The position numbers and the translations under genes are program-made. The notes beneath the pieces are model-generated. The model saw only the letters and a list, made by a program, of their open reading frames with translations, was not told the origin of the DNA and did no database searches. A DNA stretch of 64,000 nt from Roseibium aggregatum (GTDB taxonomy: Bacteria > Pseudomonadota > Alphaproteobacteria > Rhizobiales > Stappiaceae): the NCBI RefSeq assembly GCF_014692675.1, contig NZ_JABFCZ010000015.1:62001-126000 (forward strand), given 5' to 3'. Positions 1 to 64,000 of the stretch are shown in pieces. Within the stretch, counting starts at the first letter, position 1. Each line of letters opens with the position of its first letter.

Positions 1-1298
1 TCCTCCAGTTGCAGCAGGACTTCCTCGACTTCGCGGGGATAGATGTTGGTGCCGCCGGAGATGATCACGTCCTTCGACCGGTCCGTCAGGGTGACGAAGC
101 CGTCCGCATCCATCCGGCCCACATCCCCGGTCCACAGCCAGCCGTCGCGAAGGGACTTTTCCGTCGCTTCCCCGTTCTGCCAGTACCCGGCCATGACGGC
201 CGCACCGTGAACCGCGATCTCCCCGTCCTCGCCGACCGCGCAAGGCGTTCCGTCTTCCTTCAGGATCCGGACCTCGACGCAGGATTGCGCAAAGCCCACC
301 GACCCCAGCCGCTCGCGCCAGCGCGGATGGGAGCGGTCGGCGACCATGTTCCGCGGCAGGGCGGTGATCGTCATCGGGCATTCGCCCTGGCCGTAGATCT
401 GCACGAACCGGGGCCCCATGGCCGCGACCGCGTCCTCGATATCGGCCACGTACATGGGCCCGCCGCCATAGACGATGGTCCGGATGCCCTCCCCGTCAGC
501 CCCTTCCGCCTTCGCCCGGTCGACGAGGCGGCGCACCATGGTGGGTGCGGCAAACATGTGAACGCTTTTCAGGGAGCGCCCCAGCGCCAGTATTTCCGCC
601 GGATCGAAGCCGCCGCTTTCCGGCACCGAATGGGCGGCGCCGCGCAGTACATGCATGAAATTGTAGAGACCGGCGCCGTGCGACATGGGAGCGGCGTAAA
701 GCGCCACATCGTCCGTCCGGACCTCATCCACATCGACGAAATAGGAAAAGCTCATCGCATGGATATTGCCGTGGGTGATCATCACCCCCTTGGGCTGGCC
801 GGTCGTTCCTGACGTGTAGAACAGCCAGGCAAGATCGTCCCGGGCACGGGTCGCCGGCTCCGGAAGAGATTGCGCGGCCTGCAGCTCGCGAAAGCTTTCG
901 CCTTCGAGATCGATGAGTTCGGGGCCGTCAGTATGGTCATCGAGAGCGGCCTGCAGATCCAGCGCGGCCGCGGCGGACGCCACGAAGACTGCCCTGGCGC
1001 CGGCATTTTCCACGATGAAGGCGGCTTCCTTGGGATGGAGCTTGTAGTTGATCGGAACCGCGGCCCCGCCCGCATGCCAGACCGCATAAAGCAGGGCCAA
1101 ATACTCTGGAGCGTTCGGCATATAAACGGCGACCCGATCGCCCGGCTGCAGCCTGAGCTTGTCCGTTAGTCCTCCGGCGAGCCTACAAGTCTGTTCGCCA
1201 AGGGCCGAATAGGTCGCCGTCAACCGGTCGCCGGAATAAAGCGCCGGACGTTCCGGATAGAGCTGCGCGGTCCGTTGAAGCCAGATGGCGACATTCAT
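1..1298 (-). CDS. AMP-forming acyl-CoA synthetase (3' end lies beyond the left edge)
   Basis: Adenylate-forming enzyme that activates a carboxylic acid to acyl-AMP and then to acyl-CoA. About 432 codons are in the window, open to the left edge. The ATP-binding motif YTSGTTGQPKG is at about residues 159-169, YGQGECPMT at about 299, WLWTGDVGRMD at about 391 and NIYPREVEEV at about 421, all in the expected order. The missing end should hold the catalytic lysine of the C-terminal lid. The start MNVAIW is preceded by GGGAGGATTGC, a good ribosome binding site. Family is clear; the acid substrate (medium/long chain, aryl or malonate-like) cannot be read from this part. Confidence 0.9.
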   Translation of the reverse strand, partial: MNVAIWLQRTAQLYPERPALYSGDRLTATYSALGEQTCRLAGGLTDKLRLQPGDRVAVYMPNAPEYLALLYAVWHAGGAAVPINYKLHPKEAAFIVENAGARAVFVASAAAALDLQAALDDHTDGPELIDLEGESFRELQAAQSLPEPATRARDDLAWLFYTSGTTGQPKGVMITHGNIHAMSFSYFVDVDEVRTDDVALYAAPMSHGAGLYNFMHVLRGAAHSVPESGGFDPAEILALGRSLKSVHMFAAPTMVRRLVDRAKAEGADGEGIRTIVYGGGPMYVADIEDAVAAMGPRFVQIYGQGECPMTITALPRNMVADRSHPRWRERLGSVGFAQSCVEVRILKEDGTPCAVGEDGEIAVHGAAVMAGYWQNGEATEKSLRDGWLWTGDVGRMDADGFVTLTDRSKDVIISGGTNIYPREVEEVLLQLE

Positions 1299-1545
1299 GC
1301 AATCCTCCCAATCGGCAGCGTCAAGCCGCCGCTCTTGTGTTTAATTATGCAAAAGGCGCCAGCGCCGGAAAGTGACGATCTTCAGTCCGAAGACGCCAAA
1401 AATTGTTCAGATGCCGCAACCGGACGGAATACGCTTCGTTATCCTCCTGTTGCTAGGCTCTCGTTTGCCCGACCGTCGACCGGAAAGCCGCATGAGGGTA
1501 ATCTTGCAATTAAAACAATGACAACGAATTGGCTAGAAGCACTAA

Positions 1546-3153
1546 ATGTACACGTCCGTTCTGACTGCTTTAGGCGGCCTTGGCCTGTTTCTGCTCGGCA
1601 TGCAGCTCATGACCAACGGCCTTCGGTCGCTGGCCGGCAACAGGCTTCGGCAGGTCCTGAAGACGTCGACGAAAACGCCGCGAAGCGGGGCCGTCACCGG
1701 AGCGATTGTGACCGCCCTTCTGCAATCTTCCAGCGCAACCACCGTTGCCACGGTCGGTTTCGTCAGTGCCGGGCTCATGACCTTCCCTCAGGCGCTGGGG
1801 GTCATTTTCGGTGCCAACATCGGCACCACATTCACCGGCTGGATGGTCGTCATATTCGGTTTCAAGCTGAAGCTCGACGTTATCGTATTGCCGCTCGTAT
1901 TCATCGGCGTGCTGTTGAAGATTTTCGGCCCCGGAACCTGGAAAACATTCGGAACGGTGCTCGCCGGATTCAGCCTCCTGTTCATAGGCATCAGCGCCCT
2001 TCAGGACGGCATGGCCTTTTTCGAAGGCAGCGTCAGTCCCGACATCTTCCCCGGCGACACATGGTTCGGCCGCTTTGAGCTTGTCCTGATCGGCGCCGCC
2101 ATCACGATTGTCGCCCAATCGTCCAGCGCAGGCGTTGCCACGGCCCTGGTCGCGCTCACAGCAGGCGCAATCACCTTCCCGCAGGCCGCCGCGCTCGTCG
2201 TCGGGATGAACGTCGGAACGACGGCCACCGCGGCACTTGCCACCGTTGGCGGCTCCGTCGCGACCCGTCGAACCGGCTATGCCCACGTCATCTACAATCT
2301 GCTTACCGGCGTGATCGCCTTTTTCCTTCTGCCCCTTGTCGGCCATATCGCCCGGCACCTGCAAGCCAGCCCGATCGGCTTCGATCCCCAGATCGGTCTT
2401 GTCGCCTTTCACAGCTTGTTCAATATCCTCGGCGTTTTGATCGTAATCGGCGTTACACCGCAGTTCGCGCGCCTGGTCATGTTTCTGGTTCCCGCACGCG
2501 GCCCGGATCTGACGGCCCGCCTGGACCAACGCCTGCTGAAGGACCCGGCCGCCGCACTGGATGCAGCGCGCGTCACGGTGAGAGACATCAACCGGAGCGC
2601 TATGACGAGCCTTTCCCGCTTTTTGGGAAAACCGAAACCGGCCCACCCGGAACGGGAACTGGAAACCCTCCAGCAAGCCATAGAGACGACGCAGTCTTTC
2701 GCCTCCGAAATCCATACGCAACCGGCCGACGGACCGCTTTACGACGAACATCGCGCCCTGTTTCACAATCTCGATCATCTGGAACGTCTGCTGCACCGCT
2801 GCCGTCAGTCCGAGCGGATCGCGACGTTGGATGCGGATCCGGTATTGCACAAGAAGGCCACCAAACTCCGGAATGCCCTCGACGCGGCCACGGCCGCAGA
2901 CCTGACACCGGAGACATCGGTCCACTTCAATCTTCTCAGGAAGGAACTGCGCGAAAGCCGGCACAGCTATCGGTCCGAGACGATCGACCGGGCTTCACGG
3001 GACGAAATCGCGACCGACGATGCCATGGCACGCCTCGATGCCATGCGCTGGCTGCACAGGGTCACCTATCACATCTGGCGAATGTCCCATCACCAGCTCG
3101 TCGCGGAGGGTGCATTCCCGCCAGCCCCCCCTCCCCGCGGAAGCCAGGCTTGA
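1546..3153 (+). CDS. Na+/phosphate symporter family protein with PhoU-like C-terminus
   Basis: Predicted inner-membrane sodium:phosphate cotransporter (NptA/PF02690 family), 535 residues. The N-terminal two thirds has two inverted copies of the family repeat, each with a QSSSA signature: LLQSSSATTVATVGF near residue 64 and VAQSSSAGVATALVAL near residue 190. From about residue 340 the protein is hydrophilic and helical, like the PhoU-type domain often fused to these transporters. It stands alone on the plus strand between minus-strand genes. The start codon (MYTSVLTALGGLG) leads directly into the first membrane helix; no strong ribosome binding site is visible. A role in phosphate uptake or export is family knowledge. 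Confidence 0.9.
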   Translation: MYTSVLTALGGLGLFLLGMQLMTNGLRSLAGNRLRQVLKTSTKTPRSGAVTGAIVTALLQSSSATTVATVGFVSAGLMTFPQALGVIFGANIGTTFTGWMVVIFGFKLKLDVIVLPLVFIGVLLKIFGPGTWKTFGTVLAGFSLLFIGISALQDGMAFFEGSVSPDIFPGDTWFGRFELVLIGAAITIVAQSSSAGVATALVALTAGAITFPQAAALVVGMNVGTTATAALATVGGSVATRRTGYAHVIYNLLTGVIAFFLLPLVGHIARHLQASPIGFDPQIGLVAFHSLFNILGVLIVIGVTPQFARLVMFLVPARGPDLTARLDQRLLKDPAAALDAARVTVRDINRSAMTSLSRFLGKPKPAHPERELETLQQAIETTQSFASEIHTQPADGPLYDEHRALFHNLDHLERLLHRCRQSERIATLDADPVLHKKATKLRNALDAATAADLTPETSVHFNLLRKELRESRHSYRSETIDRASRDEIATDDAMARLDAMRWLHRVTYHIWRMSHHQLVAEGAFPPAPPPRGSQA

Positions 3154-3188
3154 AACCGAAGATTAGCTTGGTTACGGCCGAGGCCGGT

Positions 3189-3578
3189 CTACTGCACCGG
3201 CCCGCCGCAGATGACGTAGCTGTTGCCGCAAGCCTCCTGCGCGCCGGTGAAATACTGGTAGCAGGTGTTGTTGGATGGGCAGTAGTGCGGATACTTGGTA
3301 TCGCAGTAGCGGCAATATCCGTTGAAATAGCCGCACAGGGCCTCGCCGGGATCGGCCGAGGGACAGGACTGGGCAACGGCGGCCCCGATCCATGACGATA
3401 CCGGGGCAAAAGGCTTGGCCGACGGTTGGGAAGCGGATTGATCGGTGCGCTCCGATTGCGCCAGCAGCGGCGGACCGTCCGTCACTCCCCTCTCCTGCCC
3501 GGCCAGATCTGCGGCACCGGCAGGCCCGGAAAAAATCGACAACACCATAACGCCCAAAGCGATCCAGAACATCCTCAT
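3189..3578 (-). CDS. secreted cysteine-rich protein of unknown function
   Basis: 129 residues. The start MRMFWIALG is chosen because CAGGAGGAAAAGCC precedes it; an upstream in-frame extension has no such site. Residues 1-22 form a signal peptide ending GPAGA. The mature part has a low-complexity linker (ERTDQSASQPSAKPF) and a C-terminal domain with eight cysteines (SCPSADPGEALC, NGYC, RYC, YPHYC, NNTC, EAC, VIC) in about 55 residues. An even number of cysteines in an exported protein suggests four disulfides. No family recognised; it resembles small disulfide-rich envelope proteins of alphaproteobacteria only in general layout. Confidence 0.75.
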   Translation of the reverse strand: MRMFWIALGVMVLSIFSGPAGAADLAGQERGVTDGPPLLAQSERTDQSASQPSAKPFAPVSSWIGAAVAQSCPSADPGEALCGYFNGYCRYCDTKYPHYCPSNNTCYQYFTGAQEACGNSYVICGGPVQ

Positions 3579-3791
3579 GGCTTTTCCTCCTGAGACCCGA
3601 TACCCATGTGCCTGGATTACGGCCTTCCCATCGGCCCCGACGGTTATTGTCTTTGCCGGCATAAGGGTATGCTCACTCCCACCGGAGCATCATAAGCATT
3701 CTGGCGCTGTCGTCTGCACGTAGAACTCCGCACATCAAAGTATCAGTGCGATTTTTCTGCTTTTATTTGCGAAATTAAATTTTGATCGGGA

Positions 3792-3830
3792 AATAAAAAC
3801 GGCCTGCTCAGAAATACTCTGGGCAGGCCG
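3792..3830 (-). terminator. Rho-independent terminator of the lytic transglycosylase gene
   Basis: On the minus strand CGGCCTGC pairs with GCAGGCCG, with an inner pairing of CCAGA with TCTG, followed by TTTTTATTT. It lies 29 bases past the stop codon at 3859. Confidence 0.85.
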
Positions 3831-3858
3831 AAGAGTTTATTCGAACCGAGTACTTACG

Positions 3859-4464
3859 TCAGGTTGAGGCGAGGATAGCCTTAACCTTGCTGCAGTACCG
3901 GCTGCTTACCGGATTCATGCGTTTTGCAAAGTGGCCGGCATTGTAGCGCAGGATCGTCCCGCACAGATCGCCGGAAGCCCGCTTGTGCGCGCCGGCAAGA
4001 TAGCGCATGCCCCATTCAAGATTGGTCTGCGGATCGTAGAGCGCCCTGGCCTTGCCCCTGAACCCCAGTCCGCGCGCGGTGGCCGGCTTGATCTGCATCA
4101 GCCCGATCTCGCCTGCGCTGCCCCGGGCACGCGGGTTGAAGTTGCTTTCGACCTGGACCACGGCCATTGCAACCCGCTCCGGCACACCGTGTTTCCGTGC
4201 CGCCTTGCGGATGAGCCGGGCGTAGTTCTTGGAATGCGCCGCTGCCTTGGCCCGCGTAGAAGCACGGGCATGCCGGCCTTTCTTTGCGACGGTGATTTTT
4301 TCCGGAACTTCGGCTTCGTTCCCGAATTTACCTGAAATGAAGGTTTTCAGACCGGCGGAAGAAGCGTCTTCCGCCTGAGAAGCGCCGCCCGCATACGCGG
4401 AAAGGGAGAAGGCGGAGGCAAAGAGGAAAAGCGCTCCGACAAGTGTTTTCATAGACCGCAACAT
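3859..4464 (-). CDS. lytic transglycosylase, SLT domain
   Basis: Periplasmic enzyme that cleaves the MurNAc-GlcNAc bond of peptidoglycan, forming 1,6-anhydro ends. 201 residues: signal peptide to about residue 25 (SAYA), a basic Ala-rich linker, then a compact SLT domain from residue 83. The catalytic glutamate is E106 in VVQVESNFNPRA; GLMQIKPATA, the NLEWGMRYLAG segment and LRYNAG match the other conserved SLT motifs. Single-domain and short, like virulence-type or recycling transglycosylases. It has its own terminator. The start at 4464 has AAGGGC upstream; the ATG four codons later has none. Confidence 0.9.
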   Translation of the reverse strand: MLRSMKTLVGALFLFASAFSLSAYAGGASQAEDASSAGLKTFISGKFGNEAEVPEKITVAKKGRHARASTRAKAAAHSKNYARLIRKAARKHGVPERVAMAVVQVESNFNPRARGSAGEIGLMQIKPATARGLGFRGKARALYDPQTNLEWGMRYLAGAHKRASGDLCGTILRYNAGHFAKRMNPVSSRYCSKVKAILAST

Positions 4465-4714
4465 TCGTTGTGCCCTTGTTCTTGTTTGCGTAGTTGAGGA
4501 ATTAATTTGACGGGCAGAGACATGACCGCGCTATGGGACGAAAATCGGCCCGCTCAATTCACGAAATGTTTCAAATTATTACAAAAAATCACGACGATTA
4601 GCTTGAATTTTTACGCAATTCACGCGGAACTTGCCCTCTTTCTGGCAAAGACGGGGCAGAATAAGGCAGGGATCCGGCAAAAGACCGATATCGCTCAAAC
4701 GTTGAAAAACATGC

Positions 4715-5479
4715 TCAGGCGCCAAGAGACGGCAGCGCGGCGAGCAGGGCGTGAAGGGTTTCGACGGTCGCCTGGTCGACGATCCCGTCGACCTTCTCCT
4801 GCCGGAAATGGCGCTGGAAGGCGGCAACGGTGTGTCTGGTCCGCTCATCGAAGACGCCGTTGATCCCGACATCGTAGCCGTAGATGGCAAGCATCGACTG
4901 GATCGCCTCGACAGGCTGTCCGCTGTCCCCTTCCTGCATGAAGATGCCGCCGGACGCCTGAACCGGATCCACATAATGGCCGATGCCGTGGCGCGCCAGG
5001 AGTGCCCATGGGAATTTCTCGCCCGGATCCGCTTTCCGGTCCGGCGCCACATCCGAATGCGCAAGCACGCGCCACGGCGGGATGGAATGACGGTTGCAGA
5101 TATCCCGGGCCAGTTCGATCACGGCGTCGATCTGGGCCTGCGGGAAATCCGGATATCCACCGTCATGGCCGGGATTGACGATCTCGATCCCGATGGAGCG
5201 GGAATTGATGTCCGTTTCGCCTTTCCAGAAGCTCTTGCCGGCGTGCCAGGCGCGCCTTGCCTCCGGCACGCATTGGACGATGGCGCCGTCCTCGTAAACC
5301 ATGTAATGGGCCGACACTTCCGCGCGCGGATCGCAAAGCCGCCGCAGCGCGCCTTCGGCATCGGGCATGCCGGTATAATGCAGGATCAGCATGTCGATCG
5401 GCCCGCCGCCGGCCCGTTCGTTGTGATTGGGTGAGGGGTGAACCCTGGCCTTCACGCCGGTATCGGTGGCAACGCTCAT
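4715..5479 (-). CDS. N-acetylmuramoyl-L-alanine amidase, AmiD/Amidase_2 type, with peptidoglycan-binding domain
   Basis: 254 residues. Zinc amidase that removes the stem peptide from (anhydro)muropeptides. The Amidase_2 fold is seen in LILHYTGM (first zinc histidine, about residue 33), the SAHYMVYEDG strand, AWHAGKS, SIGIEIVNPGH, and AHSDVAPDRKADPGEKFPW with the second histidine and the Lys/Asp pair. From about residue 185 a PF01471-type peptidoglycan-binding domain follows (AIQSMLAIYGYDVGINGVFDERTRHTVAAFQRHF). No signal peptide is evident, so it may work in the cytoplasm on recycled muropeptides. The ATG overlaps the stop of the upstream gene as ATGA, implying translational coupling. Confidence 0.9.
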   Translation of the reverse strand: MSVATDTGVKARVHPSPNHNERAGGGPIDMLILHYTGMPDAEGALRRLCDPRAEVSAHYMVYEDGAIVQCVPEARRAWHAGKSFWKGETDINSRSIGIEIVNPGHDGGYPDFPQAQIDAVIELARDICNRHSIPPWRVLAHSDVAPDRKADPGEKFPWALLARHGIGHYVDPVQASGGIFMQEGDSGQPVEAIQSMLAIYGYDVGINGVFDERTRHTVAAFQRHFRQEKVDGIVDQATVETLHALLAALPSLGA

Positions 5480-6168
5480 AGGCCTCTTTCCGCGCAGATC
5501 TGCGCCCATGCCGCATTCAGCGCCGCCAGCCGGTCATTGGCAATCTGGACGAATTCCTCTGGAACGCCGCGCGCGATCAGACGATCCGGATGGGTATCGC
5601 GCACCTCGCTCCGGTATTTCGTCTTCAGGTCCTCGTTGCTTGCATCCGGCCCGAGTCCGAGCACTTCGTAAGGGTCGCTGTTTTCCCGCACATGGCGGGC
5701 CAGAACCCTGGAGAACTCGCGATCATCGAGGCCGAACACCTCTGCGACCCGCGCAAGATAGCTGATCTCGTCCTGGTGAACGACACCGTCCGCCTTGGCG
5801 ATGTAGAACAGGCCGTCCAGAATATCGAGCAGGGTCTTTCGGTCATAGGGAAACAGATCCGCCAGCTTCTTGGCATAGACCTCGAACCCGGCAACATCCT
5901 GCTGCGCCAGATTGAACAGCCGGATCACATTGCGCTCTTCGCCCGGCGGCACATGGAAGAGCTCCCGGAAAGCCAGGACCTCATCGGCCGTGACCACACC
6001 GTCGGCCTTCGCCATCTTGGCCGAAAGCGCGATCATGGCAACCGTAAAGCCCACCCGGTTCGCGCCTTCCGGCCGTGAGAGCACCAGCTGCACCAGGCGG
6101 TCGACGACCTGCGCGCCGCCCGTTTGAATGGCGGCGACAATCGTCTCCAAACTGCTCCAAACGCTCAC
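5476..6168 (-). CDS. TerB/DjlA-like protein with C-terminal J domain
   Basis: 230 residues. The N-terminal part (about 30-150) is a TerB-like helical domain with two related acidic repeats, KMAKADGVVTADEVLAFRELF and YIAKADGVVHQDEISYLARVA. The C-terminal part (about 165-230) is a J domain: DPYEVLGLGPDASNEDLKTKYR followed by the DnaK-contacting tripeptide HPD at 193-195. Layout matches DjlA-like cochaperones, but the N-terminal membrane helix of E. coli DjlA is absent, so a soluble DnaK cochaperone is likely. Its stop codon overlaps the amidase start, which puts chaperone and wall recycling enzyme in one transcript. Confidence 0.88.
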   Translation of the reverse strand: MSVWSSLETIVAAIQTGGAQVVDRLVQLVLSRPEGANRVGFTVAMIALSAKMAKADGVVTADEVLAFRELFHVPPGEERNVIRLFNLAQQDVAGFEVYAKKLADLFPYDRKTLLDILDGLFYIAKADGVVHQDEISYLARVAEVFGLDDREFSRVLARHVRENSDPYEVLGLGPDASNEDLKTKYRSEVRDTHPDRLIARGVPEEFVQIANDRLAALNAAWAQICAERGL

Positions 6169-6451
6169 ATCCGGCTCCTGGCTTTGCGTCTGTCCCCGCC
6201 CGGCACCATCCCCGCCATGCCCGGCGACGCATGTTTCGCGTTGGGTTCATCAGGTTTTATCGGCGGGTTGCTGGGATGAAAAGAAGGGGTGAATGTCATT
6301 CCGTCCCAATTCTGGCATTCCGGCAAGGTCGGTTTCAAACCTTTTAAAAATCCGATTCGCCGACGCAAGGGAAATTGCGGAGATTCACGATGGCTAAACC
6401 TATCCGCTGTAGCCTGTGGACGATTGTCAGTTTTACAGAGTTTTCGAATAA

Positions 6452-8638
6452 ATGAAGAATGGCTCCGCCAGAAGCAGTACGGTCGTCTTCAGCGTCACAA
6501 TGGCGCTCGTTCTGCTGCTTGCGTTCGGTGTTTATGCAAGCAACCGCATGCTGACCCATTGGTTGCTGGTTCGAAATATCGAACAGACGGCCGCGCTGGT
6601 TCCCTCGGCCGTCGTCTCGGCCGGGCTGACGGACGACTTCTACTCCATGCTGCCGGAAAGCGCGCCGACGGGAGCGGGCCTGCGCCTCAAGACGGAAACC
6701 GGCGCCGCGGAGAAAAGCGACAAATCGATCCGGATTCCGGACCTGCAGATGTCCGAAAAGCTGCTCTCTTTCATGTCCGCGGCGCTGCAGCCTTCCCATG
6801 TCGTCGCCAATCGCTTCGTCTCTCTGACCGACATCGAACAGGGTCCGCGCTTCGCCGACCTCCTGGCCGCAGCCTTTTCAAAAGACACCAAGGGCGCGAC
6901 ATATGACATCCGCCGCCTCGGGCTGCAGACGGCACTGGAACAGGTCGAGCTGAAAACCGGCCCTTATGCGGACGTCGAGCTGACCTGGTGGGGCAAGCTC
7001 GAAGCGGCATCCTTCCTGATTTTCCCGCAACGAGACACGGAGGGGATGGTCCGGGGCGCCCTGGTGGTCCTCCTGGACAACACCAAGCGGATCGAAAGCC
7101 TGTCGATCATTACCCTGATCAGCAGCGGCGTCATCGCGGCGCTGTGCCTGGCATCGTTCCTGTTTGCCGCCTTCCTTTTGTGGATGCGCTTCCACGACCA
7201 GGTCAAGACCAACCGCGACATCGAATTTCTGGCGCACCACGACGCCCTCACCGGACTGCCGAACCGCGCGGTGTTCAACGCACGCCTGAACGAATCCCTG
7301 CGTCTGGCCCATGCCAAGGCGAGCAACATGGGCGTGATGCTGATCGACGTCGACAAGTTCAAGGAAATCAACGACACCTACGGCCATGCGACCGGCGACA
7401 TCTTTCTCCAGATCATCGCCGACCGCCTGCGCGCTGTCTACAGCGACCACCTGGTGGCGCGCCTGTCCGGCGACGAATTCGCCGTCATGATCCAGTCGGT
7501 TTCCGACGTGGCCCGCCTGACCAAGCTCGCCTCCGACATGCTGGCGGCAACGAAGCACCCCTGCGTCATCGACGGCAAGGAAATCAAGATCTCCCTGTCG
7601 ATCGGCATCGCCCGCGCGAGCGACGGCAACTGGCGGTCTTCCCGCCTGCTTCACTGCGCCGACCTTGCCCTTTACCGGGCGAAACATTCCGGACGCTCGA
7701 CCTTCGCCTGGTATACGCCGGAGATGGACGCCGATGCTCTGAAGCGCAAGGAAATCGAGGCCGGCCTGGTCAAGGCCCTGAAATTCGATCAGTTCGAGCT
7801 CCTGTTCCAGCCGCAATACTCGCTGACCGACAATCAGCTCAAGGCCTACGAATCGCTCATCCGCTGGGAGCATCCGACGAAGGGCTCGATTTCGCCCGAC
7901 ATTTTCATTCCGGTTGCCGAAGACAGCGGCCTGATCGAAGCCATCGGCGACTGGGTTCTGACGCGCGCCTGCCAGGAAGCGGCCGGCTGGCCGGACAAGA
8001 ACCTTCGCATTGCGGTTAACGTTTCCGCCGCCCAGTTCATGGCCGGAGAAACCCACAAGAAGGTGGCACGCGCCCTGCGCGAGTCCGGGCTCGATCCGTC
8101 GCGCCTGGAAATCGAAATCACGGAAAGCCTGCTGATTTCGAATACCGATGCGGTCGTCGAAACGCTCAACCAGATCCGCGACCTTGGCGTGTCGATTGCC
8201 ATGGACGATTTCGGCACCGGCTATTCGTCGCTGAGCTATCTGAGCCGTTTCCCGTTCGACAAGATCAAGATCGACCGGTCGTTCATTCATAACCTCGGCA
8301 AGGACGCCGGAACCGATGCGATCGTCACCTCGATCATCGGCCTCGGCCGCTCTCTCGATGTCCTGATCACCGCGGAAGGGGTGGAAAACCAGGAACAGGT
8401 CACGTTGCTGCGCGCGGCAGGCTGCAACCTCGTCCAGGGCTACCTCTTCGGCCGTCCCGGATCGGTCGAAGCCCATGCCGACTTCATGGCCCGCAACGAC
8501 CCGCGCCCGGCAATGGCCCACACCAAAGCCCATGGCAGCGCCACGCAGGCAGGCGAAGCTGAGGCGAAAGCGCAAGTCGAAGCCACGGACGAAGACCGGA
8601 ACGAACAGCCGCAGCCTTCCGTCAGTGCCACAGGTTGA
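6452..8638 (+). CDS. membrane GGDEF-EAL protein (cyclic di-GMP synthase/phosphodiesterase)
   Basis: 728 residues. One membrane helix at about 10-32, a periplasmic sensor region of about 185 residues without a recognised family, a second helix at about 220-246, a GGDEF domain (about 260-425) and an EAL domain (about 440-690). The GGDEF active site reads SGDEF (338-342), a variant that is often still active. The EAL motif reads ESL (467-469) and keeps the metal-binding Glu; EITES, the DDFGTGYSSL loop and KIKIDRSF are all intact, so phosphodiesterase activity is likely. The acidic tail after residue 690 is low complexity. Monocistronic; it converges on arsH with a 3-base gap. Confidence 0.93.
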   Translation: MKNGSARSSTVVFSVTMALVLLLAFGVYASNRMLTHWLLVRNIEQTAALVPSAVVSAGLTDDFYSMLPESAPTGAGLRLKTETGAAEKSDKSIRIPDLQMSEKLLSFMSAALQPSHVVANRFVSLTDIEQGPRFADLLAAAFSKDTKGATYDIRRLGLQTALEQVELKTGPYADVELTWWGKLEAASFLIFPQRDTEGMVRGALVVLLDNTKRIESLSIITLISSGVIAALCLASFLFAAFLLWMRFHDQVKTNRDIEFLAHHDALTGLPNRAVFNARLNESLRLAHAKASNMGVMLIDVDKFKEINDTYGHATGDIFLQIIADRLRAVYSDHLVARLSGDEFAVMIQSVSDVARLTKLASDMLAATKHPCVIDGKEIKISLSIGIARASDGNWRSSRLLHCADLALYRAKHSGRSTFAWYTPEMDADALKRKEIEAGLVKALKFDQFELLFQPQYSLTDNQLKAYESLIRWEHPTKGSISPDIFIPVAEDSGLIEAIGDWVLTRACQEAAGWPDKNLRIAVNVSAAQFMAGETHKKVARALRESGLDPSRLEIEITESLLISNTDAVVETLNQIRDLGVSIAMDDFGTGYSSLSYLSRFPFDKIKIDRSFIHNLGKDAGTDAIVTSIIGLGRSLDVLITAEGVENQEQVTLLRAAGCNLVQGYLFGRPGSVEAHADFMARNDPRPAMAHTKAHGSATQAGEAEAKAQVEATDEDRNEQPQPSVSATG

Positions 8639-8641
8639 GTG

Positions 8642-9382
8642 TCAGCTCGCTCCCGACCGGTTGACCCGCGCGATCAGCTCCGCACCGGTTTCCTTCCGCT
8701 CCGAATAGCGGTCGACCAGATAGTCCTTCCGACCGCGCAGGAGCAGCGTGAACTTCATCAGTTCCTCCATGACATCGACCACCCGGTCATAGAGCCCGGA
8801 CGGTTTCATCCGCCCGTCGTCGTCGAACTGCTGGAAGGCCTTGGGGACGGATGACTGGTTCGGGATCGTGACCATGCGCATCCAGCGGCCAAGCACCCGC
8901 ATCTGATTGAGCGCATTGAACGACTGGGACCCGCCGGAAACCTGCATCAGCGCCAGCACCTTGCCCTGGGTCGGGCGAACCGCGCCGAGGCTGAGCGGGA
9001 TCCAGTCGATCTGGGTCTTCATGATGCCGGTCATGGCCCCGTGACGTTCCGGCGAACACCAGACCTGGGCTTCCGACCAGGCGCTCAGCTCGCGCAGTTC
9101 CTGCACCTTGGGATGATCCGGCCCGGTATCGTCCGGCAGCGGCAGACCGGAGGGATCGAAGATCCGCGTCTCCGCGCCGAAGGCCTGCAGCAGCCGTTCG
9201 GCTTCCTGCGCCAGAAACCGGCTGTAGGAGCGTTCGCGCAAAGACCCGTAGAGCAGCAGGATCCGCGGCGGATGGTTCAGATCTTCAGGCGTTTCCAGCT
9301 TCTGCCGGTCGATCGGCCGGAAGTGCCCGGAGGCGATATTGGGAAGATCGGAACAGTCGGGCTTTTCTGTCGTCACCGTCAC
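8642..9382 (-). CDS. arsH: arsenical resistance NADPH-dependent flavoprotein ArsH
   Basis: 246 residues from a GTG start. The GTG overlaps the arsC stop as GTGA and has AAAGGGCGC just upstream, better than the longer frame inside arsC. Flavodoxin-like FMN reductase: the phosphate-binding loop [42 protein letters not shown] and [25 protein letters not shown] are the ArsH signatures. The family oxidises trivalent organoarsenicals and reduces quinones or metals. Third gene of the arsRCH operon. Confidence 0.95.
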
Positions 9383-9783
9383 GCGCCCTTTTTCACCACC
9401 TCGCCGTCCTCCTTGATGAAGTCCCCGATGTCCTGCGGCAGGAGTTCCAGAACCGTTTCCGACGGCCGGCACAGGCGCACGCCCTTCTCGGAGACCACGA
9501 TCGGCCGGTTGATCAGGATCGGATGCTCCATCATGAAATCGATCAGCTCGTCATCAGACCACTTGTCCTCAGCCAGTCCCAGTTCGTCGTAAGGTGTTCC
9601 CTTCTGGCGCAGCACATCGCGCACCGGCAGCCCCATGCGCTTGATCAGGCCGACCAGTTCGTCGCGGCTCGGCGGGGTTTTCAGATATTCGATCACGGTC
9701 GGCTCGACGCCCGCCTTGCGGATCATTTCCAGCGTGTTGCGCGAGGTGCCGCATTTCGGGTTGTGGTAGATGGTCATCGTCAT
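9379..9783 (-). CDS. arsC: glutaredoxin-type arsenate reductase ArsC
   Basis: 134 residues; reduces arsenate to arsenite using glutathione and glutaredoxin. The catalytic segment is [14 protein letters not shown] with the nucleophile at Cys11. The family arginines are seen in LINRPIVV and VRLCRPSE, and the length matches plasmid-type ArsC (about 140). It begins 4 bases past the arsR stop and overlaps arsH. Its product arsenite needs an exporter, and no arsB or acr3 is present in the window. Confidence 0.95.
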
Positions 9784-9787
9784 GGGG

Positions 9788-10120
9788 TCAGGTAACCTCT
9801 TCGTTGGCCGGCGCCGCGACGCCGCATATTTCCGGTCTGCCGTGGCAGCAATCCTCCGTCAGGAAGCCAAGCAGACTGCGCATCCGGTCGAAACAGACCG
9901 CATAATAGATCCGGCGCCCCTCGCGCCGGGACGTCACCAGCCCGCCGCGTTCGAGTGCCGAAAGATGGAAGGACATCCGCGTCGGCGCCACAGACAACGT
10001 CTCCGCGACCTCGCCCGATGCCATGCCGTCCGGCCCGGCCTTCACCAGAAGCCGGAAGGCCGCAAGCCGGTCTTCCTGGGCAAGGGCCGCAAGCGCGGCG
10101 ATGGCGGTGTCATCCTTCAT
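9788..10120 (-). CDS. arsR: ArsR-family arsenic-responsive repressor
   Basis: 110 residues, winged helix-turn-helix (ALAQEDRLAAFRLLVKAGPDGMASGEVAETLSVAPTRMSFHLSALERGGLVTSRREGRRIYYAVCFDRM). The As(III) site is not the alpha-3 CVC pair of plasmid R773 ArsR; cysteines instead lie near the C-terminus, DCCHGRPEIC, as in the Acidithiobacillus-type ArsR, so a three-cysteine site there is likely. First gene of arsRCH and probably autoregulatory through the site at 10133-10144. Confidence 0.9.
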   Translation of the reverse strand: MKDDTAIAALAALAQEDRLAAFRLLVKAGPDGMASGEVAETLSVAPTRMSFHLSALERGGLVTSRREGRRIYYAVCFDRMRSLLGFLTEDCCHGRPEICGVAAPANEEVT

Positions 10121-10132
10121 ATTTCGACATTA

Positions 10133-10144
10133 CAAGAATACTTG
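10133..10144. promoter_or_regulatory. candidate ArsR operator upstream of arsRCH
   Basis: CAAG-N4-CTTG, 13 bases ahead of the arsR start codon in an AT-rich stretch. Position fits an autoregulatory site; the motif alone is weak. Confidence 0.35.
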
Positions 10145-10217
10145 GAAAATTCAATCGAAGGATTGCATCCAGGAACACCTGTTCCAGGACGGGTCGTTCA
10201 ATTTCGGCTGTTTCGGG

Positions 10218-10751
10218 TCACATGGCGGCAGCTGCGCGGGCGGCCTGATCGTAGTTGCCGGAGACGAGACGCAGCGTCGCCGCAAGCCGGGACAGTTCGT
10301 TCTCGTCGAGGCCCAGCGCCTTCATCGGCTTGATCAGCAGCGCTTCCCGCAGACGGCGGTATTCCAGGCAGGCGGTTTCGCCGCTTTCGGTGATTTCCGC
10401 CGTCTTTTCCTTGCCCCGCCGGCCGGATTTGATGAGACCGGCCTTTTCCAGCTTCTTCATGGCATAGGTCACCGTGTGCGTGTCCTCGATATTCAGCACG
10501 AGGCAGATATCCGACAGCGTCTTCGGGCGGTCGCGGTGGTTGATCGTGTGCAGGACAAGAACGTCGAGCGGGCTCATGCCTTCGGTGCCCGACGCCGACA
10601 TGCACCGCACCATCCAGCGGTGATAGGCATTGACCATCATGGTCACCGCGAACTCGACTTCCGACACCGCCGGCATGGCGCCGGAAGCCAGATGGGCCGA
10701 CGACACGACAGGGCCGATGCTGGGGGGCTGGTCGGGCGTCTTGTCACTCAT
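10218..10751 (-). CDS. MarR-type winged-helix regulator of the TRAP operon
   Basis: 178 residues starting MSDKTPDQPPS; AAGGAAAAAGCC is upstream, and the longer frame would run into dctM. The winged helix lies at about 60-140: GMSPLDVLVLHTINHRDRPKTLSDICLVLNIEDTHTVTYAMKKLEKAGLIKS, with the wing GRRGKEKTAEITESG. It is the last gene of the dctP-dctQ-dctM unit, 56 bases after dctM. It is therefore the first candidate to bind the repeated palindromes at 13863 and 14720. Ligand unknown, possibly the TRAP substrate. Confidence 0.88.
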   Translation of the reverse strand: MSDKTPDQPPSIGPVVSSAHLASGAMPAVSEVEFAVTMMVNAYHRWMVRCMSASGTEGMSPLDVLVLHTINHRDRPKTLSDICLVLNIEDTHTVTYAMKKLEKAGLIKSGRRGKEKTAEITESGETACLEYRRLREALLIKPMKALGLDENELSRLAATLRLVSGNYDQAARAAAAM

Positions 10752-10807
10752 TGGCTTTTTCCTTGTCCTCCCAACCGCCTCGCAACCGGCTGGTTCCTGC
10801 GCCCCTT

Positions 10808-12112
10808 CTAATGCGACATCATGTTCTGGGGCAACCACAGAGCCAGTTCCGGGAAGGTCACGATCAGCACGACCGCCAGGATCATGAGCAGGAAGAACGG
10901 CAGGGCCATCCGCGCGACCTTGAAGATGTTGTGGCCGGTCATTCCCTGCAGCACGAACAGGTTGAAACCCACAGGCGGTGTGATCTGGCTCATTTCCACG
11001 ACCAGCACCAGGTAGATGCCGAACCAGATCAGATCGAGACCAGCCTGTTCGACCATGGGCAGGATCACCGACGTGGTCAGCACCACGACGGAAATCCCGT
11101 CGAGGAAACAGCCGAGCACGATAAAGAACACGGTGAGCGCGGCAAGCAGCTGCAGCGGCGACAGGCCGAGAGAGCCGATCCAGCCGGCCAGTTCGCGGGG
11201 GATGCCGGTAAAGCCCATGGCAACGGTGAGGAAGGCGGCGCCGGCCAGGATGAAGGCGATCATGCAGGACGTCCGCGTCGCCCCCATCAGGGCGTCGGTG
11301 AAGCTCTTCTTCGTCAGCGTGCCGGAGGCCCAGGACAACAGCAGCGACAGCACCACGCCGATGGCGGCTGCTTCGGTCGGCGCGGCAAGGCCTGCATAGA
11401 TCGAGCCGATCACGCCGGCGATCAGGGCGATCACCGGGAACAGGCGGCGGGTCGACTTGACCCGGTCCCAGAACGGGATCTGCGGCTCCTTCTCCGGCAT
11501 CTTCGATGCATTCAGGGTCGCCCAGATCGCCACATAGCCCATGAAAAGCACACAGAGCATGGCGCCGGGAACGACACCGGCGACGAACAGCCGTGCGATC
11601 GACTGCTCGGTGGCGGCCCCGTAGACGATCAGGATGATCGACGGCGGGATCAGAAGACCGAGCGTGCCGGACCCGGCCAGCGTGCCGATGGCCATTCTCT
11701 CGTCATAGCCGCGCTGCTTCAGTTCCGGCAGCGACATCTTGCCGATGGTCGCGGTGGTCGCCGCCGACGAGCCGGAGACCGCGGCAAAGATCCCGCAGCC
11801 GAGAATATTCACATGTAAGAGCCGGCCGGGCAGGTTGCGCATCCACGGCGACAGGCCGGCGAACATGTCCTCCGACAGGCGCGAACGGAACAGGATCTCG
11901 CCCATCCAGATGAACATCGGCAGGGCGGTCAGGTCCCAGGAATTGGCAGCCCCCCAAACGGTGGTGGCCAGCACCGAGCCGGCCGGCGCCGACACCAGCA
12001 ACATCATGGCGATCAGCGCAACGCCGAAAAGCGCGATGGCAACCCAGATGCCGGTGGCCAGCGCCGCCAGCATGCCCAGTCCCAGACACAGGGCAACAAG
12101 GGAGAGATCCAT
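10808..12112 (-). CDS. dctM: TRAP transporter large permease subunit, DctM type
   Basis: 434 residues, about 12 hydrophobic helices; the Na+-coupled translocating subunit of a tripartite ATP-independent periplasmic transporter. Typical family segments are seen: MFIWMGEILFRSRLSEDMFAGLSPWMRNLPGRLLHVNI, IFAAVSGSSAATTATIG, MAIGTLAGSGTLGLLIPPSI, and VLGCFLDGISVVVLTTSVILPM. The start overlaps the dctQ stop by one base (TAATG). Transports whatever the DctP protein encoded upstream binds. Confidence 0.95.
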   Translation of the reverse strand: MDLSLVALCLGLGMLAALATGIWVAIALFGVALIAMMLLVSAPAGSVLATTVWGAANSWDLTALPMFIWMGEILFRSRLSEDMFAGLSPWMRNLPGRLLHVNILGCGIFAAVSGSSAATTATIGKMSLPELKQRGYDERMAIGTLAGSGTLGLLIPPSIILIVYGAATEQSIARLFVAGVVPGAMLCVLFMGYVAIWATLNASKMPEKEPQIPFWDRVKSTRRLFPVIALIAGVIGSIYAGLAAPTEAAAIGVVLSLLLSWASGTLTKKSFTDALMGATRTSCMIAFILAGAAFLTVAMGFTGIPRELAGWIGSLGLSPLQLLAALTVFFIVLGCFLDGISVVVLTTSVILPMVEQAGLDLIWFGIYLVLVVEMSQITPPVGFNLFVLQGMTGHNIFKVARMALPFFLLMILAVVLIVTFPELALWLPQNMMSH

Positions 12113-12669
12113 TATTCCACTCCCTCAATCGCGTCGCTGCGATCGGCGGCCTGATAACTGGCCGGCCTGCCCCGCACCGCGCGCAGAAAATCGTCGAGGA
12201 TCGAGATCGCGAAAACGGCGAGCCCTGCCGTCATGACCAGTTGGGGGATCCACAGCGGAATGGGAATAATGCCGAAGGAGACCTCGTGGTAGAGGTAGCT
12301 GTCGTAGACCAGCAAAGCCGCATTCCACGCAAAAAAGCTGACAAGAACCAGCGCAACGCCGAGGCACCAGACTTCGAAGGCCTTCGCGACCGGCTTGGAT
12401 ACCTGCTGCAGCAGGATCGAGACCCGGATGTGGTCGCCCATGCGCAGCGTGGAGGCGAGCGCCAGGAACGAGGCGCCGACCAGCAGGAAACCGGCAATTT
12501 CGGCAAGAGAGGGAACCAGGAGGCCGAGCGGCTCCAGGCCGATCAGCTTTCGAAACCCGTCGATGAGCCGGCAGGACACCTGGATCACGACAAGACTGGC
12601 AATTGTAACGAGACAGGCGGCGGCCAGTCCGCCGGCCAGACGGTAGAGCCCGTTGAGAAAGGCGCGCAT
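12112..12669 (-). CDS. dctQ: TRAP transporter small permease subunit, DctQ type
   Basis: 185 residues with four hydrophobic helices, at about 12-34, 50-70, 92-112 and 135-157. The segment LRMGDHIRVSILLQQV and the PIPLWIPQLVMTAGLAVFAI helix are usual in DctQ. It sits between dctP and dctM, 71 bases downstream of dctP, and is translationally coupled to dctM. Confidence 0.93.
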   Translation of the reverse strand: MRAFLNGLYRLAGGLAAACLVTIASLVVIQVSCRLIDGFRKLIGLEPLGLLVPSLAEIAGFLLVGASFLALASTLRMGDHIRVSILLQQVSKPVAKAFEVWCLGVALVLVSFFAWNAALLVYDSYLYHEVSFGIIPIPLWIPQLVMTAGLAVFAISILDDFLRAVRGRPASYQAADRSDAIEGVE

Positions 12670-12740
12670 CGGCAGGGTCTCCCGCGCAGACAGGAAGCAT
12701 CAGAGCCGGGCGCATTCGCCCGGCTCCCTTACGCAATCAC

Positions 12741-13736
12741 TTATTTGGAATAGGCTTCGATGATCGCCTTGCCGTCGGCACCGGCGCTGTCCTGCCATTC
12801 GGCAACCATGGTCTTGCCGATTTCCTTCAGCGACGCCTGCAGCGCCTCGGAAGGAGCGGCGACCGCGATGCCGTTGTCCTTCAGCATCTGGGTCTTTTCG
12901 GCGGTTTCCGCCTTGGAGGCTTCCCAGCCGCGGGTTTCGGCAGTGGCGGCAGCGTCCATGACGGCGACCTTTTCAGCGTCGGAAAGGCCGTCAAAGGCCT
13001 TCTTGTTCACGATCACCATGTTCTTCGGCAGCCAGGCCTGGGCGTCGTAGTAATGGTCCAGGTAGTCCCAGGCCTTGGAGTTGGCACCGGTCGACGGAGA
13101 GGTGATCATTGCCTCGACCCGGCCGGTGGAGAAGGCGGTCGGCAGGTCTGGCACTTCCACCTGGGTCGGCACGGCGCCGGCCAGCTGGGCGATCCGTTCG
13201 GTCGACGCGTTATAGGCGCGGAACTTCAGGCCCTTCAGGTCGTCGATGGTGTTGATATCCTTCTTGGCGTAGATGCCCTGCGGCGGCCACGGCACGGCAA
13301 AGAGCAGCTGCAGCCCCTGATCGGCGAGCTTCTTTTCCAGGAACGGCTTGGACGCCTGATAGAGCTTCCAGGCATCGTCATAGGAGGTTGCCACGAACGG
13401 CACCGAGTCCACGCCGAAGACCGGGTCTTCGTTCGAAAGGCGCGACACCAGCACTTCGCCGATCGGCGCCAGGCCCTTGCGGACCGCGTTCTTGATTTCC
13501 GGATGCTTGAACAGCGAGCCTGCGGAATGGATCTGGATGCTGAGGGAACCGCCGGTCTTGTCGGAGACGTCCTTGGCGAATTCCGCGATATTGACGGTAT
13601 GGAAGTTGCTGTCGCCGTAAGGCGTCGGCATGTCCCATTTCGTTTGGGCGGAAGCGGAAGCAAGACCGGACAGACCGATGACGGCAGCAGCGGCAAGGCG
13701 GACGCCTGCCTTCGAAAGATGACGTGAAAGCAGCAT
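12741..13736 (-). CDS. dctP: TRAP transporter solute-binding protein, DctP type
   Basis: 331 residues with a signal peptide to about residue 30 (ASASAQ). Periplasmic receptor of the TRAP system. The conserved arginine that usually salt-bridges a substrate carboxylate is in DLKGLKFRAYNASTERIAQL (about residue 168), and VPDLPTAFSTGRVEAMITS is the next family motif. A carboxylated substrate is therefore likely. The facing 5-oxoprolinase/hydantoinase suggests a lactam or hydantoin-like acid (for example pyroglutamate), which is inference from neighbourhood only. Confidence 0.93.
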   Translation of the reverse strand: MLLSRHLSKAGVRLAAAAVIGLSGLASASAQTKWDMPTPYGDSNFHTVNIAEFAKDVSDKTGGSLSIQIHSAGSLFKHPEIKNAVRKGLAPIGEVLVSRLSNEDPVFGVDSVPFVATSYDDAWKLYQASKPFLEKKLADQGLQLLFAVPWPPQGIYAKKDINTIDDLKGLKFRAYNASTERIAQLAGAVPTQVEVPDLPTAFSTGRVEAMITSPSTGANSKAWDYLDHYYDAQAWLPKNMVIVNKKAFDGLSDAEKVAVMDAAATAETRGWEASKAETAEKTQMLKDNGIAVAAPSEALQASLKEIGKTMVAEWQDSAGADGKAIIEAYSK

Positions 13737-13862
13737 GTTACTCTCCTCTTGGAAGCGGGACTTTTGTCCTCGTTCGGTGACCCGACGACGCCGTTCCGTC
13801 CCTTTGACAAGACGGCGAAACCGGGTCCAGATGACAGGCTAGACCCGGCGGAAAGAAATATC

Positions 13863-13884
13863 AACGATTTATCGACAAATTGTG
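13863..13884. promoter_or_regulatory. palindromic operator copy 1, between dctP and the MBL hydrolase
   Basis: Core TTTATCGACAAA at 13868-13879, one base from a perfect palindrome. Read inward on opposite strands the halves are AACGATTTATC and CACAATTTGTC. The site lies in the divergent control region, 126 bases from the dctP start and 53 from the hydrolase start. The same motif recurs at 14720. Confidence 0.65.
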
Positions 13885-13937
13885 ACTGTTTACATTATTC
13901 TCAAATACGGCAATCGCAGCCTGAGGGAGAAGAAGCC

Positions 13938-14624
13938 ATGACCGTCCGCTACGAAATCCTGGTTCCAGGCTCCAGTCTCGCCTTCGAAGGCGGGTTCTTC
14001 GGCATCTCTTCCATCGTGCTCGTGGAAGCCGGCGGCAAGCGGGCGCTGTTCGACTGCGGCCACGGCACCACCCGCCGCTTGCTGCGCGAGGGGCTCGCGG
14101 CGCGTGGCCTCGCCCTGGACGACATCGACCTCCTGGTCTTCTCCCACGGACATTTCGACCATGTCCTGAACCTGGACCTGTTCCCCAATGCGCCGATCCT
14201 GATGAGCCGCGACGAACGTGACTATGTCGAAACGCCGTTTGAGGACGATCCGGCAACACCGCGCTACCTGCCTGCCCTGCTTTCAGACCGTGACGTTCAG
14301 CTGATCGATGGCGAGGCGGAAATCCTGCCGGGCGTGACCGCCTTCCCGACCCCGGGCCACGCACCGGGTCATATCTCGCTGGAACTTGCCGCCGCAGACG
14401 GACCGGTCGTTCTCGCCGCCGACGCCCTGAAGACCGCCCGTGAGGCGCTTTCCGGCATTCCGGACATGGAGATCGATCCGCAGAAACGCGGCAAGGCCGC
14501 AATCCGGGAAGTGCTTCGCCGGGGCAAGGTGATCGTGCCGGGCCATCATCCGACGCTCTTCAAGGATGAGGACGGCAACCTGTCCTGGAGCGACCTCCAG
14601 GAGATGCCGCTCCTGATCCGCTAG
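13938..14624 (+). CDS. metallo-beta-lactamase-fold hydrolase
   Basis: 228 residues. The start MTVRYEILV has GGGAGAAG upstream; a longer frame reaching back over the operator is unlikely. Zinc motif HGHFDH at 70-75, a third histidine in TPGHAPGHIS, an aspartate in VVLAADALK, and a final histidine in IVPGHHPTLF complete the binuclear site. Closest in general form to the AHL-lactonase-like and cyclic amide or ester hydrolases of the superfamily. Divergent from dctPQM and upstream of the oxoprolinase, so a ring-opening role in the same pathway is plausible; no signal peptide. Confidence 0.88.
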   Translation: MTVRYEILVPGSSLAFEGGFFGISSIVLVEAGGKRALFDCGHGTTRRLLREGLAARGLALDDIDLLVFSHGHFDHVLNLDLFPNAPILMSRDERDYVETPFEDDPATPRYLPALLSDRDVQLIDGEAEILPGVTAFPTPGHAPGHISLELAAADGPVVLAADALKTAREALSGIPDMEIDPQKRGKAAIREVLRRGKVIVPGHHPTLFKDEDGNLSWSDLQEMPLLIR

Positions 14625-14719
14625 AAACGTTATGCGATCCATGGCGCCGGTGCGGTCGCCGGATATCCGTTTGAAAGGGGCAAAACAGCAAAATCCTGGA
14701 TCATAGTCATTTTTTCATC

Positions 14720-14741
14720 GACAATTTATCGATAAAATGTC
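14720..14741. promoter_or_regulatory. palindromic operator copy 2, upstream of the oxoprolinase gene
   Basis: Near-perfect 22-bp inverted repeat: left half GACAATTTATC; the right half read on the other strand is GACATTTTATC. The central 12 bases TTTATCGATAAA are a perfect palindrome. It lies 109 bases before the oxoprolinase start. It shares its core with the site at 13863. Confidence 0.7.
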
Positions 14742-14849
14742 AACGTTGGATCAAACGGAAGCTGGCAACGGCAGGAAAGAATTGAGACGGCACGCCCGAG
14801 TGCGGTAGCCATGCCGGCAGGACGACGACAATCAAAAGAGGGTATGAAC

Positions 14850-17800
14850 ATGACGGCGAAATGGGATTTCTGGATCGATCGCGGCGGCACCTTCACCGAC
14901 ATCGTCGGCCGTGCGCCGGACGGCAGTATCCACCCCCACAAGGTGCTGTCAGAAAATCCCGAAGCCTACCGCGATGCCGCCATTCAGGGGATCCGCGAAC
15001 TGATGGGCATCGAAGCCGGGGCTGCGATCCCTTCCGACGAGATTGCCACCGTCAAGATGGGCACCACGGTCGCCACCAACGCCCTGCTGGAACGCAAGGG
15101 CGAGCGCACCGCGCTGTTCATCACCAGGGGCTTCCGCGACGCACTGGAGATCGGTTACCAGGCCCGGCCCGACATCTTCGCCAAGGAAATCATCAAGCCC
15201 GAACTCCTCTACGAGCAGGTCTACGAGATCGGCGAGCGCGTCCGTGCCGACGGCACCCTGGAAACCCCGCTCGACGTCGACGGCGCGAAGACCGCGCTGC
15301 AAGCGGCCTATGACGACGGCATCCGGTCCATCGCCATCGTGCTGATGCACGCCTATGCCTATCCGGACCACGAGGTAAAGCTTGCGGCAATCGCCCGGGA
15401 CATCGGCTTCCCGCAGATTTCGGTCTCCCATGAGGTCTCGCCGCTGATGAAACTGGTCGGCCGCGGCGACACCACCGTCGTCGATGCCTATCTGTCGCCG
15501 ATCCTGCGCCGTTATGTGAACCAGGTGCAGGAGGAACTGGGCGAAGGCCCGCGACTGATGTTCATGCAGTCGTCCGGCGGCCTCACCGCCGCCGACCTGT
15601 TCCAGGGCAAGGACGCGATCCTGTCCGGCCCGGCCGGCGGTGTCGTCGGCGCGGTCGAGACCTCGAAAATGGCCGGCTTCGGCAAGATCATCGGCTTCGA
15701 CATGGGCGGCACCTCGACCGACGTCTGCCACTTCGACGGCGACTATGAGCGCGCCTTCGAGACGGAAGTCGCCGGGGTGCGCATGCGCGCGCCGATGATG
15801 ATGATCCACACGGTCGCGGCCGGCGGCGGCTCGATCCTTCACTACCGCGACGGCCGTTTCCAGGTCGGCCCGGATTCCGCAGGCGCCAACCCGGGTCCGG
15901 CCTGCTACCGCCGCGGCGGTCCGCTGACGGTCACCGACGCCAACCTGATGACCGGCAAGCTGGCTCCGGACTTCTTTCCGAAGATCTTCGGTCCGAACCG
16001 GGACGAACCGCTGGACGAAACCGCCGTCAAAACGAAATTCGCCGAGCTGGCGGAAAAGATCGGCGACGGCCGTTCACCCGAGGACGTCGCCGACGGCTTC
16101 CTGAAGATCGCCGTGGAAAACATGGCCAACGCCATCAAGAAGATCTCCGTCCAGCGCGGCTATGACGTCACCGAATACGCCCTGACCTGCTTCGGCGGCG
16201 CCGGCGGCCAGACCGGCTGCATGGTCGCCGACACGCTCGGCATGACCACCGTCATCGTGCACCCCTTCTCCGGCATCCTGTCCGCCTACGGCATGGGCCT
16301 TGCCGACATCAGCGCCAGCCGCCAGCAGGCGGTGGTCAAGCGGCTGGAGCAGAACCTCCTGCCGGAACTCGACAAGCTGCGCGACGAACTCGCCCACCAG
16401 ACCGAAGCCGAACTCGCTTCCCAGGAGATCGGCCCCGACGCACGCCAGACCCGCGCCATCGTGCACCTGCGCTACGAGGGCACCGACACGCCGCTGCCGG
16501 TCGAACTCGCACGTATCGATGCCATGCGCTACGCTTTCGAGGAAGCGCACAAAAAGCAGTTCGGCTTCGCCTACGAGGAAAAGCCGGTGGTCGTCGAGGC
16601 GCTGGAGGTGGAAACCTTCGGCGGCGGCGCGGGCATTTCCGAACCGGACCTGGGGCTTTCAGGAGAAATCCCCGCAGCAGTCACCTCGACGAAATTCTTC
16701 TCCGACGGCGATTGGCACGAGGGCAGCATCTACAAGCGCGATGCGCTCAAACCCGGCATGACCGTCGACGGTCCGGCGCTGATCATCGAACCGCATGCGA
16801 CCGTCGTGGTCGAGCCCGGCTGGCAGGCGCAGATCAACGCCAAGGACCATGTGATCCTCAACCGCGTCGTTCCGCTCGCACGTACCGAGGCCATCGGCAC
16901 CCATGCCGATCCGGTCATGCTGGAGGTGTTCAACAACCTGTTCATGTCCATCGCCGAACAGATGGGCGTGACCCTGCAGAACACCGCGTATTCGGTGAAC
17001 ATCAAGGAACGGCTCGACTTCTCCTGCGCGGTCTTCGACCACGACGGCGCCCTGGTCGCCAACGCACCGCACATGCCGGTGCATCTGGGCTCCATGGACC
17101 GCTCGGTGGAGACGATCATCAAGCTCAACAAGGGCAAGATCAAACCGGGCGATGTCTTCGCGCTCAACGCGCCCTATAACGGCGGCACGCACCTGCCCGA
17201 CATCACCGTGGTTTCCCCGGTCTTCGACGACGACGGCAAGGAGATCCTGTTCTGGGCGGCTTCGCGCGGCCACCACGCCGATGTCGGCGGTTCCGCGCCG
17301 GGCTCCATGACCCCGCGCGCCACCACCGTGGACGAGGAAGGCGTTCTCTTCGACAATTTCAAGATCGTCGACCAGGGCCGTTTCCGCGAGGCGGAGCTGG
17401 TGGAGCTTCTGACCGACCACCCCTACCCGGCCCGCAATCCGCACCAGAACGTCGCCGACCTGTCGGCCCAGATCGCGGCCAATGAAAAGGGCATCCAGGA
17501 ACTCAGGAAAATGGTCTCCCATTTCGGCCTCGACGTGGTCCAGGCCTATATGGGTCACGTCCAGGACAACGCGGAGGAAAGCGTCCGACGGGTGATCTCG
17601 GCCCTGAAGGACAGCGAGTACGAATATCCGACCGATCAGGGTTCGGTGATCAAGGTGAAGATCACCGTCGACAAGGAAAGCCGCGAGGCGACCGTCGACT
17701 TCACCGGCACCTCCGGCGTGAAGCCGAACAACTTCAACGCGCCTGAGCCGGTGACCCGCGCGGCCGTGCTCTACTGCTTCCGCGTGATGGTGGAAGGCGA

Positions 17801-18434
17801 CATTCCGATGAACGCCGGCTGCCTCAAGCCGATCCGCATCGTCCTGCCGGACGACTGCATGCTGAGGCCGTCCTATCCGGCAGCCGTGGTTGCCGGCAAC
17901 GTGGAAACCTCGCAGCACGTCACCAACGCGCTCTTTGCCGCCTTGGGCGCCATGGCCAACAGCCAGGGCACCATGAACAACCTGACCTTCGGCAACGACA
18001 CCTACCAGTACTATGAAACCATCTGCTCCGGCTCGCCCGCCGGTCCCGGTTTCAACGGCACCGACGGTGTCCATGTCCACATGACCAACTCGCGCCTGAC
18101 CGATCCGGAAGTGCTCGAGTTCCGCTTCCCCGTGCTTCTGGAGGACTTCCATATCCGCAAGGGATCCGGGGGAACCGGCAAGTGGCATGCGGGCGACGGC
18201 ACGAAACGCACCCTGCGTTTCCTGGAAAAAATGGACTGCGCCATCCTCGCCTCCCACCGCACCATCCACCCCAGGGGCCTGGAGGGCGGCAGCGACGGCG
18301 AACTCGGCCGCACCGAGGTGCGCCGCCTGAACGGCAAGGTCGAGGTGCTGGAAGGCTGCGACCAGACCATACTGGACGCGGGCGAAGCCGTCACCGTCAT
18401 CACCCCGACGTCGGGGGGATGGGGCAAGGCCTGA
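14850..18434 (+). CDS. single-chain 5-oxoprolinase / hydantoinase (HyuA-HyuB fusion)
   Basis: 1194 residues. The N-terminal HyuA part (about 1-680) starts with the ATP-site motif [12 protein letters not shown] and has [17 protein letters not shown], then [17 protein letters not shown]. The HyuB part begins at about 690 ([38 protein letters not shown]) and ends with [27 protein letters not shown]. Fusion of both parts is typical of 5-oxoprolinase, which opens pyroglutamate to glutamate with ATP; N-methylhydantoinases usually have split subunits, but substrate cannot be settled by layout. Start MTAKWDF is chosen because AGAGGGT sits at the right distance; the ATG two codons earlier is too close to it. 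Confidence 0.93.
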
Positions 18435-18455
18435 ACCATTAGACTGCTTTTATGC

Positions 18456-18495
18456 AACCCGGGGCGCACTTCCGTGTCCCGGGTTTTTCTTTTTG
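18456..18495 (+). terminator. Rho-independent terminator of the oxoprolinase gene
   Basis: AACCCGGG pairs with CCCGGGTT across a 14-base loop, followed by TTTCTTTTT. It lies 22 bases after the stop codon. Confidence 0.92.
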
Positions 18496-18849
18496 ACGTT
18501 TTGGCGTGAACAGCGGACTGAGCGTTGAGACCACAGTCTATCCGGCCGCGCAATGCCGGCAGAAAACCGTTGCCCACCAATAATCCGTCCCATTTCCATT
18601 TTCGCGCTCTGATAGAAATTTCCACCAGGAATACTCAGAATTTTAACAGAATAGAAACCACAGTTACGCAGATGATTATGCATGCGAAACGGTAGATATC
18701 GCTAGAATTTCGAGGAACATACTCAAGATTGGAAGATAGTTTATTGTAAAATTTACCTATCTTTTGATGATCGAGATAATTCTCCCGAAATTTCTTACGT
18801 TTAAATGCGCTAAATCACTCAAAGAGCTCAGCTGAAGAGACGGGTCACC
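18496..18849 (+). other. AT-rich gene-free leader of the chemoreceptor gene
   Basis: About 350 bases without a supported ORF. The second half is clearly AT-rich (from about 18640) and probably holds the chemoreceptor promoter. I saw no clear repeat or palindrome and could not assign a sigma-28 promoter. Confidence 0.5.
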
Positions 18850-20598
18850 ATGAAATTCATCGCTTTTCGGTCGGTATCGTCCAAGATCCTGTCACTGGTC
18901 GTTCTATTAAGCGCCGCGCTTGTCATCGTCGCTGTTGTCGGCATCTATCAGATGAGCCGGATCGGCGGCGAGCTGACTGCAATTGCCGAAGAGGATATCC
19001 CTCTCACGGAAACCGTGAGCGCGGTCACGGCGCATCAGCTGGAACAAACAGTCATGCTGGAGCGGATGCTGCGTTTCGGCGGCATCAAGAGCCGCGACGC
19101 CGAAAAGGGTTTCCGGACGAGCGTGGAACGCTTCGAGGAACTCGCCGGCGACGTCGACGAGGTCATTGCCTCGGCGGAGACACTCGCCCGAAGCGGCCTC
19201 GAACATGCCTCGACAACGGAAATGAACGACAAGTTTCAGGCCGTCCTTGCGCGCCTGGACAAAATCAGGTCCGAGCATGACGTCTTTAACGCGGATGCCC
19301 GCCAGGTCACCAGGCTGATCGAGGCAGGCAAAATCGACGAGGCGAGCACGCTTGCCGAAGCGGTGGAAGCGGAAGAGGAAAGGCTCGATCAGGAAATGGT
19401 TGCGCTGATGACCGACCTGCAGGCCTTCACCGCAAAAGCGGCCCTGACGGCCGAACAGCATGAAAGCGCCGGCATCTGGCAGCTGGTCATCGTCTCGCTC
19501 GTCTCCATCCTGGTCGGCATCGGCCTGTCGCTCATCATCTCCATCAAATCGATCAGCCGCCCGCTCAAGCTGGTCACCCACGCCTTGAACAGGCTTGCCG
19601 AGGACGACACCTCGATCGAACTGAAGACGGGCGGCGCCGACGAGATCGGCCAGCTGTCGCGGACCTTCGCCAACTTCCGGGAAAAGACCATCGAGATCAA
19701 ACGTCTTCAGGCCCAGGCCAGGGAAGAGGAAGAACGCATCGAGCGGGAGAAACGGGAAGTCACCCTGCGCATGGCCGACGAACTGGAAAACACGGTCAAA
19801 TCGGTCTCCGACCGGATCGGCGTGGCCGTGAACGAACTGGCGATCACCGCCAACCGGATGTCCGCCACAGCGGTTCAGACCTCTGAGCGCGCCAACGGTG
19901 TCGCGAGTGCCGCAGAACAATCCTCCACCGGAATTCAGTCGGTCGCCGCCTCGACGGAAGAACTGGTCACCTCGATCCAGGAAATCAGCCGACAGGCCTG
20001 TTCGGCTATGGAGCTTGCGAGCGCGACCAACGAGCGTGTCGCCGCCTCCAACAAGACGGTCGAAGGCCTGTCTCATGCCGCACAGAGCATCGACGACGTT
20101 GTCAGACTGATCAACGACATCGCCGATCAGACCAATCTCCTGGCCCTGAACGCGACCATCGAAGCGGCACGCGCGGGCGATGCAGGCAAGGGCTTTGCGG
20201 TCGTCGCCTCCGAGGTGAAGGCCCTCGCCAACCAGACGAGCAGCGCGACCGAGGAGATCAGCCGCCAGATCAAGGACATGCAGACCGGCTCCGCCCAGAC
20301 TGCGGAAGCCATCATGGCCATTGTCGATGCGATCACCGACATGAACCAGCAGATCACCGGCATCGCCTCGGCCGTGGAGGAACAGAATTCCGCAGCCGCC
20401 GAAATTTCCCGTTGCGTGACCGATGTGGCCCAGGGCAGCAGCGACATCACGACCAGCATCTCCGATGTCAGCCACGGCGCGACCGATTCCAGCGCCGGCG
20501 CCCAGCAGGTCATGGATACGGTCGGTCTGCTCTCCAGCCAGACCGCGCAACTTCAAAAGGAACTCGACGGCTTCCTGTTGAATATCCGCGCAGCCTGA
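18850..20598 (+). CDS. methyl-accepting chemotaxis protein
   Basis: 582 residues. Transmembrane helices at about 12-32 and 211-233 flank a periplasmic, mostly helical ligand domain of about 175 residues (four-helix-bundle type is likely). A HAMP domain follows ([19 protein letters not shown]), then a long signalling coiled coil. The hairpin tip is conserved: [33 protein letters not shown] near residue 430. The protein ends in LNIRAA with no CheR-docking pentapeptide. Ligand unknown. It is followed by its own terminator and is next to the PhnD-LuxR receptor, with no sign of co-transcription. Confidence 0.95.
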
Positions 20599-20660
20599 CC
20601 GGCGTCGCGCCTCAGATACGGCAAGCCTGCACACAACCTTCCCCGCTCTGTATGCCCCCA

Positions 20661-20699
20661 AGGACCGGCAGGCCGATAAGCTCGCCGGTCGCCTTTTTC
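20661..20699 (+). terminator. probable terminator of the chemoreceptor gene
   Basis: GACCGGC pairs with GCCGGTC, followed by GCCTTTTTC. It lies about 65 bases past the stop and 50 before the next start codon. Confidence 0.7.
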
Positions 20700-20745
20700 G
20701 CGGGCCCGCGCTAAACTGCCTCAAAAAACAGAGGGGGGAGACGTC

Positions 20746-22005
20746 ATGCATGCGGTGGGCAGGCGCGTAGCCTGCATCGTTTTCCTGTTTCTTTTCGGAT
20801 TTGCGCTTCCGGCCTGCGCAAAGCCGCTGACCTTCGGCGTGCTCGCGCATCGCGGCGAAAACAATGCCCGCTCCCGCTGGCAGGCGACGGCTACGTACCT
20901 GATCGAACAGCTCCGGCAAGAGGTGCGCCTTGTCCCGCTGACCTTGGAAGGCATGCAGGCGGCCCTTGCCGCCGGCAGACTTGATTTCCTGCTGACAAAT
21001 CCCGGTCATTATGTCGCCACGGCCGCCGAATTCCCGCTGTCTCCCCTGGCAACACTGCAGCGCAACCGGTCAGAGGGGGAGGACCGGCCGAACAAATTCG
21101 GCTCGGTCATTTTCACCCGCGCCGACCGTGACGACATCCATGCGCTTGGAGATCTGAAGGGCAAAACCTTCGGAGCCGTCGCACCGGATGCATTCGGGGG
21201 CTACCAGATCGCCGCCGACACCCTGATGTACAACGGTCTGAATCCCGAACAGGATTTTCAGGCGATCAATTTCCTCGGCTTTCCGCAGGACAAGATCGTC
21301 CGGGCCGTGGTCGATGGCGACGTCGATTTCGGCACGGTCCGCACCGGTATCATCGAGGCCATGGTGGCCGAGGACCGGCTTCGGATGAACCAGATCAAGG
21401 TCTTGAACCCGCACATCATCGATGGCTTCGATTACCAGCTTTCCACCGACCTTTTTCCCGAATGGACCTTCGCGGCGACCACACAGGTTTCCCCCGAACT
21501 GAAACGGAAAGCGGCAATCGCCCTTTTGTCCATGTCGCCGGGCGACCCGGCCGCTCTTGCCGGAAACTACGGCGGCTGGAACACGCCGATGAACGACAAG
21601 GATGTCCGTTCCGTTCTCGATACGATCGCAGGACATGCCGCACCGCAGATGCAGCAGCCCTCCGCGAACCTGACTGTCTGGCTGACGCTTGCCGCGCTGA
21701 CCGGTTTCATCGCCTTTCTGCTTGGGCGCATCAGGCGCCCCCGGCTGGCCCATGCTCCTCGGGGACCGGCGATGGCAGGCGAGGATACAAGGCTGGCCGC
21801 CCTGACCCGCCGCGAACACCAGGTGCTCGATCTCATTGTCCGCGGCCGGACAAACAAGGAAATGGCGCGCCAGCTCGGCATCTCTCCCAAGACGGTGGAA
21901 TTCCATCGCGGGCATGTCATGAAAAAACTCAAGGCGGACACGGTTGCCGACCTTGTCCGGATCGCCCTCGAATGCGGCCAGGGCCTGCCTCACAAGCAAA
22001 CCTAG
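20746..22005 (+). CDS. membrane one-component regulator: periplasmic PhnD-like domain, TM helix, LuxR HTH
   Basis: 419 residues. An N-terminal signal sequence (residues 1-25, ending PACA) leads into a PhnD/TTT-type solute-binding domain (about 25-300: LTFGVLAHRGENNARSRW, then LKGKTFGAVAPDAFGGYQIAAD). One helix follows at about 310-328 (TVWLTLAALTGFIAFLLG) with basic residues after it, then a LuxR/GerE helix-turn-helix at 351-411 (LTRREHQVLDLIVRGRTNKEMARQLGISPKTVEFHRGHVMKKL). The layout predicts that ligand is sensed in the periplasm and passed directly to a DNA-binding domain at the membrane. PhnD-like domains usually serve ABC transporters or histidine kinases, so direct fusion to LuxR HTH is unusual. 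The next gene encodes an orphan solute-binding protein and is a likely target or partner. Confidence 0.9.
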   Translation: MHAVGRRVACIVFLFLFGFALPACAKPLTFGVLAHRGENNARSRWQATATYLIEQLRQEVRLVPLTLEGMQAALAAGRLDFLLTNPGHYVATAAEFPLSPLATLQRNRSEGEDRPNKFGSVIFTRADRDDIHALGDLKGKTFGAVAPDAFGGYQIAADTLMYNGLNPEQDFQAINFLGFPQDKIVRAVVDGDVDFGTVRTGIIEAMVAEDRLRMNQIKVLNPHIIDGFDYQLSTDLFPEWTFAATTQVSPELKRKAAIALLSMSPGDPAALAGNYGGWNTPMNDKDVRSVLDTIAGHAAPQMQQPSANLTVWLTLAALTGFIAFLLGRIRRPRLAHAPRGPAMAGEDTRLAALTRREHQVLDLIVRGRTNKEMARQLGISPKTVEFHRGHVMKKLKADTVADLVRIALECGQGLPHKQT

Positions 22006-22020
22006 GGAGAGTCCTAGGGA
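22001..22020. promoter_or_regulatory. direct repeat CCTAGGGA between regulator and solute-binding protein gene
   Basis: CCTAGGGA occurs at 22001-22008 and again at 22013-22020, a 12-base period, each containing the palindrome CCTAGG. The first overlaps the regulator stop codon. The pair lies about 100 bases before the next gene and could be a binding site for the LuxR-type protein; this is inference. Confidence 0.3.
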
Positions 22021-22121
22021 ATAATCGGCACCGCACCAGCTATCGGCGCTGAGGGCCTCCAGACTAGCCTTCTGGCAGCGGGCACAAGATCCGCGAAAAA
22101 ACATCACCCAGGAGGAAACCA

Positions 22122-23087
22122 ATGAGGACAGCATTCAACGCGCTGGCCGTGACGGCCCTTGCCGCCTTGTTGCCGCTTGCAGCCCATTCGGCCGAAGACG
22201 CCGGCCAGTCTCACGATTACCGCACCTTCCAGTCAAACGGCACGATCGAATACGGCAAGATCGGCGATTCCTACACCGCCGACCTGGTCATGTATCTGGC
22301 CGGCAACCAGTTCATGGTCATGGAAGAGCTGATCAAGGACTTACAGTCCAGGAACAGCGGCATTTCCAGCATCTATGTCGAAACCATCCCGCCGGGTCAG
22401 ATCCTGAAAGGCCAGATCCTCAAGCAGGGGGAGATCGACGGCCAGAAAACCGCCCAGAACCCGGACCTTTATGCCAGCGTGAACCTCGGCCACCTGAAGC
22501 AATTGAAGAAAAAGGGCCTGATGGACGACTACATGGTCTACATCCACAACAAGCTGGAACTGATGGTCGCCAAAGGCAACCCGAAGGGGATCAAGGGCCC
22601 GGAGGATCTGGCCCGTGACGATCTCGTCAAATCCCTGCCGAATCCGCTGACCGAAGGCATTTTCAAGTTCTACGGGTCGGCAATGCTCAAGGAGCTCGGC
22701 ATTTACGAAAAGGTGACAGCCAACGCGGAATGCAAGAGCTGCTGGGCGATCGAAGGCAAGACCTGGTTCACATCGCGCCACCACCGCGAAACCCCCTACC
22801 TCATCGAAAAGGGTGAAGCGGATGTCGGCATCGTCTGGACGTCGGAGATCCTGCATGCGATCGCGACCGACCGCGCGATCGAAGGCGTCGCCATTTCCGC
22901 GCCCCTGAACATGGCCCAGAAGGTGAACTATGCCATCGGCCCGCTGAAAACCGGCCGCAACCAGGAAAACGCTGCGAAATTCCTGGACTATCTGCAGACC
23001 TCGGAAGCCCAGGACATCTACGCCAAGTACGGCTTCGTTCCAGCAAGCGAGGAAGAACTCTCGCTCCGGCCGATCCCGGAAAGCTGA
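22122..23087 (+). CDS. periplasmic solute-binding protein without a transporter (ModA-like)
   Basis: 321 residues, signal peptide to about residue 24 (LPLAAHSAEDA), AGGAGGAAACCA before the start. The fold appears to be a type II extracellular solute-binding protein similar to molybdate-type receptors: LVMYLAGNQFMVMEELIKDLQ, LVAKGNPKGIKGPEDLARDDL, GEADVGIVWTSEILHAI and FLDYLQTSEAQDIYAKYGFVPAS. The CKSCW motif at about 206 may form a disulfide or bind metal. No permease or ATPase gene adjoins it. Because it follows the PhnD-LuxR receptor, it may present a ligand to that receptor. The ligand is unknown and molybdate should not be assumed. Confidence 0.82.
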   Translation: MRTAFNALAVTALAALLPLAAHSAEDAGQSHDYRTFQSNGTIEYGKIGDSYTADLVMYLAGNQFMVMEELIKDLQSRNSGISSIYVETIPPGQILKGQILKQGEIDGQKTAQNPDLYASVNLGHLKQLKKKGLMDDYMVYIHNKLELMVAKGNPKGIKGPEDLARDDLVKSLPNPLTEGIFKFYGSAMLKELGIYEKVTANAECKSCWAIEGKTWFTSRHHRETPYLIEKGEADVGIVWTSEILHAIATDRAIEGVAISAPLNMAQKVNYAIGPLKTGRNQENAAKFLDYLQTSEAQDIYAKYGFVPASEEELSLRPIPES

Positions 23088-23160
23088 TCCGTTGCAAAAA
23101 GGCCCGGCGGCCAAGGACCGCAGGGCCATGCAAAACGCCTCATCATCCACGATCTGAAGC

Positions 23161-23193
23161 ATACCGCCGGTTTTCGAACCGGCGGTATTATTT
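23161..23193 (+). terminator. terminator after the solute-binding protein gene
   Basis: Perfect 12-bp stem (ATACCGCCGGTT / AACCGGCGGTAT) with a TTCG loop, then TATTTG. The tail is only moderately T-rich. Confidence 0.7.
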
Positions 23194-23329
23194 GAAAAAA
23201 CCTTTGAAGCCGGTCGTGCCGGCACGCCCGGCAGTGGCCGTTTCTCCGTCCCAAGTGTATTGATGTTTGGCGCAACCGCATCATACTCCCGTTCCGCAGA
23301 GGGGGGCTCGCACACAAGGGAGAACCTCC

Positions 23330-24055
23330 ATGATCGAGGAAATACCGGGACGCCCTGAAGGAACCCTGGAATTCAAGCTGACCGGCAAGATAACAGGCCG
23401 CGACTACGACCACATCCTGACACCGGCCATCGACAAGGCCTTGCAGGATCACGACCGCATTCGAATTCTCATGCAGATCGGACCGGACTTCGAAGGCTAT
23501 TCGCTGGACGCGGCCTGGGACGATACGCGGCTGGGCCTGCGCCACTGGTCCGGCTTCGACCGGGTTGCGGTCGTCAGTGATGTCGGCTGGGTGAAAACCG
23601 CCATCCGAGTCGTCGGGTTTGCCATGCCCTGTCCGATCAGGACCTTCGACCTATCGGAACACGATGACGCCCGCCGCTGGCTTGCCGAATCCCTCGGCTC
23701 CATTCACGTCGCCAAACGCGACGGAGACCGGGTGGAGGTCAGGCTGCAGGGCAAGCTTGAAACCAGCGCCTACGAGAATATCGGCGGCGACCTGGATGCG
23801 ATCATTGCCGATGTCGGCCGGATCAAGCTGCTGCTGGACCTGCGCGACTTCGACGGCTGGCAGGGCCTTGGCGCCCTCGGCACCCATCTTTCCCTGGTCC
23901 GTGAACACCGCCGGGCGCCGAAGAAGGTCGCCGTCGTCGGCGATGCTTTCTTCCTCCCCCTCGCCCGCCGGGTCTTTTCCGTCTTTTCGGATGCCGAGGT
24001 GAAATACTTCGAAGGCAAGGACTTTGCCGAAGCTGAAGAATGGATCGCCGATTAG
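23330..24055 (+). CDS. protein with two tandem SpoIIAA-like (STAS-fold) domains
   Basis: 241 residues from MIEEIPGRPEG, with AAGGGAGA before the start. Two copies of the SpoIIAA-like/DUF3478 domain: residues about 5-118 (LEFKLTGKITGRDYDHILTPAIDKAL, LDAAWDDTRLGLRHWSGFDRVAVVSDVGW) and about 123-241 (VEVRLQGKLETSAYENIGGDLDAIIA, LGTHLSLVREHRRAPKKVAVVGDAFF). Single-domain members are common; two in one chain is less so. The family has a STAS-like fold and probable ligand or partner binding, with function mostly unknown. It converges with the HugZ-like gene and the stop codons overlap by two bases. Confidence 0.83.
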   Translation: MIEEIPGRPEGTLEFKLTGKITGRDYDHILTPAIDKALQDHDRIRILMQIGPDFEGYSLDAAWDDTRLGLRHWSGFDRVAVVSDVGWVKTAIRVVGFAMPCPIRTFDLSEHDDARRWLAESLGSIHVAKRDGDRVEVRLQGKLETSAYENIGGDLDAIIADVGRIKLLLDLRDFDGWQGLGALGTHLSLVREHRRAPKKVAVVGDAFFLPLARRVFSVFSDAEVKYFEGKDFAEAEEWIAD

Positions 24056-24822
24056 GCCCGCGCCTTTTTCGCCAGGTCCACCAGCACCCCGCGCAGCTGA
24101 TCCGGCGCCTGCATCGGTTCATCGAACCAGAGGCGCCGGACCTCGTCGCCGGCGACAAGGTCCATTCCTTCCGGATCGAGGGTGGCAAGCCGCCAGTTCG
24201 CAGGGTCAGCGCCGCACAGCACCTCCGCGTAGAGCTTCACAGCGTCGCTGTGGTCTTCGTTCATGTGGGCGACCGCTCCGGCCTCCATATCCGCAAACTG
24301 CTGCCAGTCACCCTGCAGCGCCAGATCCTCGCACTGGAGTTCATAGGCCTTGCCAAACCCGCCGTTCAGGCTGGCGCGCGCCATTTCCAGACGGAAGAAG
24401 GCGAAGTCGCCGAAATCGACATAGAGTTCCGCCTTCGGCTGGCGCGCCAGATAGCGCCGCCGCAGCCGGGCATGGTCGTCGCTGCCGCGCTCGATACGGC
24501 GGGCTTCGGTAAACAGGGTGATGCGGGCATGGGCGAGTGGATCCCCCTTGCCCGGTTCGCCAACAAGCAGCGATGACCGCGGATCCGCCAGAATGGCGGC
24601 CGTATGGCCGGAAAGCGTGGACGTGAGGATCACCGGCGTACCGTCGATATCGGTGGCCAGCGCGACCCGGCTTGCAAGCGGATGGCCGGTCCCGGGCTCG
24701 ATCGCGGCAAGCGCGCCGAAGCGCGCGGTCCGGATCAGGTCCCCTGCCAGGCGTCGCGCGGCGTCGTCCGTTTCCCTTAAAACGTCCTTCTTCTTTTCCG
24801 GTTCCTGGTTCGGGGCCGTCAT
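24052..24822 (-). CDS. HugZ-family PNPOx-like protein with DUF2470 C-terminus
   Basis: 256 residues from MTAPNQEPEKKK, with AAGGAGATGCC upstream. The N-terminal split-barrel FMN-binding-like domain (about 25-160) has ALAAIEPGTGHPLASRVALATDIDGTPVILTSTLSGHTAAILADPRSSLLV. The C-terminal DUF2470 helical domain (about 175-250) has the HMNEDHSDAV motif. This layout is shared with HugZ/HutZ heme-binding or heme-degrading proteins and with uncharacterised PNPOx paralogues. No heme uptake gene is nearby, so a heme role is only possible. Confidence 0.88.
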   Translation of the reverse strand: MTAPNQEPEKKKDVLRETDDAARRLAGDLIRTARFGALAAIEPGTGHPLASRVALATDIDGTPVILTSTLSGHTAAILADPRSSLLVGEPGKGDPLAHARITLFTEARRIERGSDDHARLRRRYLARQPKAELYVDFGDFAFFRLEMARASLNGGFGKAYELQCEDLALQGDWQQFADMEAGAVAHMNEDHSDAVKLYAEVLCGADPANWRLATLDPEGMDLVAGDEVRRLWFDEPMQAPDQLRGVLVDLAKKARA

Positions 24823-25063
24823 GGCATCTCCTTGAATGCGTCCAGGTGGGTCCTCTCCCCCGCCGGGCCGGACCATAGCACTCCGCCGAAATGAGTGAAG
24901 GCATTTTCCGCAGCCGGAAGCGGCTTCAGAAACCTGAACGGCAGATGAACGCGGACCTCAGGATCGGTTCAGTGCCGTTCAGGCAAAGTCGTCTCATCAA
25001 ATCACGGCGACCCGACACGAACCCCCGACACAAACCTCGGAGCCGCCCCAAGGAGCCAAGACG

Positions 25064-25495
25064 ATGACCACGATCTCCAAACGCGTTCTCGCAATCGCCC
25101 TCACCGGCGCCCTGCTTGTGCCGGCCATGACCACCGCCGAAGCCGGTCCTCGCGGCGGCTGGGACAATCACCGCGGCGGCTGGAACCACCATGAGCCCCG
25201 GCGGCACCATGACGGTCGCAGAAAGAAGAACAATGATGTCGGTGCAGCCGTTGCCGCAGGCATCATCGGCCTTGCCGCCGGCGCCATCCTGCTGGGCGCG
25301 ACCAGCCAGCCGCGCTATGCGGAACCGGCACCGAACTACTATCCGCCGGCACCTTATCCGGGCCGCGTTTCCGGCTACGGCTACCAGCCCTGGAGCCCGG
25401 CCTGGTACGATTACTGCTCCAGCAAGTACCGCACGTTCAATCCGTCGACCGGCACCTATACGACCTACCGGGGCGAACAGAAGTTCTGCCAGTAA
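25064..25495 (+). CDS. BA14K-like secreted protein
   Basis: 143 residues with a signal peptide ending TTAEA (about residue 26). A Gly/Trp/His/Arg-rich stretch follows (RGGWDNHRGGWNHHEPRRHH), then a glycine-zipper-like hydrophobic segment AAGIIGLAAGAILLGA (about 64-80) that may anchor it. The C-terminus PAWYDYCSSKYRTFNPSTGTYTTY matches the BA14K family, known from a Brucella immunoreactive lectin-like protein and widespread in Hyphomicrobiales. Two cysteines in the C-terminal domain probably pair. Stand-alone gene. Confidence 0.85.
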   Translation: MTTISKRVLAIALTGALLVPAMTTAEAGPRGGWDNHRGGWNHHEPRRHHDGRRKKNNDVGAAVAAGIIGLAAGAILLGATSQPRYAEPAPNYYPPAPYPGRVSGYGYQPWSPAWYDYCSSKYRTFNPSTGTYTTYRGEQKFCQ

Positions 25496-25597
25496 CCGGG
25501 CCTGTGCCGCCATGGCATGAAATCCCCTCCGGCAACAGGACAGCCGAACTGCCCACCTGCCACCAGGGTCCTGCCCTGGACATTGCCCGACGGCAGC

Positions 25598-25625
25598 AAG
25601 GGACCGCTCTCCCCGGCGGTCCCTT
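25598..25625. terminator. hairpin between convergent BA14K-like and extensin-like genes
   Basis: AAGGGACCGC pairs with GCGGTCCCTT across an 8-base loop. There is no T tract on either side, so it may act with Rho or only stabilise 3' ends. Confidence 0.45.
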
Positions 25626-25650
25626 CGCCCGTTCAGGTTCCTTCGCCGGT

Positions 25651-26445
25651 TTACTGGCAGATGCGATAGGTGCAGGTCTTGCCGTGGCAACCGATGTCCA
25701 CGTGGATATGGCTTTGATGATAGGCATCCGCGCCCGGCCCGAGCACGGTGGTGAAGCGCTTGCAGGCCGCATCATGCGCTGCACGCAGGAATTTTCTGCT
25801 CGCCTCCTTGTCCGGCTCCTCACCGGACCAGTCGTTCTCCACGGTAACGATCTCGCCCGACATGAACTCGAAGCCGAGCACGTCCAGCGCATTGCCCAGT
25901 GCATGTTCCGACAGCTTGCCGTCCTTCAGGTTGTTTCTGCGGCGGCACTGGTAACCCGGACCGACATGAACCGCCTTCAACCGCTCCCCGGTTGTTTCCA
26001 GGGCGATCCCGGCCAGATCCTCTTCCAGCCATTTTGAAAGTGCCCCGGCAAAACGGCAGCTGACTGTCGGCTCGGGAACGAACCCCACGTCCGCTTTCCC
26101 GTTCACCCCGGCCAGACGGACGGCGGATGAGAATCCGCAACCGTCTTCCCCGACCACGGCCGGCAGATCGACAGTGTCGCCGAATTTCAGGGTACACGGG
26201 ACCGGCGCGGCCGCAGGCGTCTCTTCCGCCGCTTCGGCTTCAGGAGACTGCCCCTCCGGCACGACGGAGCGATCCGGTTTCGTCAACGGCACGGGAGCGA
26301 CTGAACTTTCCGGTTCAGGCCGTTTGTCCGGCACCGGTGCCGCCGACGGCACGACGAAGCCGTAGCCGGGAACCGGCAGGCCAAGTATTGCGGCAGCCAG
26401 GAAAATTACGGCACACCGGCGCTGTCCTCGGCCCATGGCGTTCAT
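25651..26445 (-). CDS. extensin-like family protein (predicted M15-like zinc peptidase fold)
   Basis: 264 residues; ATG chosen with AAGGGGACGG before it. Signal peptide or anchor in residues 5-26, a Pro-rich spacer (to about 95), then the extensin-like C-terminal domain. Key motifs are SEHALGNALDVLGFEF and QSHIHVDIG, whose His/Asp residues resemble the zinc ligands of D-Ala-D-Ala peptidases, plus six or more cysteines (CTLKF, GCGFS, SCRF, YQCRR, ACKRF, GCHGKTCTYRIC). Likely a cell-wall hydrolase or binding protein in the periplasm. Activity is not proven for the family. Confidence 0.85.
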   Translation of the reverse strand: MNAMGRGQRRCAVIFLAAAILGLPVPGYGFVVPSAAPVPDKRPEPESSVAPVPLTKPDRSVVPEGQSPEAEAAEETPAAAPVPCTLKFGDTVDLPAVVGEDGCGFSSAVRLAGVNGKADVGFVPEPTVSCRFAGALSKWLEEDLAGIALETTGERLKAVHVGPGYQCRRRNNLKDGKLSEHALGNALDVLGFEFMSGEIVTVENDWSGEEPDKEASRKFLRAAHDAACKRFTTVLGPGADAYHQSHIHVDIGCHGKTCTYRICQ

Positions 26446-26545
26446 CCGTCCCCTTCCCTTCAAACCCGTCCTGCGCTACCGATAGCAAACACAGCAAAAT
26501 ACGTCGATTTGGCGACCCATAGCCAGATCAGATCAAGAGACGGCC

Positions 26546-27172
26546 ATGACACTGGAACTCTATTCGGCATATGTGGTTGCAACACTGATCCTGCTTGCGA
26601 TCCCCGGCCCGACCATCATGCTGGTCATCAGCTACGCCCTGGCACAGGGACGCCGGTCGGCGACCGCCAGTGTGCTCGGCGTGGCTTTGGGTGACGCGAC
26701 CGCCGCGACGGCCTCGCTTCTGGGCCTCGGCGCGCTCCTGGCGGCATCCGCCAGCCTGTTTGCGGTCCTCAAATGGGTCGGTGCGGCTTATCTGTTCTGG
26801 ATCGGACTGAAAATGTGGCGCGCCCGCGCCCATGGCCTCGATACGGTCACTGTGGCCCGGGTCCCGCCGCTCAAGGTGTTCCGGCACGCCTATATCGTTA
26901 CGGCTCTCAATCCGAAGGGCATCGTCTTCTTCATGGCCTTTCTGCCGCATTTCGTCGTGGCGGACGCGCCGATCGCCCCGCAGCTGTTCCTGCTGGGGGC
27001 CACGTTCGTCGTACTCGGGATAGCCAATGCCGCCGTTTACGCCCTGGCGGCAGCCGCCATCGGCGAACGGATGCGCAGCCCGTCGCTGGTCCGTCTGATC
27101 AATCGTGTCGGGGGAGGTTTCCTGATGTCCGCCGCCTTCATGACGGCAACGCTGCAACGCAGCTCCACTTGA
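26546..27172 (+). CDS. LysE/RhtB-family exporter
   Basis: 208 residues with about six hydrophobic helices; inner-membrane exporter of amino acids or related small molecules. Family motifs: AIPGPTIMLVISYALAQGRRSATASVLGVALGD near residue 20-50 and ALNPKGIVFFMAFLPHFV near residue 120. AAGAGACGGCC precedes the start. It is monocistronic and convergent with the DUF2336 gene at a distance of 7 bases. Substrate unknown. A second, distinct member is at 45685-46320. Confidence 0.92.
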   Translation: MTLELYSAYVVATLILLAIPGPTIMLVISYALAQGRRSATASVLGVALGDATAATASLLGLGALLAASASLFAVLKWVGAAYLFWIGLKMWRARAHGLDTVTVARVPPLKVFRHAYIVTALNPKGIVFFMAFLPHFVVADAPIAPQLFLLGATFVVLGIANAAVYALAAAAIGERMRSPSLVRLINRVGGGFLMSAAFMTATLQRSST

Positions 27173-27179
27173 GCCGTTT

Positions 27180-28307
27180 CTAGCGTTTCACCGCAAACGC
27201 AACCGTGTTCTTTGCGGAATTATCTTCCGGTTCGGCCTGCTTTTTCATGTTCTTTTCCGCGTTCTCGCGGATGGCAATGAGCGACCGGCTCGCAGCGTCA
27301 TCGGTAAATTGCTTGTAGCGCTGGATGGCGTCATTGACTGCCAGACCTGACATGCCCAGGTGCCGGGCGCGCATGGTCAGGATGTTCTTGAAGGCATCTT
27401 CGGAAACACCATTCGCCTTGCAGATGATGATGAGCGGCTTGTCCGACTTGCTGTAGACCAGCTTCGAGACGGCAGCGACCGGAAGATGGCTGACCTTGGC
27501 AAGCAGGATGCCCAGTTCCGTCGCCCTGTCGGAGCGTGCGAACAGCCGCACCGCGTCGTCCAGCTTGGCCTTGCCGTTCTGGACGTCCCTGATCAGCTGA
27601 TCCGACTGCTCCTTGGCTTCGGAGAGCCTCCGCGCGCGCGCGGCCACTTCCTCTGCGGCCCGTTCCGCCATCACCATGACCAGCGTGTTGTCAGCGCCGA
27701 GTTCCTTGACCCGTTCCGTCAGTTCCTCGGACAGGAACGGCACCAGCATCCGTGCCGCATCATCCGGCAGGTCGGTACGATTGATCAGCGCTTCCTGAAT
27801 GGCCGGATAGGCCATCGAACGATCGACCAGCCGGAGAAATGTTTCCTCGCTGAAACTGGCGCCGGCGTTATTGGCAACCTTCGTCAGGACCTGATTGTCG
27901 CCGCGCGACACGATGACGCGGGTCACGATTTCCTCGACCTTCTGCCGCCCCGCAATCGCCTTCAGGTGATCCTGAGAGCCGGTCGAGGCGATCTCCGCAA
28001 GGTCTTCCGCCTGCAGGACCGGAGACTCCTCCAGCACCGGCTGGGCCACATCGATCTGGTCCTTGGCCAGCTTGACCATGAGGTCGTGGGGAGCGGATGC
28101 ATGGGAACTGACCCGCTTTGCGAGCGCCCGGCGGGCCTCGTCTTCAAGCTGGCCCAGCACGCGCATCACGATATCGCCGAACATCAGGCTGACCTGCTCG
28201 GCCTGATCGGACTCCGTGGACACAAAAAGGTCTGTCAAAGCCGCAACCAGACTTTTGCGTCCACCCGTGCTACTGTCTTTTGCAAGCTGGGAAAGCTTGG
28301 TCAGCAT
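27180..28307 (-). CDS. DUF2336 family protein
   Basis: 375 residues, no signal peptide, almost wholly alpha-helical. DUF2336 covers about residues 20-300; typical pieces are RVLGQLEDEARRALAKRVSSHASAPHDLMVKLAKDQIDVAQPVLEESPVL and repeated short helices such as SFSEETFLRLVDRSM. The family is largely confined to alphaproteobacteria and is of unknown function, with a HEAT-like repeat look. The charged C-terminal tail after about 340 is probably disordered. A paralogue lies at 38883. AGGGAAG precedes the start. Confidence 0.88.
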   Translation of the reverse strand: MLTKLSQLAKDSSTGGRKSLVAALTDLFVSTESDQAEQVSLMFGDIVMRVLGQLEDEARRALAKRVSSHASAPHDLMVKLAKDQIDVAQPVLEESPVLQAEDLAEIASTGSQDHLKAIAGRQKVEEIVTRVIVSRGDNQVLTKVANNAGASFSEETFLRLVDRSMAYPAIQEALINRTDLPDDAARMLVPFLSEELTERVKELGADNTLVMVMAERAAEEVAARARRLSEAKEQSDQLIRDVQNGKAKLDDAVRLFARSDRATELGILLAKVSHLPVAAVSKLVYSKSDKPLIIICKANGVSEDAFKNILTMRARHLGMSGLAVNDAIQRYKQFTDDAASRSLIAIRENAEKNMKKQAEPEDNSAKNTVAFAVKR

Positions 28308-28667
28308 TGATCTTCCCTGGCGCGGTTCACTCCCATCTTCGGAAGATTAGCCGGCGCGCGTTAACATTGCGCTACTATTATTGGAAAAAATTATTAACGA
28401 TAATCCAACGCACTCGAGGCACTTAGATCAAAAAATCTATTGATTGGGCTTACCTCAATACAACCATTGAATGAAGAATTGTTAAAATACAATCGAGTCG
28501 AGATACTATCCGAAACGAAGTAATCCGCGCCGGTCGTCAAAGCCCGCCGCGGCGGACGGCCTCCGTACATTCAACAGGCCTGCTGCGATGCAGCATCTTT
28601 TTTCCTTCGCAACCGGCACGCTGTCCCCTACAGTCTGATCGTTCGAGAAGGTAATCGGGAGGCCAAT
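28308..28667. other. gene-free stretch, AT-rich in the middle
   Basis: About 360 bases between the DUF2336 start and the small membrane ORF. The part from about 28365 to 28500 is AT-rich and probably carries promoters for one or both sides. No stable hairpin or repeat was found. Confidence 0.4.
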
Positions 28668-28751
28668 ATGATCCTGACACGCAACCTGAATATGATTGCC
28701 TTTTTTGTCGCGTTCCTGTTTCTGACGGCAATCGTGCTCGGCATCTTCTGA
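28668..28751 (+). CDS. 27-residue hydrophobic small protein
   Basis: A short frame with a strong ribosome binding site: GGGAGG, 6 bases before the ATG. It encodes MILTRNLNMIAFFVAFLFLT and then AIVLGIF: a short polar N-terminus with one basic residue, then a single membrane helix of about 19 residues ending at the stop. The combination of a good binding site and a complete helix makes chance unlikely but not excluded. No neighbours in the same operon. Confidence 0.55.
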   Translation: MILTRNLNMIAFFVAFLFLTAIVLGIF

Positions 28752-28953
28752 TTGATACCCGAGCCGCATGGCAATCTGGACCTGAGAATACAAAAGGCGG
28801 AACACACTGCCTGAGGCGAAGAAATCGCCGGGCGCTTTTCCTTAAATAAGTTAACCGGTGCATGGGGCGGCTGAGCCCGGGGAATAATATTCTCCGGCAA
28901 CGTGAACTGCTGCCGGTCATTCCTGAAAATCCGGCCTGAAAACCGAAGATGCG

Positions 28954-28978
28954 AAAGCCGGCTTCCACAGCCGGCTTT
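28954..28978 (-). terminator. hairpin after azoR
   Basis: AAAGCCGGCT pairs perfectly with AGCCGGCTTT around TCCAC, 9 bases past the azoreductase stop. The T tract is short. Confidence 0.65.
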
Positions 28979-28987
28979 CCGCGTTGT

Positions 28988-29587
28988 TCAGGCAGCCTGC
29001 GCCGCTGCGCCAATGGCCGAAAGGGCCCCTTCGCGCGCATTCTCGTTGCTCATCAGCTGATCTGCAGCAATGACCGTCACATCATCGATGCCCAGAAAAC
29101 CCAGCACATGGCGCAGATAGCCGGTGGCGAAATCATAGTCGGAACCGACCTTCACACCGCCGGATGCGACCACCAGATAGACCTTCTTGTTTTCCAGAAG
29201 GCCGACCGGGCCGTTTTCCGTATAACGGAACGTTTCCCGGGCACGGGCGACCAGGTCGATCCAGATCTTGAGCGATGCGGGCAGCGAGAAATTATAGACC
29301 GGGACGCCGATCACGATCGTGTCCGCACTCTTCAGTTCGTTGACGAGCGTATCGGACAGGGCAAGTTTCAGGCGCTGTTCGGCGTTTCGTTCGGCCGGGT
29401 CGGTGAAGTTCGCCCCGATCCAGGCCTCGTCGATAACCGGCAGTCCGGTCGAGACGTCGCGGGTCAGAACCCGCGCGTCCGGCGCCCCTTCCAGAAGCTT
29501 CGTGACCAGGACGTCGCTCAATTCGCGTGTCACCGAGCCGTCCTTGCGGCCGGAGGTGTCGATTTTCAGTATCGTCTGATGAGACAT
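28988..29587 (-). CDS. azoR: FMN-dependent NADH azoreductase
   Basis: 199 residues starting MSHQTILKID, with GGAGAAGATC before it. Flavodoxin-fold NAD(P)H:quinone/azo reductase. The FMN phosphate loop is in SGRKDGSVTRELSD and the VIGVPVYNFSLPASLKIWIDLVARARETFRYTENGPVGLLENKKVYLVVASGG block is characteristic of AzoR. It reduces quinones and azo dyes, so a role in electrophile defence is likely. Monocistronic; a near-palindrome at 29668 lies in its promoter region. Confidence 0.92.
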   Translation of the reverse strand: MSHQTILKIDTSGRKDGSVTRELSDVLVTKLLEGAPDARVLTRDVSTGLPVIDEAWIGANFTDPAERNAEQRLKLALSDTLVNELKSADTIVIGVPVYNFSLPASLKIWIDLVARARETFRYTENGPVGLLENKKVYLVVASGGVKVGSDYDFATGYLRHVLGFLGIDDVTVIAADQLMSNENAREGALSAIGAAAQAA

Positions 29588-29667
29588 GATCTTCTCCATT
29601 TCAGCGGCCCGAAGGCGTTTTGTTCACTGAAAATGGAGATAAGAAGCGCTATCAGACGATACTATAT

Positions 29668-29681
29668 TCGATATATTGAAC
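29668..29681. promoter_or_regulatory. candidate operator upstream of azoR
   Basis: TTCGATATATTGAA, a 14-bp near-palindrome (one symmetric pair mismatched) in an AT-rich patch 80 bases before the azoR start. No regulator gene adjoins. Confidence 0.35.
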
Positions 29682-29703
29682 AGTGCGTTCCCTGTTCGAC
29701 GCC

Positions 29704-33429
<3,726 letters not shown>

Positions 33430-33451
33430 GTTATTGCCCTTTCGGCGCCTT

Positions 33452-34366
33452 TCAGGCGGCCTTTTTTTCCCGCGCTTGCGGTCCCATGCCGAGCATATGG
33501 CAGATCGCATAGGTCAGATCGGCCCGGTTCATGGTGTAGAAGTGGAAGTCGGAAATGCCCCGGTCGACCAGGTCCATCACCTGCTCATAGGCGATACCGG
33601 CTCCGACCAGCTTGCGGGTTTCCGGATCGTTGTGGAGGCCGGCAAACCGGCGCGCCAGCCAGTCGGGGATCGACGTGCCGCATTTGGCCGAGAACGTCAT
33701 CGTCTGCTCGAAATTGTGGATCGGCAGGATGCCCGGGATCACCGGAATGGAGATCCCCGCCTTGGCGACCCGCTCCAGATAGTCCTCGAACATGTCGTTA
33801 TCGAAGAAATACTGGGTGATGACCCGGTTCGCGCCGGCATCGACCTTGCGCTTCAGATTGTCGATTTCGCTCTGCCAGTCCGCGCTTTCCGGATGCCTTT
33901 CCGGATAGCCGGAAACCGAAATGTCGAAATCCGCGATGTTCTTGATGCCCGCCACCAGATCGGAGGCATAGGCATAGCCGTCCGCCTGGGGTTCGTAGAG
34001 CGCTCCGATGCCGTTGAGCGGATCGCCGCGAAGGGCGACGAGACTGCGCACGCCCAGGTCCCAGTAGTCCCGGATCACCTCGTCGACCTCTGCCTTCGAC
34101 GCTCCGACGCAGGTCAGGTGGGCCGCCGGGCGCAGGTCGGTTTCCTTGAGGAACCGTGCGACGGTCTTGTGAGTGGTTTCCCGCGTCGTTCCGCCGGCCC
34201 CGTAGGTCACGGAGACAAAGGACGGACCCAGCGGCTGCAGCCGCTCGGCGACCGACCAGAGATTTTCGGCCATCTTGTCCGACTTGGGCGGAAAGAATTC
34301 GAAGGACGCCGTGATCGGCGAGGAGGAAGCCAGGCGCGAACGCCGCGTCAGAAATTCTTGTGTCAT
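33452..34366 (-). CDS. metF: 5,10-methylenetetrahydrofolate reductase
   Basis: 304 residues; FAD enzyme making 5-methyltetrahydrofolate for MetH. Motifs: [19 protein letters not shown] with the catalytic glutamate, [22 protein letters not shown], and [18 protein letters not shown]. It starts 2 bases after the stop of the ArsR-methyltransferase gene and precedes metH, so the three are one transcript. Confidence 0.97.
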
Positions 34367-34368
34367 GG

Positions 34369-35379
34369 TCAGGCAACCTCTCGGGTGGGATCGGCTACGG
34401 GCAGGTCGGTCACAACGCGCCGGTCCTGCGCAAGCCAGAGTGTCACAGTCAATTTTGTGTCGTCGTTTTCTTGTGGTGTCAGGTCGGTGACCTGTTCCAG
34501 ATCGAGATCCAGGGTTTCCAGCCAGCGCTCCATCTGCTCGTGGCCAAAGCCCAGACGGCGGTGCGCATGGGATTCGCGCAGGAATTCCAGTTCGTGCGGC
34601 GCGAAATCGATGATCAGCAGACGCCCGCCGGGCCGCAGCGCCCGGGCTGCTTCCGCCAGCGCACGGGCGGGATCATCGAGGAAGTGGAGCACCTGATGGA
34701 TCGCGACCACGTCGAAGGATCGGGGCGGAACGTTCAGGGCATAGATGTCGCCATACCGCACCTGGGCCTTGCTCAGACCGGCGCGCGAAAGATTGGCACG
34801 TGCGACCGCAAGCATGTCATGGGAGGCGTCGATCCCAAGCGCGGAGACATAGTGGTCGGACAACAGTTCCAGCAGCCGGCCGGTGCCCGTGCCGAGATCG
34901 AGGAACGTCTGGAACGGCTTGTCGCCGAGCGCCTCCAGCATTGCCTTTTCGACGTCGGTATCCGCGGCATGCAACGAGCGCTCCTGGTCCCAGGTCAGCG
35001 CCTTGGAGGCAAAATAGGCGGCCGCTTCCTCCGCCTTGGCCTTGCGGATCGCCTTGAACCGCTCCTGGTCGCCGATCAGGATCGGGTCTTCGGCGGAGAT
35101 CCGGGCCACGAGATCGCGGGCGATATCCCCCGCCGGGCCGTCCGCCAGACGGTAGTAGACCCAGCCGCCTTCGGGAAAGCGCAGGATCAGGCCGGCTTCC
35201 GCCAGCAGCTTCAGATGCCGGGAAATGCGCGGCTGGCTCTGGCGCAGGATTTCGGTAGCGTCCTTGACGGTCAGTTCGCTCTCGGCAAGCAGGGCAATCA
35301 GGCGCAGGCGTGTCGCCTCCCCGATCGCCCGCAGCGTGTTCAAGGTCGCGTCTACCGAAAGTGTCTGTTCGTCCGCCAT
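34369..35379 (-). CDS. ArsR-type regulator fused to a SAM-dependent methyltransferase, methionine operon
   Basis: 336 residues from MADEQTLSV (the ATG is preferred; a TTG four codons earlier is possible). N-terminal ArsR winged helix (about 10-90: AIGEATRLRLIALLAESELTVKDATEILRQSQPRISRHLKLLAEAGLI) with no metal-site cysteines. The C-terminal class I methyltransferase (about 140-310) has TFLDLGTGTGRLLELLSDHYVSALGIDAS (SAM site) and VAIHQVLHFLDDPARALAEAARALRPGGRLLIIDF. ArsR-family SahR proteins control methionine genes in Proteobacteria; this fused form heads metF-metH and probably senses SAM or S-adenosylhomocysteine through the methyltransferase fold. Confidence 0.9.
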   Translation of the reverse strand: MADEQTLSVDATLNTLRAIGEATRLRLIALLAESELTVKDATEILRQSQPRISRHLKLLAEAGLILRFPEGGWVYYRLADGPAGDIARDLVARISAEDPILIGDQERFKAIRKAKAEEAAAYFASKALTWDQERSLHAADTDVEKAMLEALGDKPFQTFLDLGTGTGRLLELLSDHYVSALGIDASHDMLAVARANLSRAGLSKAQVRYGDIYALNVPPRSFDVVAIHQVLHFLDDPARALAEAARALRPGGRLLIIDFAPHELEFLRESHAHRRLGFGHEQMERWLETLDLDLEQVTDLTPQENDDTKLTVTLWLAQDRRVVTDLPVADPTREVA

Positions 35380-35405
35380 CTCAGCCGTCAAGCCTCGTAC
35401 GTTGA

Positions 35406-35423
35406 TATAAAGATATCTTTATA
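35406..35423. promoter_or_regulatory. perfect 18-bp palindrome upstream of the regulator-metF-metH operon
   Basis: TATAAAGATATCTTTATA, 26 bases before the start codon of the ArsR-type regulator gene. Size and symmetry suit a winged-helix dimer, so autoregulation of the methionine operon is the simplest reading. Confidence 0.75.
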
Positions 35424-35535
35424 CGAACAACTCAGCCGAAGCAAGAGATGAATGGTCGGGCCTTGTCAGGAAAGTGAATGCATTCTGAAGACATTGCCGC
35501 GGGATCGCAGCATGTAAGACCTTCCAATTTAACGA

Positions 35536-35564
35536 GAAAAAGGCGCCGACTGACCGCCGGCGCC
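35536..35564 (-). terminator. Rho-independent terminator of the secreted-protein gene
   Basis: On the minus strand GGCGCCG pairs with CGGCGCC, followed by TTTTTC. It lies 28 bases after the stop at 35592. Confidence 0.82.
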
Positions 35565-35591
35565 CCAACCGGGAAATGCAAAAGGGAAAGC

Positions 35592-36161
35592 CTACCTTAT
35601 TTCGAAGGGCAACTGCACCGAAGCGCTCTGATCGCTATTGAGCTGGTCGCGCAAGGTTATCAGCAGCATATATTTGGCCTTGGGCGCACCGGTCAGGTTC
35701 ACGGTCATATTCGCCATGTATTCCGTATTGAACGCATGACTGGCGAATTTGAACTCTCCGAAATCCCGTTTGCCGGCAAGAATATCCCCATCCGGCGAGA
35801 GAAGTTCGAAGTCCACGGCAATGTCCGACCGGTAGATGTCGTTTTCCTGTTTCCAGGTAAATCCGATCGGTTCCAGATAGAGAAGTATTGTCTCACCCTG
35901 GGCAAAGACCGCATCGGGCCGCGGTTCGTAGAGGCCAAAACCGGCAGCCCGTTCCTTGACGAAAAGCGCCTTGTCGATACTGAGCGGCGCAGCCTTCCAG
36001 GCCTCGATGAGTCCCTCGCGCATGAGCTGCACCGCTTCCGTGCTCTTTCCGGCATCGAGCGCGGCTTCCGCCTCGCTCGCCGTATTCACCAGATCTCCGG
36101 CAAAAGCCGGCTGAAGCAGAGAAAATCCGATAGCCGCCGCCAGAACAAACTTTCGCAACAT
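35592..36161 (-). CDS. secreted protein of unknown function
   Basis: 189 residues starting MLRKFVLAAAIGFSLLQPAFA, a clear signal peptide cleaved near residue 21. A helical, TPR-like stretch follows (TASEAEAALDAGKSTEAVQLMREGLIEAWKAAPLSIDKALFV), then a beta-rich C-terminal part (YEPRPDAVFAQGETILLYLEPIGFTWKQENDIYRSDIAVDFELLSPDGDI) ending QLPFEIR. The C-terminal part looks like a periplasmic beta-sandwich. No cysteines, no family recognised. It has its own terminator and is not linked to its neighbours. Confidence 0.8.
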   Translation of the reverse strand: MLRKFVLAAAIGFSLLQPAFAGDLVNTASEAEAALDAGKSTEAVQLMREGLIEAWKAAPLSIDKALFVKERAAGFGLYEPRPDAVFAQGETILLYLEPIGFTWKQENDIYRSDIAVDFELLSPDGDILAGKRDFGEFKFASHAFNTEYMANMTVNLTGAPKAKYMLLITLRDQLNSDQSASVQLPFEIR

Positions 36162-36311
36162 GTCGTCACCCCCATCGAACCGCCTGCAATCGCCTGGCGG
36201 CGATCGCAGCAATTGTGTCATGCAGGAGAGTAGCGGAAGCGGAGCCCGCGGAAATTGACCAGGCTCAACAACTCCAGGTTCGACATCCGCAACGGGCCGG
36301 GCCGGGAGTGG

Positions 36312-38693
36312 TCAGGTCTGGTGCTCCGGATTGTCTTCCTCGTCCGCCAACATGGCCTGGGCAGCAGCACCGGCAGCCGCTGCCTTGGCCGCCTCGCTGA
36401 CAGCGGGCTGATCACCCGCCGCGTTTTCATTGTCCGAGGCCACATGAACGGTAACCTGGCGATGGGCGAACTTGATCCCGTTCTCCCTGAACAGATCCTG
36501 CAGCCCGGCATAGATGACCTTGCGCAGGATGAACTGCTTGCCCGGCTTCGTCATGAACTTCACCCGGGCGACCATTGCCGAATCTTCCATCGACATGATG
36601 CCTTGCGACTTCAGCGGCTGCAGGAACATCGGTCCGTATTCCTCGTCCTCCATGAGCTGCTGGCCGAACTTCTTGATGATCTTGCGCATCTTCTCGACAT
36701 CCGTGTCATAGGTGACCCGGAACGCCAGCTTCATCAACGCCCAGTCTCTTGAGAAGTTCTGCACATGCTGGATTTCGCCGAAGGGGATCGTCGTCAGTGC
36801 GCCCCGGTGATGGCGCAACTGCATGGAGCGGATGGAAATCTTCTCCACAACGCCCTTGGCGCTGCCGATATCGATGTATTCCCCTTTCCGGAAGGCATCG
36901 TCGATCAGGTAGAACGCGCCGGAAAAAATATCCCGGATGAGCGTCTGCGCCCCGAAACCGACCGCGAGACCGACGACGCCGGCGCCGGCAAAGATCGGCG
37001 CGATATTCACGCCCAGATCCGACAGGACGATCATCGCCGAGATGACGACGATCGTGATCAGCAGGAAGTTGCGGAAAATCGGCAGCAGGGTGGCGATCCG
37101 GCTTTCTCCCGCACCGCCGATCTCCGCTTCGCTGTCGTGTCCGGCGTCCGGGCTTTCCTTGGCGATCTGCAGATCGATCGCCAGCGCAACCGCGCGATAG
37201 GCCATATAGCCCAGGAAGGTCACCAGCAGGACATCGATAAACCCGCCGAAAAAACTGCCTTCCGATGACAACGATACGCCCCAGCTGTTGGCCAGCAGAT
37301 CGATACCGATAAATGCCGCCAGCAGCAGAGCGCCATGATCGAGCAATTCGCGGAAGGGCAGGCGCGCGGCTTCACGATCCGTGGCCTCCGCAAAGGCCTG
37401 CGCCTCGACACTGTGCGGGTCGTCGGCGTCCCCCTCGCCCTCGGACTTTTCCATGCGCCGGATGTCTTCGGCGATTGCAGCCTGAACCTTGGCCGTATCC
37501 AGGCGCGGCAGCAGCAGCTTGTCGATCAGCAGAATGAGCAGGCCGTAGACGGCGGCGGCCGAGATCATCGACAGGATCGGCGCTCCGACGAGGCCGGATG
37601 CGGACGGAAGGTCCAGAAGCATCCGGATTGCCGTTGTGGCCCACGCAACGACAAAATAGGCGACCGCGATCAGGTGCCAGCTGCCCCCGAGCAGACGGCG
37701 CCACAAGGGGGCTTCTTCTCCCTGGCTGCCTCTGATCAGGTCTCCGATCACCCGCCGGTACGCAATGGCAATGCCGCTCAGGATCAAGGTGGACAGGAGC
37801 GACCCGGCAATCAGGGACAGGTTCTGCGCCCTGGCCGGCAGCCCGAGCAATCCCATCCAGAGGCTGAAGCCCAGGAACAGACCGACAGCCGCCGCACCGA
37901 TCACAAGGCTCAGATAAAGGCCCCACGCCTGTCCGTTGGACATCTTGAGCAGCCGGAGTCGCGGCGAATCCGGCGCCAGGATCGTACGGATGATGATGCG
38001 CACGAAAAGCACCAGGGCCATGACGCCCAGGAGCACGAGCGAGGTGCGGCCGGAGATTTCCACCCCGCGGTGCAACAGCAGAACGACGGCGCCTGCGACC
38101 AGAATGAAGGCCACGAGCCCGAACACCATCAGGATCGCACGAAGATAAAGGTAGGAAATCTTCTCCGCCCGGTGAACGACCTCCTCGTCATAGAACCGGG
38201 CAAACTGCTTCCGGCCCCAGCGGTCCACCAGGTGAAGCGCGCCCAGTCCGAGCAGCCCGGCGATGATGGCATTCATGAGCGCCGTCCAGACCCATCCCGC
38301 ACCTGCGGACGGATTGTGGGAATTGATGGCGGACACAAAGGCTGCGGGGAAGCCGGGGGCGGCCTCCAGGACGGAGTTGAAAACGGTTTGCGCCCGGGAA
38401 ATCCGGTCAAGGTATCCTTCGACCATCGGCATCGTCCCGTTCGACGCCGCCCCGGCCTTCCCGCTATCGGATGCGGCAGGCGCCGCGGCTTCGGATGGTG
38501 CCTTGGCCGGCGCCTTTTCGCTCTCCTGGCTGAGGATCTGCTTAAGGACCGCAGCTTGCGCATTGGCCGGCGTTGTCAGGCTGACCTGCCCTAAGGACAC
38601 GAACACACCCGCCGCAATGACAAGGATTGCTAAGGCAAATCCCAGAACCGCTCGCGGCTGCGACAAGGTCCGGAAATTGAAAAACTTATTCAT
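36312..38693 (-). CDS. large MscS-family mechanosensitive channel
   Basis: 793 residues from MNKFFNFRTL with GGGAGG upstream. An N-terminal export signal or first helix, a periplasmic segment (about 30-130, Ala/Lys-rich then helical), about ten membrane helices, and the MscS pore and beta domain near residues 560-720: GVNIAPIFAGAGVVGLAVGFGAQTLIRDIFSGAFYLIDDAFRKGEYIDIG, followed by VEKISIRSMQLRHHRGALTTIPFGEI. Multi-helix relatives such as YbdG or MscM-like proteins share this size. Expected to gate under hypo-osmotic stress. Monocistronic. Confidence 0.93.
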   Translation of the reverse strand: MNKFFNFRTLSQPRAVLGFALAILVIAAGVFVSLGQVSLTTPANAQAAVLKQILSQESEKAPAKAPSEAAAPAASDSGKAGAASNGTMPMVEGYLDRISRAQTVFNSVLEAAPGFPAAFVSAINSHNPSAGAGWVWTALMNAIIAGLLGLGALHLVDRWGRKQFARFYDEEVVHRAEKISYLYLRAILMVFGLVAFILVAGAVVLLLHRGVEISGRTSLVLLGVMALVLFVRIIIRTILAPDSPRLRLLKMSNGQAWGLYLSLVIGAAAVGLFLGFSLWMGLLGLPARAQNLSLIAGSLLSTLILSGIAIAYRRVIGDLIRGSQGEEAPLWRRLLGGSWHLIAVAYFVVAWATTAIRMLLDLPSASGLVGAPILSMISAAAVYGLLILLIDKLLLPRLDTAKVQAAIAEDIRRMEKSEGEGDADDPHSVEAQAFAEATDREAARLPFRELLDHGALLLAAFIGIDLLANSWGVSLSSEGSFFGGFIDVLLVTFLGYMAYRAVALAIDLQIAKESPDAGHDSEAEIGGAGESRIATLLPIFRNFLLITIVVISAMIVLSDLGVNIAPIFAGAGVVGLAVGFGAQTLIRDIFSGAFYLIDDAFRKGEYIDIGSAKGVVEKISIRSMQLRHHRGALTTIPFGEIQHVQNFSRDWALMKLAFRVTYDTDVEKMRKIIKKFGQQLMEDEEYGPMFLQPLKSQGIMSMEDSAMVARVKFMTKPGKQFILRKVIYAGLQDLFRENGIKFAHRQVTVHVASDNENAAGDQPAVSEAAKAAAAGAAAQAMLADEEDNPEHQT

Positions 38694-38819
38694 TCGGCAG
38701 CCTCCCGCCCCATGGCCGAAATGCAAATTACCCCAAGTCAGCATAGCCGGTCCAATACCAACGAATGGTTTAACGTGCATGACGGATGGAGCCCCCCTGC
38801 CCCGAAGAAGCGCGGCTCA

Positions 38820-38853
38820 AAAACAAAAACAGCCTGACCGGAGGGTCAGGCTG
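38820..38853 (-). terminator. Rho-independent terminator of the second DUF2336 gene
   Basis: CAGCCTGACC pairs perfectly with GGTCAGGCTG around a 4-base loop; on the minus strand it is followed by TTTTTGTTTTTG. 29 bases past the stop. Confidence 0.92.
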
Positions 38854-38882
38854 CCAGTTTGCGGGGATATACAATCGGCTGA

Positions 38883-39968
38883 TCAGTGCAGGACGGTATG
38901 GTTCCAGTGGGCCATCTTGCGCTTGGCATCGCCAACGGTCATGCGTTCGAACGTTTTCATCGCCCGGCTCCGGTCGTCCAGCGACAGGCGATGGCGCCAG
39001 GGGCCGATCGACAGCAGGGCTCCGACCGTGATCGCCGACAGGCCGCTCGCCTTGGCGGTGATCAGGAACGGCTCCGGATCGGAACGCACCATCCAGTGGC
39101 TGACCTCTTCCACGCCGCAGCGGACCAGCCAGGCGAACGCGGCGACCGCTTCCGGGAACCGGTCCTCGGAAGCGAAGCGCCGGAGCGTCGCCTCGGAGAC
39201 CATGCCGCGCTTGGCCAGCAGCAGAACCCGGCTGCGGGCGGTTTCGAAATCGTAGCGGCCGAGCCAGTACTGGTTGGACATACGCTGCGCGGCAATCTCG
39301 GTTGCCTCGTCAAGGCGCTCGGCGGTCGTGGTCTGACCGCGGGCATTCAGGCGGCGGCGAACTTCCTCGCCGGCAACGGCGGCCAGCGACCGTATGTGCG
39401 ATTCAGCCAGGTCTCCCCGCTCGCTCAGAGAGGACTGCAGCGTTGCGTCGGAAGCGGAATCGCCGATCAGGGTCATCATCGCGGCATCGGAAAGAACCGC
39501 GCCTTCGTTGCTGGCGATCTTGCGCTTCACACGTAGGTCGCCGCGGCGAACCAGTACTTCGGTCACTTCTTCCGACAGGACATCGCGATGGGCGATCGCC
39601 AGGCGATGGCTGTTGCCGCTGGTGTCGGCGATCCGCACGAGGTCGGCGTCGCGCAGCACGGTGGATTTCTTGAGGAGCGGTTCCGCGACCTCGATCTGAT
39701 CGTCGGCGAGCCTGCGGATCGTTTCCTCCGGCCCCCGGCGCAGACCCGCCATCTGTTCGGCGACAAACCTGCGCACTTCCGTCTCGACCATATCGACCAG
39801 CCGGATCAGGACTGAGTCATATATATCGACCTGTTCATCGGAACAGCGGTCGGAAGTCAGCGCGAACAAGGTGGCCACATGACGTGCCAGCTCCGCTCGG
39901 CGGGCGCTGCCAGCTTCACCGGAAAGCTCCGAAAAGTTCACCAGCTCGGTTTTCAACGCATCAGACAT
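38883..39968 (-). CDS. DUF2336 family protein (second copy)
   Basis: 361 residues, soluble and helical. Shares the DUF2336 pattern with the protein at 27180: RRFVAEQMAGLRRGPEETIRRLADDQIEVAEPLLKKSTVLRDADLVRIADTSGNSHRLAIAHR matches the same part of the first copy in spacing and key residues, while the rest diverges, so they are old paralogues. The C-terminal part differs: ATLRRFASEDRFPEAVAAFAWLVRCGVEEVSHWMV, then SAITVGALLSIGPWRHRLS. Function unknown. Stands alone with a strong terminator. Confidence 0.87.
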   Translation of the reverse strand: MSDALKTELVNFSELSGEAGSARRAELARHVATLFALTSDRCSDEQVDIYDSVLIRLVDMVETEVRRFVAEQMAGLRRGPEETIRRLADDQIEVAEPLLKKSTVLRDADLVRIADTSGNSHRLAIAHRDVLSEEVTEVLVRRGDLRVKRKIASNEGAVLSDAAMMTLIGDSASDATLQSSLSERGDLAESHIRSLAAVAGEEVRRRLNARGQTTTAERLDEATEIAAQRMSNQYWLGRYDFETARSRVLLLAKRGMVSEATLRRFASEDRFPEAVAAFAWLVRCGVEEVSHWMVRSDPEPFLITAKASGLSAITVGALLSIGPWRHRLSLDDRSRAMKTFERMTVGDAKRKMAHWNHTVLH

Positions 39969-40276
39969 GGTTCGTTACCCGATTGAAGACTAAATCTGAC
40001 ACGAAGATGAAGGGCAGCTTTAAAGAAGAAAAAAACGCAAAACCGGGAAATCGAAATGTTTTTTGTTAAAACTTGCGCGTAATTCGATATACATTGCCCA
40101 TATCCTAGGCAAGCTATTGATATGAAATAATTTTCAGCGAAAATCACTATGTCCGGGAAGGCGAAAATCGGCCAAATAATTCTTGCAAAAAGACGAATAT
40201 TTTCTCTCGTGGACGGCTTGCTCTGCGTCCGGGAAACCGGAAAGATCAGGAAAAATTACCAGTTTGGAGACTGCCG
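39969..40276. other. gene-free AT-rich stretch between divergent genes
   Basis: 308 bases separating the DUF2336 gene (minus) and trmO (plus). AT-rich between about 39990 and 40200, with AAAAAATGTTT-like runs; likely holds both promoters. No inverted repeat of note. Confidence 0.4.
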
Positions 40277-40801
40277 ATGTCTGACGCCCCACGCCCTGGA
40301 GAAATCGCCCTTTCCCGGGATCCCGGCGGCCTGAAACCCGATGCCGGGCTTGTGTTCATCGGCCGGATCAAGACGCCCTGGACCGACCGCCATGCCTGCC
40401 CGCGCAGCGGCAGCGCCTCCACCGAGGTCTGCGAGATCACGCTGGACGCTGACTATGAACCGGGACTGCAGTCGATCGAAAGCTGCAGCCACCTGATCGT
40501 TCTTTACTGGATGCATGAGGCCCGGCGCGACCTGATCGTCCAGGCGCCCGCCTTCGACAGCACCACCCATGGCTGTTTTGCGCTCCGCACCCCGATCCGC
40601 CCCAATCCGGTTTCGCTCTCGGTGGTAGAACTGATCGGCCGCGAGGGACCGGTCCTGAAGGTCCGCGGCCTCGATTGCCTGAATGGCACACCGCTGATCG
40701 ACATCAAGCCGTATTTCGCCAAAAACGATTCCGTGCCCGACGCCCGCGTCGGCTGGCACGAGCACCGCACCCATCCGGACCGGCGCTCTCCAGACCTCTA
40801 A
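40277..40801 (+). CDS. trmO: tRNA (N6-threonylcarbamoyladenosine37-N6)-methyltransferase TrmO
   Basis: 174 residues. Methylates t6A37 of tRNA-Thr(GGU) in characterised members. Family motifs are clear: FIGRIKTPWTDRHACPR, LIVLYWMHEARRDL, and the SAM-loop segment FALRTPIRPNPVSLSVVEL, then LDCLNGTPLIDIKPYF. This is the TsaA/YaeB beta-barrel class; the C-terminal extension of E. coli TrmO is missing, as in many shorter homologues. A methyltransferase or related role on another tRNA is possible. Confidence 0.88.
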   Translation: MSDAPRPGEIALSRDPGGLKPDAGLVFIGRIKTPWTDRHACPRSGSASTEVCEITLDADYEPGLQSIESCSHLIVLYWMHEARRDLIVQAPAFDSTTHGCFALRTPIRPNPVSLSVVELIGREGPVLKVRGLDCLNGTPLIDIKPYFAKNDSVPDARVGWHEHRTHPDRRSPDL

Positions 40802-40832
40802 AAAAGAAGGGGCGGATGATGGGTCCGCCCCT
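40801..40832 (-). terminator. Rho-independent terminator of katG
   Basis: On the minus strand GGGGCGGA pairs with TCCGCCCC, followed by CTTCTTTTTT that touches the trmO stop codon region on the other strand. It may also serve trmO, but the T tract favours katG. Confidence 0.88.
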
Positions 40833-40882
40833 CAAGTTGCACCAAACGTTTACCGGCTGCATGACCGGCAGATTGCCTTCAA

Positions 40883-43066
<2,184 letters not shown>

Positions 43067-43231
43067 TCAATTTCTTACGGAATTTTCGAGATAGCTCCGA
43101 CCGGATCTACCTGGCTCCTCGTGCTGTTCGCGATCGCACCCGTTTGGTAGCGGTTCCCACCGCAAATCCGCGAACGTCGTCCTCCCGTCCGTTGGACTGT
43201 GAGAAAAATATAGGACCACCATGACAGTCAG

Positions 43232-43243
43232 ATCCAATTGGAT
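43232..43243. promoter_or_regulatory. palindrome ATCCAATTGGAT in the katG-oxyR intergenic region
   Basis: Perfect 12-bp palindrome 36 bases before the oxyR start, in the divergent region. A LysR-type regulator would be expected to bind near here; the motif does not obviously match the E. coli OxyR consensus. Confidence 0.4.
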
Positions 43244-43278
43244 TGATTCCAAACTGCAATCAGTTATTCTTATCGACC

Positions 43279-44193
43279 ATGATATCTTTGAGACAATTAC
43301 GTTATCTCGACGCCTTGGCCACGCACCTGCATTTTCGCAGGGCGGCGGACGCGGTTGCCGTGTCCCAACCGGCCCTTTCCATGCAGATCAAGGACCTGGA
43401 GGAAAACCTCGGTGTGAAGCTAGTCGAACGGCTGCCGACCTCGGTGCGCCTGACCCATGAGGGCGAGGAAGTGGTCACGCGCGCGCGCAAGATCCTGACC
43501 GAGGTGGCCGACCTGACGGACTACGCCCGCCAGCGTGCCCAGCCGCTTGCCGGCGCCCTGCGCCTCGGCATCATTCCCTCGATCGCGCCCTATCTATTGC
43601 CGAAAATCCTGCCGGCGCTTGCACGCTCCCATCCGGAACTGAAGCTGACGATTCGCGAAACGCTCACCGAAACGCTCACGGAAGAACTGCTCGCGGGCCA
43701 GCTCGACGCGATCGTCATCGCTTTGCCGGTCGAAAACGCCCTTCTCAGGGCGGAACCGCTGTTCATCGACCGGTTTCTTCTTGCCCGGGCCAAAGAGCCC
43801 GATTGCGACCTGCGCCGGCGGGTTTCGCCTGAGGAGATCAGACCGGACAGCCTGCTGCTCCTGGAAGAAGGTCATTGCCTGCGCGACCAGGCGCTCAACT
43901 ATTGCCAGAACCTTCCCGTACCGGACAAGGCGCCGTCACTGGGCGCGACCAGCCTTGCAACCGTGATGCAGATGGTCGCCGCCGGCTACGGCGTCACCCT
44001 GCTGCCGGAAATCTGCGCCGATGTGGAAGTGCGCGACGACCGGGTCGATCTGCTGCGCTTCCAGGAGCCCCAGCCGGCCAGAACCGTCGGCCTCGTCTGG
44101 CGCAAGTCCTCTCCCCGGATCCGGGATTTCGAGAGCCTTCTGGAGACCCTGAAGGCAACGGTGAGCGAAGCCGGCTGCCGGATGGCGGGGTGA
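43279..44193 (+). CDS. oxyR: peroxide-sensing LysR-type regulator OxyR
   Basis: 304 residues from MISLRQLRYLDALATH (start by family alignment; no ribosome binding site visible). N-terminal LysR helix-turn-helix (HLHFRRAADAVAVSQPALSMQIKDLEENLGVKLVERLP). The redox cysteines fall at C200 and C209 in EEGHCLRDQALNYCQ, the same spacing as C199/C208 of E. coli OxyR, so disulfide switching is expected. Divergent from katG, which it probably activates under peroxide. Confidence 0.95.
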   Translation: MISLRQLRYLDALATHLHFRRAADAVAVSQPALSMQIKDLEENLGVKLVERLPTSVRLTHEGEEVVTRARKILTEVADLTDYARQRAQPLAGALRLGIIPSIAPYLLPKILPALARSHPELKLTIRETLTETLTEELLAGQLDAIVIALPVENALLRAEPLFIDRFLLARAKEPDCDLRRRVSPEEIRPDSLLLLEEGHCLRDQALNYCQNLPVPDKAPSLGATSLATVMQMVAAGYGVTLLPEICADVEVRDDRVDLLRFQEPQPARTVGLVWRKSSPRIRDFESLLETLKATVSEAGCRMAG

Positions 44194-44218
44194 GGGAAAA
44201 CGGCTTGGTCCGATAGCG

Positions 44219-45475
44219 CTACTGAGGCGGCTCCGGCTCAAGATCCCCGCCACTGCTCGGCGGGATGGCTTCCCTCTCGGCGATGGAGACTTCGAAACCG
44301 CGCAGGCGCTTGTAGATCGAAAGCAGTTCGATGATCGTGGTCCAGGAATTGACCAGATACTGGAAAGAGGACGACACCTGTCCGAAAGCCGTCAGGATCT
44401 GCTGGACGATACCATAGGTAATGGTGCCGGTTACCATCGTCGGGATCAGGAGGAAATAGGCGAATATGTTGTCCGCCTGCAGGTAGATGGCGCGCGCCAG
44501 ATTGAAATAGACATAGTGGAAATAAAGCCGGAAGTAGTTGCGGCGGACATTCCCGAACAGCTCTTCCAGTGTGATCGGCGCCGCGCGATCCTCATGATCT
44601 TCGCCGTAGACCAGTTCCTTGCGGTATGCAGCCTCGACGCGCTGATTGTGAAACTCAAGGCCCGGTAATTTTACGCCGACCACCGCCAGAAGCACAGTGC
44701 CGAAAAGGGACCAGACAATAGCCATTGTGAACAGCGGAGCGGGAATCGCGCCGACAATCGGCAGCTCGGTCACATAGCCGGACAAGCTGAACAGGACCGG
44801 GAGGAAGGCGATCAGCGTCATGACGGCATCGATCATGGAGACGCCCAGCCCTTCCATAATCGACGCGAACCGCATCGTGTCTTCCTGGATACGCTGCGAG
44901 GCCCCTTCGATATGGCGCACATTTGCCCATTTGGCGACATAATATTCGTTCATCGCGGTCCGCCAGCGGAACACGTAGTGACTTACGAAAAACCGGGTCA
45001 GGATAAAGAGGGTCACATTGATGGAGACAATCTCGCCGAAACTGATCATCAGCGCGTAAAAGTCGCCCGCGGTCACGCCTTTATCGCCCTGCAGGGCGTT
45101 CTGCAGCGTATCCCCGAAAGGACGGCGCCAGTTGTTGATGGCAACCGAAACCTGAACGGAGAAATAGGTCGTGAAGATGATCAGCGACGAGCCCCATATG
45201 GACCAGAGCTGCCACCGATGGTTTCGCGAAAAAAACCACCAGAAGCTGCCGAACAGGAGCGTGCAAATTCCGTAATAGACGTAGAACCAGAGAAACTCCG
45301 GTGTCACGAAAAAACTCAGGCCGACAGGCGGCGGCGTGCCTTCCGGCGTCACTCCGAAGCCGAGCGGCCCGCTGAGCGTATCGGCATATCCGTACCAGAC
45401 GAGAATGGCGGCGAGCGACCAAAGGATCGCGGAACCAAAAAACAGTTTGGGCTTGGGGAAGAAGGATTGAAGCAC
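44219..45475 (-). CDS. sbmA: SbmA/BacA peptide-antibiotic transporter
   Basis: 418 residues, about seven or eight helices, no ATPase domain. The block [50 protein letters not shown] and [44 protein letters not shown] are SbmA/BacA signatures. Family members import peptide antibiotics and some affect lipid A very-long-chain fatty acids; BacA is needed by rhizobial symbionts and Brucella. Monocistronic here. Confidence 0.95.
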
Positions 45476-45684
45476 AGAAGTATCCTGTCTCAGGAGCCGA
45501 ATGAATCACAGCAGCACATTCGTAATGGCGCCAGATTGCGGCAAGATCCGACCGTTTAAAATTAATATTTGGAAAGAAACCACAGGCGAAATCTAAGGCT
45601 TGCGGCAAATATCCATGGCGGAACCGGCAATCTCCTTGCCAAAGCCGTCTCATGGAAAATGGAGGGCCGAAACAGAGGCTGGCG

Positions 45685-46320
45685 TCAGACCATTCTGGCG
45701 GCGATCTCGGCGCGCACGTCGTTGGCGATCTTCAGACCGAAGAACACCATGAAGCCGCCCGCAACCCTGTCGAGCGAAGACCCGAGCCGGGCATACCAGG
45801 TCCGGATCAGGTTGGTGGACAGAAGCAGAGCTACACCGCCGTACCAGAGCGCCGACTGGACCGTCATCAGCGCCAAAACCGCTGCGTAAAACCAGACCGG
45901 TGCGCCGGCGGGCAGGACCAGGGCAAAGACGCTGGTCCAGAACACCGCCGATTTCGGATTGCTGAGGGTCGTCAGGAAGCCGGCCTTGAACGGCGAGCGG
46001 TAGACCTGCCGGGGAACTGTGTTCGACCGGCTGCCGCCCGACATCAGCATGCGGATCCCGGCATAGACGAGATAGGCCGCACCGGCGAGACGCAGAATAC
46101 GGAAGGCGTCGCCCGCCTGCGCCAGAATGGCCCCGGCGCCGAGCAGGCTCAGAAGCACCCAGAGAAAGGTCGCCGACGATACGCCTGCCACCGCCACCAG
46201 CCCGGCCCGCCTGGAAACGGTCGCCGAACAATAGCTCACCACCACCGTATTCGGTCCGGGGATCATGGCCATCAGGATGTGGATCACCGAAAGCTGCAGG
46301 AGCGTGGAAAGAAGGATCAT
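45685..46320 (-). CDS. LysE/RhtB-family exporter, coupled to a metallophosphatase
   Basis: 211 residues from MILLSTLLQLSVIH, about six helices. MIPGPNTVVVSYCSATVSRRAGLVAVAGVSSATFLWVLLSLLGAG and LTTLSNPKSAVFWTSVFALVLPAG are the family motifs. The start codon overlaps the stop of the upstream phosphatase gene (ATGA), so the two are translationally coupled. Substrate unknown. Confidence 0.92.
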   Translation of the reverse strand: MILLSTLLQLSVIHILMAMIPGPNTVVVSYCSATVSRRAGLVAVAGVSSATFLWVLLSLLGAGAILAQAGDAFRILRLAGAAYLVYAGIRMLMSGGSRSNTVPRQVYRSPFKAGFLTTLSNPKSAVFWTSVFALVLPAGAPVWFYAAVLALMTVQSALWYGGVALLLSTNLIRTWYARLGSSLDRVAGGFMVFFGLKIANDVRAEIAARMV

Positions 46321-47888
46321 TGGAGGGGTTTTCCGTCGCAAGCAACACGCGCATTCGGAAAAGCCGGAGGCGTGCCGATCCATTTCGGCGTCACCGTCCA
46401 TCCGATATCCCCGGCCGCCTTCCGATCGCGTCGAATGGCAATATATCCGTTCTGGCTGGACGTGCGCAGTGCGGCCGCCTCGCCGGACCCGAAGCCGAAA
46501 GGGTCGCCCGAATCCGGCAACTTGTCGGGGAATGTCTGCGTACAACTGATCGATGGATTGGCATTCGGGCCGTAGGCATAGCCGGGCAAGCCGTTCGGAT
46601 CGATCCTGGTTCCACCATGCCCGGCAATCACGATTTGCGGCAGGCTTTCCGCCGCGGCCTGATCTTTCCATGTGATCCGCTGGTAGAGGTGCTGGTGGCC
46701 GGAGAAAACAAGCCTCGGGCGGCAGGCGTAGGGCGCGTCGCAATCCATGGCATCGGCCGCATCGGCCTTGATGCCCGCATTGCCGTAGTCGGGATCTGGT
46801 TTGTAGTAAATCATCTTCACCGGCGGATAATGCGACAGCCAGAGCGCATGTCCCTCATGCGCCTCTGTCAGGGCGGCGGCCTGCAGGAATCCGTTCCGGG
46901 CGTCTGCCGGCTGGTTTGAATCGATCACCACGACCCGCCAGGGATCGGCCTTGGAATCGAGGTCCACGGCCCAGCTCGGCACCACCCAGTCGTGGCCCGA
47001 CGGATCGGGGTCATAGCAGGGCCGAAGCAGCGATCCGTTGGCGCCTTCCAGCGAGGTGCCGGAAAACAGCACGTGCCAGCCTTCGCCGAACCAGCGATGC
47101 GGCTCGCAGCGCTCATGGTTCCCGCGCCCCAGAATCCAGGGCGCCTTCATCAGGAGCGGCTGGGCAGGAATGAGGAACTCCTGCAGCCAGTATTCGAACC
47201 GGTCCCGGCCATCGTCCTGGTCCCAATAGCCGCCGTCGTCCTCGAAAAAATAATGGTAGTCGCCGACATGGAGGACAAAGGCAGGGTCATCGCTGACCGC
47301 ATCCGCAATGACTTCCGGAAAGTGCCAGTCGGTCTTGCAGTCCTGATAGAACCGCTTTGCAGGATTGCCGTATTTTCCCCGGCAGCCGGTATCGCCCATG
47401 ACAACACCGGAAAGCGGTGTTTTCCCGGTCAGCGCCGCGGGACCGGGCAGGGTCGCCTCCTTGCCGGACGGGTAAACGGTGAGCATCCCTGCGGCGGTGT
47501 TTTCAATCCGCGCCTCATCCCAGGTTTCCGGCAGGTCTGCGGTGCAGATCGTCACCGTAAAGCCCTCGCCGTTTGCCGGATTGAAGCCCTGCAGATGCCC
47601 GCGCAGTCCGGCCGCCACCGTTTGTCCAGCCGGGCCTGCGGCGACATAGCCGTCGCAATCGGCAAGGTCGCCCATGACGACGAACCGGGCCTGGATGGCC
47701 CGCGCCGCCTGCTTTCCGTAACCTGAATCGTTGACGAACTGGGTCCAGGCCGCAAGCAGCGGCGTCTTCGGACCGGAGGCTTTCGGAAGCGGGGGGATAT
47801 TGGCGGGCGGGACCTGGGCCAGGGCGGACGATGCGGGCAAAACGGCAAGCGCGAACGTAAAGAGCGCAACAGGTATCAAACCACGCAT
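46317..47888 (-). CDS. secreted calcineurin-like metallophosphoesterase
   Basis: 523 residues from MRGLIPVALFTFALAVLPASSALA, a clear signal peptide. The metallophosphatase core runs from about 130: SGVVMGDTGCR, HVGDYHYFFEDDGGYWD, ILGRGNHERC, WLSHYPPVK and RLVFSGHQHLYQRI supply the binuclear metal ligands (D, DxxH, NHE, H, GHxH). The N-terminal Pro-rich region and the C-terminal extension are not assigned. Phosphoester substrate unknown; coupling with a LysE exporter might mean the hydrolysed product or precursor is handled by both. Confidence 0.9.
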   Translation of the reverse strand: MRGLIPVALFTFALAVLPASSALAQVPPANIPPLPKASGPKTPLLAAWTQFVNDSGYGKQAARAIQARFVVMGDLADCDGYVAAGPAGQTVAAGLRGHLQGFNPANGEGFTVTICTADLPETWDEARIENTAAGMLTVYPSGKEATLPGPAALTGKTPLSGVVMGDTGCRGKYGNPAKRFYQDCKTDWHFPEVIADAVSDDPAFVLHVGDYHYFFEDDGGYWDQDDGRDRFEYWLQEFLIPAQPLLMKAPWILGRGNHERCEPHRWFGEGWHVLFSGTSLEGANGSLLRPCYDPDPSGHDWVVPSWAVDLDSKADPWRVVVIDSNQPADARNGFLQAAALTEAHEGHALWLSHYPPVKMIYYKPDPDYGNAGIKADAADAMDCDAPYACRPRLVFSGHQHLYQRITWKDQAAAESLPQIVIAGHGGTRIDPNGLPGYAYGPNANPSISCTQTFPDKLPDSGDPFGFGSGEAAALRTSSQNGYIAIRRDRKAAGDIGWTVTPKWIGTPPAFPNARVACDGKPLQ

Positions 47889-48108
47889 GAGTATTCGTCC
47901 AGTTCTGGCAAGCGGCAAAACATTTCATGCCGGAGGAATACCGCGACACATGGGAACCGCCGGATCAACTCCGGCACAATAGCACGCTTCCGGTACATGA
48001 GAAGAAAACACGACTTATACGCGTATTGCCCCGGCAATCCTCCCCCGCAGCGCCTGTCATCTGGCACCGGCCGGAGACGCACGCTGATGCGGGCGCCTCC
48101 GGCGCGGC

Positions 48109-48558
48109 TCATGCCGCACGGGCGTTTCCTTTGCCGAGCTGCGACATCAGCAGCGGTTCGTTGATGGTGAGCCAGGTCTCGGCGATCTGTCCGTCCTCCA
48201 TCCGATAAAGCGCGACGCCATCGACGGTCACGCGCGCGTTGTCGGGCGCAATGCCCTGGAACTCCTCGCTGTGGGTCACCCAGATCTGCCAGTGAGCGGA
48301 CACGAAGTCTTCGGTCGCCAGCGTCTTGTGGGTCGTAAATTCCATGTCGGTGAACGCCTGCCTGAAGAAGCGGAAAAAGGCCTTGTATTTCTCCCGCCCC
48401 TCGAATTCGCCCCCCGGAAATCCGGGAAATCCGTGACAAACGATGTGGGGTACGACGGTGTCATCGATGACAGCAACATCCTCGATATCCGGGGAATGGG
48501 TGCCTGCCAGAAAGCGCTGGACGGTGGTTTCGTTCCGTTCAATCTTGTTCGTGGACAT
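48109..48558 (-). CDS. SnoaL/NTF2-like ester-cyclase-type protein
   Basis: 149 residues from MSTNKIERNE with GAAGGAAAAACA upstream. NTF2/SnoaL cone fold suggested by FLAGTHSPDIEDVAVIDDTVVPHIVCHGF, KYKAFFRFFRQAFTDMEFTTHKTLATEDFVSAHWQIWVTHSEEFQGIAPDNARVTVDGVALYRMEDGQIAETWLTIN. Such proteins range from polyketide cyclases to orphan small-molecule binders; catalytic residues cannot be assigned. Last gene of a three-gene unit with MBL hydrolase and DUF1127, probably under the divergent TetR regulator. Confidence 0.82.
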   Translation of the reverse strand: MSTNKIERNETTVQRFLAGTHSPDIEDVAVIDDTVVPHIVCHGFPGFPGGEFEGREKYKAFFRFFRQAFTDMEFTTHKTLATEDFVSAHWQIWVTHSEEFQGIAPDNARVTVDGVALYRMEDGQIAETWLTINEPLLMSQLGKGNARAA

Positions 48559-48568
48559 TGTTTTTCCT

Positions 48569-48760
48569 TCAAAGAGTTCGATCGCCATGAAGCTGACCGC
48601 GATCGAGGCCGATATCGGCCAGATCGCGATCGCTCATGGCCTCAAGCTGCGAGTGATCGCGGCGGAGGCGGACTTCGCGTGCCGCAAGACAGATCAGGCC
48701 GGAAAACAGTCCGGACCGCGCGCGTCGCCGGGGCCTCCCGATTTTCGGCAATAGACTCAT
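48569..48760 (-). CDS. DUF1127 small basic protein
   Basis: 63 residues; a perfect GGAGGGAAACCG lies before the ATG. Arg-rich N-terminal part (KIGRPRRRARSGLF) and the DUF1127 signature RRDHSQLEAMSDRDLADIGLDRGQL near the C-terminus. DUF1127 proteins are small, conserved in alphaproteobacteria and affect RNA turnover, phosphate and stress adaptation in studied species. It sits between the MBL hydrolase (15 bases upstream) and the SnoaL-like gene (10 bases downstream), an unusual company. Confidence 0.88.
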   Translation of the reverse strand: MSLLPKIGRPRRRARSGLFSGLICLAAREVRLRRDHSQLEAMSDRDLADIGLDRGQLHGDRTL

Positions 48761-48775
48761 CGGTTTCCCTCCGAT

Positions 48776-49588
48776 CTATCGAGCGTTCAGCACGGCTTCG
48801 ACTTCGGCCGCATGATCGGCATTGACGGCGGAAGACGATCCGCGGCCATAGGCCGTTCGCAGAATGTCGGTCAGCGACTGGATGCCATGCGCGACCGGCA
48901 GGTGCCCTGACAGGACGTGGCGCGGATCGAGCCTTTCGAGTTCCTTGAGGATGCCTGCGAGTGTTGCCTGGTCCATCTGGGCCAGCCATGGCGCATCGAT
49001 GGTGGACCAGCCGACCAACCCTTCCCTGAGGTCCGTTGCGGCGATCTGCTCGATGCTTGTGGCCGGTTCCGGCAAAAGAGCGCCGAAGGCATCGGCGGCA
49101 AACAGCACCCGGTCCGTCTCATCGAAAAACCCCATGGTCTCCGGCGCGTCGTAATAAGGCGGCCTGACCTGGTGAAGGCGCCGTCCGCCGGCTTCGAAGA
49201 CCTCGCCCGGTTCGAGCAGCCGGAACCGGTCCGGCGAGCCGGTTCCCAGAAGACCCATCTTCCCGGCCCCGAGAAAATTGGTCACCACCTGGGCGTTGGG
49301 CGCCAGGTCCAGGATCCGATCGAGATTGCCGATATGATCGGGATCCGTGTGGCTGAGCCAGATCCAGCGCAGATCGGTGAGTGCGATCTCGCTGGCCAGT
49401 GCGTCGATGAAATCGTCCGACAGGGCGGAAAGCCCGGTATCCACCAGCAGCGGTTCACTGTCTTTGAGCAAGAACGCATTCACCGGCAAGACGCCGAGCC
49501 CCGGCACAGGAAAGGTCGATTGCAGCGCCATCCAGTTCCCCGTGACGCTCTGCACAGGGGACTGGGTCGGCTGAGTCAATGTTTCCAT
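48776..49588 (-). CDS. metallo-beta-lactamase-fold protein, ODP/flavodiiron-like
   Basis: 270 residues from METLTQPTQ with TGGAGAG upstream. MBL core: NAFLLKDSEPLLVDTGLSALSDDF, the zinc/iron motif HTDPDH in WLSHTDPDHIGN, DETDRVLFAADAFG and SGHLPVAHG. HxDxDH-type ligands resemble the diiron site of flavodiiron-like oxygen-detoxifying proteins more than class B beta-lactamases, but no flavodoxin part is attached. First gene of the unit opposite tetR; a redox or aldehyde-type substrate is possible, not shown. Confidence 0.86.
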   Translation of the reverse strand: METLTQPTQSPVQSVTGNWMALQSTFPVPGLGVLPVNAFLLKDSEPLLVDTGLSALSDDFIDALASEIALTDLRWIWLSHTDPDHIGNLDRILDLAPNAQVVTNFLGAGKMGLLGTGSPDRFRLLEPGEVFEAGGRRLHQVRPPYYDAPETMGFFDETDRVLFAADAFGALLPEPATSIEQIAATDLREGLVGWSTIDAPWLAQMDQATLAGILKELERLDPRHVLSGHLPVAHGIQSLTDILRTAYGRGSSSAVNADHAAEVEAVLNAR

Positions 49589-49607
49589 TTCAACTCTCCA
49601 TTTTCGA

Positions 49608-49623
49608 TGAACATAATTGTTCA
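49608..49623. promoter_or_regulatory. TetR operator candidate 1, by the MBL gene start
   Basis: TGAACA-TAAT-TGTTCA: two 6-base arms in perfect inversion, 19 bases before the MBL start. A related site lies 63 bases away, by the TetR start. Confidence 0.7.
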
Positions 49624-49670
49624 TTCAATTTTGCATTTAGCGATGGAGAATTTCCTTGTCAATATTTAAA

Positions 49671-49686
49671 TGATCAGTCATGTTCA
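49671..49686. promoter_or_regulatory. TetR operator candidate 2, by the tetR start
   Basis: TGATCA-GTCA-TGTTCA, same arms with one mismatch and the same 4-base spacer as the site at 49608. It ends 4 bases before the start codon, which fits autorepression. Confidence 0.65.
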
Positions 49687-49690
49687 CTGA

Positions 49691-50287
49691 ATGAGTGAAG
49701 CCAAACGCACCTATCGGATGCGCGATCGCGCAAAATCCCAGGAAGAAACACGGAAAAAGATCGTCGAAGCGGCGATGCACCTGCATGAGGAAGTCGGCCC
49801 GCGAGCGACAACCATCAGCGCCATTGCCGAACGGGCCGGGGTCCAGCGCCTGACGGTCTACCGGCACTTCCCTGATGAGACCGCCGTGTTTCAGGCCTGC
49901 ACGTCCCACTGGCTGAGCCTGAATCCACCTCCCGATCCCGGGGACTGGGCCGACATCGCGGATGCACGCAGCCGGTTCAAAGCCGCGATCAGCGCGTTTT
50001 ACGGCTACTATTCACGCACCGATCGGATGTGGACCGCCGCTTACCGCGATGTCGACGAGGTCCCTGCCCTTCAGCAGCCCATGGCCGAGATCGCCGCCTT
50101 CTTGAAATCGGTCGGCGACGACCTGATCGCCGCGCTCGATCCGAAGGGCAGCAATCCGGCTCTCGCCGCAACGGTCCGGCATGGACTGCAATTTGCGACC
50201 TGGGCCGATCTCGAAAGCCAGGGCCTGAGCGAAAAGGAGAAAGCCGGCCTGGTCATGGATTGGCTTACCGGGACTGAGCGGAACTAA
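49691..50287 (+). CDS. TetR-family repressor of the divergent MBL operon
   Basis: 198 residues. N-terminal TetR helix-turn-helix: EETRKKIVEAAMHLHEEVGPRATTISAIAERAGVQRLTVYRHFPDETAVFQACTSHW. The C-terminal ligand domain is of the tetR-C family with DVDEVPALQQPMAEIAAFLKSV; ligand unknown. Divergent from the MBL/DUF1127/SnoaL-like unit, with a paired palindrome between. No ribosome binding site is visible before the ATG, so the message may be leaderless or nearly so. Confidence 0.9.
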   Translation: MSEAKRTYRMRDRAKSQEETRKKIVEAAMHLHEEVGPRATTISAIAERAGVQRLTVYRHFPDETAVFQACTSHWLSLNPPPDPGDWADIADARSRFKAAISAFYGYYSRTDRMWTAAYRDVDEVPALQQPMAEIAAFLKSVGDDLIAALDPKGSNPALAATVRHGLQFATWADLESQGLSEKEKAGLVMDWLTGTERN

Positions 50288-50359
50288 CCCCTCTTATCCA
50301 GGCCGGCTTTTTCAGCTAGCCTTCCTGCCGATTTAACGAGAAAGAACCAGACGGCCGCC

Positions 50360-50983
50360 ATGTACACGCCCCCCGCTTTCGCCCAGGAAGACCTCGCCAC
50401 CATTCACGGCATGATCCGGGCCACCGGACTGGCCACGCTGGTCACCATGACCGAAGACGGCCTGATCGGAACGCCGCTGCCGCTGATCCTGAAGGAAAGC
50501 GAAGGCCCGAACGGCACGCTCTACGGCCATCTGGCCCGCCCCAATCCGCAGTGGAAACTGGCGCCGCAGGCGGAAGCGCTGGTGATCTTCCCAGGTCCGG
50601 ACGCCTATATCAGCCCGAACTGGTACGCATCCAAGGCAGAGCACCACAAGGTCGTCCCGACCTGGAATTACGGCGCGGTCCATGCCTATGGGACACCGGA
50701 ATTCTTCGAAGACCCGGACCGGCTTCTGGAGGTCCTGACCGGCCTGACCGACCGGAACGAGAAAAACAGATCCGCGCCCTGGTCGGTCTCCGATGCGCCC
50801 GAAAAATTCGTCCAGGCGCAAATGCGCGGCATCGTCGGCCTCCGGCTTGAAATCTCGCGGCTGGAGGGAAAGCAGAAGTTCAGCCAGAACAAGCCCGATG
50901 CGGACCGTGCCGGCGTGGCGAAGGGCCTTTCCGAGGAAGCCGACCCAAAGGCCCGTGAAATGGCCGCTCTGATCCCGCGTTAA
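50360..50983 (+). CDS. PaiB-like FMN-binding protein
   Basis: 207 residues, MYTPPAFAQEDLATIHGMIRATGLATLVTMTEDGLIGTPLPLIL. Split-barrel FMN-binding fold of the PaiB/protease-synthase-regulator family: LYGHLARPNPQWK, ALVIFPGPDAYISPNWYASKAEHHKVVPTWNYGAVHAYG and QAQMRGIVGLRLEISRLEGKQKFSQNKPDADRAGVAKGL are typical. Called a negative regulator in Bacillus, but flavin-dependent chemistry is equally likely. Follows the tetR gene by 70 bases. Confidence 0.9.
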   Translation: MYTPPAFAQEDLATIHGMIRATGLATLVTMTEDGLIGTPLPLILKESEGPNGTLYGHLARPNPQWKLAPQAEALVIFPGPDAYISPNWYASKAEHHKVVPTWNYGAVHAYGTPEFFEDPDRLLEVLTGLTDRNEKNRSAPWSVSDAPEKFVQAQMRGIVGLRLEISRLEGKQKFSQNKPDADRAGVAKGLSEEADPKAREMAALIPR

Positions 50984-51065
50984 AATCCGGTCATCGCAAA
51001 TCGGGTCGCTTCGGGCCCCCTCAAGTTCCTAAACCGATGGTCCCCAACACATCGGAGGAACGCAA

Positions 51066-51818
51066 ATGCCCCTGGACGGAAAGACGATCATCATCACCGG
51101 AGCGAGCAGCGGCATCGGCGCTGCGGCAGCCGCTCTCTTCGCAGGCGAGGGCGCGAATGTCGTGCTCGGCGCCAGGCGCGCTCCCCTTCTGAAAGAGCAG
51201 GCGGAGCGGATCACTGCAGCGGGAGGCAAGGCGGCCTGGCTGGCCGGGGACGTCTGCGAGGAGAGGTTTGCGAAGGACCTCGTCGATCTCGCCGTCTCCC
51301 GCTTCGGCCGGCTCGACGGCGCCTTCAACAACGCAGGGACAACCGGGGCGCTTGGACCGGTCCCGGACATGTCCGCAGACAACTGGCACCAGGTGCTTGC
51401 CACCAACCTGACCAGCGCCTTCCATGCGGCGAAGTATCAAATTCCCGAACTGAAGAAGCAGGAGGGCGGCTCAATCGTCTTCACCTCCTCCTTCGTCGGC
51501 CACACCGTCGGCTTTCCGGGCATGGGGGCCTATGCGGCCGCCAAGGCCGGATTGGTCGGGCTGACGCAGGTTCTCGCGGCCGAACACGGGCCCGAAGGCA
51601 TTCGCGTCAACGCGCTCCTGCCCGGTGGTACGAAGACGGACATGGCCGGAGACGACCCCGCGTTTCACGAGTTCGTCCGCGGACTTCACGCCCTCAAACG
51701 CATGGCGGAGCCGGAGGAAATCGCGCAGGCAGCCCTTTTCCTTCTGTCGGATCAGTCGTCCTTCGTGACCGGCGCGGCCCTGCTTGCCGACGGCGGCAAT
51801 TCCATCAACAAGACCTGA
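51066..51818 (+). CDS. short-chain dehydrogenase/reductase
   Basis: 250 residues, GGAGGAACGC before the start. Classical SDR: nucleotide-binding GASSGIGAAAAALF, acidic or basic cofactor segment VLGARRAPLL (suggesting NADP), NNAGTTGALGP, catalytic YAAAKAG and a C-terminal FLLSDQSSFVTGAALLADGG. Substrate unknown. Monocistronic; converges with the PACE gene. Confidence 0.92.
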   Translation: MPLDGKTIIITGASSGIGAAAAALFAGEGANVVLGARRAPLLKEQAERITAAGGKAAWLAGDVCEERFAKDLVDLAVSRFGRLDGAFNNAGTTGALGPVPDMSADNWHQVLATNLTSAFHAAKYQIPELKKQEGGSIVFTSSFVGHTVGFPGMGAYAAAKAGLVGLTQVLAAEHGPEGIRVNALLPGGTKTDMAGDDPAFHEFVRGLHALKRMAEPEEIAQAALFLLSDQSSFVTGAALLADGGNSINKT

Positions 51819-51841
51819 CGAAGGCATCCCGTCCGATCTTC

Positions 51842-51870
51842 GGTGCCGGAATGGGTTTCATTCCGGCACC
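51842..51870. terminator. shared hairpin between the SDR and PACE genes
   Basis: GGTGCCGGAATG pairs perfectly with CATTCCGGCACC around a 5-base loop; it contains the PACE stop codon. No T tract, so only a moderate terminator, possibly acting on both converging transcripts. Confidence 0.5.
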
Positions 51871-52271
51871 GGGAAAAGCCAGTCGTAGGCCAGGTTGAAA
51901 AAGAACGCATAGGCCATGAAGAACAGGGCAAAGACGATGTCGATCGAAAGCGCCTGCCAAAGCGTGATGCCGAGATACCAGGCGATCGCCGGCATCAGGG
52001 CGAGCACGAGCCCCACCTCGTAAAGCACCGCGTGAAAGACACGCAGGATAAGGCCCTTGTCCGTGCGCCCGGTAAAGCGCCTGAGCACCAGGTCGAAGCC
52101 CAGATTGAACAGGTAGGTCCACAGCATGGCCACCATCGAGCCGCCGATGCCGATCACTCCGGTTTCCTGCATGGGCAGGCCGAACAGCCAGGAGACGAGC
52201 GGCATCACCAGCAAGAGGCCGATGATCTCGAAACTGACGGCGTGGCGGATCCGGTCCGGTGTCGTGCGCAT
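51858..52271 (-). CDS. PACE-family multidrug/chlorhexidine exporter
   Basis: 137 residues from MRTTPDRIRHAVSFEIIGLLL. Two copies of the bacterial transmembrane pair domain (residues about 1-60 and 70-135), with RHAVSFEIIG and RVFHAVLYEVGLVLALMP as the repeated starts, four helices overall. Length and motifs match AceI-type exporters of biocides and polyamines. No clear free ribosome binding site: a GGGG lies inside a hairpin ending just before the ATG. Confidence 0.9.
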   Translation of the reverse strand: MRTTPDRIRHAVSFEIIGLLLVMPLVSWLFGLPMQETGVIGIGGSMVAMLWTYLFNLGFDLVLRRFTGRTDKGLILRVFHAVLYEVGLVLALMPAIAWYLGITLWQALSIDIVFALFFMAYAFFFNLAYDWLFPVPE

Positions 52272-52300
52272 GAAAAAAGCCCCAATCGGATGATCGGGGC
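52272..52300 (-). terminator. hairpin plus T6 directly before the PACE start codon
   Basis: On the minus strand GCCCC pairs with GGGGC (plus GAT/ATC inside), followed by TTTTTT, one C, then the PACE ATG. It lies 87 bases after the DUF4386 stop and looks like the terminator of that operon, yet its 3' arm also holds the only Shine-Dalgarno-like bases (GGGG) for PACE. Confidence 0.75.
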
Positions 52301-52386
52301 GTCCCGATGAAACTGTTTGCCCGGACGGCAGAGGTCGTCCTCTGAAAAAAGGAATATCCAGAGCGCGCCCTGCTGGCAAGGGAGGC

Positions 52387-53097
52387 CTAGCTCGGCTGCT
52401 TCTGCCCCTTGGCCCGCTTCGGCCCGAGCCCCATGACGACAAGCCACAGGGCGAAGGCGAGTTCGGCGGCCAGCGGGATCGCATAGGCGAGTGCGAAATC
52501 GTCCGACAGAGCGGGGGCGAGAACGCGCAGGGTGCTGCCGGTAAGATAGACCAGGCCGGCGGCGACCAGCCCGATGCCGAAAATTTTCGGCAGCCAGCCG
52601 GAGATGAACAGCAGGTACCCGGTGATCAGGCAATTGATGCCGAAGAAGAACAGGCCCATGTCGTAGCCCGCCCCGTGCAGTTCAAGCCAGAGCCGCGCCG
52701 GCGCGCCCGGCCCCATGCCCTGGAGCCCGGCGCCTTCGAGGATGAGGACCGCCATATGCTGGCTGAGCAGGTTGGCCCCCAGGATCGCGGCCTGGACAAG
52801 ACGGAACACCATGGCCGCCATTGCAGCTGCCGCGTTCACCGGTTTCAGGAGCTGGAACAGGACGAGCGCCAGCGCCACATCGGCGAGCACCATGATCGTG
52901 TCCGCGGCAAGGCTCCAGCGCAGACTGCTCGCGACTTCCGCGGGACTGACGCTTGGAAGTCCGCCTGCCGCCATCAACGGCGCCCGCAGGAAAACCTCGC
53001 TCCCGATGCCGCAGGCAATGATTACAAGATAAAGCACGCCGGCGAGGCGTCCGCCGGGAACCGGCCCGCTGGGTGGTGGAAAATCGGAATCGGTCAT
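52387..53097 (-). CDS. DUF4386 membrane protein
   Basis: 236 residues, six or seven helices (first at about 19-38, LAGVLYLVIIACGIGSEVF). The family is of unknown function: LAADTIMVLADVALALVLFQLLKPVNAAAAMAAMVFRLVQAAILGANLL and the FFGINCLITGYLLFISGWLPKIFGIGLVAAGLVYL block fit DUF4386. Its ATG overlaps the EamA gene's stop codon as ATGA. Last gene of the wrbA operon. Confidence 0.88.
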   Translation of the reverse strand: MTDSDFPPPSGPVPGGRLAGVLYLVIIACGIGSEVFLRAPLMAAGGLPSVSPAEVASSLRWSLAADTIMVLADVALALVLFQLLKPVNAAAAMAAMVFRLVQAAILGANLLSQHMAVLILEGAGLQGMGPGAPARLWLELHGAGYDMGLFFFGINCLITGYLLFISGWLPKIFGIGLVAAGLVYLTGSTLRVLAPALSDDFALAYAIPLAAELAFALWLVVMGLGPKRAKGQKQPS

Positions 53098-54104
53098 TCG
53101 GAAGCTTCGTACTGTCGTTCAAGGGACCCCAGTCCACCGCCTACAGTATCAGGTACCACCGCTTCGACGGAATTGCACTTGGCAAAAAGGGCGCGGCCGG
53201 AAGGTTCCGGGTCTGTACGTTCGGAGCCTGAATGTCCGGAGCCGGGCCGGGCGCGTCCCACATGCTGACCGGCCCAGACCGAGGCGAGGACGACGGCCGC
53301 ACCCAGCCACTGCACCAGGCTCAGGGTCTGGCCCAGAACGGCCCAGCCGAGAATGACAGCGGTCACCGGGCTCATCATGGGCAACATGGAAACGGCCGAC
53401 GGCTCGATGCGGGCGACCCCTCGAAACCACAGGAAATACGTCGCCGCCCCGCCGATCAGCCCGAGATAGGCGATGCCACCCAGGTAACGCGGCTCCAGCA
53501 GCGGCAGGGCCGGTTCGAACAGCATGGCGACCGGAACCAGCAGCAGGCCGCCCGCCGTCAATTGCCAGGCGGTGAAGGTCAGCGGTGACACCGGCGGCTG
53601 CCACTTGCGGGTCAGTACGGTCCCTGCCCCCATCGACGCGGATCCGCCGATACCCGCCACCACGCCGATCGGGTCCAGTGCCGCTTCGGGGCCGAGCACC
53701 AGAAGCGCCACACCGAAGACACCGGCAAGTGCCGCAACGACCGACAGCAGGCGCACCGGCGTGCCCATAAGTCCCCGCGCCAGCGCGATCACGAACAGCG
53801 CCTGGGTTGCCCCGAGCGTTGCGGCGACACCGCCCGGCAGCCGGTAGGCGGCGATGAAAAGGCAGCAGAAGAAGATGGAAAAATTGAGCGCGCCGACCAA
53901 CGCCACCTTACCGATCCAGTCCCGCCCCGGCAGCTTGCGTACGAACAGAAGCAGGAGCAGACCCGCAGGCAGCGCCCGCGTTGCCGCCATGGTGATCGGA
54001 TGATCCGGCGGCAGGAATTCGGTGGTGACCAGATAGGTGCTGCCCCAGACCGTCGGGGCAAGCGCGGTGACAAGAACATCAAGGCCGCGGTTCATGGGTT
54101 TCAT
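53094..54104 (-). CDS. EamA-family (DMT) transporter with a long tail
   Basis: 336 residues, ten helices in two EamA repeats: ALAPTVWGSTYLVTTEFLPPDHPITMAATRALPAGLLLLLF, and GGSASMGAGTVLTRKW to LGWAVLGQTLSLVQWLGAAVVLASVWAG. After the last helix there is an unusual 55-residue hydrophilic tail (from about 281, VGRARPGSGHSGSERTDPEPSG) that runs to the DUF4386 start. Metabolite exporter in general. Lies 15 bases after the dsbA-like gene in the same operon. Confidence 0.9.
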   Translation of the reverse strand: MKPMNRGLDVLVTALAPTVWGSTYLVTTEFLPPDHPITMAATRALPAGLLLLLFVRKLPGRDWIGKVALVGALNFSIFFCCLFIAAYRLPGGVAATLGATQALFVIALARGLMGTPVRLLSVVAALAGVFGVALLVLGPEAALDPIGVVAGIGGSASMGAGTVLTRKWQPPVSPLTFTAWQLTAGGLLLVPVAMLFEPALPLLEPRYLGGIAYLGLIGGAATYFLWFRGVARIEPSAVSMLPMMSPVTAVILGWAVLGQTLSLVQWLGAAVVLASVWAGQHVGRARPGSGHSGSERTDPEPSGRALFAKCNSVEAVVPDTVGGGLGSLERQYEASE

Positions 54105-54119
54105 ATCAGGGCACTCACT

Positions 54120-54755
54120 TCAGGCCGAAAGACGCAGGGCCGCGCCGAGCTGGGCGCGCAGGTCCCCGATGGGACCGTTGACGAGACGGGTTCCGGTTTC
54201 CCGCACGATGACGGTAGGAACAGAGCTCACCTGCATGCGCCGGGCAAGCTGACGGTCGGCGTCGACCGCACTCCGCGTGCCGGGATCGAAGACCGCGCGC
54301 CGGAACCGGTCCCGGTCGAAGCCCAAATCCCTGGCAATCCCGAGCAGAACGTCCATGTCGGCGACATTGCGCGCCTCCGTGATATGCGCGGTCTGGATCG
54401 CATCGAACATGTCCCAGTGGGCCTCCTGTCCCGACAGTCGTTCCGCCGCCTTGCAGAAAAGGGCTGCGGGAAGTCCGTAAGGATAGTCGAAGGGAGCCGC
54501 ACGCATACCCTTAATGTTGAACAGTTCCGGCGTGTCGCTTGCCGCCCGGCAGGCGGCCCAGTGACCGAGGATCGTCTCCTTGGCTTGGCTCATCGAACCG
54601 AACACCGCGATCATCTGCTCCTGGCTGTCCTGCAGGACGTAGGTCCGGTGACGCACCTGGATATCGAACTCGGCGGCAAGCACCCGCAGGCGCGGCGAAA
54701 TATTGAAACACCAGCCGCAGACGACGTCATGGAAGAAATCGACCGTCAGTCCCAT
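54120..54755 (-). CDS. DsbA-family thioredoxin-fold oxidoreductase (FrnE-like)
   Basis: 211 residues from [10 protein letters not shown], chosen because its ATG overlaps the wrbA stop by one base. The active site is CGWC at residues 13-16; helical insertion follows (FGSMSQAKETILGHWAACRAASDTPELFNIKGMRAAPFDYPYGL) and the cis-proline is in VSSVPTVIV. No signal peptide, so it is a cytoplasmic disulfide or GST-kappa-type oxidoreductase, consistent with the adjacent quinone reductase. Longer frames through wrbA are not real. Confidence 0.9.
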   Translation of the reverse strand: MGLTVDFFHDVVCGWCFNISPRLRVLAAEFDIQVRHRTYVLQDSQEQMIAVFGSMSQAKETILGHWAACRAASDTPELFNIKGMRAAPFDYPYGLPAALFCKAAERLSGQEAHWDMFDAIQTAHITEARNVADMDVLLGIARDLGFDRDRFRRAVFDPGTRSAVDADRQLARRMQVSSVPTVIVRETGTRLVNGPIGDLRAQLGAALRLSA

Positions 54756-55387
54756 CACGCCACCTCCCGCATGATCAGGGTGTCCGGGTTTTCCGCCAGG
54801 CGCACGGCGATTTCCGCCACATGGTGCCCCTGGAACCGGGCGCCGGCGAGATCCGTCTCCGACGGCTGCAGCGAGCCGTCGCCGCCGGCCACGGTACCGG
54901 CGCCATAGGGCGATCCGCCGACGATCTCGTCGATGCGCATCTGTCCCTGGAAGGTATAGGGCAGGCCGACGACCATCATGCCGAAATGCAAAAGCGGCAC
55001 ATGGGTGGTGAGGACCGAAGCCTCGTGGCCGCCGTGCTGGGAACCGGACGAGGTGAACACCGAACCGACCTTGCCCACCAGGGCGTTTTTCGCCCACAGG
55101 CCGCCGGCCATGTCGAGGAACTGTTTCATCTGCGCGGCCATGGACCCGAAACGGGTCGGCGTGCCGAAGATGATCGCGTCGTAGTCCGGCAGGTCCGCCA
55201 CCCGCGCCTCGGGGGTGTCGTCCTGAACGTAACCGGCATTGGCCCGCACTTCCTGCGGTACGGTTTCCGGCACCCGCCGGATATCGACGCTGACACCCGG
55301 CACGGAGCGTGCGCCTTCGGCTTCTGCCTCGGCCAGGGCGCGGATGTGGCCGTAACTGGAATAATAAAGAACAAGAACGCGAGCCAT
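54755..55387 (-). CDS. wrbA: NAD(P)H:quinone oxidoreductase, WrbA type
   Basis: 210 residues with GGAGGGCTCATA before the start. Flavodoxin-like FMN enzyme that reduces quinones by two electrons: [88 protein letters not shown] and [18 protein letters not shown] are diagnostic. First gene of an operon continuing through dsbA-like, eamA-like and DUF4386 genes, a probable electrophile/oxidative defence set; the LysR gene upstream on the same strand may regulate it. Confidence 0.96.
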
Positions 55388-55507
55388 TATGAGCCCTCCG
55401 ATGTTTTCCGTTGAAGTGCCCGGAGGATAGGAAGGAAGCGGATGGGCAATAAGCGGCCGGGGCGAAAGTCACTCTTTACCAGGGTTGAAGAATAACATGA
55501 GGCTACG

Positions 55508-56401
55508 CTAGCCGGAGCCACGCAGGGCCTCTGACAGGTGATCGACGAAGGCGAGCGTGCGGCTGTCGGCCCCGTGGCGCGCTGCGATCACTGCATAGAC
55601 ATGGCGTTCCGGCAGCGACCAATCGGGCAGGACCCGAACCAGCGCACCGCTTTTTTCGGCCCTGTCCGACAGGAATGACGGCAGCGATCCGATCCCGCGT
55701 CCGGCGATCAGCATGTCGCGCAGCACGAGGCTGCTGCCAAGCCGGATCCTGGAGGTCAGGGCGTGTTCGTGTGTCCCGCCCGGTCCGGTCAGCGGCCAGC
55801 TCGCCGGCGCGTCCGACATCAGGAAACTGACGGTCTCGTGACTGGCCAATTCTTCCGGCGTCCCGGGCGCGCCATGGGCTTCAAGATAGGCAGGCGAGGC
55901 AAAAAGGCTTTGCCGCACCGTCGCGATGCTGCGGGCCCGCAGGGCGGAATCGGGAAGCTCGGCCCGGACACGGATCGACAGGTCGTAGCCGCCTTCGACC
56001 ATGTCCACCACCCGGTCGTCGAAGGCAAGCACCAGTTCCAGGTCCGGATAGCGGTCCATGAAGGAGGGAAGCAGCGGAGACAGAACCTCCAAACCGAAGG
56101 AATAGGGCGCATTGATCCGGAGCGTTCCGCGCAAGGACCCGGCGCCGGACCGCACCCGGTCCTCGGCGCGATCGAAGGCGTCGAGCAGTTCCCGCGCCTC
56201 CTTGTAATAGACCTCGCCATGCTCCGTCAGGGACATGCTCCGGGTGGTCCGGTTCAAGAGGGTGCAGCCGAGACTGTCCTCAAGCAGCTTGATATCCCGG
56301 CTGAGGAGGCCGGCGGAAACGCCGAGGTCTTCGGCCGCCTTGGCGAAACTGCCCCGCTCCACGATCCGGCAGAACGCCTTCATCACCGAAAGCCTGTCCA
56401 T
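55508..56401 (-). CDS. LysR-family transcriptional regulator
   Basis: 297 residues: MDRLSVMKAFCRIVERGSFAKAAEDLGVSAGLLSRDIKLLEDSLGCTLLNRTTRSMSLTEHGEVYYKEARELLDAFDRAED, the LTTR DNA-binding domain, then a periplasmic-binding-protein-like effector domain of the CrgA/YafC type. It begins 3 bases after the stop of the Fe-S-type HTH gene, so the two are co-transcribed. The wrbA operon is the nearest target (120 bases downstream), by position only. Confidence 0.92.
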   Translation of the reverse strand: MDRLSVMKAFCRIVERGSFAKAAEDLGVSAGLLSRDIKLLEDSLGCTLLNRTTRSMSLTEHGEVYYKEARELLDAFDRAEDRVRSGAGSLRGTLRINAPYSFGLEVLSPLLPSFMDRYPDLELVLAFDDRVVDMVEGGYDLSIRVRAELPDSALRARSIATVRQSLFASPAYLEAHGAPGTPEELASHETVSFLMSDAPASWPLTGPGGTHEHALTSRIRLGSSLVLRDMLIAGRGIGSLPSFLSDRAEKSGALVRVLPDWSLPERHVYAVIAARHGADSRTLAFVDHLSEALRGSG

Positions 56402-56404
56402 CGG

Positions 56405-57034
56405 TTATATGGCTTCCTGGATTCGATAAACGCACCGGCGTCCGCCGGACAAAAGATGCTCCGCACGGGTCAGTGTCACATCCGGACCCAGAAGCTCCTG
56501 GAAGAGCGACATTTCGGACTGGCAGAACCCCTGGCAGGCGGTGGCCGCCGCACAGATGGAACAGTGGCTCTCGATCAGGAGATATCCGCCCTCGTCCTCC
56601 TGTTCGACGCTCGCCATGTAACCTTCGCGGCTGCGGAGTTCGGCAAGGATCTCCAGCCGTTCGCCGAGGCTGGCGGCCGGCTCCAGTTCCTTCGAATAGG
56701 TCTTGCGGGCCGTCTCCTGGCGGTGGGCGATCAGCCTGTCGATCCCCTCCTGGCCGTAAAGCTCCTTCATGCCCGACAGGAGCCCCATGACCAGTCCCGA
56801 ATGGTTGTCGGGAAACCGTCCGTGACCTTTCGGAGACAGCGACCAGACCCGTTTCGGCCTGCCGACGCTGCCCTTCCGGTCCTCGAATTCGACAAGCTCC
56901 TCCGCCAGCAGCCCGTCCAGATGCTGACGAATGGCAACAGGCGTCACGTCGAGGCGGCTCGACAGGTCGCCGGCGGTCTGCGGACCGGACGATTTCAAGG
57001 CATTCAGAAGACGGGTTCTGGTACGATCGGACAT
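56405..57034 (-). CDS. HTH regulator with a four-cysteine C-terminal cluster (SufR/FeoC-like)
   Basis: 209 residues. N-terminal winged helix (RTRLLNALKSSGPQTAGDLSSRLDVTPVAIRQHLDGLLAEELVEFEDRKGSVGRPKRVWSLSPKG). The C-terminal half has cysteines C158, C161, C167 and C171 in HCSICAAATACQGFC, plus C201. The pattern suggests an iron-sulfur cluster, as in SufR-type repressors of this superfamily. Divergent from the DUF2293 gene and co-directional with the LysR gene. Could sense oxidative or iron stress; target genes unknown. Confidence 0.85.
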   Translation of the reverse strand: MSDRTRTRLLNALKSSGPQTAGDLSSRLDVTPVAIRQHLDGLLAEELVEFEDRKGSVGRPKRVWSLSPKGHGRFPDNHSGLVMGLLSGMKELYGQEGIDRLIAHRQETARKTYSKELEPAASLGERLEILAELRSREGYMASVEQEDEGGYLLIESHCSICAAATACQGFCQSEMSLFQELLGPDVTLTRAEHLLSGGRRCVYRIQEAI

Positions 57035-57125
57035 GACATGTTTGTAGCACGGCCCATCGATTATAAGAAGATTTTGCTTTTCAAATGCAGGGGCCGGTTT
57101 TCGGTCTCGAAAAACGGGACACGAA

Positions 57126-57452
57126 ATGACCGGCGGAACGAAACGTCAGAAGGAAATGCGCAAGGCGCTCAGGGCGTTGCTGCCCCGGGTGCCGATGGCG
57201 GATGCGGAGGCGATCTTCGGCCTTGCCCTTGCCGGCCATCTGCGCCACCTGCCGCCGTCGATCGCGCTGTGGCAGGCGGTCTCCAGCCATATCCGCCATA
57301 CGTTCACCGGCTACGACGCGCTGCTGGAGGAAGGCTACGACCGGGACGCGACCCGGTTCTTCGTCATCGACGACATGAACCAGGTGCTGGAAGACTGGGG
57401 CTCGGCCCGGCGGATCACCGCTGAAGAGGACGGGCAGGACCCGCCGGGCTGA
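57126..57452 (+). CDS. DUF2293 protein
   Basis: 108 residues, soluble. DUF2293 pattern: KEMRKALRALLPRVPMADAEAIFGLALAGHLRHLPPSIALWQAVSSHIRHTFTGYDALLEEGYDRDATRFFVIDDMNQVLEDWG. Function unknown; common in alphaproteobacteria. Divergent from the Fe-S-type HTH gene with 91 bases between the starts, so possibly regulated by it. Confidence 0.88.
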   Translation: MTGGTKRQKEMRKALRALLPRVPMADAEAIFGLALAGHLRHLPPSIALWQAVSSHIRHTFTGYDALLEEGYDRDATRFFVIDDMNQVLEDWGSARRITAEEDGQDPPG

Positions 57453-57478
57453 GCTAGCCTGCCGCTTGCTAGATCAAC

Positions 57479-57508
57479 GGATGCCCAATCGGAATCGATT
57501 GGGCATCC
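57479..57508. repeat. perfect 13-bp inverted repeat
   Basis: GGATGCCCAATCG pairs perfectly with CGATTGGGCATCC around GAAT, 27 bases after the DUF2293 stop. No T tract follows on the plus strand. Confidence 0.7.
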
Positions 57509-57531
57509 AAAGTTGATCGCTTTTAAAGTGT

Positions 57532-57573
57532 TAAAGCATCTTGGCTGCGTTCGATTGAACGCAGGATGCTTTA
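57532..57573. repeat. long hairpin TAAAGCATC...GATGCTTTA over the stop codon of the small membrane protein
   Basis: TAAAGCATC and CTGCGTTC pair with GAACGCAG and GATGCTTTA around GATT, with a 4-base bulge (TTGG). The outer arm contains the TAA stop of the 57571 gene. Like a REP-type element or a stabilising 3' hairpin. Confidence 0.65.
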
Positions 57574-57813
57574 GCGGCAGGTTTCCAGGATCCAGAGGAA
57601 GGCGAGCGGCACCATGGTCAGGGCCGGAACGATGATGGCCGGATAGCCGATGAAATAGATCGCCAGCATCCAGGTCAGGAACAGGTTGCCTGCGAACCAG
57701 TACTTGGCGTCTTCCGCGCCATACATGGCATCGCGCAAAAACAGGTTGAAGATCGGCACCAGCAGCAGAAGACGAAGAACAAACGCAGGCTTTTCGGCCG
57801 TTTGAGACGACAT
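57571..57813 (-). CDS. small membrane protein of unknown function
   Basis: 80 residues from MSSQTAEKPAF with CGGAG at the right distance. Two or three helices: FVLRLLLLVPIFNLFLRDAMYG and NLFLTWMLAIYFIGYPAIIVPALTMVPLAFLWILETCR. No family recognised. Monocistronic; its stop codon lies in the hairpin of 57532-57573. Confidence 0.7.
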   Translation of the reverse strand: MSSQTAEKPAFVLRLLLLVPIFNLFLRDAMYGAEDAKYWFAGNLFLTWMLAIYFIGYPAIIVPALTMVPLAFLWILETCR

Positions 57814-58000
57814 GAGCAACTCCGGTCGCGTGTGGGAGAAAGCACCGGCGGGAGGGCCGGCGTCCGTGTTACGGATAAGGGGTTCTCCCTACCTGCTGAG
57901 GTCATGTCATTCACTGCGGCACATGGACCGCGCACTGCGGCAGATGGCCTCGGTCACCCGTTCCACGCTTGCAATATCTGCCATTTCCAATCGGAAGAGA

Positions 58001-58618
58001 TCAGGCCGGGTCGTAGATCCATTGTTCGGGAATATGCGCAGTCACCGCTTCCCCGGCCCTGACCGCTCCGGGCTTTTCGACAAAGCCTACCAGGCCGCGC
58101 AGGCGGCGGGCCTTTTGCGCGAACAGCAGATCCAGCCCGTCCCGGCCGGGCACGTTTTCCGCAATCGCCTTGCCCGCCACCCGGCACGGCGCATTGTCGC
58201 CGTCGATCCGGATCACCGCACCGCCCTCGAAGGCAAGCCGCGTGCGCGGCGGAATGAGCGACAGGCTGGGCAGGCCCTCGATAACGATATTGGCGCCGAT
58301 CCATTCCGGCTTCAGCGCGTCGAGTTCCATCCGTTTCGCGATTTCGGCCAGCTCCTCCACCGAGAGAATGGAAATCTGCCGTTCGTTGACCATCTCCGTG
58401 CCGCGCGGATACCAGGGTTCCCGGCCGCCGGACAGGCGGGTGAAGCCGCCGTGGCGGTCGCCGGGAATTCCCTCGAAGGTAAGTTGCAGTTCGCTGCAGG
58501 CGGCGGTCTGGAAAGCATCCTTTCCATCCGTTCGCAGGACATGCGTCACTGTTCCGGCGAGTTTGCGCGCCCGCGTCGGCGCAAAGGTTTCCAGCATGCC
58601 CGTTTCCGTTTCGCTCAA
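58001..58618 (-). CDS. MOSC domain protein
   Basis: 205 residues from a TTG start (GAGGGACC upstream); an ATG seven codons later is the alternative. The MOSC fold of molybdenum cofactor sulfurases: GIPGDRHGGFTRLSGGREPWYPRGTEMVNERQISILSVEELAEIAKRM, LKPEWIGANIVIEGLPSLSLIPPRTRLAFEGGAVIRIDGDNAPCRVAGKAI with the conserved cysteine in DNAPC, and RRLRGLVGFVEKPG. Such stand-alone MOSC proteins probably carry sulfur or N-oxygenated substrates; the partner is unknown. Confidence 0.88.
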   Translation of the reverse strand: MSETETGMLETFAPTRARKLAGTVTHVLRTDGKDAFQTAACSELQLTFEGIPGDRHGGFTRLSGGREPWYPRGTEMVNERQISILSVEELAEIAKRMELDALKPEWIGANIVIEGLPSLSLIPPRTRLAFEGGAVIRIDGDNAPCRVAGKAIAENVPGRDGLDLLFAQKARRLRGLVGFVEKPGAVRAGEAVTAHIPEQWIYDPA

Positions 58619-58738
58619 GGTCCCTCACCCTTCCCGTTTGTCCCGTCATAGCGCGTCGGGCGACCAGCCTCCAATGAAACATGTTGATCCGCTCATCGCT
58701 CCGGAAAATGGGTTTGACGGAAGAACGATCCGGTTTGC

Positions 58739-59296
58739 TCACGCCTCCTCGAACATGCCGGTCGGAAAGCCGTCGATGCTGACCTGGTTCTTCTCGCGCT
58801 GATAGGCCTCCATCTCCTCCGGCGTCTTGGCCGCGGCCCAGTTGTCGAGCGACGGGCGCTCGCCCTGATAATCATAAAGCGGCACGCCGTAGCCGCAGGA
58901 GGTCTGCACCAGGTCGAAATCCAGCCGGACGATCTGGCGCGCGCCCAGCGGTTCCTCGCCGGAGAAGACACTTTCCAAAAGCTCCGCGTAAGCGGCCGTG
59001 CCGTGACGCAGGATCTGACCCTTGCCGTAAAGCCGCATGATCTGCGGCGGACCGTCGACGGCGCAGAACATGATCGTCATCCGGTTGATCTGCCGCAGGT
59101 GAGCTGCCGTCTCGTTGCCGCTGCCGGTCCGGTCGAGATAGGCGACCGTGTTCGGCGACAACACTTTCAGCGCCGTCGTCGGCCGCGGCGACACGTTCAC
59201 CCGGCCCGTGGGGGCCGCGGTCGCGGTGAAGAAGATATGCTGGCGCTCGATGAAGGCGCGGTGCTGATCGCTGAGTTCGGCAAACTGCTTGGCCAT
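58739..59296 (-). CDS. pyridoxamine 5'-phosphate oxidase-like flavoprotein
   Basis: 185 residues from MAKQFAELSDQHRAFIERQHIFFTATAAPTGRVNVSPR; GGGAGATGCC upstream. Split-barrel PNPOx-like domain with VAYLDRTGSGNETAAHLRQINRMTIMFCAVDGPPQIMRLYGKGQIL and ARQIVRLDFDLVQTSCGYGVPLYDY. FMN or F420-type reductase activity is possible. The second half is a helical addition (SLDNWAAAKTPEEMEAYQREKN). Next to MOSC, 120 bases upstream of it, perhaps the same transcript. Confidence 0.88.
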   Translation of the reverse strand: MAKQFAELSDQHRAFIERQHIFFTATAAPTGRVNVSPRPTTALKVLSPNTVAYLDRTGSGNETAAHLRQINRMTIMFCAVDGPPQIMRLYGKGQILRHGTAAYAELLESVFSGEEPLGARQIVRLDFDLVQTSCGYGVPLYDYQGERPSLDNWAAAKTPEEMEAYQREKNQVSIDGFPTGMFEEA

Positions 59297-59390
59297 TTGG
59301 CATCTCCCGGTTGGTCACCGCGAGAGTGCCGCCGGGAAACCGGCCCGGCAAGGCCGGATTTCCGCATAATCGGGTAATTCCGGTATAGCA

Positions 59391-59421
59391 AACAAAAACG
59401 GCGGGCCTTTCGACCCGCCGT
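59391..59421 (-). terminator. Rho-independent terminator of the peptidoglycan-binding protein gene
   Basis: ACGGCGGG pairs with CCCGCCGT; on the minus strand TTTTTGTTTG follows. 33 bases after the stop at 59455. Confidence 0.9.
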
Positions 59422-59454
59422 CCTGAACCGACAGGGCATGCCCCCGGCCGCGTT

Positions 59455-60150
59455 TTATTGCGGCTGCTGGTAGAACTTCTGGCCGTTCACCTCGATGTAC
59501 TGGCGGCCGTTTTCGTCAACCTGGATCTGCGGCTGGCCATTGGCGGCCGGAGCCGGGCTCTCCGACGGAACGGAGGGGTCGGCTGCGGCGGAGACCGGCC
59601 GGGCCGGTTCAGCCGGAAGCCCTTGCCCCGAGCCCGGCTGCGGCGGCGCAACGCCACCTGCCGGGACACCCGTGGCCGAAGCATCGGCAGGAACCTGGCC
59701 CGTTTGGGGCGGATCGCCGGCTGCCGGAGCGGCCGTTCCTTCCGAGGCGGCCTCCGGATAGGCGCGGCTGAACAGAAGCTGTGTCTGTTCCGGCGTCAGC
59801 TTGCCGTCCGGCACATCCGGAATGCTCCTCTGGAATTCCCGGATCGCCTGCCGTGTCCTGCGTCCCGGCGCACCATCCACCGGGCCGGCGTCATAGCCGA
59901 GCGTGTTCAGGGCATCCTGAATGTCCATCCAGTATGCGCGTTCCTCTGCGGACCTGCCGGGCGCCGGGGCGCGATAGGTATGATGCCTTCTCTTGGCCAG
60001 TTGATTGCCGACAATGGCGCCTGCTGCAAATCCGACGATTCCGCCCGCAATGACCCCGCCTGCATTTCCTGCCCTAACGGGCGTCGCAGTCAGGGCAAAG
60101 GAAGACAGGGCCACCCCGAGCGCGGTGACGATACTGATTGCCTTGATCAT
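59455..60150 (-). CDS. secreted glycine-zipper protein with peptidoglycan-binding domain
   Basis: 231 residues from MIKAISIVTALGVALSSFAL, AAGGTAACCGGA before it. Signal peptide to about residue 26; glycine-zipper segment AGGVIAGGIVGFAAGAIVGNQL (about 28-50); basic linker; PF01471-type peptidoglycan-binding domain (about 75-130: IQDALNTLGYDAGPVDGAPGRRTRQAIREFQRSI); then a Pro/Ala-rich disordered tail ending in a short beta motif (VDENGRQYIEVNGQKFYQQPQ). Likely links membrane and cell wall. Substrate chemistry not expected. Confidence 0.87.
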   Translation of the reverse strand: MIKAISIVTALGVALSSFALTATPVRAGNAGGVIAGGIVGFAAGAIVGNQLAKRRHHTYRAPAPGRSAEERAYWMDIQDALNTLGYDAGPVDGAPGRRTRQAIREFQRSIPDVPDGKLTPEQTQLLFSRAYPEAASEGTAAPAAGDPPQTGQVPADASATGVPAGGVAPPQPGSGQGLPAEPARPVSAAADPSVPSESPAPAANGQPQIQVDENGRQYIEVNGQKFYQQPQ

Positions 60151-60274
60151 TCCGGTTACCTTCCTTCCCTTTGGATCTGCCCTACGACACGCGTTGCAGT
60201 CGAGAGTAACGTGCAGGCCGTCAAATTGCCACGAGCCTGCAGGTTGCACCCGATCAAGTTTTCACCGGATCGCG

Positions 60275-60308
60275 ACAAAAAAACGGCGAGCCTTCCGGCC
60301 CGCCGTTT
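60275..60308 (-). terminator. Rho-independent terminator of ettA
   Basis: On the minus strand AAACGGCG pairs with CGCCGTTT, with GGCC/GGCT-type inner pairing, followed by a T7 run. 27 bases after the stop. Confidence 0.92.
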
Positions 60309-60334
60309 TAGCTGTTCATATTCCGCTTCGACGA

Positions 60335-61984
60335 TCAGCGCGTCAGCGGCTTGTACTTGATCCGGCGCGGGTCGGCGGCGTGTGCACCGAGGCGGCGGAC
60401 CTTGTCCTTTTCGTAGTCCTCGAAGTTGCCCTCGAACCATTCCACGTGGCTGTCGCCTTCGAAGGCGAGCATGTGGGTGGCCAGACGGTCGAGGAACATA
60501 CGGTCGTGGCTGATGACCACGGCGCAGCCGGCGTAGTTTTCCAGCGCGTCTTCAAGCGCTGCCAGGGTTTCGGTATCCAGATCGTTGGTCGGCTCATCGA
60601 GCAGGAGCACGTTGGCGCCCTGCTTCAGCACCTTCGCCAGGTGTACCCGGTTGCGCTGACCGCCGGACAGATCGCCCACCTTCGCCTGCTGGGCCGGGCC
60701 CTTGAAGTTGAAGGACGAGCAGTAGGCGCGGGAGTTGATTTCCTTGTCGTCGAGGTAGATCACCTCGGCGCCGTCGGAGATTTCCTCCCACACGGTCTTG
60801 TTCGGATCGAGCTTGTCGCGCGACTGGTCCACATAGCCCAGATGCACGCTGTCGCCGACGATGATCTCGCCGCTATCCGGCTTTTCCTGGCCGGTGAGCA
60901 TCTTGAACAGGGTCGACTTGCCCGCGCCGTTCGGGCCGATCACGCCGACGATGCCGCCGCGCGGCAGCTTGAAGGAGAGATCGTCGATCAGGAGGCGGTC
61001 CTCGAAGCCCTTGGAGACGTTCTTGACCTCGATGACGTTGGCGCCGAGACGCTCGCCCACCGGGATCATAATCTGCTCGATGGTCGGCAGACGCTCTTCC
61101 TGGGCGGCCAAGAGGTCTTCATAGGCCCGGATACGCGCCTTGGACTTGGTCTGGCGGCCCTTCGGCGACATGCCCATCCACTCGCGCTCGCGCTCGATCG
61201 CCCGGTTGCGGGCCATGTCCTCGCGGCCCTCCTGGATCATGCGCTTGGTCTTCTTTTCCAGATAGACCGAGTAGTTGCCCTCGTAAGGGATGCCGCGGCC
61301 GCGGTCGAGTTCGAGAATCCAGCCGGTGACGTTGTCGAGGAAGTAGCGGTCGTGGGTGATGATCAGGACGGAGCCCTTGAACTCGCGCAGGTGCCGCTCC
61401 AGCCAGTGAACGGTTTCCGCGTCCAGGTGGTTGGTCGGTTCGTCGAGCAGCAAGAGGTCCGGCTCCGACAGGAGCAGCTGGCACAGCGCCACGCGGCGGC
61501 GCTCCCCGCCGGACAGGTTGGTCACTTCGGCGTCTTCCGGCGGGCAGCGCAGGGCTTCCATCGCCATGTCGACCTTGCTTTCCAGGTTCCACAGGTCTTC
61601 CGCGTCGATGATGTCCTGCAGCTTGGCGCCTTCCTCGGCCGTTTCGTCCGAGTAGTTCATCATCAGTTCGTTGTAGCGGTCGACGATCGCCTGCTTGTGG
61701 GCCACGCCTTCCATGACGTTTTCGCGGACGGTCTTGTCCGGATCGAGCTGCGGCTCCTGCGGCAGATAGCCGACACGTGCGCCCTCGGCGGCCCAGGCCT
61801 CGCCGGTGTACTCCTTGTCGAGCCCGGCCATGATTTTCAGAAGCGTCGACTTACCGGCCCCGTTCGGACCCAGGATGCCGATCTTGGCGTCCGGGTAGAA
61901 CGAGAGGTTGATGTTGTCGAGGACTTTCTTGTTGTTATAGGCCTTGGAGAGGCCATGCATGTGATAGATGAACTGGCGCGCCAT
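60335..61984 (-). CDS. ettA: energy-dependent translational throttle protein EttA
   Basis: 549 residues from MARQFIYHMHGL. ABC-F ATPase that binds the ribosomal E site and gates translation by energy state. Two nucleotide-binding domains: Walker A GPNGAGKSTLLK and GPNGAGKSTLFK, signatures LSGGERRRVALCQ and LSGGQRNRVHLAKV, and Walker B LLLDEPTNHLD and LLLDEPTNDLD. The arm and linker region around 240-300 (KTKRMIQEGREDMARNRAIEREREWM) contacts the ribosome. Length matches E. coli EttA (555). Monocistronic. Confidence 0.96.
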   Translation of the reverse strand: MARQFIYHMHGLSKAYNNKKVLDNINLSFYPDAKIGILGPNGAGKSTLLKIMAGLDKEYTGEAWAAEGARVGYLPQEPQLDPDKTVRENVMEGVAHKQAIVDRYNELMMNYSDETAEEGAKLQDIIDAEDLWNLESKVDMAMEALRCPPEDAEVTNLSGGERRRVALCQLLLSEPDLLLLDEPTNHLDAETVHWLERHLREFKGSVLIITHDRYFLDNVTGWILELDRGRGIPYEGNYSVYLEKKTKRMIQEGREDMARNRAIEREREWMGMSPKGRQTKSKARIRAYEDLLAAQEERLPTIEQIMIPVGERLGANVIEVKNVSKGFEDRLLIDDLSFKLPRGGIVGVIGPNGAGKSTLFKMLTGQEKPDSGEIIVGDSVHLGYVDQSRDKLDPNKTVWEEISDGAEVIYLDDKEINSRAYCSSFNFKGPAQQAKVGDLSGGQRNRVHLAKVLKQGANVLLLDEPTNDLDTETLAALEDALENYAGCAVVISHDRMFLDRLATHMLAFEGDSHVEWFEGNFEDYEKDKVRRLGAHAADPRRIKYKPLTR

Positions 61985-62251
61985 GGGGCTCCGCATCTCC
62001 GCAGTTTGGAATTTTCGGGATTCTTCGCATGAAATCTGGGCGCCTTTTACGCGATCAGGCGAAAAGGGGCAATGGCCGAGGTCTCAAGTCAAATAACAAA
62101 GCTAGGGCTACGCTATATAGACAAAATAAGGCAAGGAATTAAAGAACCCACCAACCACGCAACGCATACTCTCTGTAATTGCATATTGATTTAATGCGAT
62201 CTAATATATAATATTTTTAAAGGGCATGTTATTCAAATGGCATGACGAGAC
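61985..62251. other. transition zone from GC-rich to AT-rich DNA
   Basis: About 270 bases before the 62252 gene. The first 60 are of local composition; from about 62080 the sequence becomes AT-rich with runs such as TAATATATAATATTTTTAAA and likely holds that gene's promoter. No tRNA or direct repeat was recognised at the edge. Confidence 0.5.
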
Positions 62252-62992
62252 ATGAGAAAAATACACATATTCCTATCTTTATCTTTTTTTATCTTATCAA
62301 CAAATCCATCGTTTTCATTTACAGAAGATGTGCGCAAGGCCGTTCATAAGATACTTAGTAATTATGGATATGTATTAATAGAATTCTCTCCACATGGAAA
62401 AACAGCCGATATAACCCCTGGGTCATTTATCTATCGCCAGAACTATGACCCAACACAAAAGAATTTTTCGTCATCACAATTTGGATCTTTATGCACACCC
62501 AAATATTCCACTTTCCGTATAAACGGAGCATTCCAATCAAAGTACATAAATCAAGGACTATTTCAGGAAGTTCCAACGCACTTCAAATACACAGGAAATA
62601 AACTAAAATATATACTACAGAGAGCCGGACTTTATTATTTATCACAAACCGCAATAACTATGGAAATAATCATAAACCCTCAAATAGCGTACTATCTAAA
62701 GCCGCAGGAATACATTGATATAACAAAAAAGCTAGGAAAAACTTGCTCAGACAACATATCAAATAATTCAAAAAACCATAACGCGTTTCTCGTAAAGAGT
62801 AGTGTTTTATTTTCAATAGATTATGAATTCGAATTTGGGAGGAATACTAAGAGGAACACAAGAGTGAAAATTGATAGAGAGCTTAAAAATGTATTCAATA
62901 TAACCGAAGTAGAAAATATTGGCAACTACGGCAAAAAAGCATCCGGAATTCCGAGAGTATATGGCGTCCTATTGGAAGAATTAGAAAATTAA
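62252..62992 (+). CDS. AT-rich secreted protein of unknown family
   Basis: 246 residues, MRKIHIFLSLSFFILSTNPSFS with a clear signal peptide (about residue 22). The mature protein is rich in Asn, Lys, Ile and Tyr, with two cysteines (SLCTPK, KTCSD) that may pair. Segments: VHKILSNYGYVLIEFSPHGKTADITPGSFIYRQNYDP, QSKYINQGLFQEVPTHFKYTGNKLKYILQRAGLYYLSQTAITMEIIINP. No known domain recognised. The codon use is far more AT-rich than that of the neighbouring genes, so recent transfer is likely. Converges with the gene at 62993 with no space between stops. Confidence 0.75.
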   Translation: MRKIHIFLSLSFFILSTNPSFSFTEDVRKAVHKILSNYGYVLIEFSPHGKTADITPGSFIYRQNYDPTQKNFSSSQFGSLCTPKYSTFRINGAFQSKYINQGLFQEVPTHFKYTGNKLKYILQRAGLYYLSQTAITMEIIINPQIAYYLKPQEYIDITKKLGKTCSDNISNNSKNHNAFLVKSSVLFSIDYEFEFGRNTKRNTRVKIDRELKNVFNITEVENIGNYGKKASGIPRVYGVLLEELEN

Positions 62993-63247
62993 TTATTTCA
63001 TTTTCATGTAATCTTTTATTAAGCTTACAAATGTACCAAAATAGAAACCAACAATAATTCCTCCCCAATTTTGCAGAACGTCAGGTATTATAACTTTTCC
63101 ATTATCGTCGACTTGACCATCAAAAGTTAAATATAACACTCCCCATATAACACTTATTGCGATAAGGCCGCTGACGATAAAGCCAGAATAAACAAGCCAA
63201 AATATAAGTTGATCTCTTTTCGATTCCACTTCAGAAACATCAGCCAT
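62993..63247 (-). CDS. AT-rich small membrane protein
   Basis: 84 residues from MADVSEVESKRDQ with GGAGGGTCAA ahead of the start. Two helices at about 14-39 (LIFWLVYSGFIVSGLIAISVIWGVLYLTF) and 60-76 (WGGIIVGFYFGTFVSLI) with a polar loop between. N-terminal charge favours a cytoplasmic start. Function unknown; the layout recalls phage holins or small toxins only loosely. Adjacent and convergent to the secreted protein gene, same composition, so both probably arrived together. Confidence 0.72.
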   Translation of the reverse strand: MADVSEVESKRDQLIFWLVYSGFIVSGLIAISVIWGVLYLTFDGQVDDNGKVIIPDVLQNWGGIIVGFYFGTFVSLIKDYMKMK

Positions 63248-63879
63248 TTGACCCTCCATAAACTTTAAATATAAAACCAACATTCTGACAACTTTATGAG
63301 GAAATTCAGTATTGTCAAACTAATTAAAATAGACAGCAACGAAACCATATTAGGCTGCGGGATCTTGACGACTCGACAATTTCCCGGCTTATACCCCTCT
63401 ATTACATCCACAGTTTGAAATTCATTCACTCAATCAGTGGCTCGTTCCTAACTTAAAAAAGTGGCTATCCCACCCCTGTCCCAATCCTCCGTCATGCCAT
63501 GGCTCGACCATGGCATCCATGCCGTGACATCTCTCCATGGAACGGCTTTGCCCTGAGGCAACAAAACGGCATGGATGCCCGGATCAAGTCCACTGCTGTC
63601 CGGGCATGACGATGGAGAGCGGGACGAACCTACACTTTAAGCACACAGGATCAATTACATGCGATCCCGGTCTCGCCGGCTCGCGCCTGTTGGGACGGCA
63701 CCCGGCGCGGTGAGCATCGCCTTACTTGCCCTCACCCAATGAGAGCAAACATACGCAATACACCTTATTCGAACAAACTTTAAACTGAGGCAATTAAGTT
63801 ACAGCCAGACGCAAGCTCACATATTATACTTTTCTCTACGTCAACCAGACTCAGTCACGCGTAATTTGCGGAGGTCGAT
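63248..63879. other. gene-free stretch: end of AT-rich island, repeat element, promoter region
   Basis: About 630 bases without a supported ORF. The AT-rich island fades near 63480, an inverted-repeat element occupies 63490-63611, then about 270 bases lead to the secreted-protein gene at 63880; the part at 63720-63850 is AT-rich again and may hold its promoter. Confidence 0.5.
63490..63611. repeat. 122-bp composite inverted repeat element
   Basis: Outer arms CGTCATGCC (63490-63498) and GGCATGACG (63603-63611); inner arms GGCATCCATGCCGT (63512-63525) and ACGGCATGGATGCC (63566-63579), all perfect. Several sub-palindromes occur, such as CATGGC around 63497-63514 and CCCGG around 63578-63604. 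It looks like a non-coding intergenic repeat (REP/MITE-like) sitting at the edge of the AT-rich island. Confidence 0.7.
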
Positions 63880-64000
63880 ATGAACAGGTCTTATGCAAGA
63901 AAAGTCGGTCTCGGCGTTGCCGCGGCCCTGCTGGCCGGCACAGCCCTTCTTTCCGGCGCGGCACAGGCCGCGGATTATGGAACTCCCTACAGCGGCGGGT
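63880..64000 (+). CDS. secreted protein, N-terminal part only (right edge)
   Basis: ATG with GGAGGTCGAT before it; MNRSYARKVGLGVAAALLAG then TALLSGAAQAADYG. A signal peptide cleaved after AQA at about residue 31; the mature part begins ADYGTPYSGG and runs off the window. Too little remains to name a family. GC-rich codon use, so it belongs to the core genome rather than the AT-rich island. Confidence 0.8.
   Translation, partial: MNRSYARKVGLGVAAALLAGTALLSGAAQAADYGTPYSGG

Follow-up and report, generated by a model that had tools for sequence, protein, structure and literature searches.

The protein P1, encoded at 20746-22005 on the forward strand of the analysed window (a 64,000-nucleotide stretch of Roseibium aggregatum DNA), is with a probability of about 0.65 a membrane-tethered one-component regulator that derives from a TtrSR/ThsSR-type system, detects a sulfur oxyanion and regulates sulfur proteins of the periplasm. 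P1 probably represents a signalling system that has been reduced from two parts to one. The domains predicted for it, its single transmembrane segment between them, the grouping of its sensor with those of five other fusions and the occurrence of the same neighbour gene beside kinase relatives are seen in the sequences themselves.

Domain architecture of P1

P1 is 419 aa long with an ATG start. Its PhnD-type binding domain covers residues 30-275 (20833-21570; PF12974, E 5.8e-44) and is of the TtrS sensor type (NF040750), and a LuxR/FixJ-type helix-turn-helix (HTH) covers residues 352-407 (21799-21966; PF00196, GerE, E 1.4e-19). Both domains scored above the curated Pfam cut-offs, and FixJ was the best solved relative of the HTH. 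Two hydrophobic segments were recognized by hydropathy, namely a predicted N-terminal signal peptide or anchor (around residues 1-25, 20746-20820, with a peak at residues 8-26) and a putative transmembrane helix at residues 309-327 (21670-21726), which is followed by RIRRPR. The single-sequence AlphaFold model contained a helix at residues 307-328 and a confident HTH (ten-residue blocks between 351 and 400 at pLDDT 85-95); the model was poor overall (mean pLDDT 44.9, pTM 0.24) and did not resolve the binding domain. The original prediction of a PhnD-type domain, a transmembrane helix and a LuxR HTH in this chain is thus borne out by Pfam, hydropathy and the modelled helix, fold prediction having been of use for the helix and the HTH but not for the binding domain.

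Neither HisKA/HATPase nor receiver (Response_reg) domains were found by Pfam in P1 or in the five other fusions described below, so that P1 is not a hybrid sensor but carries a DNA-binding domain and a transmembrane segment in a single chain, without kinase or receiver. Since this architecture is present in five other genomes, an assembly artefact is excluded. P1 had been proposed to be a direct ligand-to-DNA sensor; receptor and transcription factor do appear to be combined in one membrane-spanning chain, but the PhnD-like domain turned out to be of the TtrS sensor type.

Sensor type and ligand class

The top NCBIfam match of P1 was TtrS (NF040750), the sensor kinase of tetrathionate respiration (residues 23-315, E 6.2e-50), and the score of 170 bits is far below the whole-protein cut-off of 750 because the kinase half is missing from P1. 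Similarly, the fusions of L191 and L116 matched this model in its sensor part only, whereas six kinase relatives matched it nearly end to end. At the 34 sensor columns with at least 80% conservation among the 62 sensor domains gathered, P1 has the consensus residue in 30 and departs from it in 4. The TtrS-type sensor domain thus makes thiosulfate/tetrathionate the likely ligand class of P1.

Domains of the PhnD type are also found in systems for phosphite, phosphonate and arsenite. A one-component regulator for another anion, such as phosphonate, phosphite, an arsenite-like compound or an organosulfonate, which P2 (the product of the next gene) may bind as well, would agree with the naming of PF12974 for phosphonate, with the solved relatives of the sensor half in the PDB (PtxB, ArrX and AioX, all weak) and with the likeness of P2 to molybdate- and sulfate-binding proteins. 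However, phosphonate-type NCBIfam models reached only E 1.4e-17 and 1.8e-13 on P1, so that the E-value of the TtrS model is more than 30 orders of magnitude better than theirs. Sulfur-oxidation or tetrathionate-type loci are among the neighbourhoods of the kinase relatives and of the P2 relatives, and Pfam scanning of genes around P1 and around the fusion in L116 detected no phosphonate or arsenic gene. We consider such a ligand unlikely.

TtrS-like kinases adjoin ttrBCA-type genes in three loci, two of which were annotated with DsrO, NrfD and molybdopterin oxidoreductase (L132 and L133) and one of which has relatives of these (L206), and they lie beside sox genes in four others (L117, L195, L201 and L205); these loci are a part of the TtrS-like kinases gathered, many others of which have neighbours without assignment. 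The host genome contains SoxY, Z, A, B, C and D-like genes in a row, with SoxY also assigned by family. In the reporter strains described by Daeffler and colleagues (PMC5408782), thiosulfate elicited a response from ThsSR and tetrathionate one from Shewanella TtrSR. Given these sulfur neighbourhoods, the sox cluster and the reporter responses, we favour a sulfur oxyanion as the probable ligand of P1, without specifying which one.

In two genomes of one genus, TtrS-like sensors (L129, 6589-8324; L130, 6426-8722) are located directly after a gene for a 319-residue protein with an exported-lipoprotein-like start.

Distribution and phylogeny of the fusion

For each genome, the searches scored only the top four or five candidates, and the samples overlapped, so that the counts are lower bounds. 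With an alignment of two fusions as the query, 297 genomes of the order yielded at least six fusions in five families, including that of the host genome (G000, G557, G970, G865, G876 and G1065). The domain order PF12974 plus PF00196 therefore recurs in five other genomes, and the homologues keep both the transmembrane helix and the HTH, as had been anticipated: Pfam confirmed PF12974 and GerE in all five, and each has one hydrophobic segment between sensor and HTH. The internal stop codons of two fusion matches sit at the match ends, and the open frames are whole.

Within the family, 77 of 87 genomes had some match to the sensor part of P1 at E 0.001. Matches at E < 1e-25 were confined to 11 genomes, one of them the host, and the other 10 had open frames of 600 to 710 residues, which is kinase length. 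None of these strong matches came from the 44 other genomes belonging to the genus. Among 385 genomes of the class, a single match spanning the sensor and the whole HTH was found in the host genome only, and among 398 genomes of the phylum the fusion was found in the host genome and G557. A match of 24-374 in G213 belongs to a kinase. A scan of genome contigs with P1 returned four loci, all of them HTH matches; viral contigs gave no match to P1, and among the 888 plasmid records that matched P1 none had one place covering 80% of it.

In a tree of the 62 sensor domains, the six fusions formed one clade (support 98/88) with TtrS-like kinases on the surrounding branches. P1 was the outermost and most divergent member (end branch 0.83), the sensor domains of the other fusions being 35-43% identical to that of P1 (35% in L190 and 40% in L191). 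The tree does not resolve its deeper forks and singles out no kinase clade as the nearest to the fusions. From the spread of kinases on this unrooted tree, we infer that kinases were ancestral to the fusions. An HTH tree, in which 34 of 40 rows were kept after six near-duplicates had been left out and from which eight rows of the host genome were also left out, united the other five fusions at 100/99, and P1 joined them at 74/28 only. One fusion event would be the simplest reading of these sequences, and a separate event for P1 is possible because of its weak attachment in the HTH tree.

The long branch of P1 and the absence of a comparable sensor from the rest of the genus might also be expected of a decaying sensor-kinase gene that was fused to an HTH by chance and is no longer useful. 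This is very improbable, given that six open frames from five families of the order are intact and arrange their parts alike, that the sensor residues and the HTH are conserved, and that the fusions are linked to conserved partner genes.

The neighbouring solute-binding protein P2

P2 (22122-23087, forward strand, 321 aa) starts 116 bases after P1 on the same strand. It contains an SBP_bac_11 domain (PF13531, residues 56-305, E 4.5e-36, above the curated cut-off) and resembles molybdate- and sulfate-binding proteins, and its N-terminus, read from the translation, is hydrophobic and signal-like. P1 is followed by a second solute-binding gene as originally noted, with no permease or ATPase gene among the Pfam-scanned neighbours. 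The expected lack of pairing with an uptake transporter likewise extends to L190 and L191, where, judged by protein starts, no permease or ATPase adjoins P2; L191 has ABC genes on the other strand, and these look like an exporter. A perfect 12-bp hairpin after P2 (23161-23188, forward strand), with a poor T run and missing from the list of the terminator scan, is a possible end of the P1-P2 unit.

P2 or an orthologue directly follows the fusion in three of the six fusion loci (72% identity in L190 and 69% in L191), and a CxxC motif (Cys204 and Cys207, 22731-22742, forward strand) is invariant in the alignment of these three orthologues. The motif sits in an insert missing from most of the distant relatives aligned, among which only that of L119 has a CxxC near the same position. 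The distant relatives (approximately 26-34% identity) were examined in 11 loci, comprising nine genome regions from 11 matching genomes (G156 and G608 were left out) and two plasmids from three of 23 records examined (L136, which lacks annotation, was left out). Sulfur genes lie alongside in six of these loci: DsrE and a SoxA/TsdA-type cytochrome in L118, DoxDA in L121 and L127, a YeeE-type gene in L122, Blh and YeeE on a Bosea plasmid, and DsrE and a sulfate exporter on a Hymenobacter plasmid. L120, where the neighbours are limited to cytochromes c and one exported protein without assignment, was not counted as a sulfur locus, and the neighbours in L119, L123, L124 and L128 had no clear sulfur link.

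A family of approximately 265 residues with a signal-like N-terminus is encoded directly beside P2-type proteins in three of these loci (L121, 7172-7984; L122, 9064-9852; L120, 7503-8294), and its members in L121 and L122 had no Pfam match at E 0.001.

The DsrE-family partner and the role of P2

In five of the six fusion loci, a DsrE-family gene of the sulfur-carrier type is located at most two genes downstream. The order is fusion, P2 orthologue and DsrE-family protein in L190 and L191, and fusion followed by DsrE-family protein in L116, L189 and L192, where DsrE occupies the place of P2. The gene in L189 is truncated by the contig end, and that in L192 was located by tblastn; gene calls in the relatives' genomes came from a simple caller, which was unreliable in the GC-rich L192, L200 and L202-L204, and the neighbours of the four fusions other than P1 and L116 were judged from protein starts and a few BLAST queries. 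The P1 locus in the window has no adjacent DsrE gene, and the host genome encodes an orthologue on another contig (C36) that is 65% identical to the one beside P2 in L191. The DsrE-type proteins of L191 and of the host score just below the Pfam cut-off and that of L190 gives no Pfam match; all three are tied by BLAST to those of L116 and L125. One cysteine is invariant in all seven DsrE-type proteins aligned, and these partners should work in the periplasm, judging by their signal-like N-termini. The DsrE-family gene is a more constant partner of the fusions than P2.

Furthermore, the genes run kinase, response regulator, DsrE without interruption for four of the eight kinases of a neighbouring clade (L125, L194, L196 and L197); a fifth (L195) has its sox genes upstream and its downstream side cut by the contig end, and no DsrE gene stands next to the regulator in L193, L198 and L199. 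Sensor and neighbour gene thus occur together both in the presence and in the absence of kinase and receiver.

The pairing of P1 with P2 that had been expected was recovered as an adjacent orthologue in two of the five other fusion loci, but in the other three DsrE stands in its place. P2 had been proposed to be the target of P1, its co-receptor, or both. As a co-receptor, loaded P2 would dock on P1 and drive the HTH, which would suit its position directly after half of the fusions and its identity of about 70% between loci, against 35-43% to P1 for the sensor domains. This role is nevertheless improbable, given that the fusion genome G557 has no P2-type match at E 1e-15, that P1 already contains a complete binding domain, and that sulfur loci with P2 relatives show no sensor of this kind in the regions inspected. 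P2 is more likely the target of P1 because of the G557 fusion without P2, and the three fusion loci with DsrE in its place indicate that P2 is something the sensor controls. We put forward more tentatively that a sulfur-oxyanion two-component system collapsed once to one chain, which then spread across several families together with a so far undescribed pair of periplasmic sulfur-handling proteins, a CxxC-containing solute-binding protein (P2) and an exported DsrE-type sulfur carrier. If this is true, the steps by which two-component signalling became one-component could be traced in this family, and the pair would form a new periplasmic sulfur relay.

Genomic context and history of the locus

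Genes Pfam-scanned between 10808 and 29599, leaving out a 99-aa ORF at 28506-28805, encode a TRAP transporter (DctPQM, 10808-13736, on the strand opposite to P1), metallo-beta-lactamase-type and hydantoinase/oxoprolinase proteins, a chemoreceptor, P1, P2, and SpoIIAA-like, DUF2470, BA14K, extensin-like, LysE, DUF2336 and flavodoxin-like proteins, with no ABC permease or ATPase among them. In the congener G036, the hydantoinase (86%), SpoIIAA-like (63%) and DUF2470 (73%) genes keep this order; a single different gene, and no chemoreceptor, P1 or P2, lies between the first two. The segment 18435-23329, which carries these three genes, is missing between the same flanks in G036 (L217). Its absence there, together with the lack of the sensor in the other genomes of the genus, suggests that the segment, or its P1-P2 part, was gained in this lineage; loss elsewhere is possible. 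The GC content, at 62% for P1 and 58% for P2, is close to the 61% of the window.

The protein encoded after P2 (23330-24055) has two SpoIIAA-like stretches; when the genus was searched for it at E 1e-20, just one of the 44 further genomes gave a match.

An inverted repeat between P1 and P2

The inverted repeat CCTAGG-GAGAGT-CCTAGG (22001-22018, forward strand) overlaps the stop codon of P1. This pattern had one match in the window and none in 100 shuffles, and TAGGGNNNNYCCTA was found once in the 5.66-Mb genome, at the same position, against 23 times for a reversed control pattern. Similar repeats span the stop codon of the regulator in L125, L117 and L146.

The motif AGGGNNNNCCCT, derived from the window, L117 and L125 and chosen after inspection, occurred with at most one mismatch in 11 of 21 regulator-target regions of a first set (2.2 expected from shuffles), against 3 of 22 upstream regions (1.4 expected), and was not enriched in a second set (1 of 16 regions, 1.6 expected). 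The relaxed form RGGG-N4-CCCY was present in 6 of the 20 first-set regions (0.6 expected), in 2 of the 14 second-set regions (0.4 expected, p 0.055) and in 2 of the 22 upstream regions that served as controls (0.3 expected, p 0.04), and spacers of 5 and 6 (3 of 14 and 4 of 14) outdid the spacer of 4 in the second set. L190-L192 had only poor sites. The operator motif was rejected, its enrichment being limited to the discovery loci, failing in the second set and having an unstable spacer. Because the motif was post hoc and its spacer unstable, the repeat at 22001-22018 is kept as a candidate operator only, and binding of P1 to DNA at 22001-22121 is a guess.

Proposed mechanism and significance

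In the mechanism that we infer, the PhnD-type domain of P1 would lie in the periplasm and bind a small sulfur oxyanion of the thiosulfate or tetrathionate class, and binding would change the dimer state of the sensor domain. The single transmembrane helix would relay this change to the LuxR HTH, which would activate, rather than repress, nearby genes for periplasmic sulfur handling, namely P2 here and the DsrE-family protein in relatives. Kinase, receiver and phosphotransfer would have been lost from a TtrSR/ThsSR-type ancestor, an evolutionary direction that runs from two proteins to one.

The sensors known for the thiosulfate/tetrathionate class need two proteins and phosphotransfer. If our reading is true, P1 could be a natural one-protein receptor for this class and a compact candidate biosensor. 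The existence of relatives with kinase, regulator and target gene on the one hand, and of one-chain relatives with sensor, HTH and target on the other, makes the step from two proteins to one testable by domain swaps. P2 and the exported DsrE-type proteins are candidate periplasmic sulfur proteins that merit study.

Comparison with known systems

The SBP_bac_11 domain of P2 is common to molybdate/sulfate-type binding proteins, from which P2 differs in having no permease or ATPase alongside, in the insert with its CxxC and in the sulfur-redox neighbours of many of its relatives. The DsrE-type partners resemble DsrE-family sulfur carriers in being of the PF02635 type with one invariant cysteine, but differ from them in their signal-like N-termini.

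TtrS/TtrR and ThsS/ThsR share with P1 a PhnD-type periplasmic sensor of the same family and a LuxR/FixJ-type output, and many of their relatives, like those of P1, are found in sulfur neighbourhoods; these systems consist of two proteins with HisKA/HATPase and receiver domains and work by phosphotransfer, whereas P1 joins the sensor directly to the HTH. In ToxR and CadC the winged helix is N-terminal and the sensor C-terminal, while P1 has the sensor first, the LuxR HTH last and an N-terminal signal-like segment. As in P1, an outside domain, a transmembrane helix and a DNA-binding domain are combined in one chain in ToxR, CadC and other transmembrane transcription regulators (TTRs). The words LuxR, GerE, phosphonate and solute-binding are absent from the main text of a TTR survey (PMC10269533). 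The search described by Daeffler and colleagues (PMC5408782) covered only sensor kinases with PhnD-like domains, and our searches of the open-access literature brought up no earlier description of a PhnD-type sensor fused to a LuxR HTH. Transmembrane regulators and PhnD-type sulfur sensors are thus each known, and it is their union in one chain that, as far as we found, is new.
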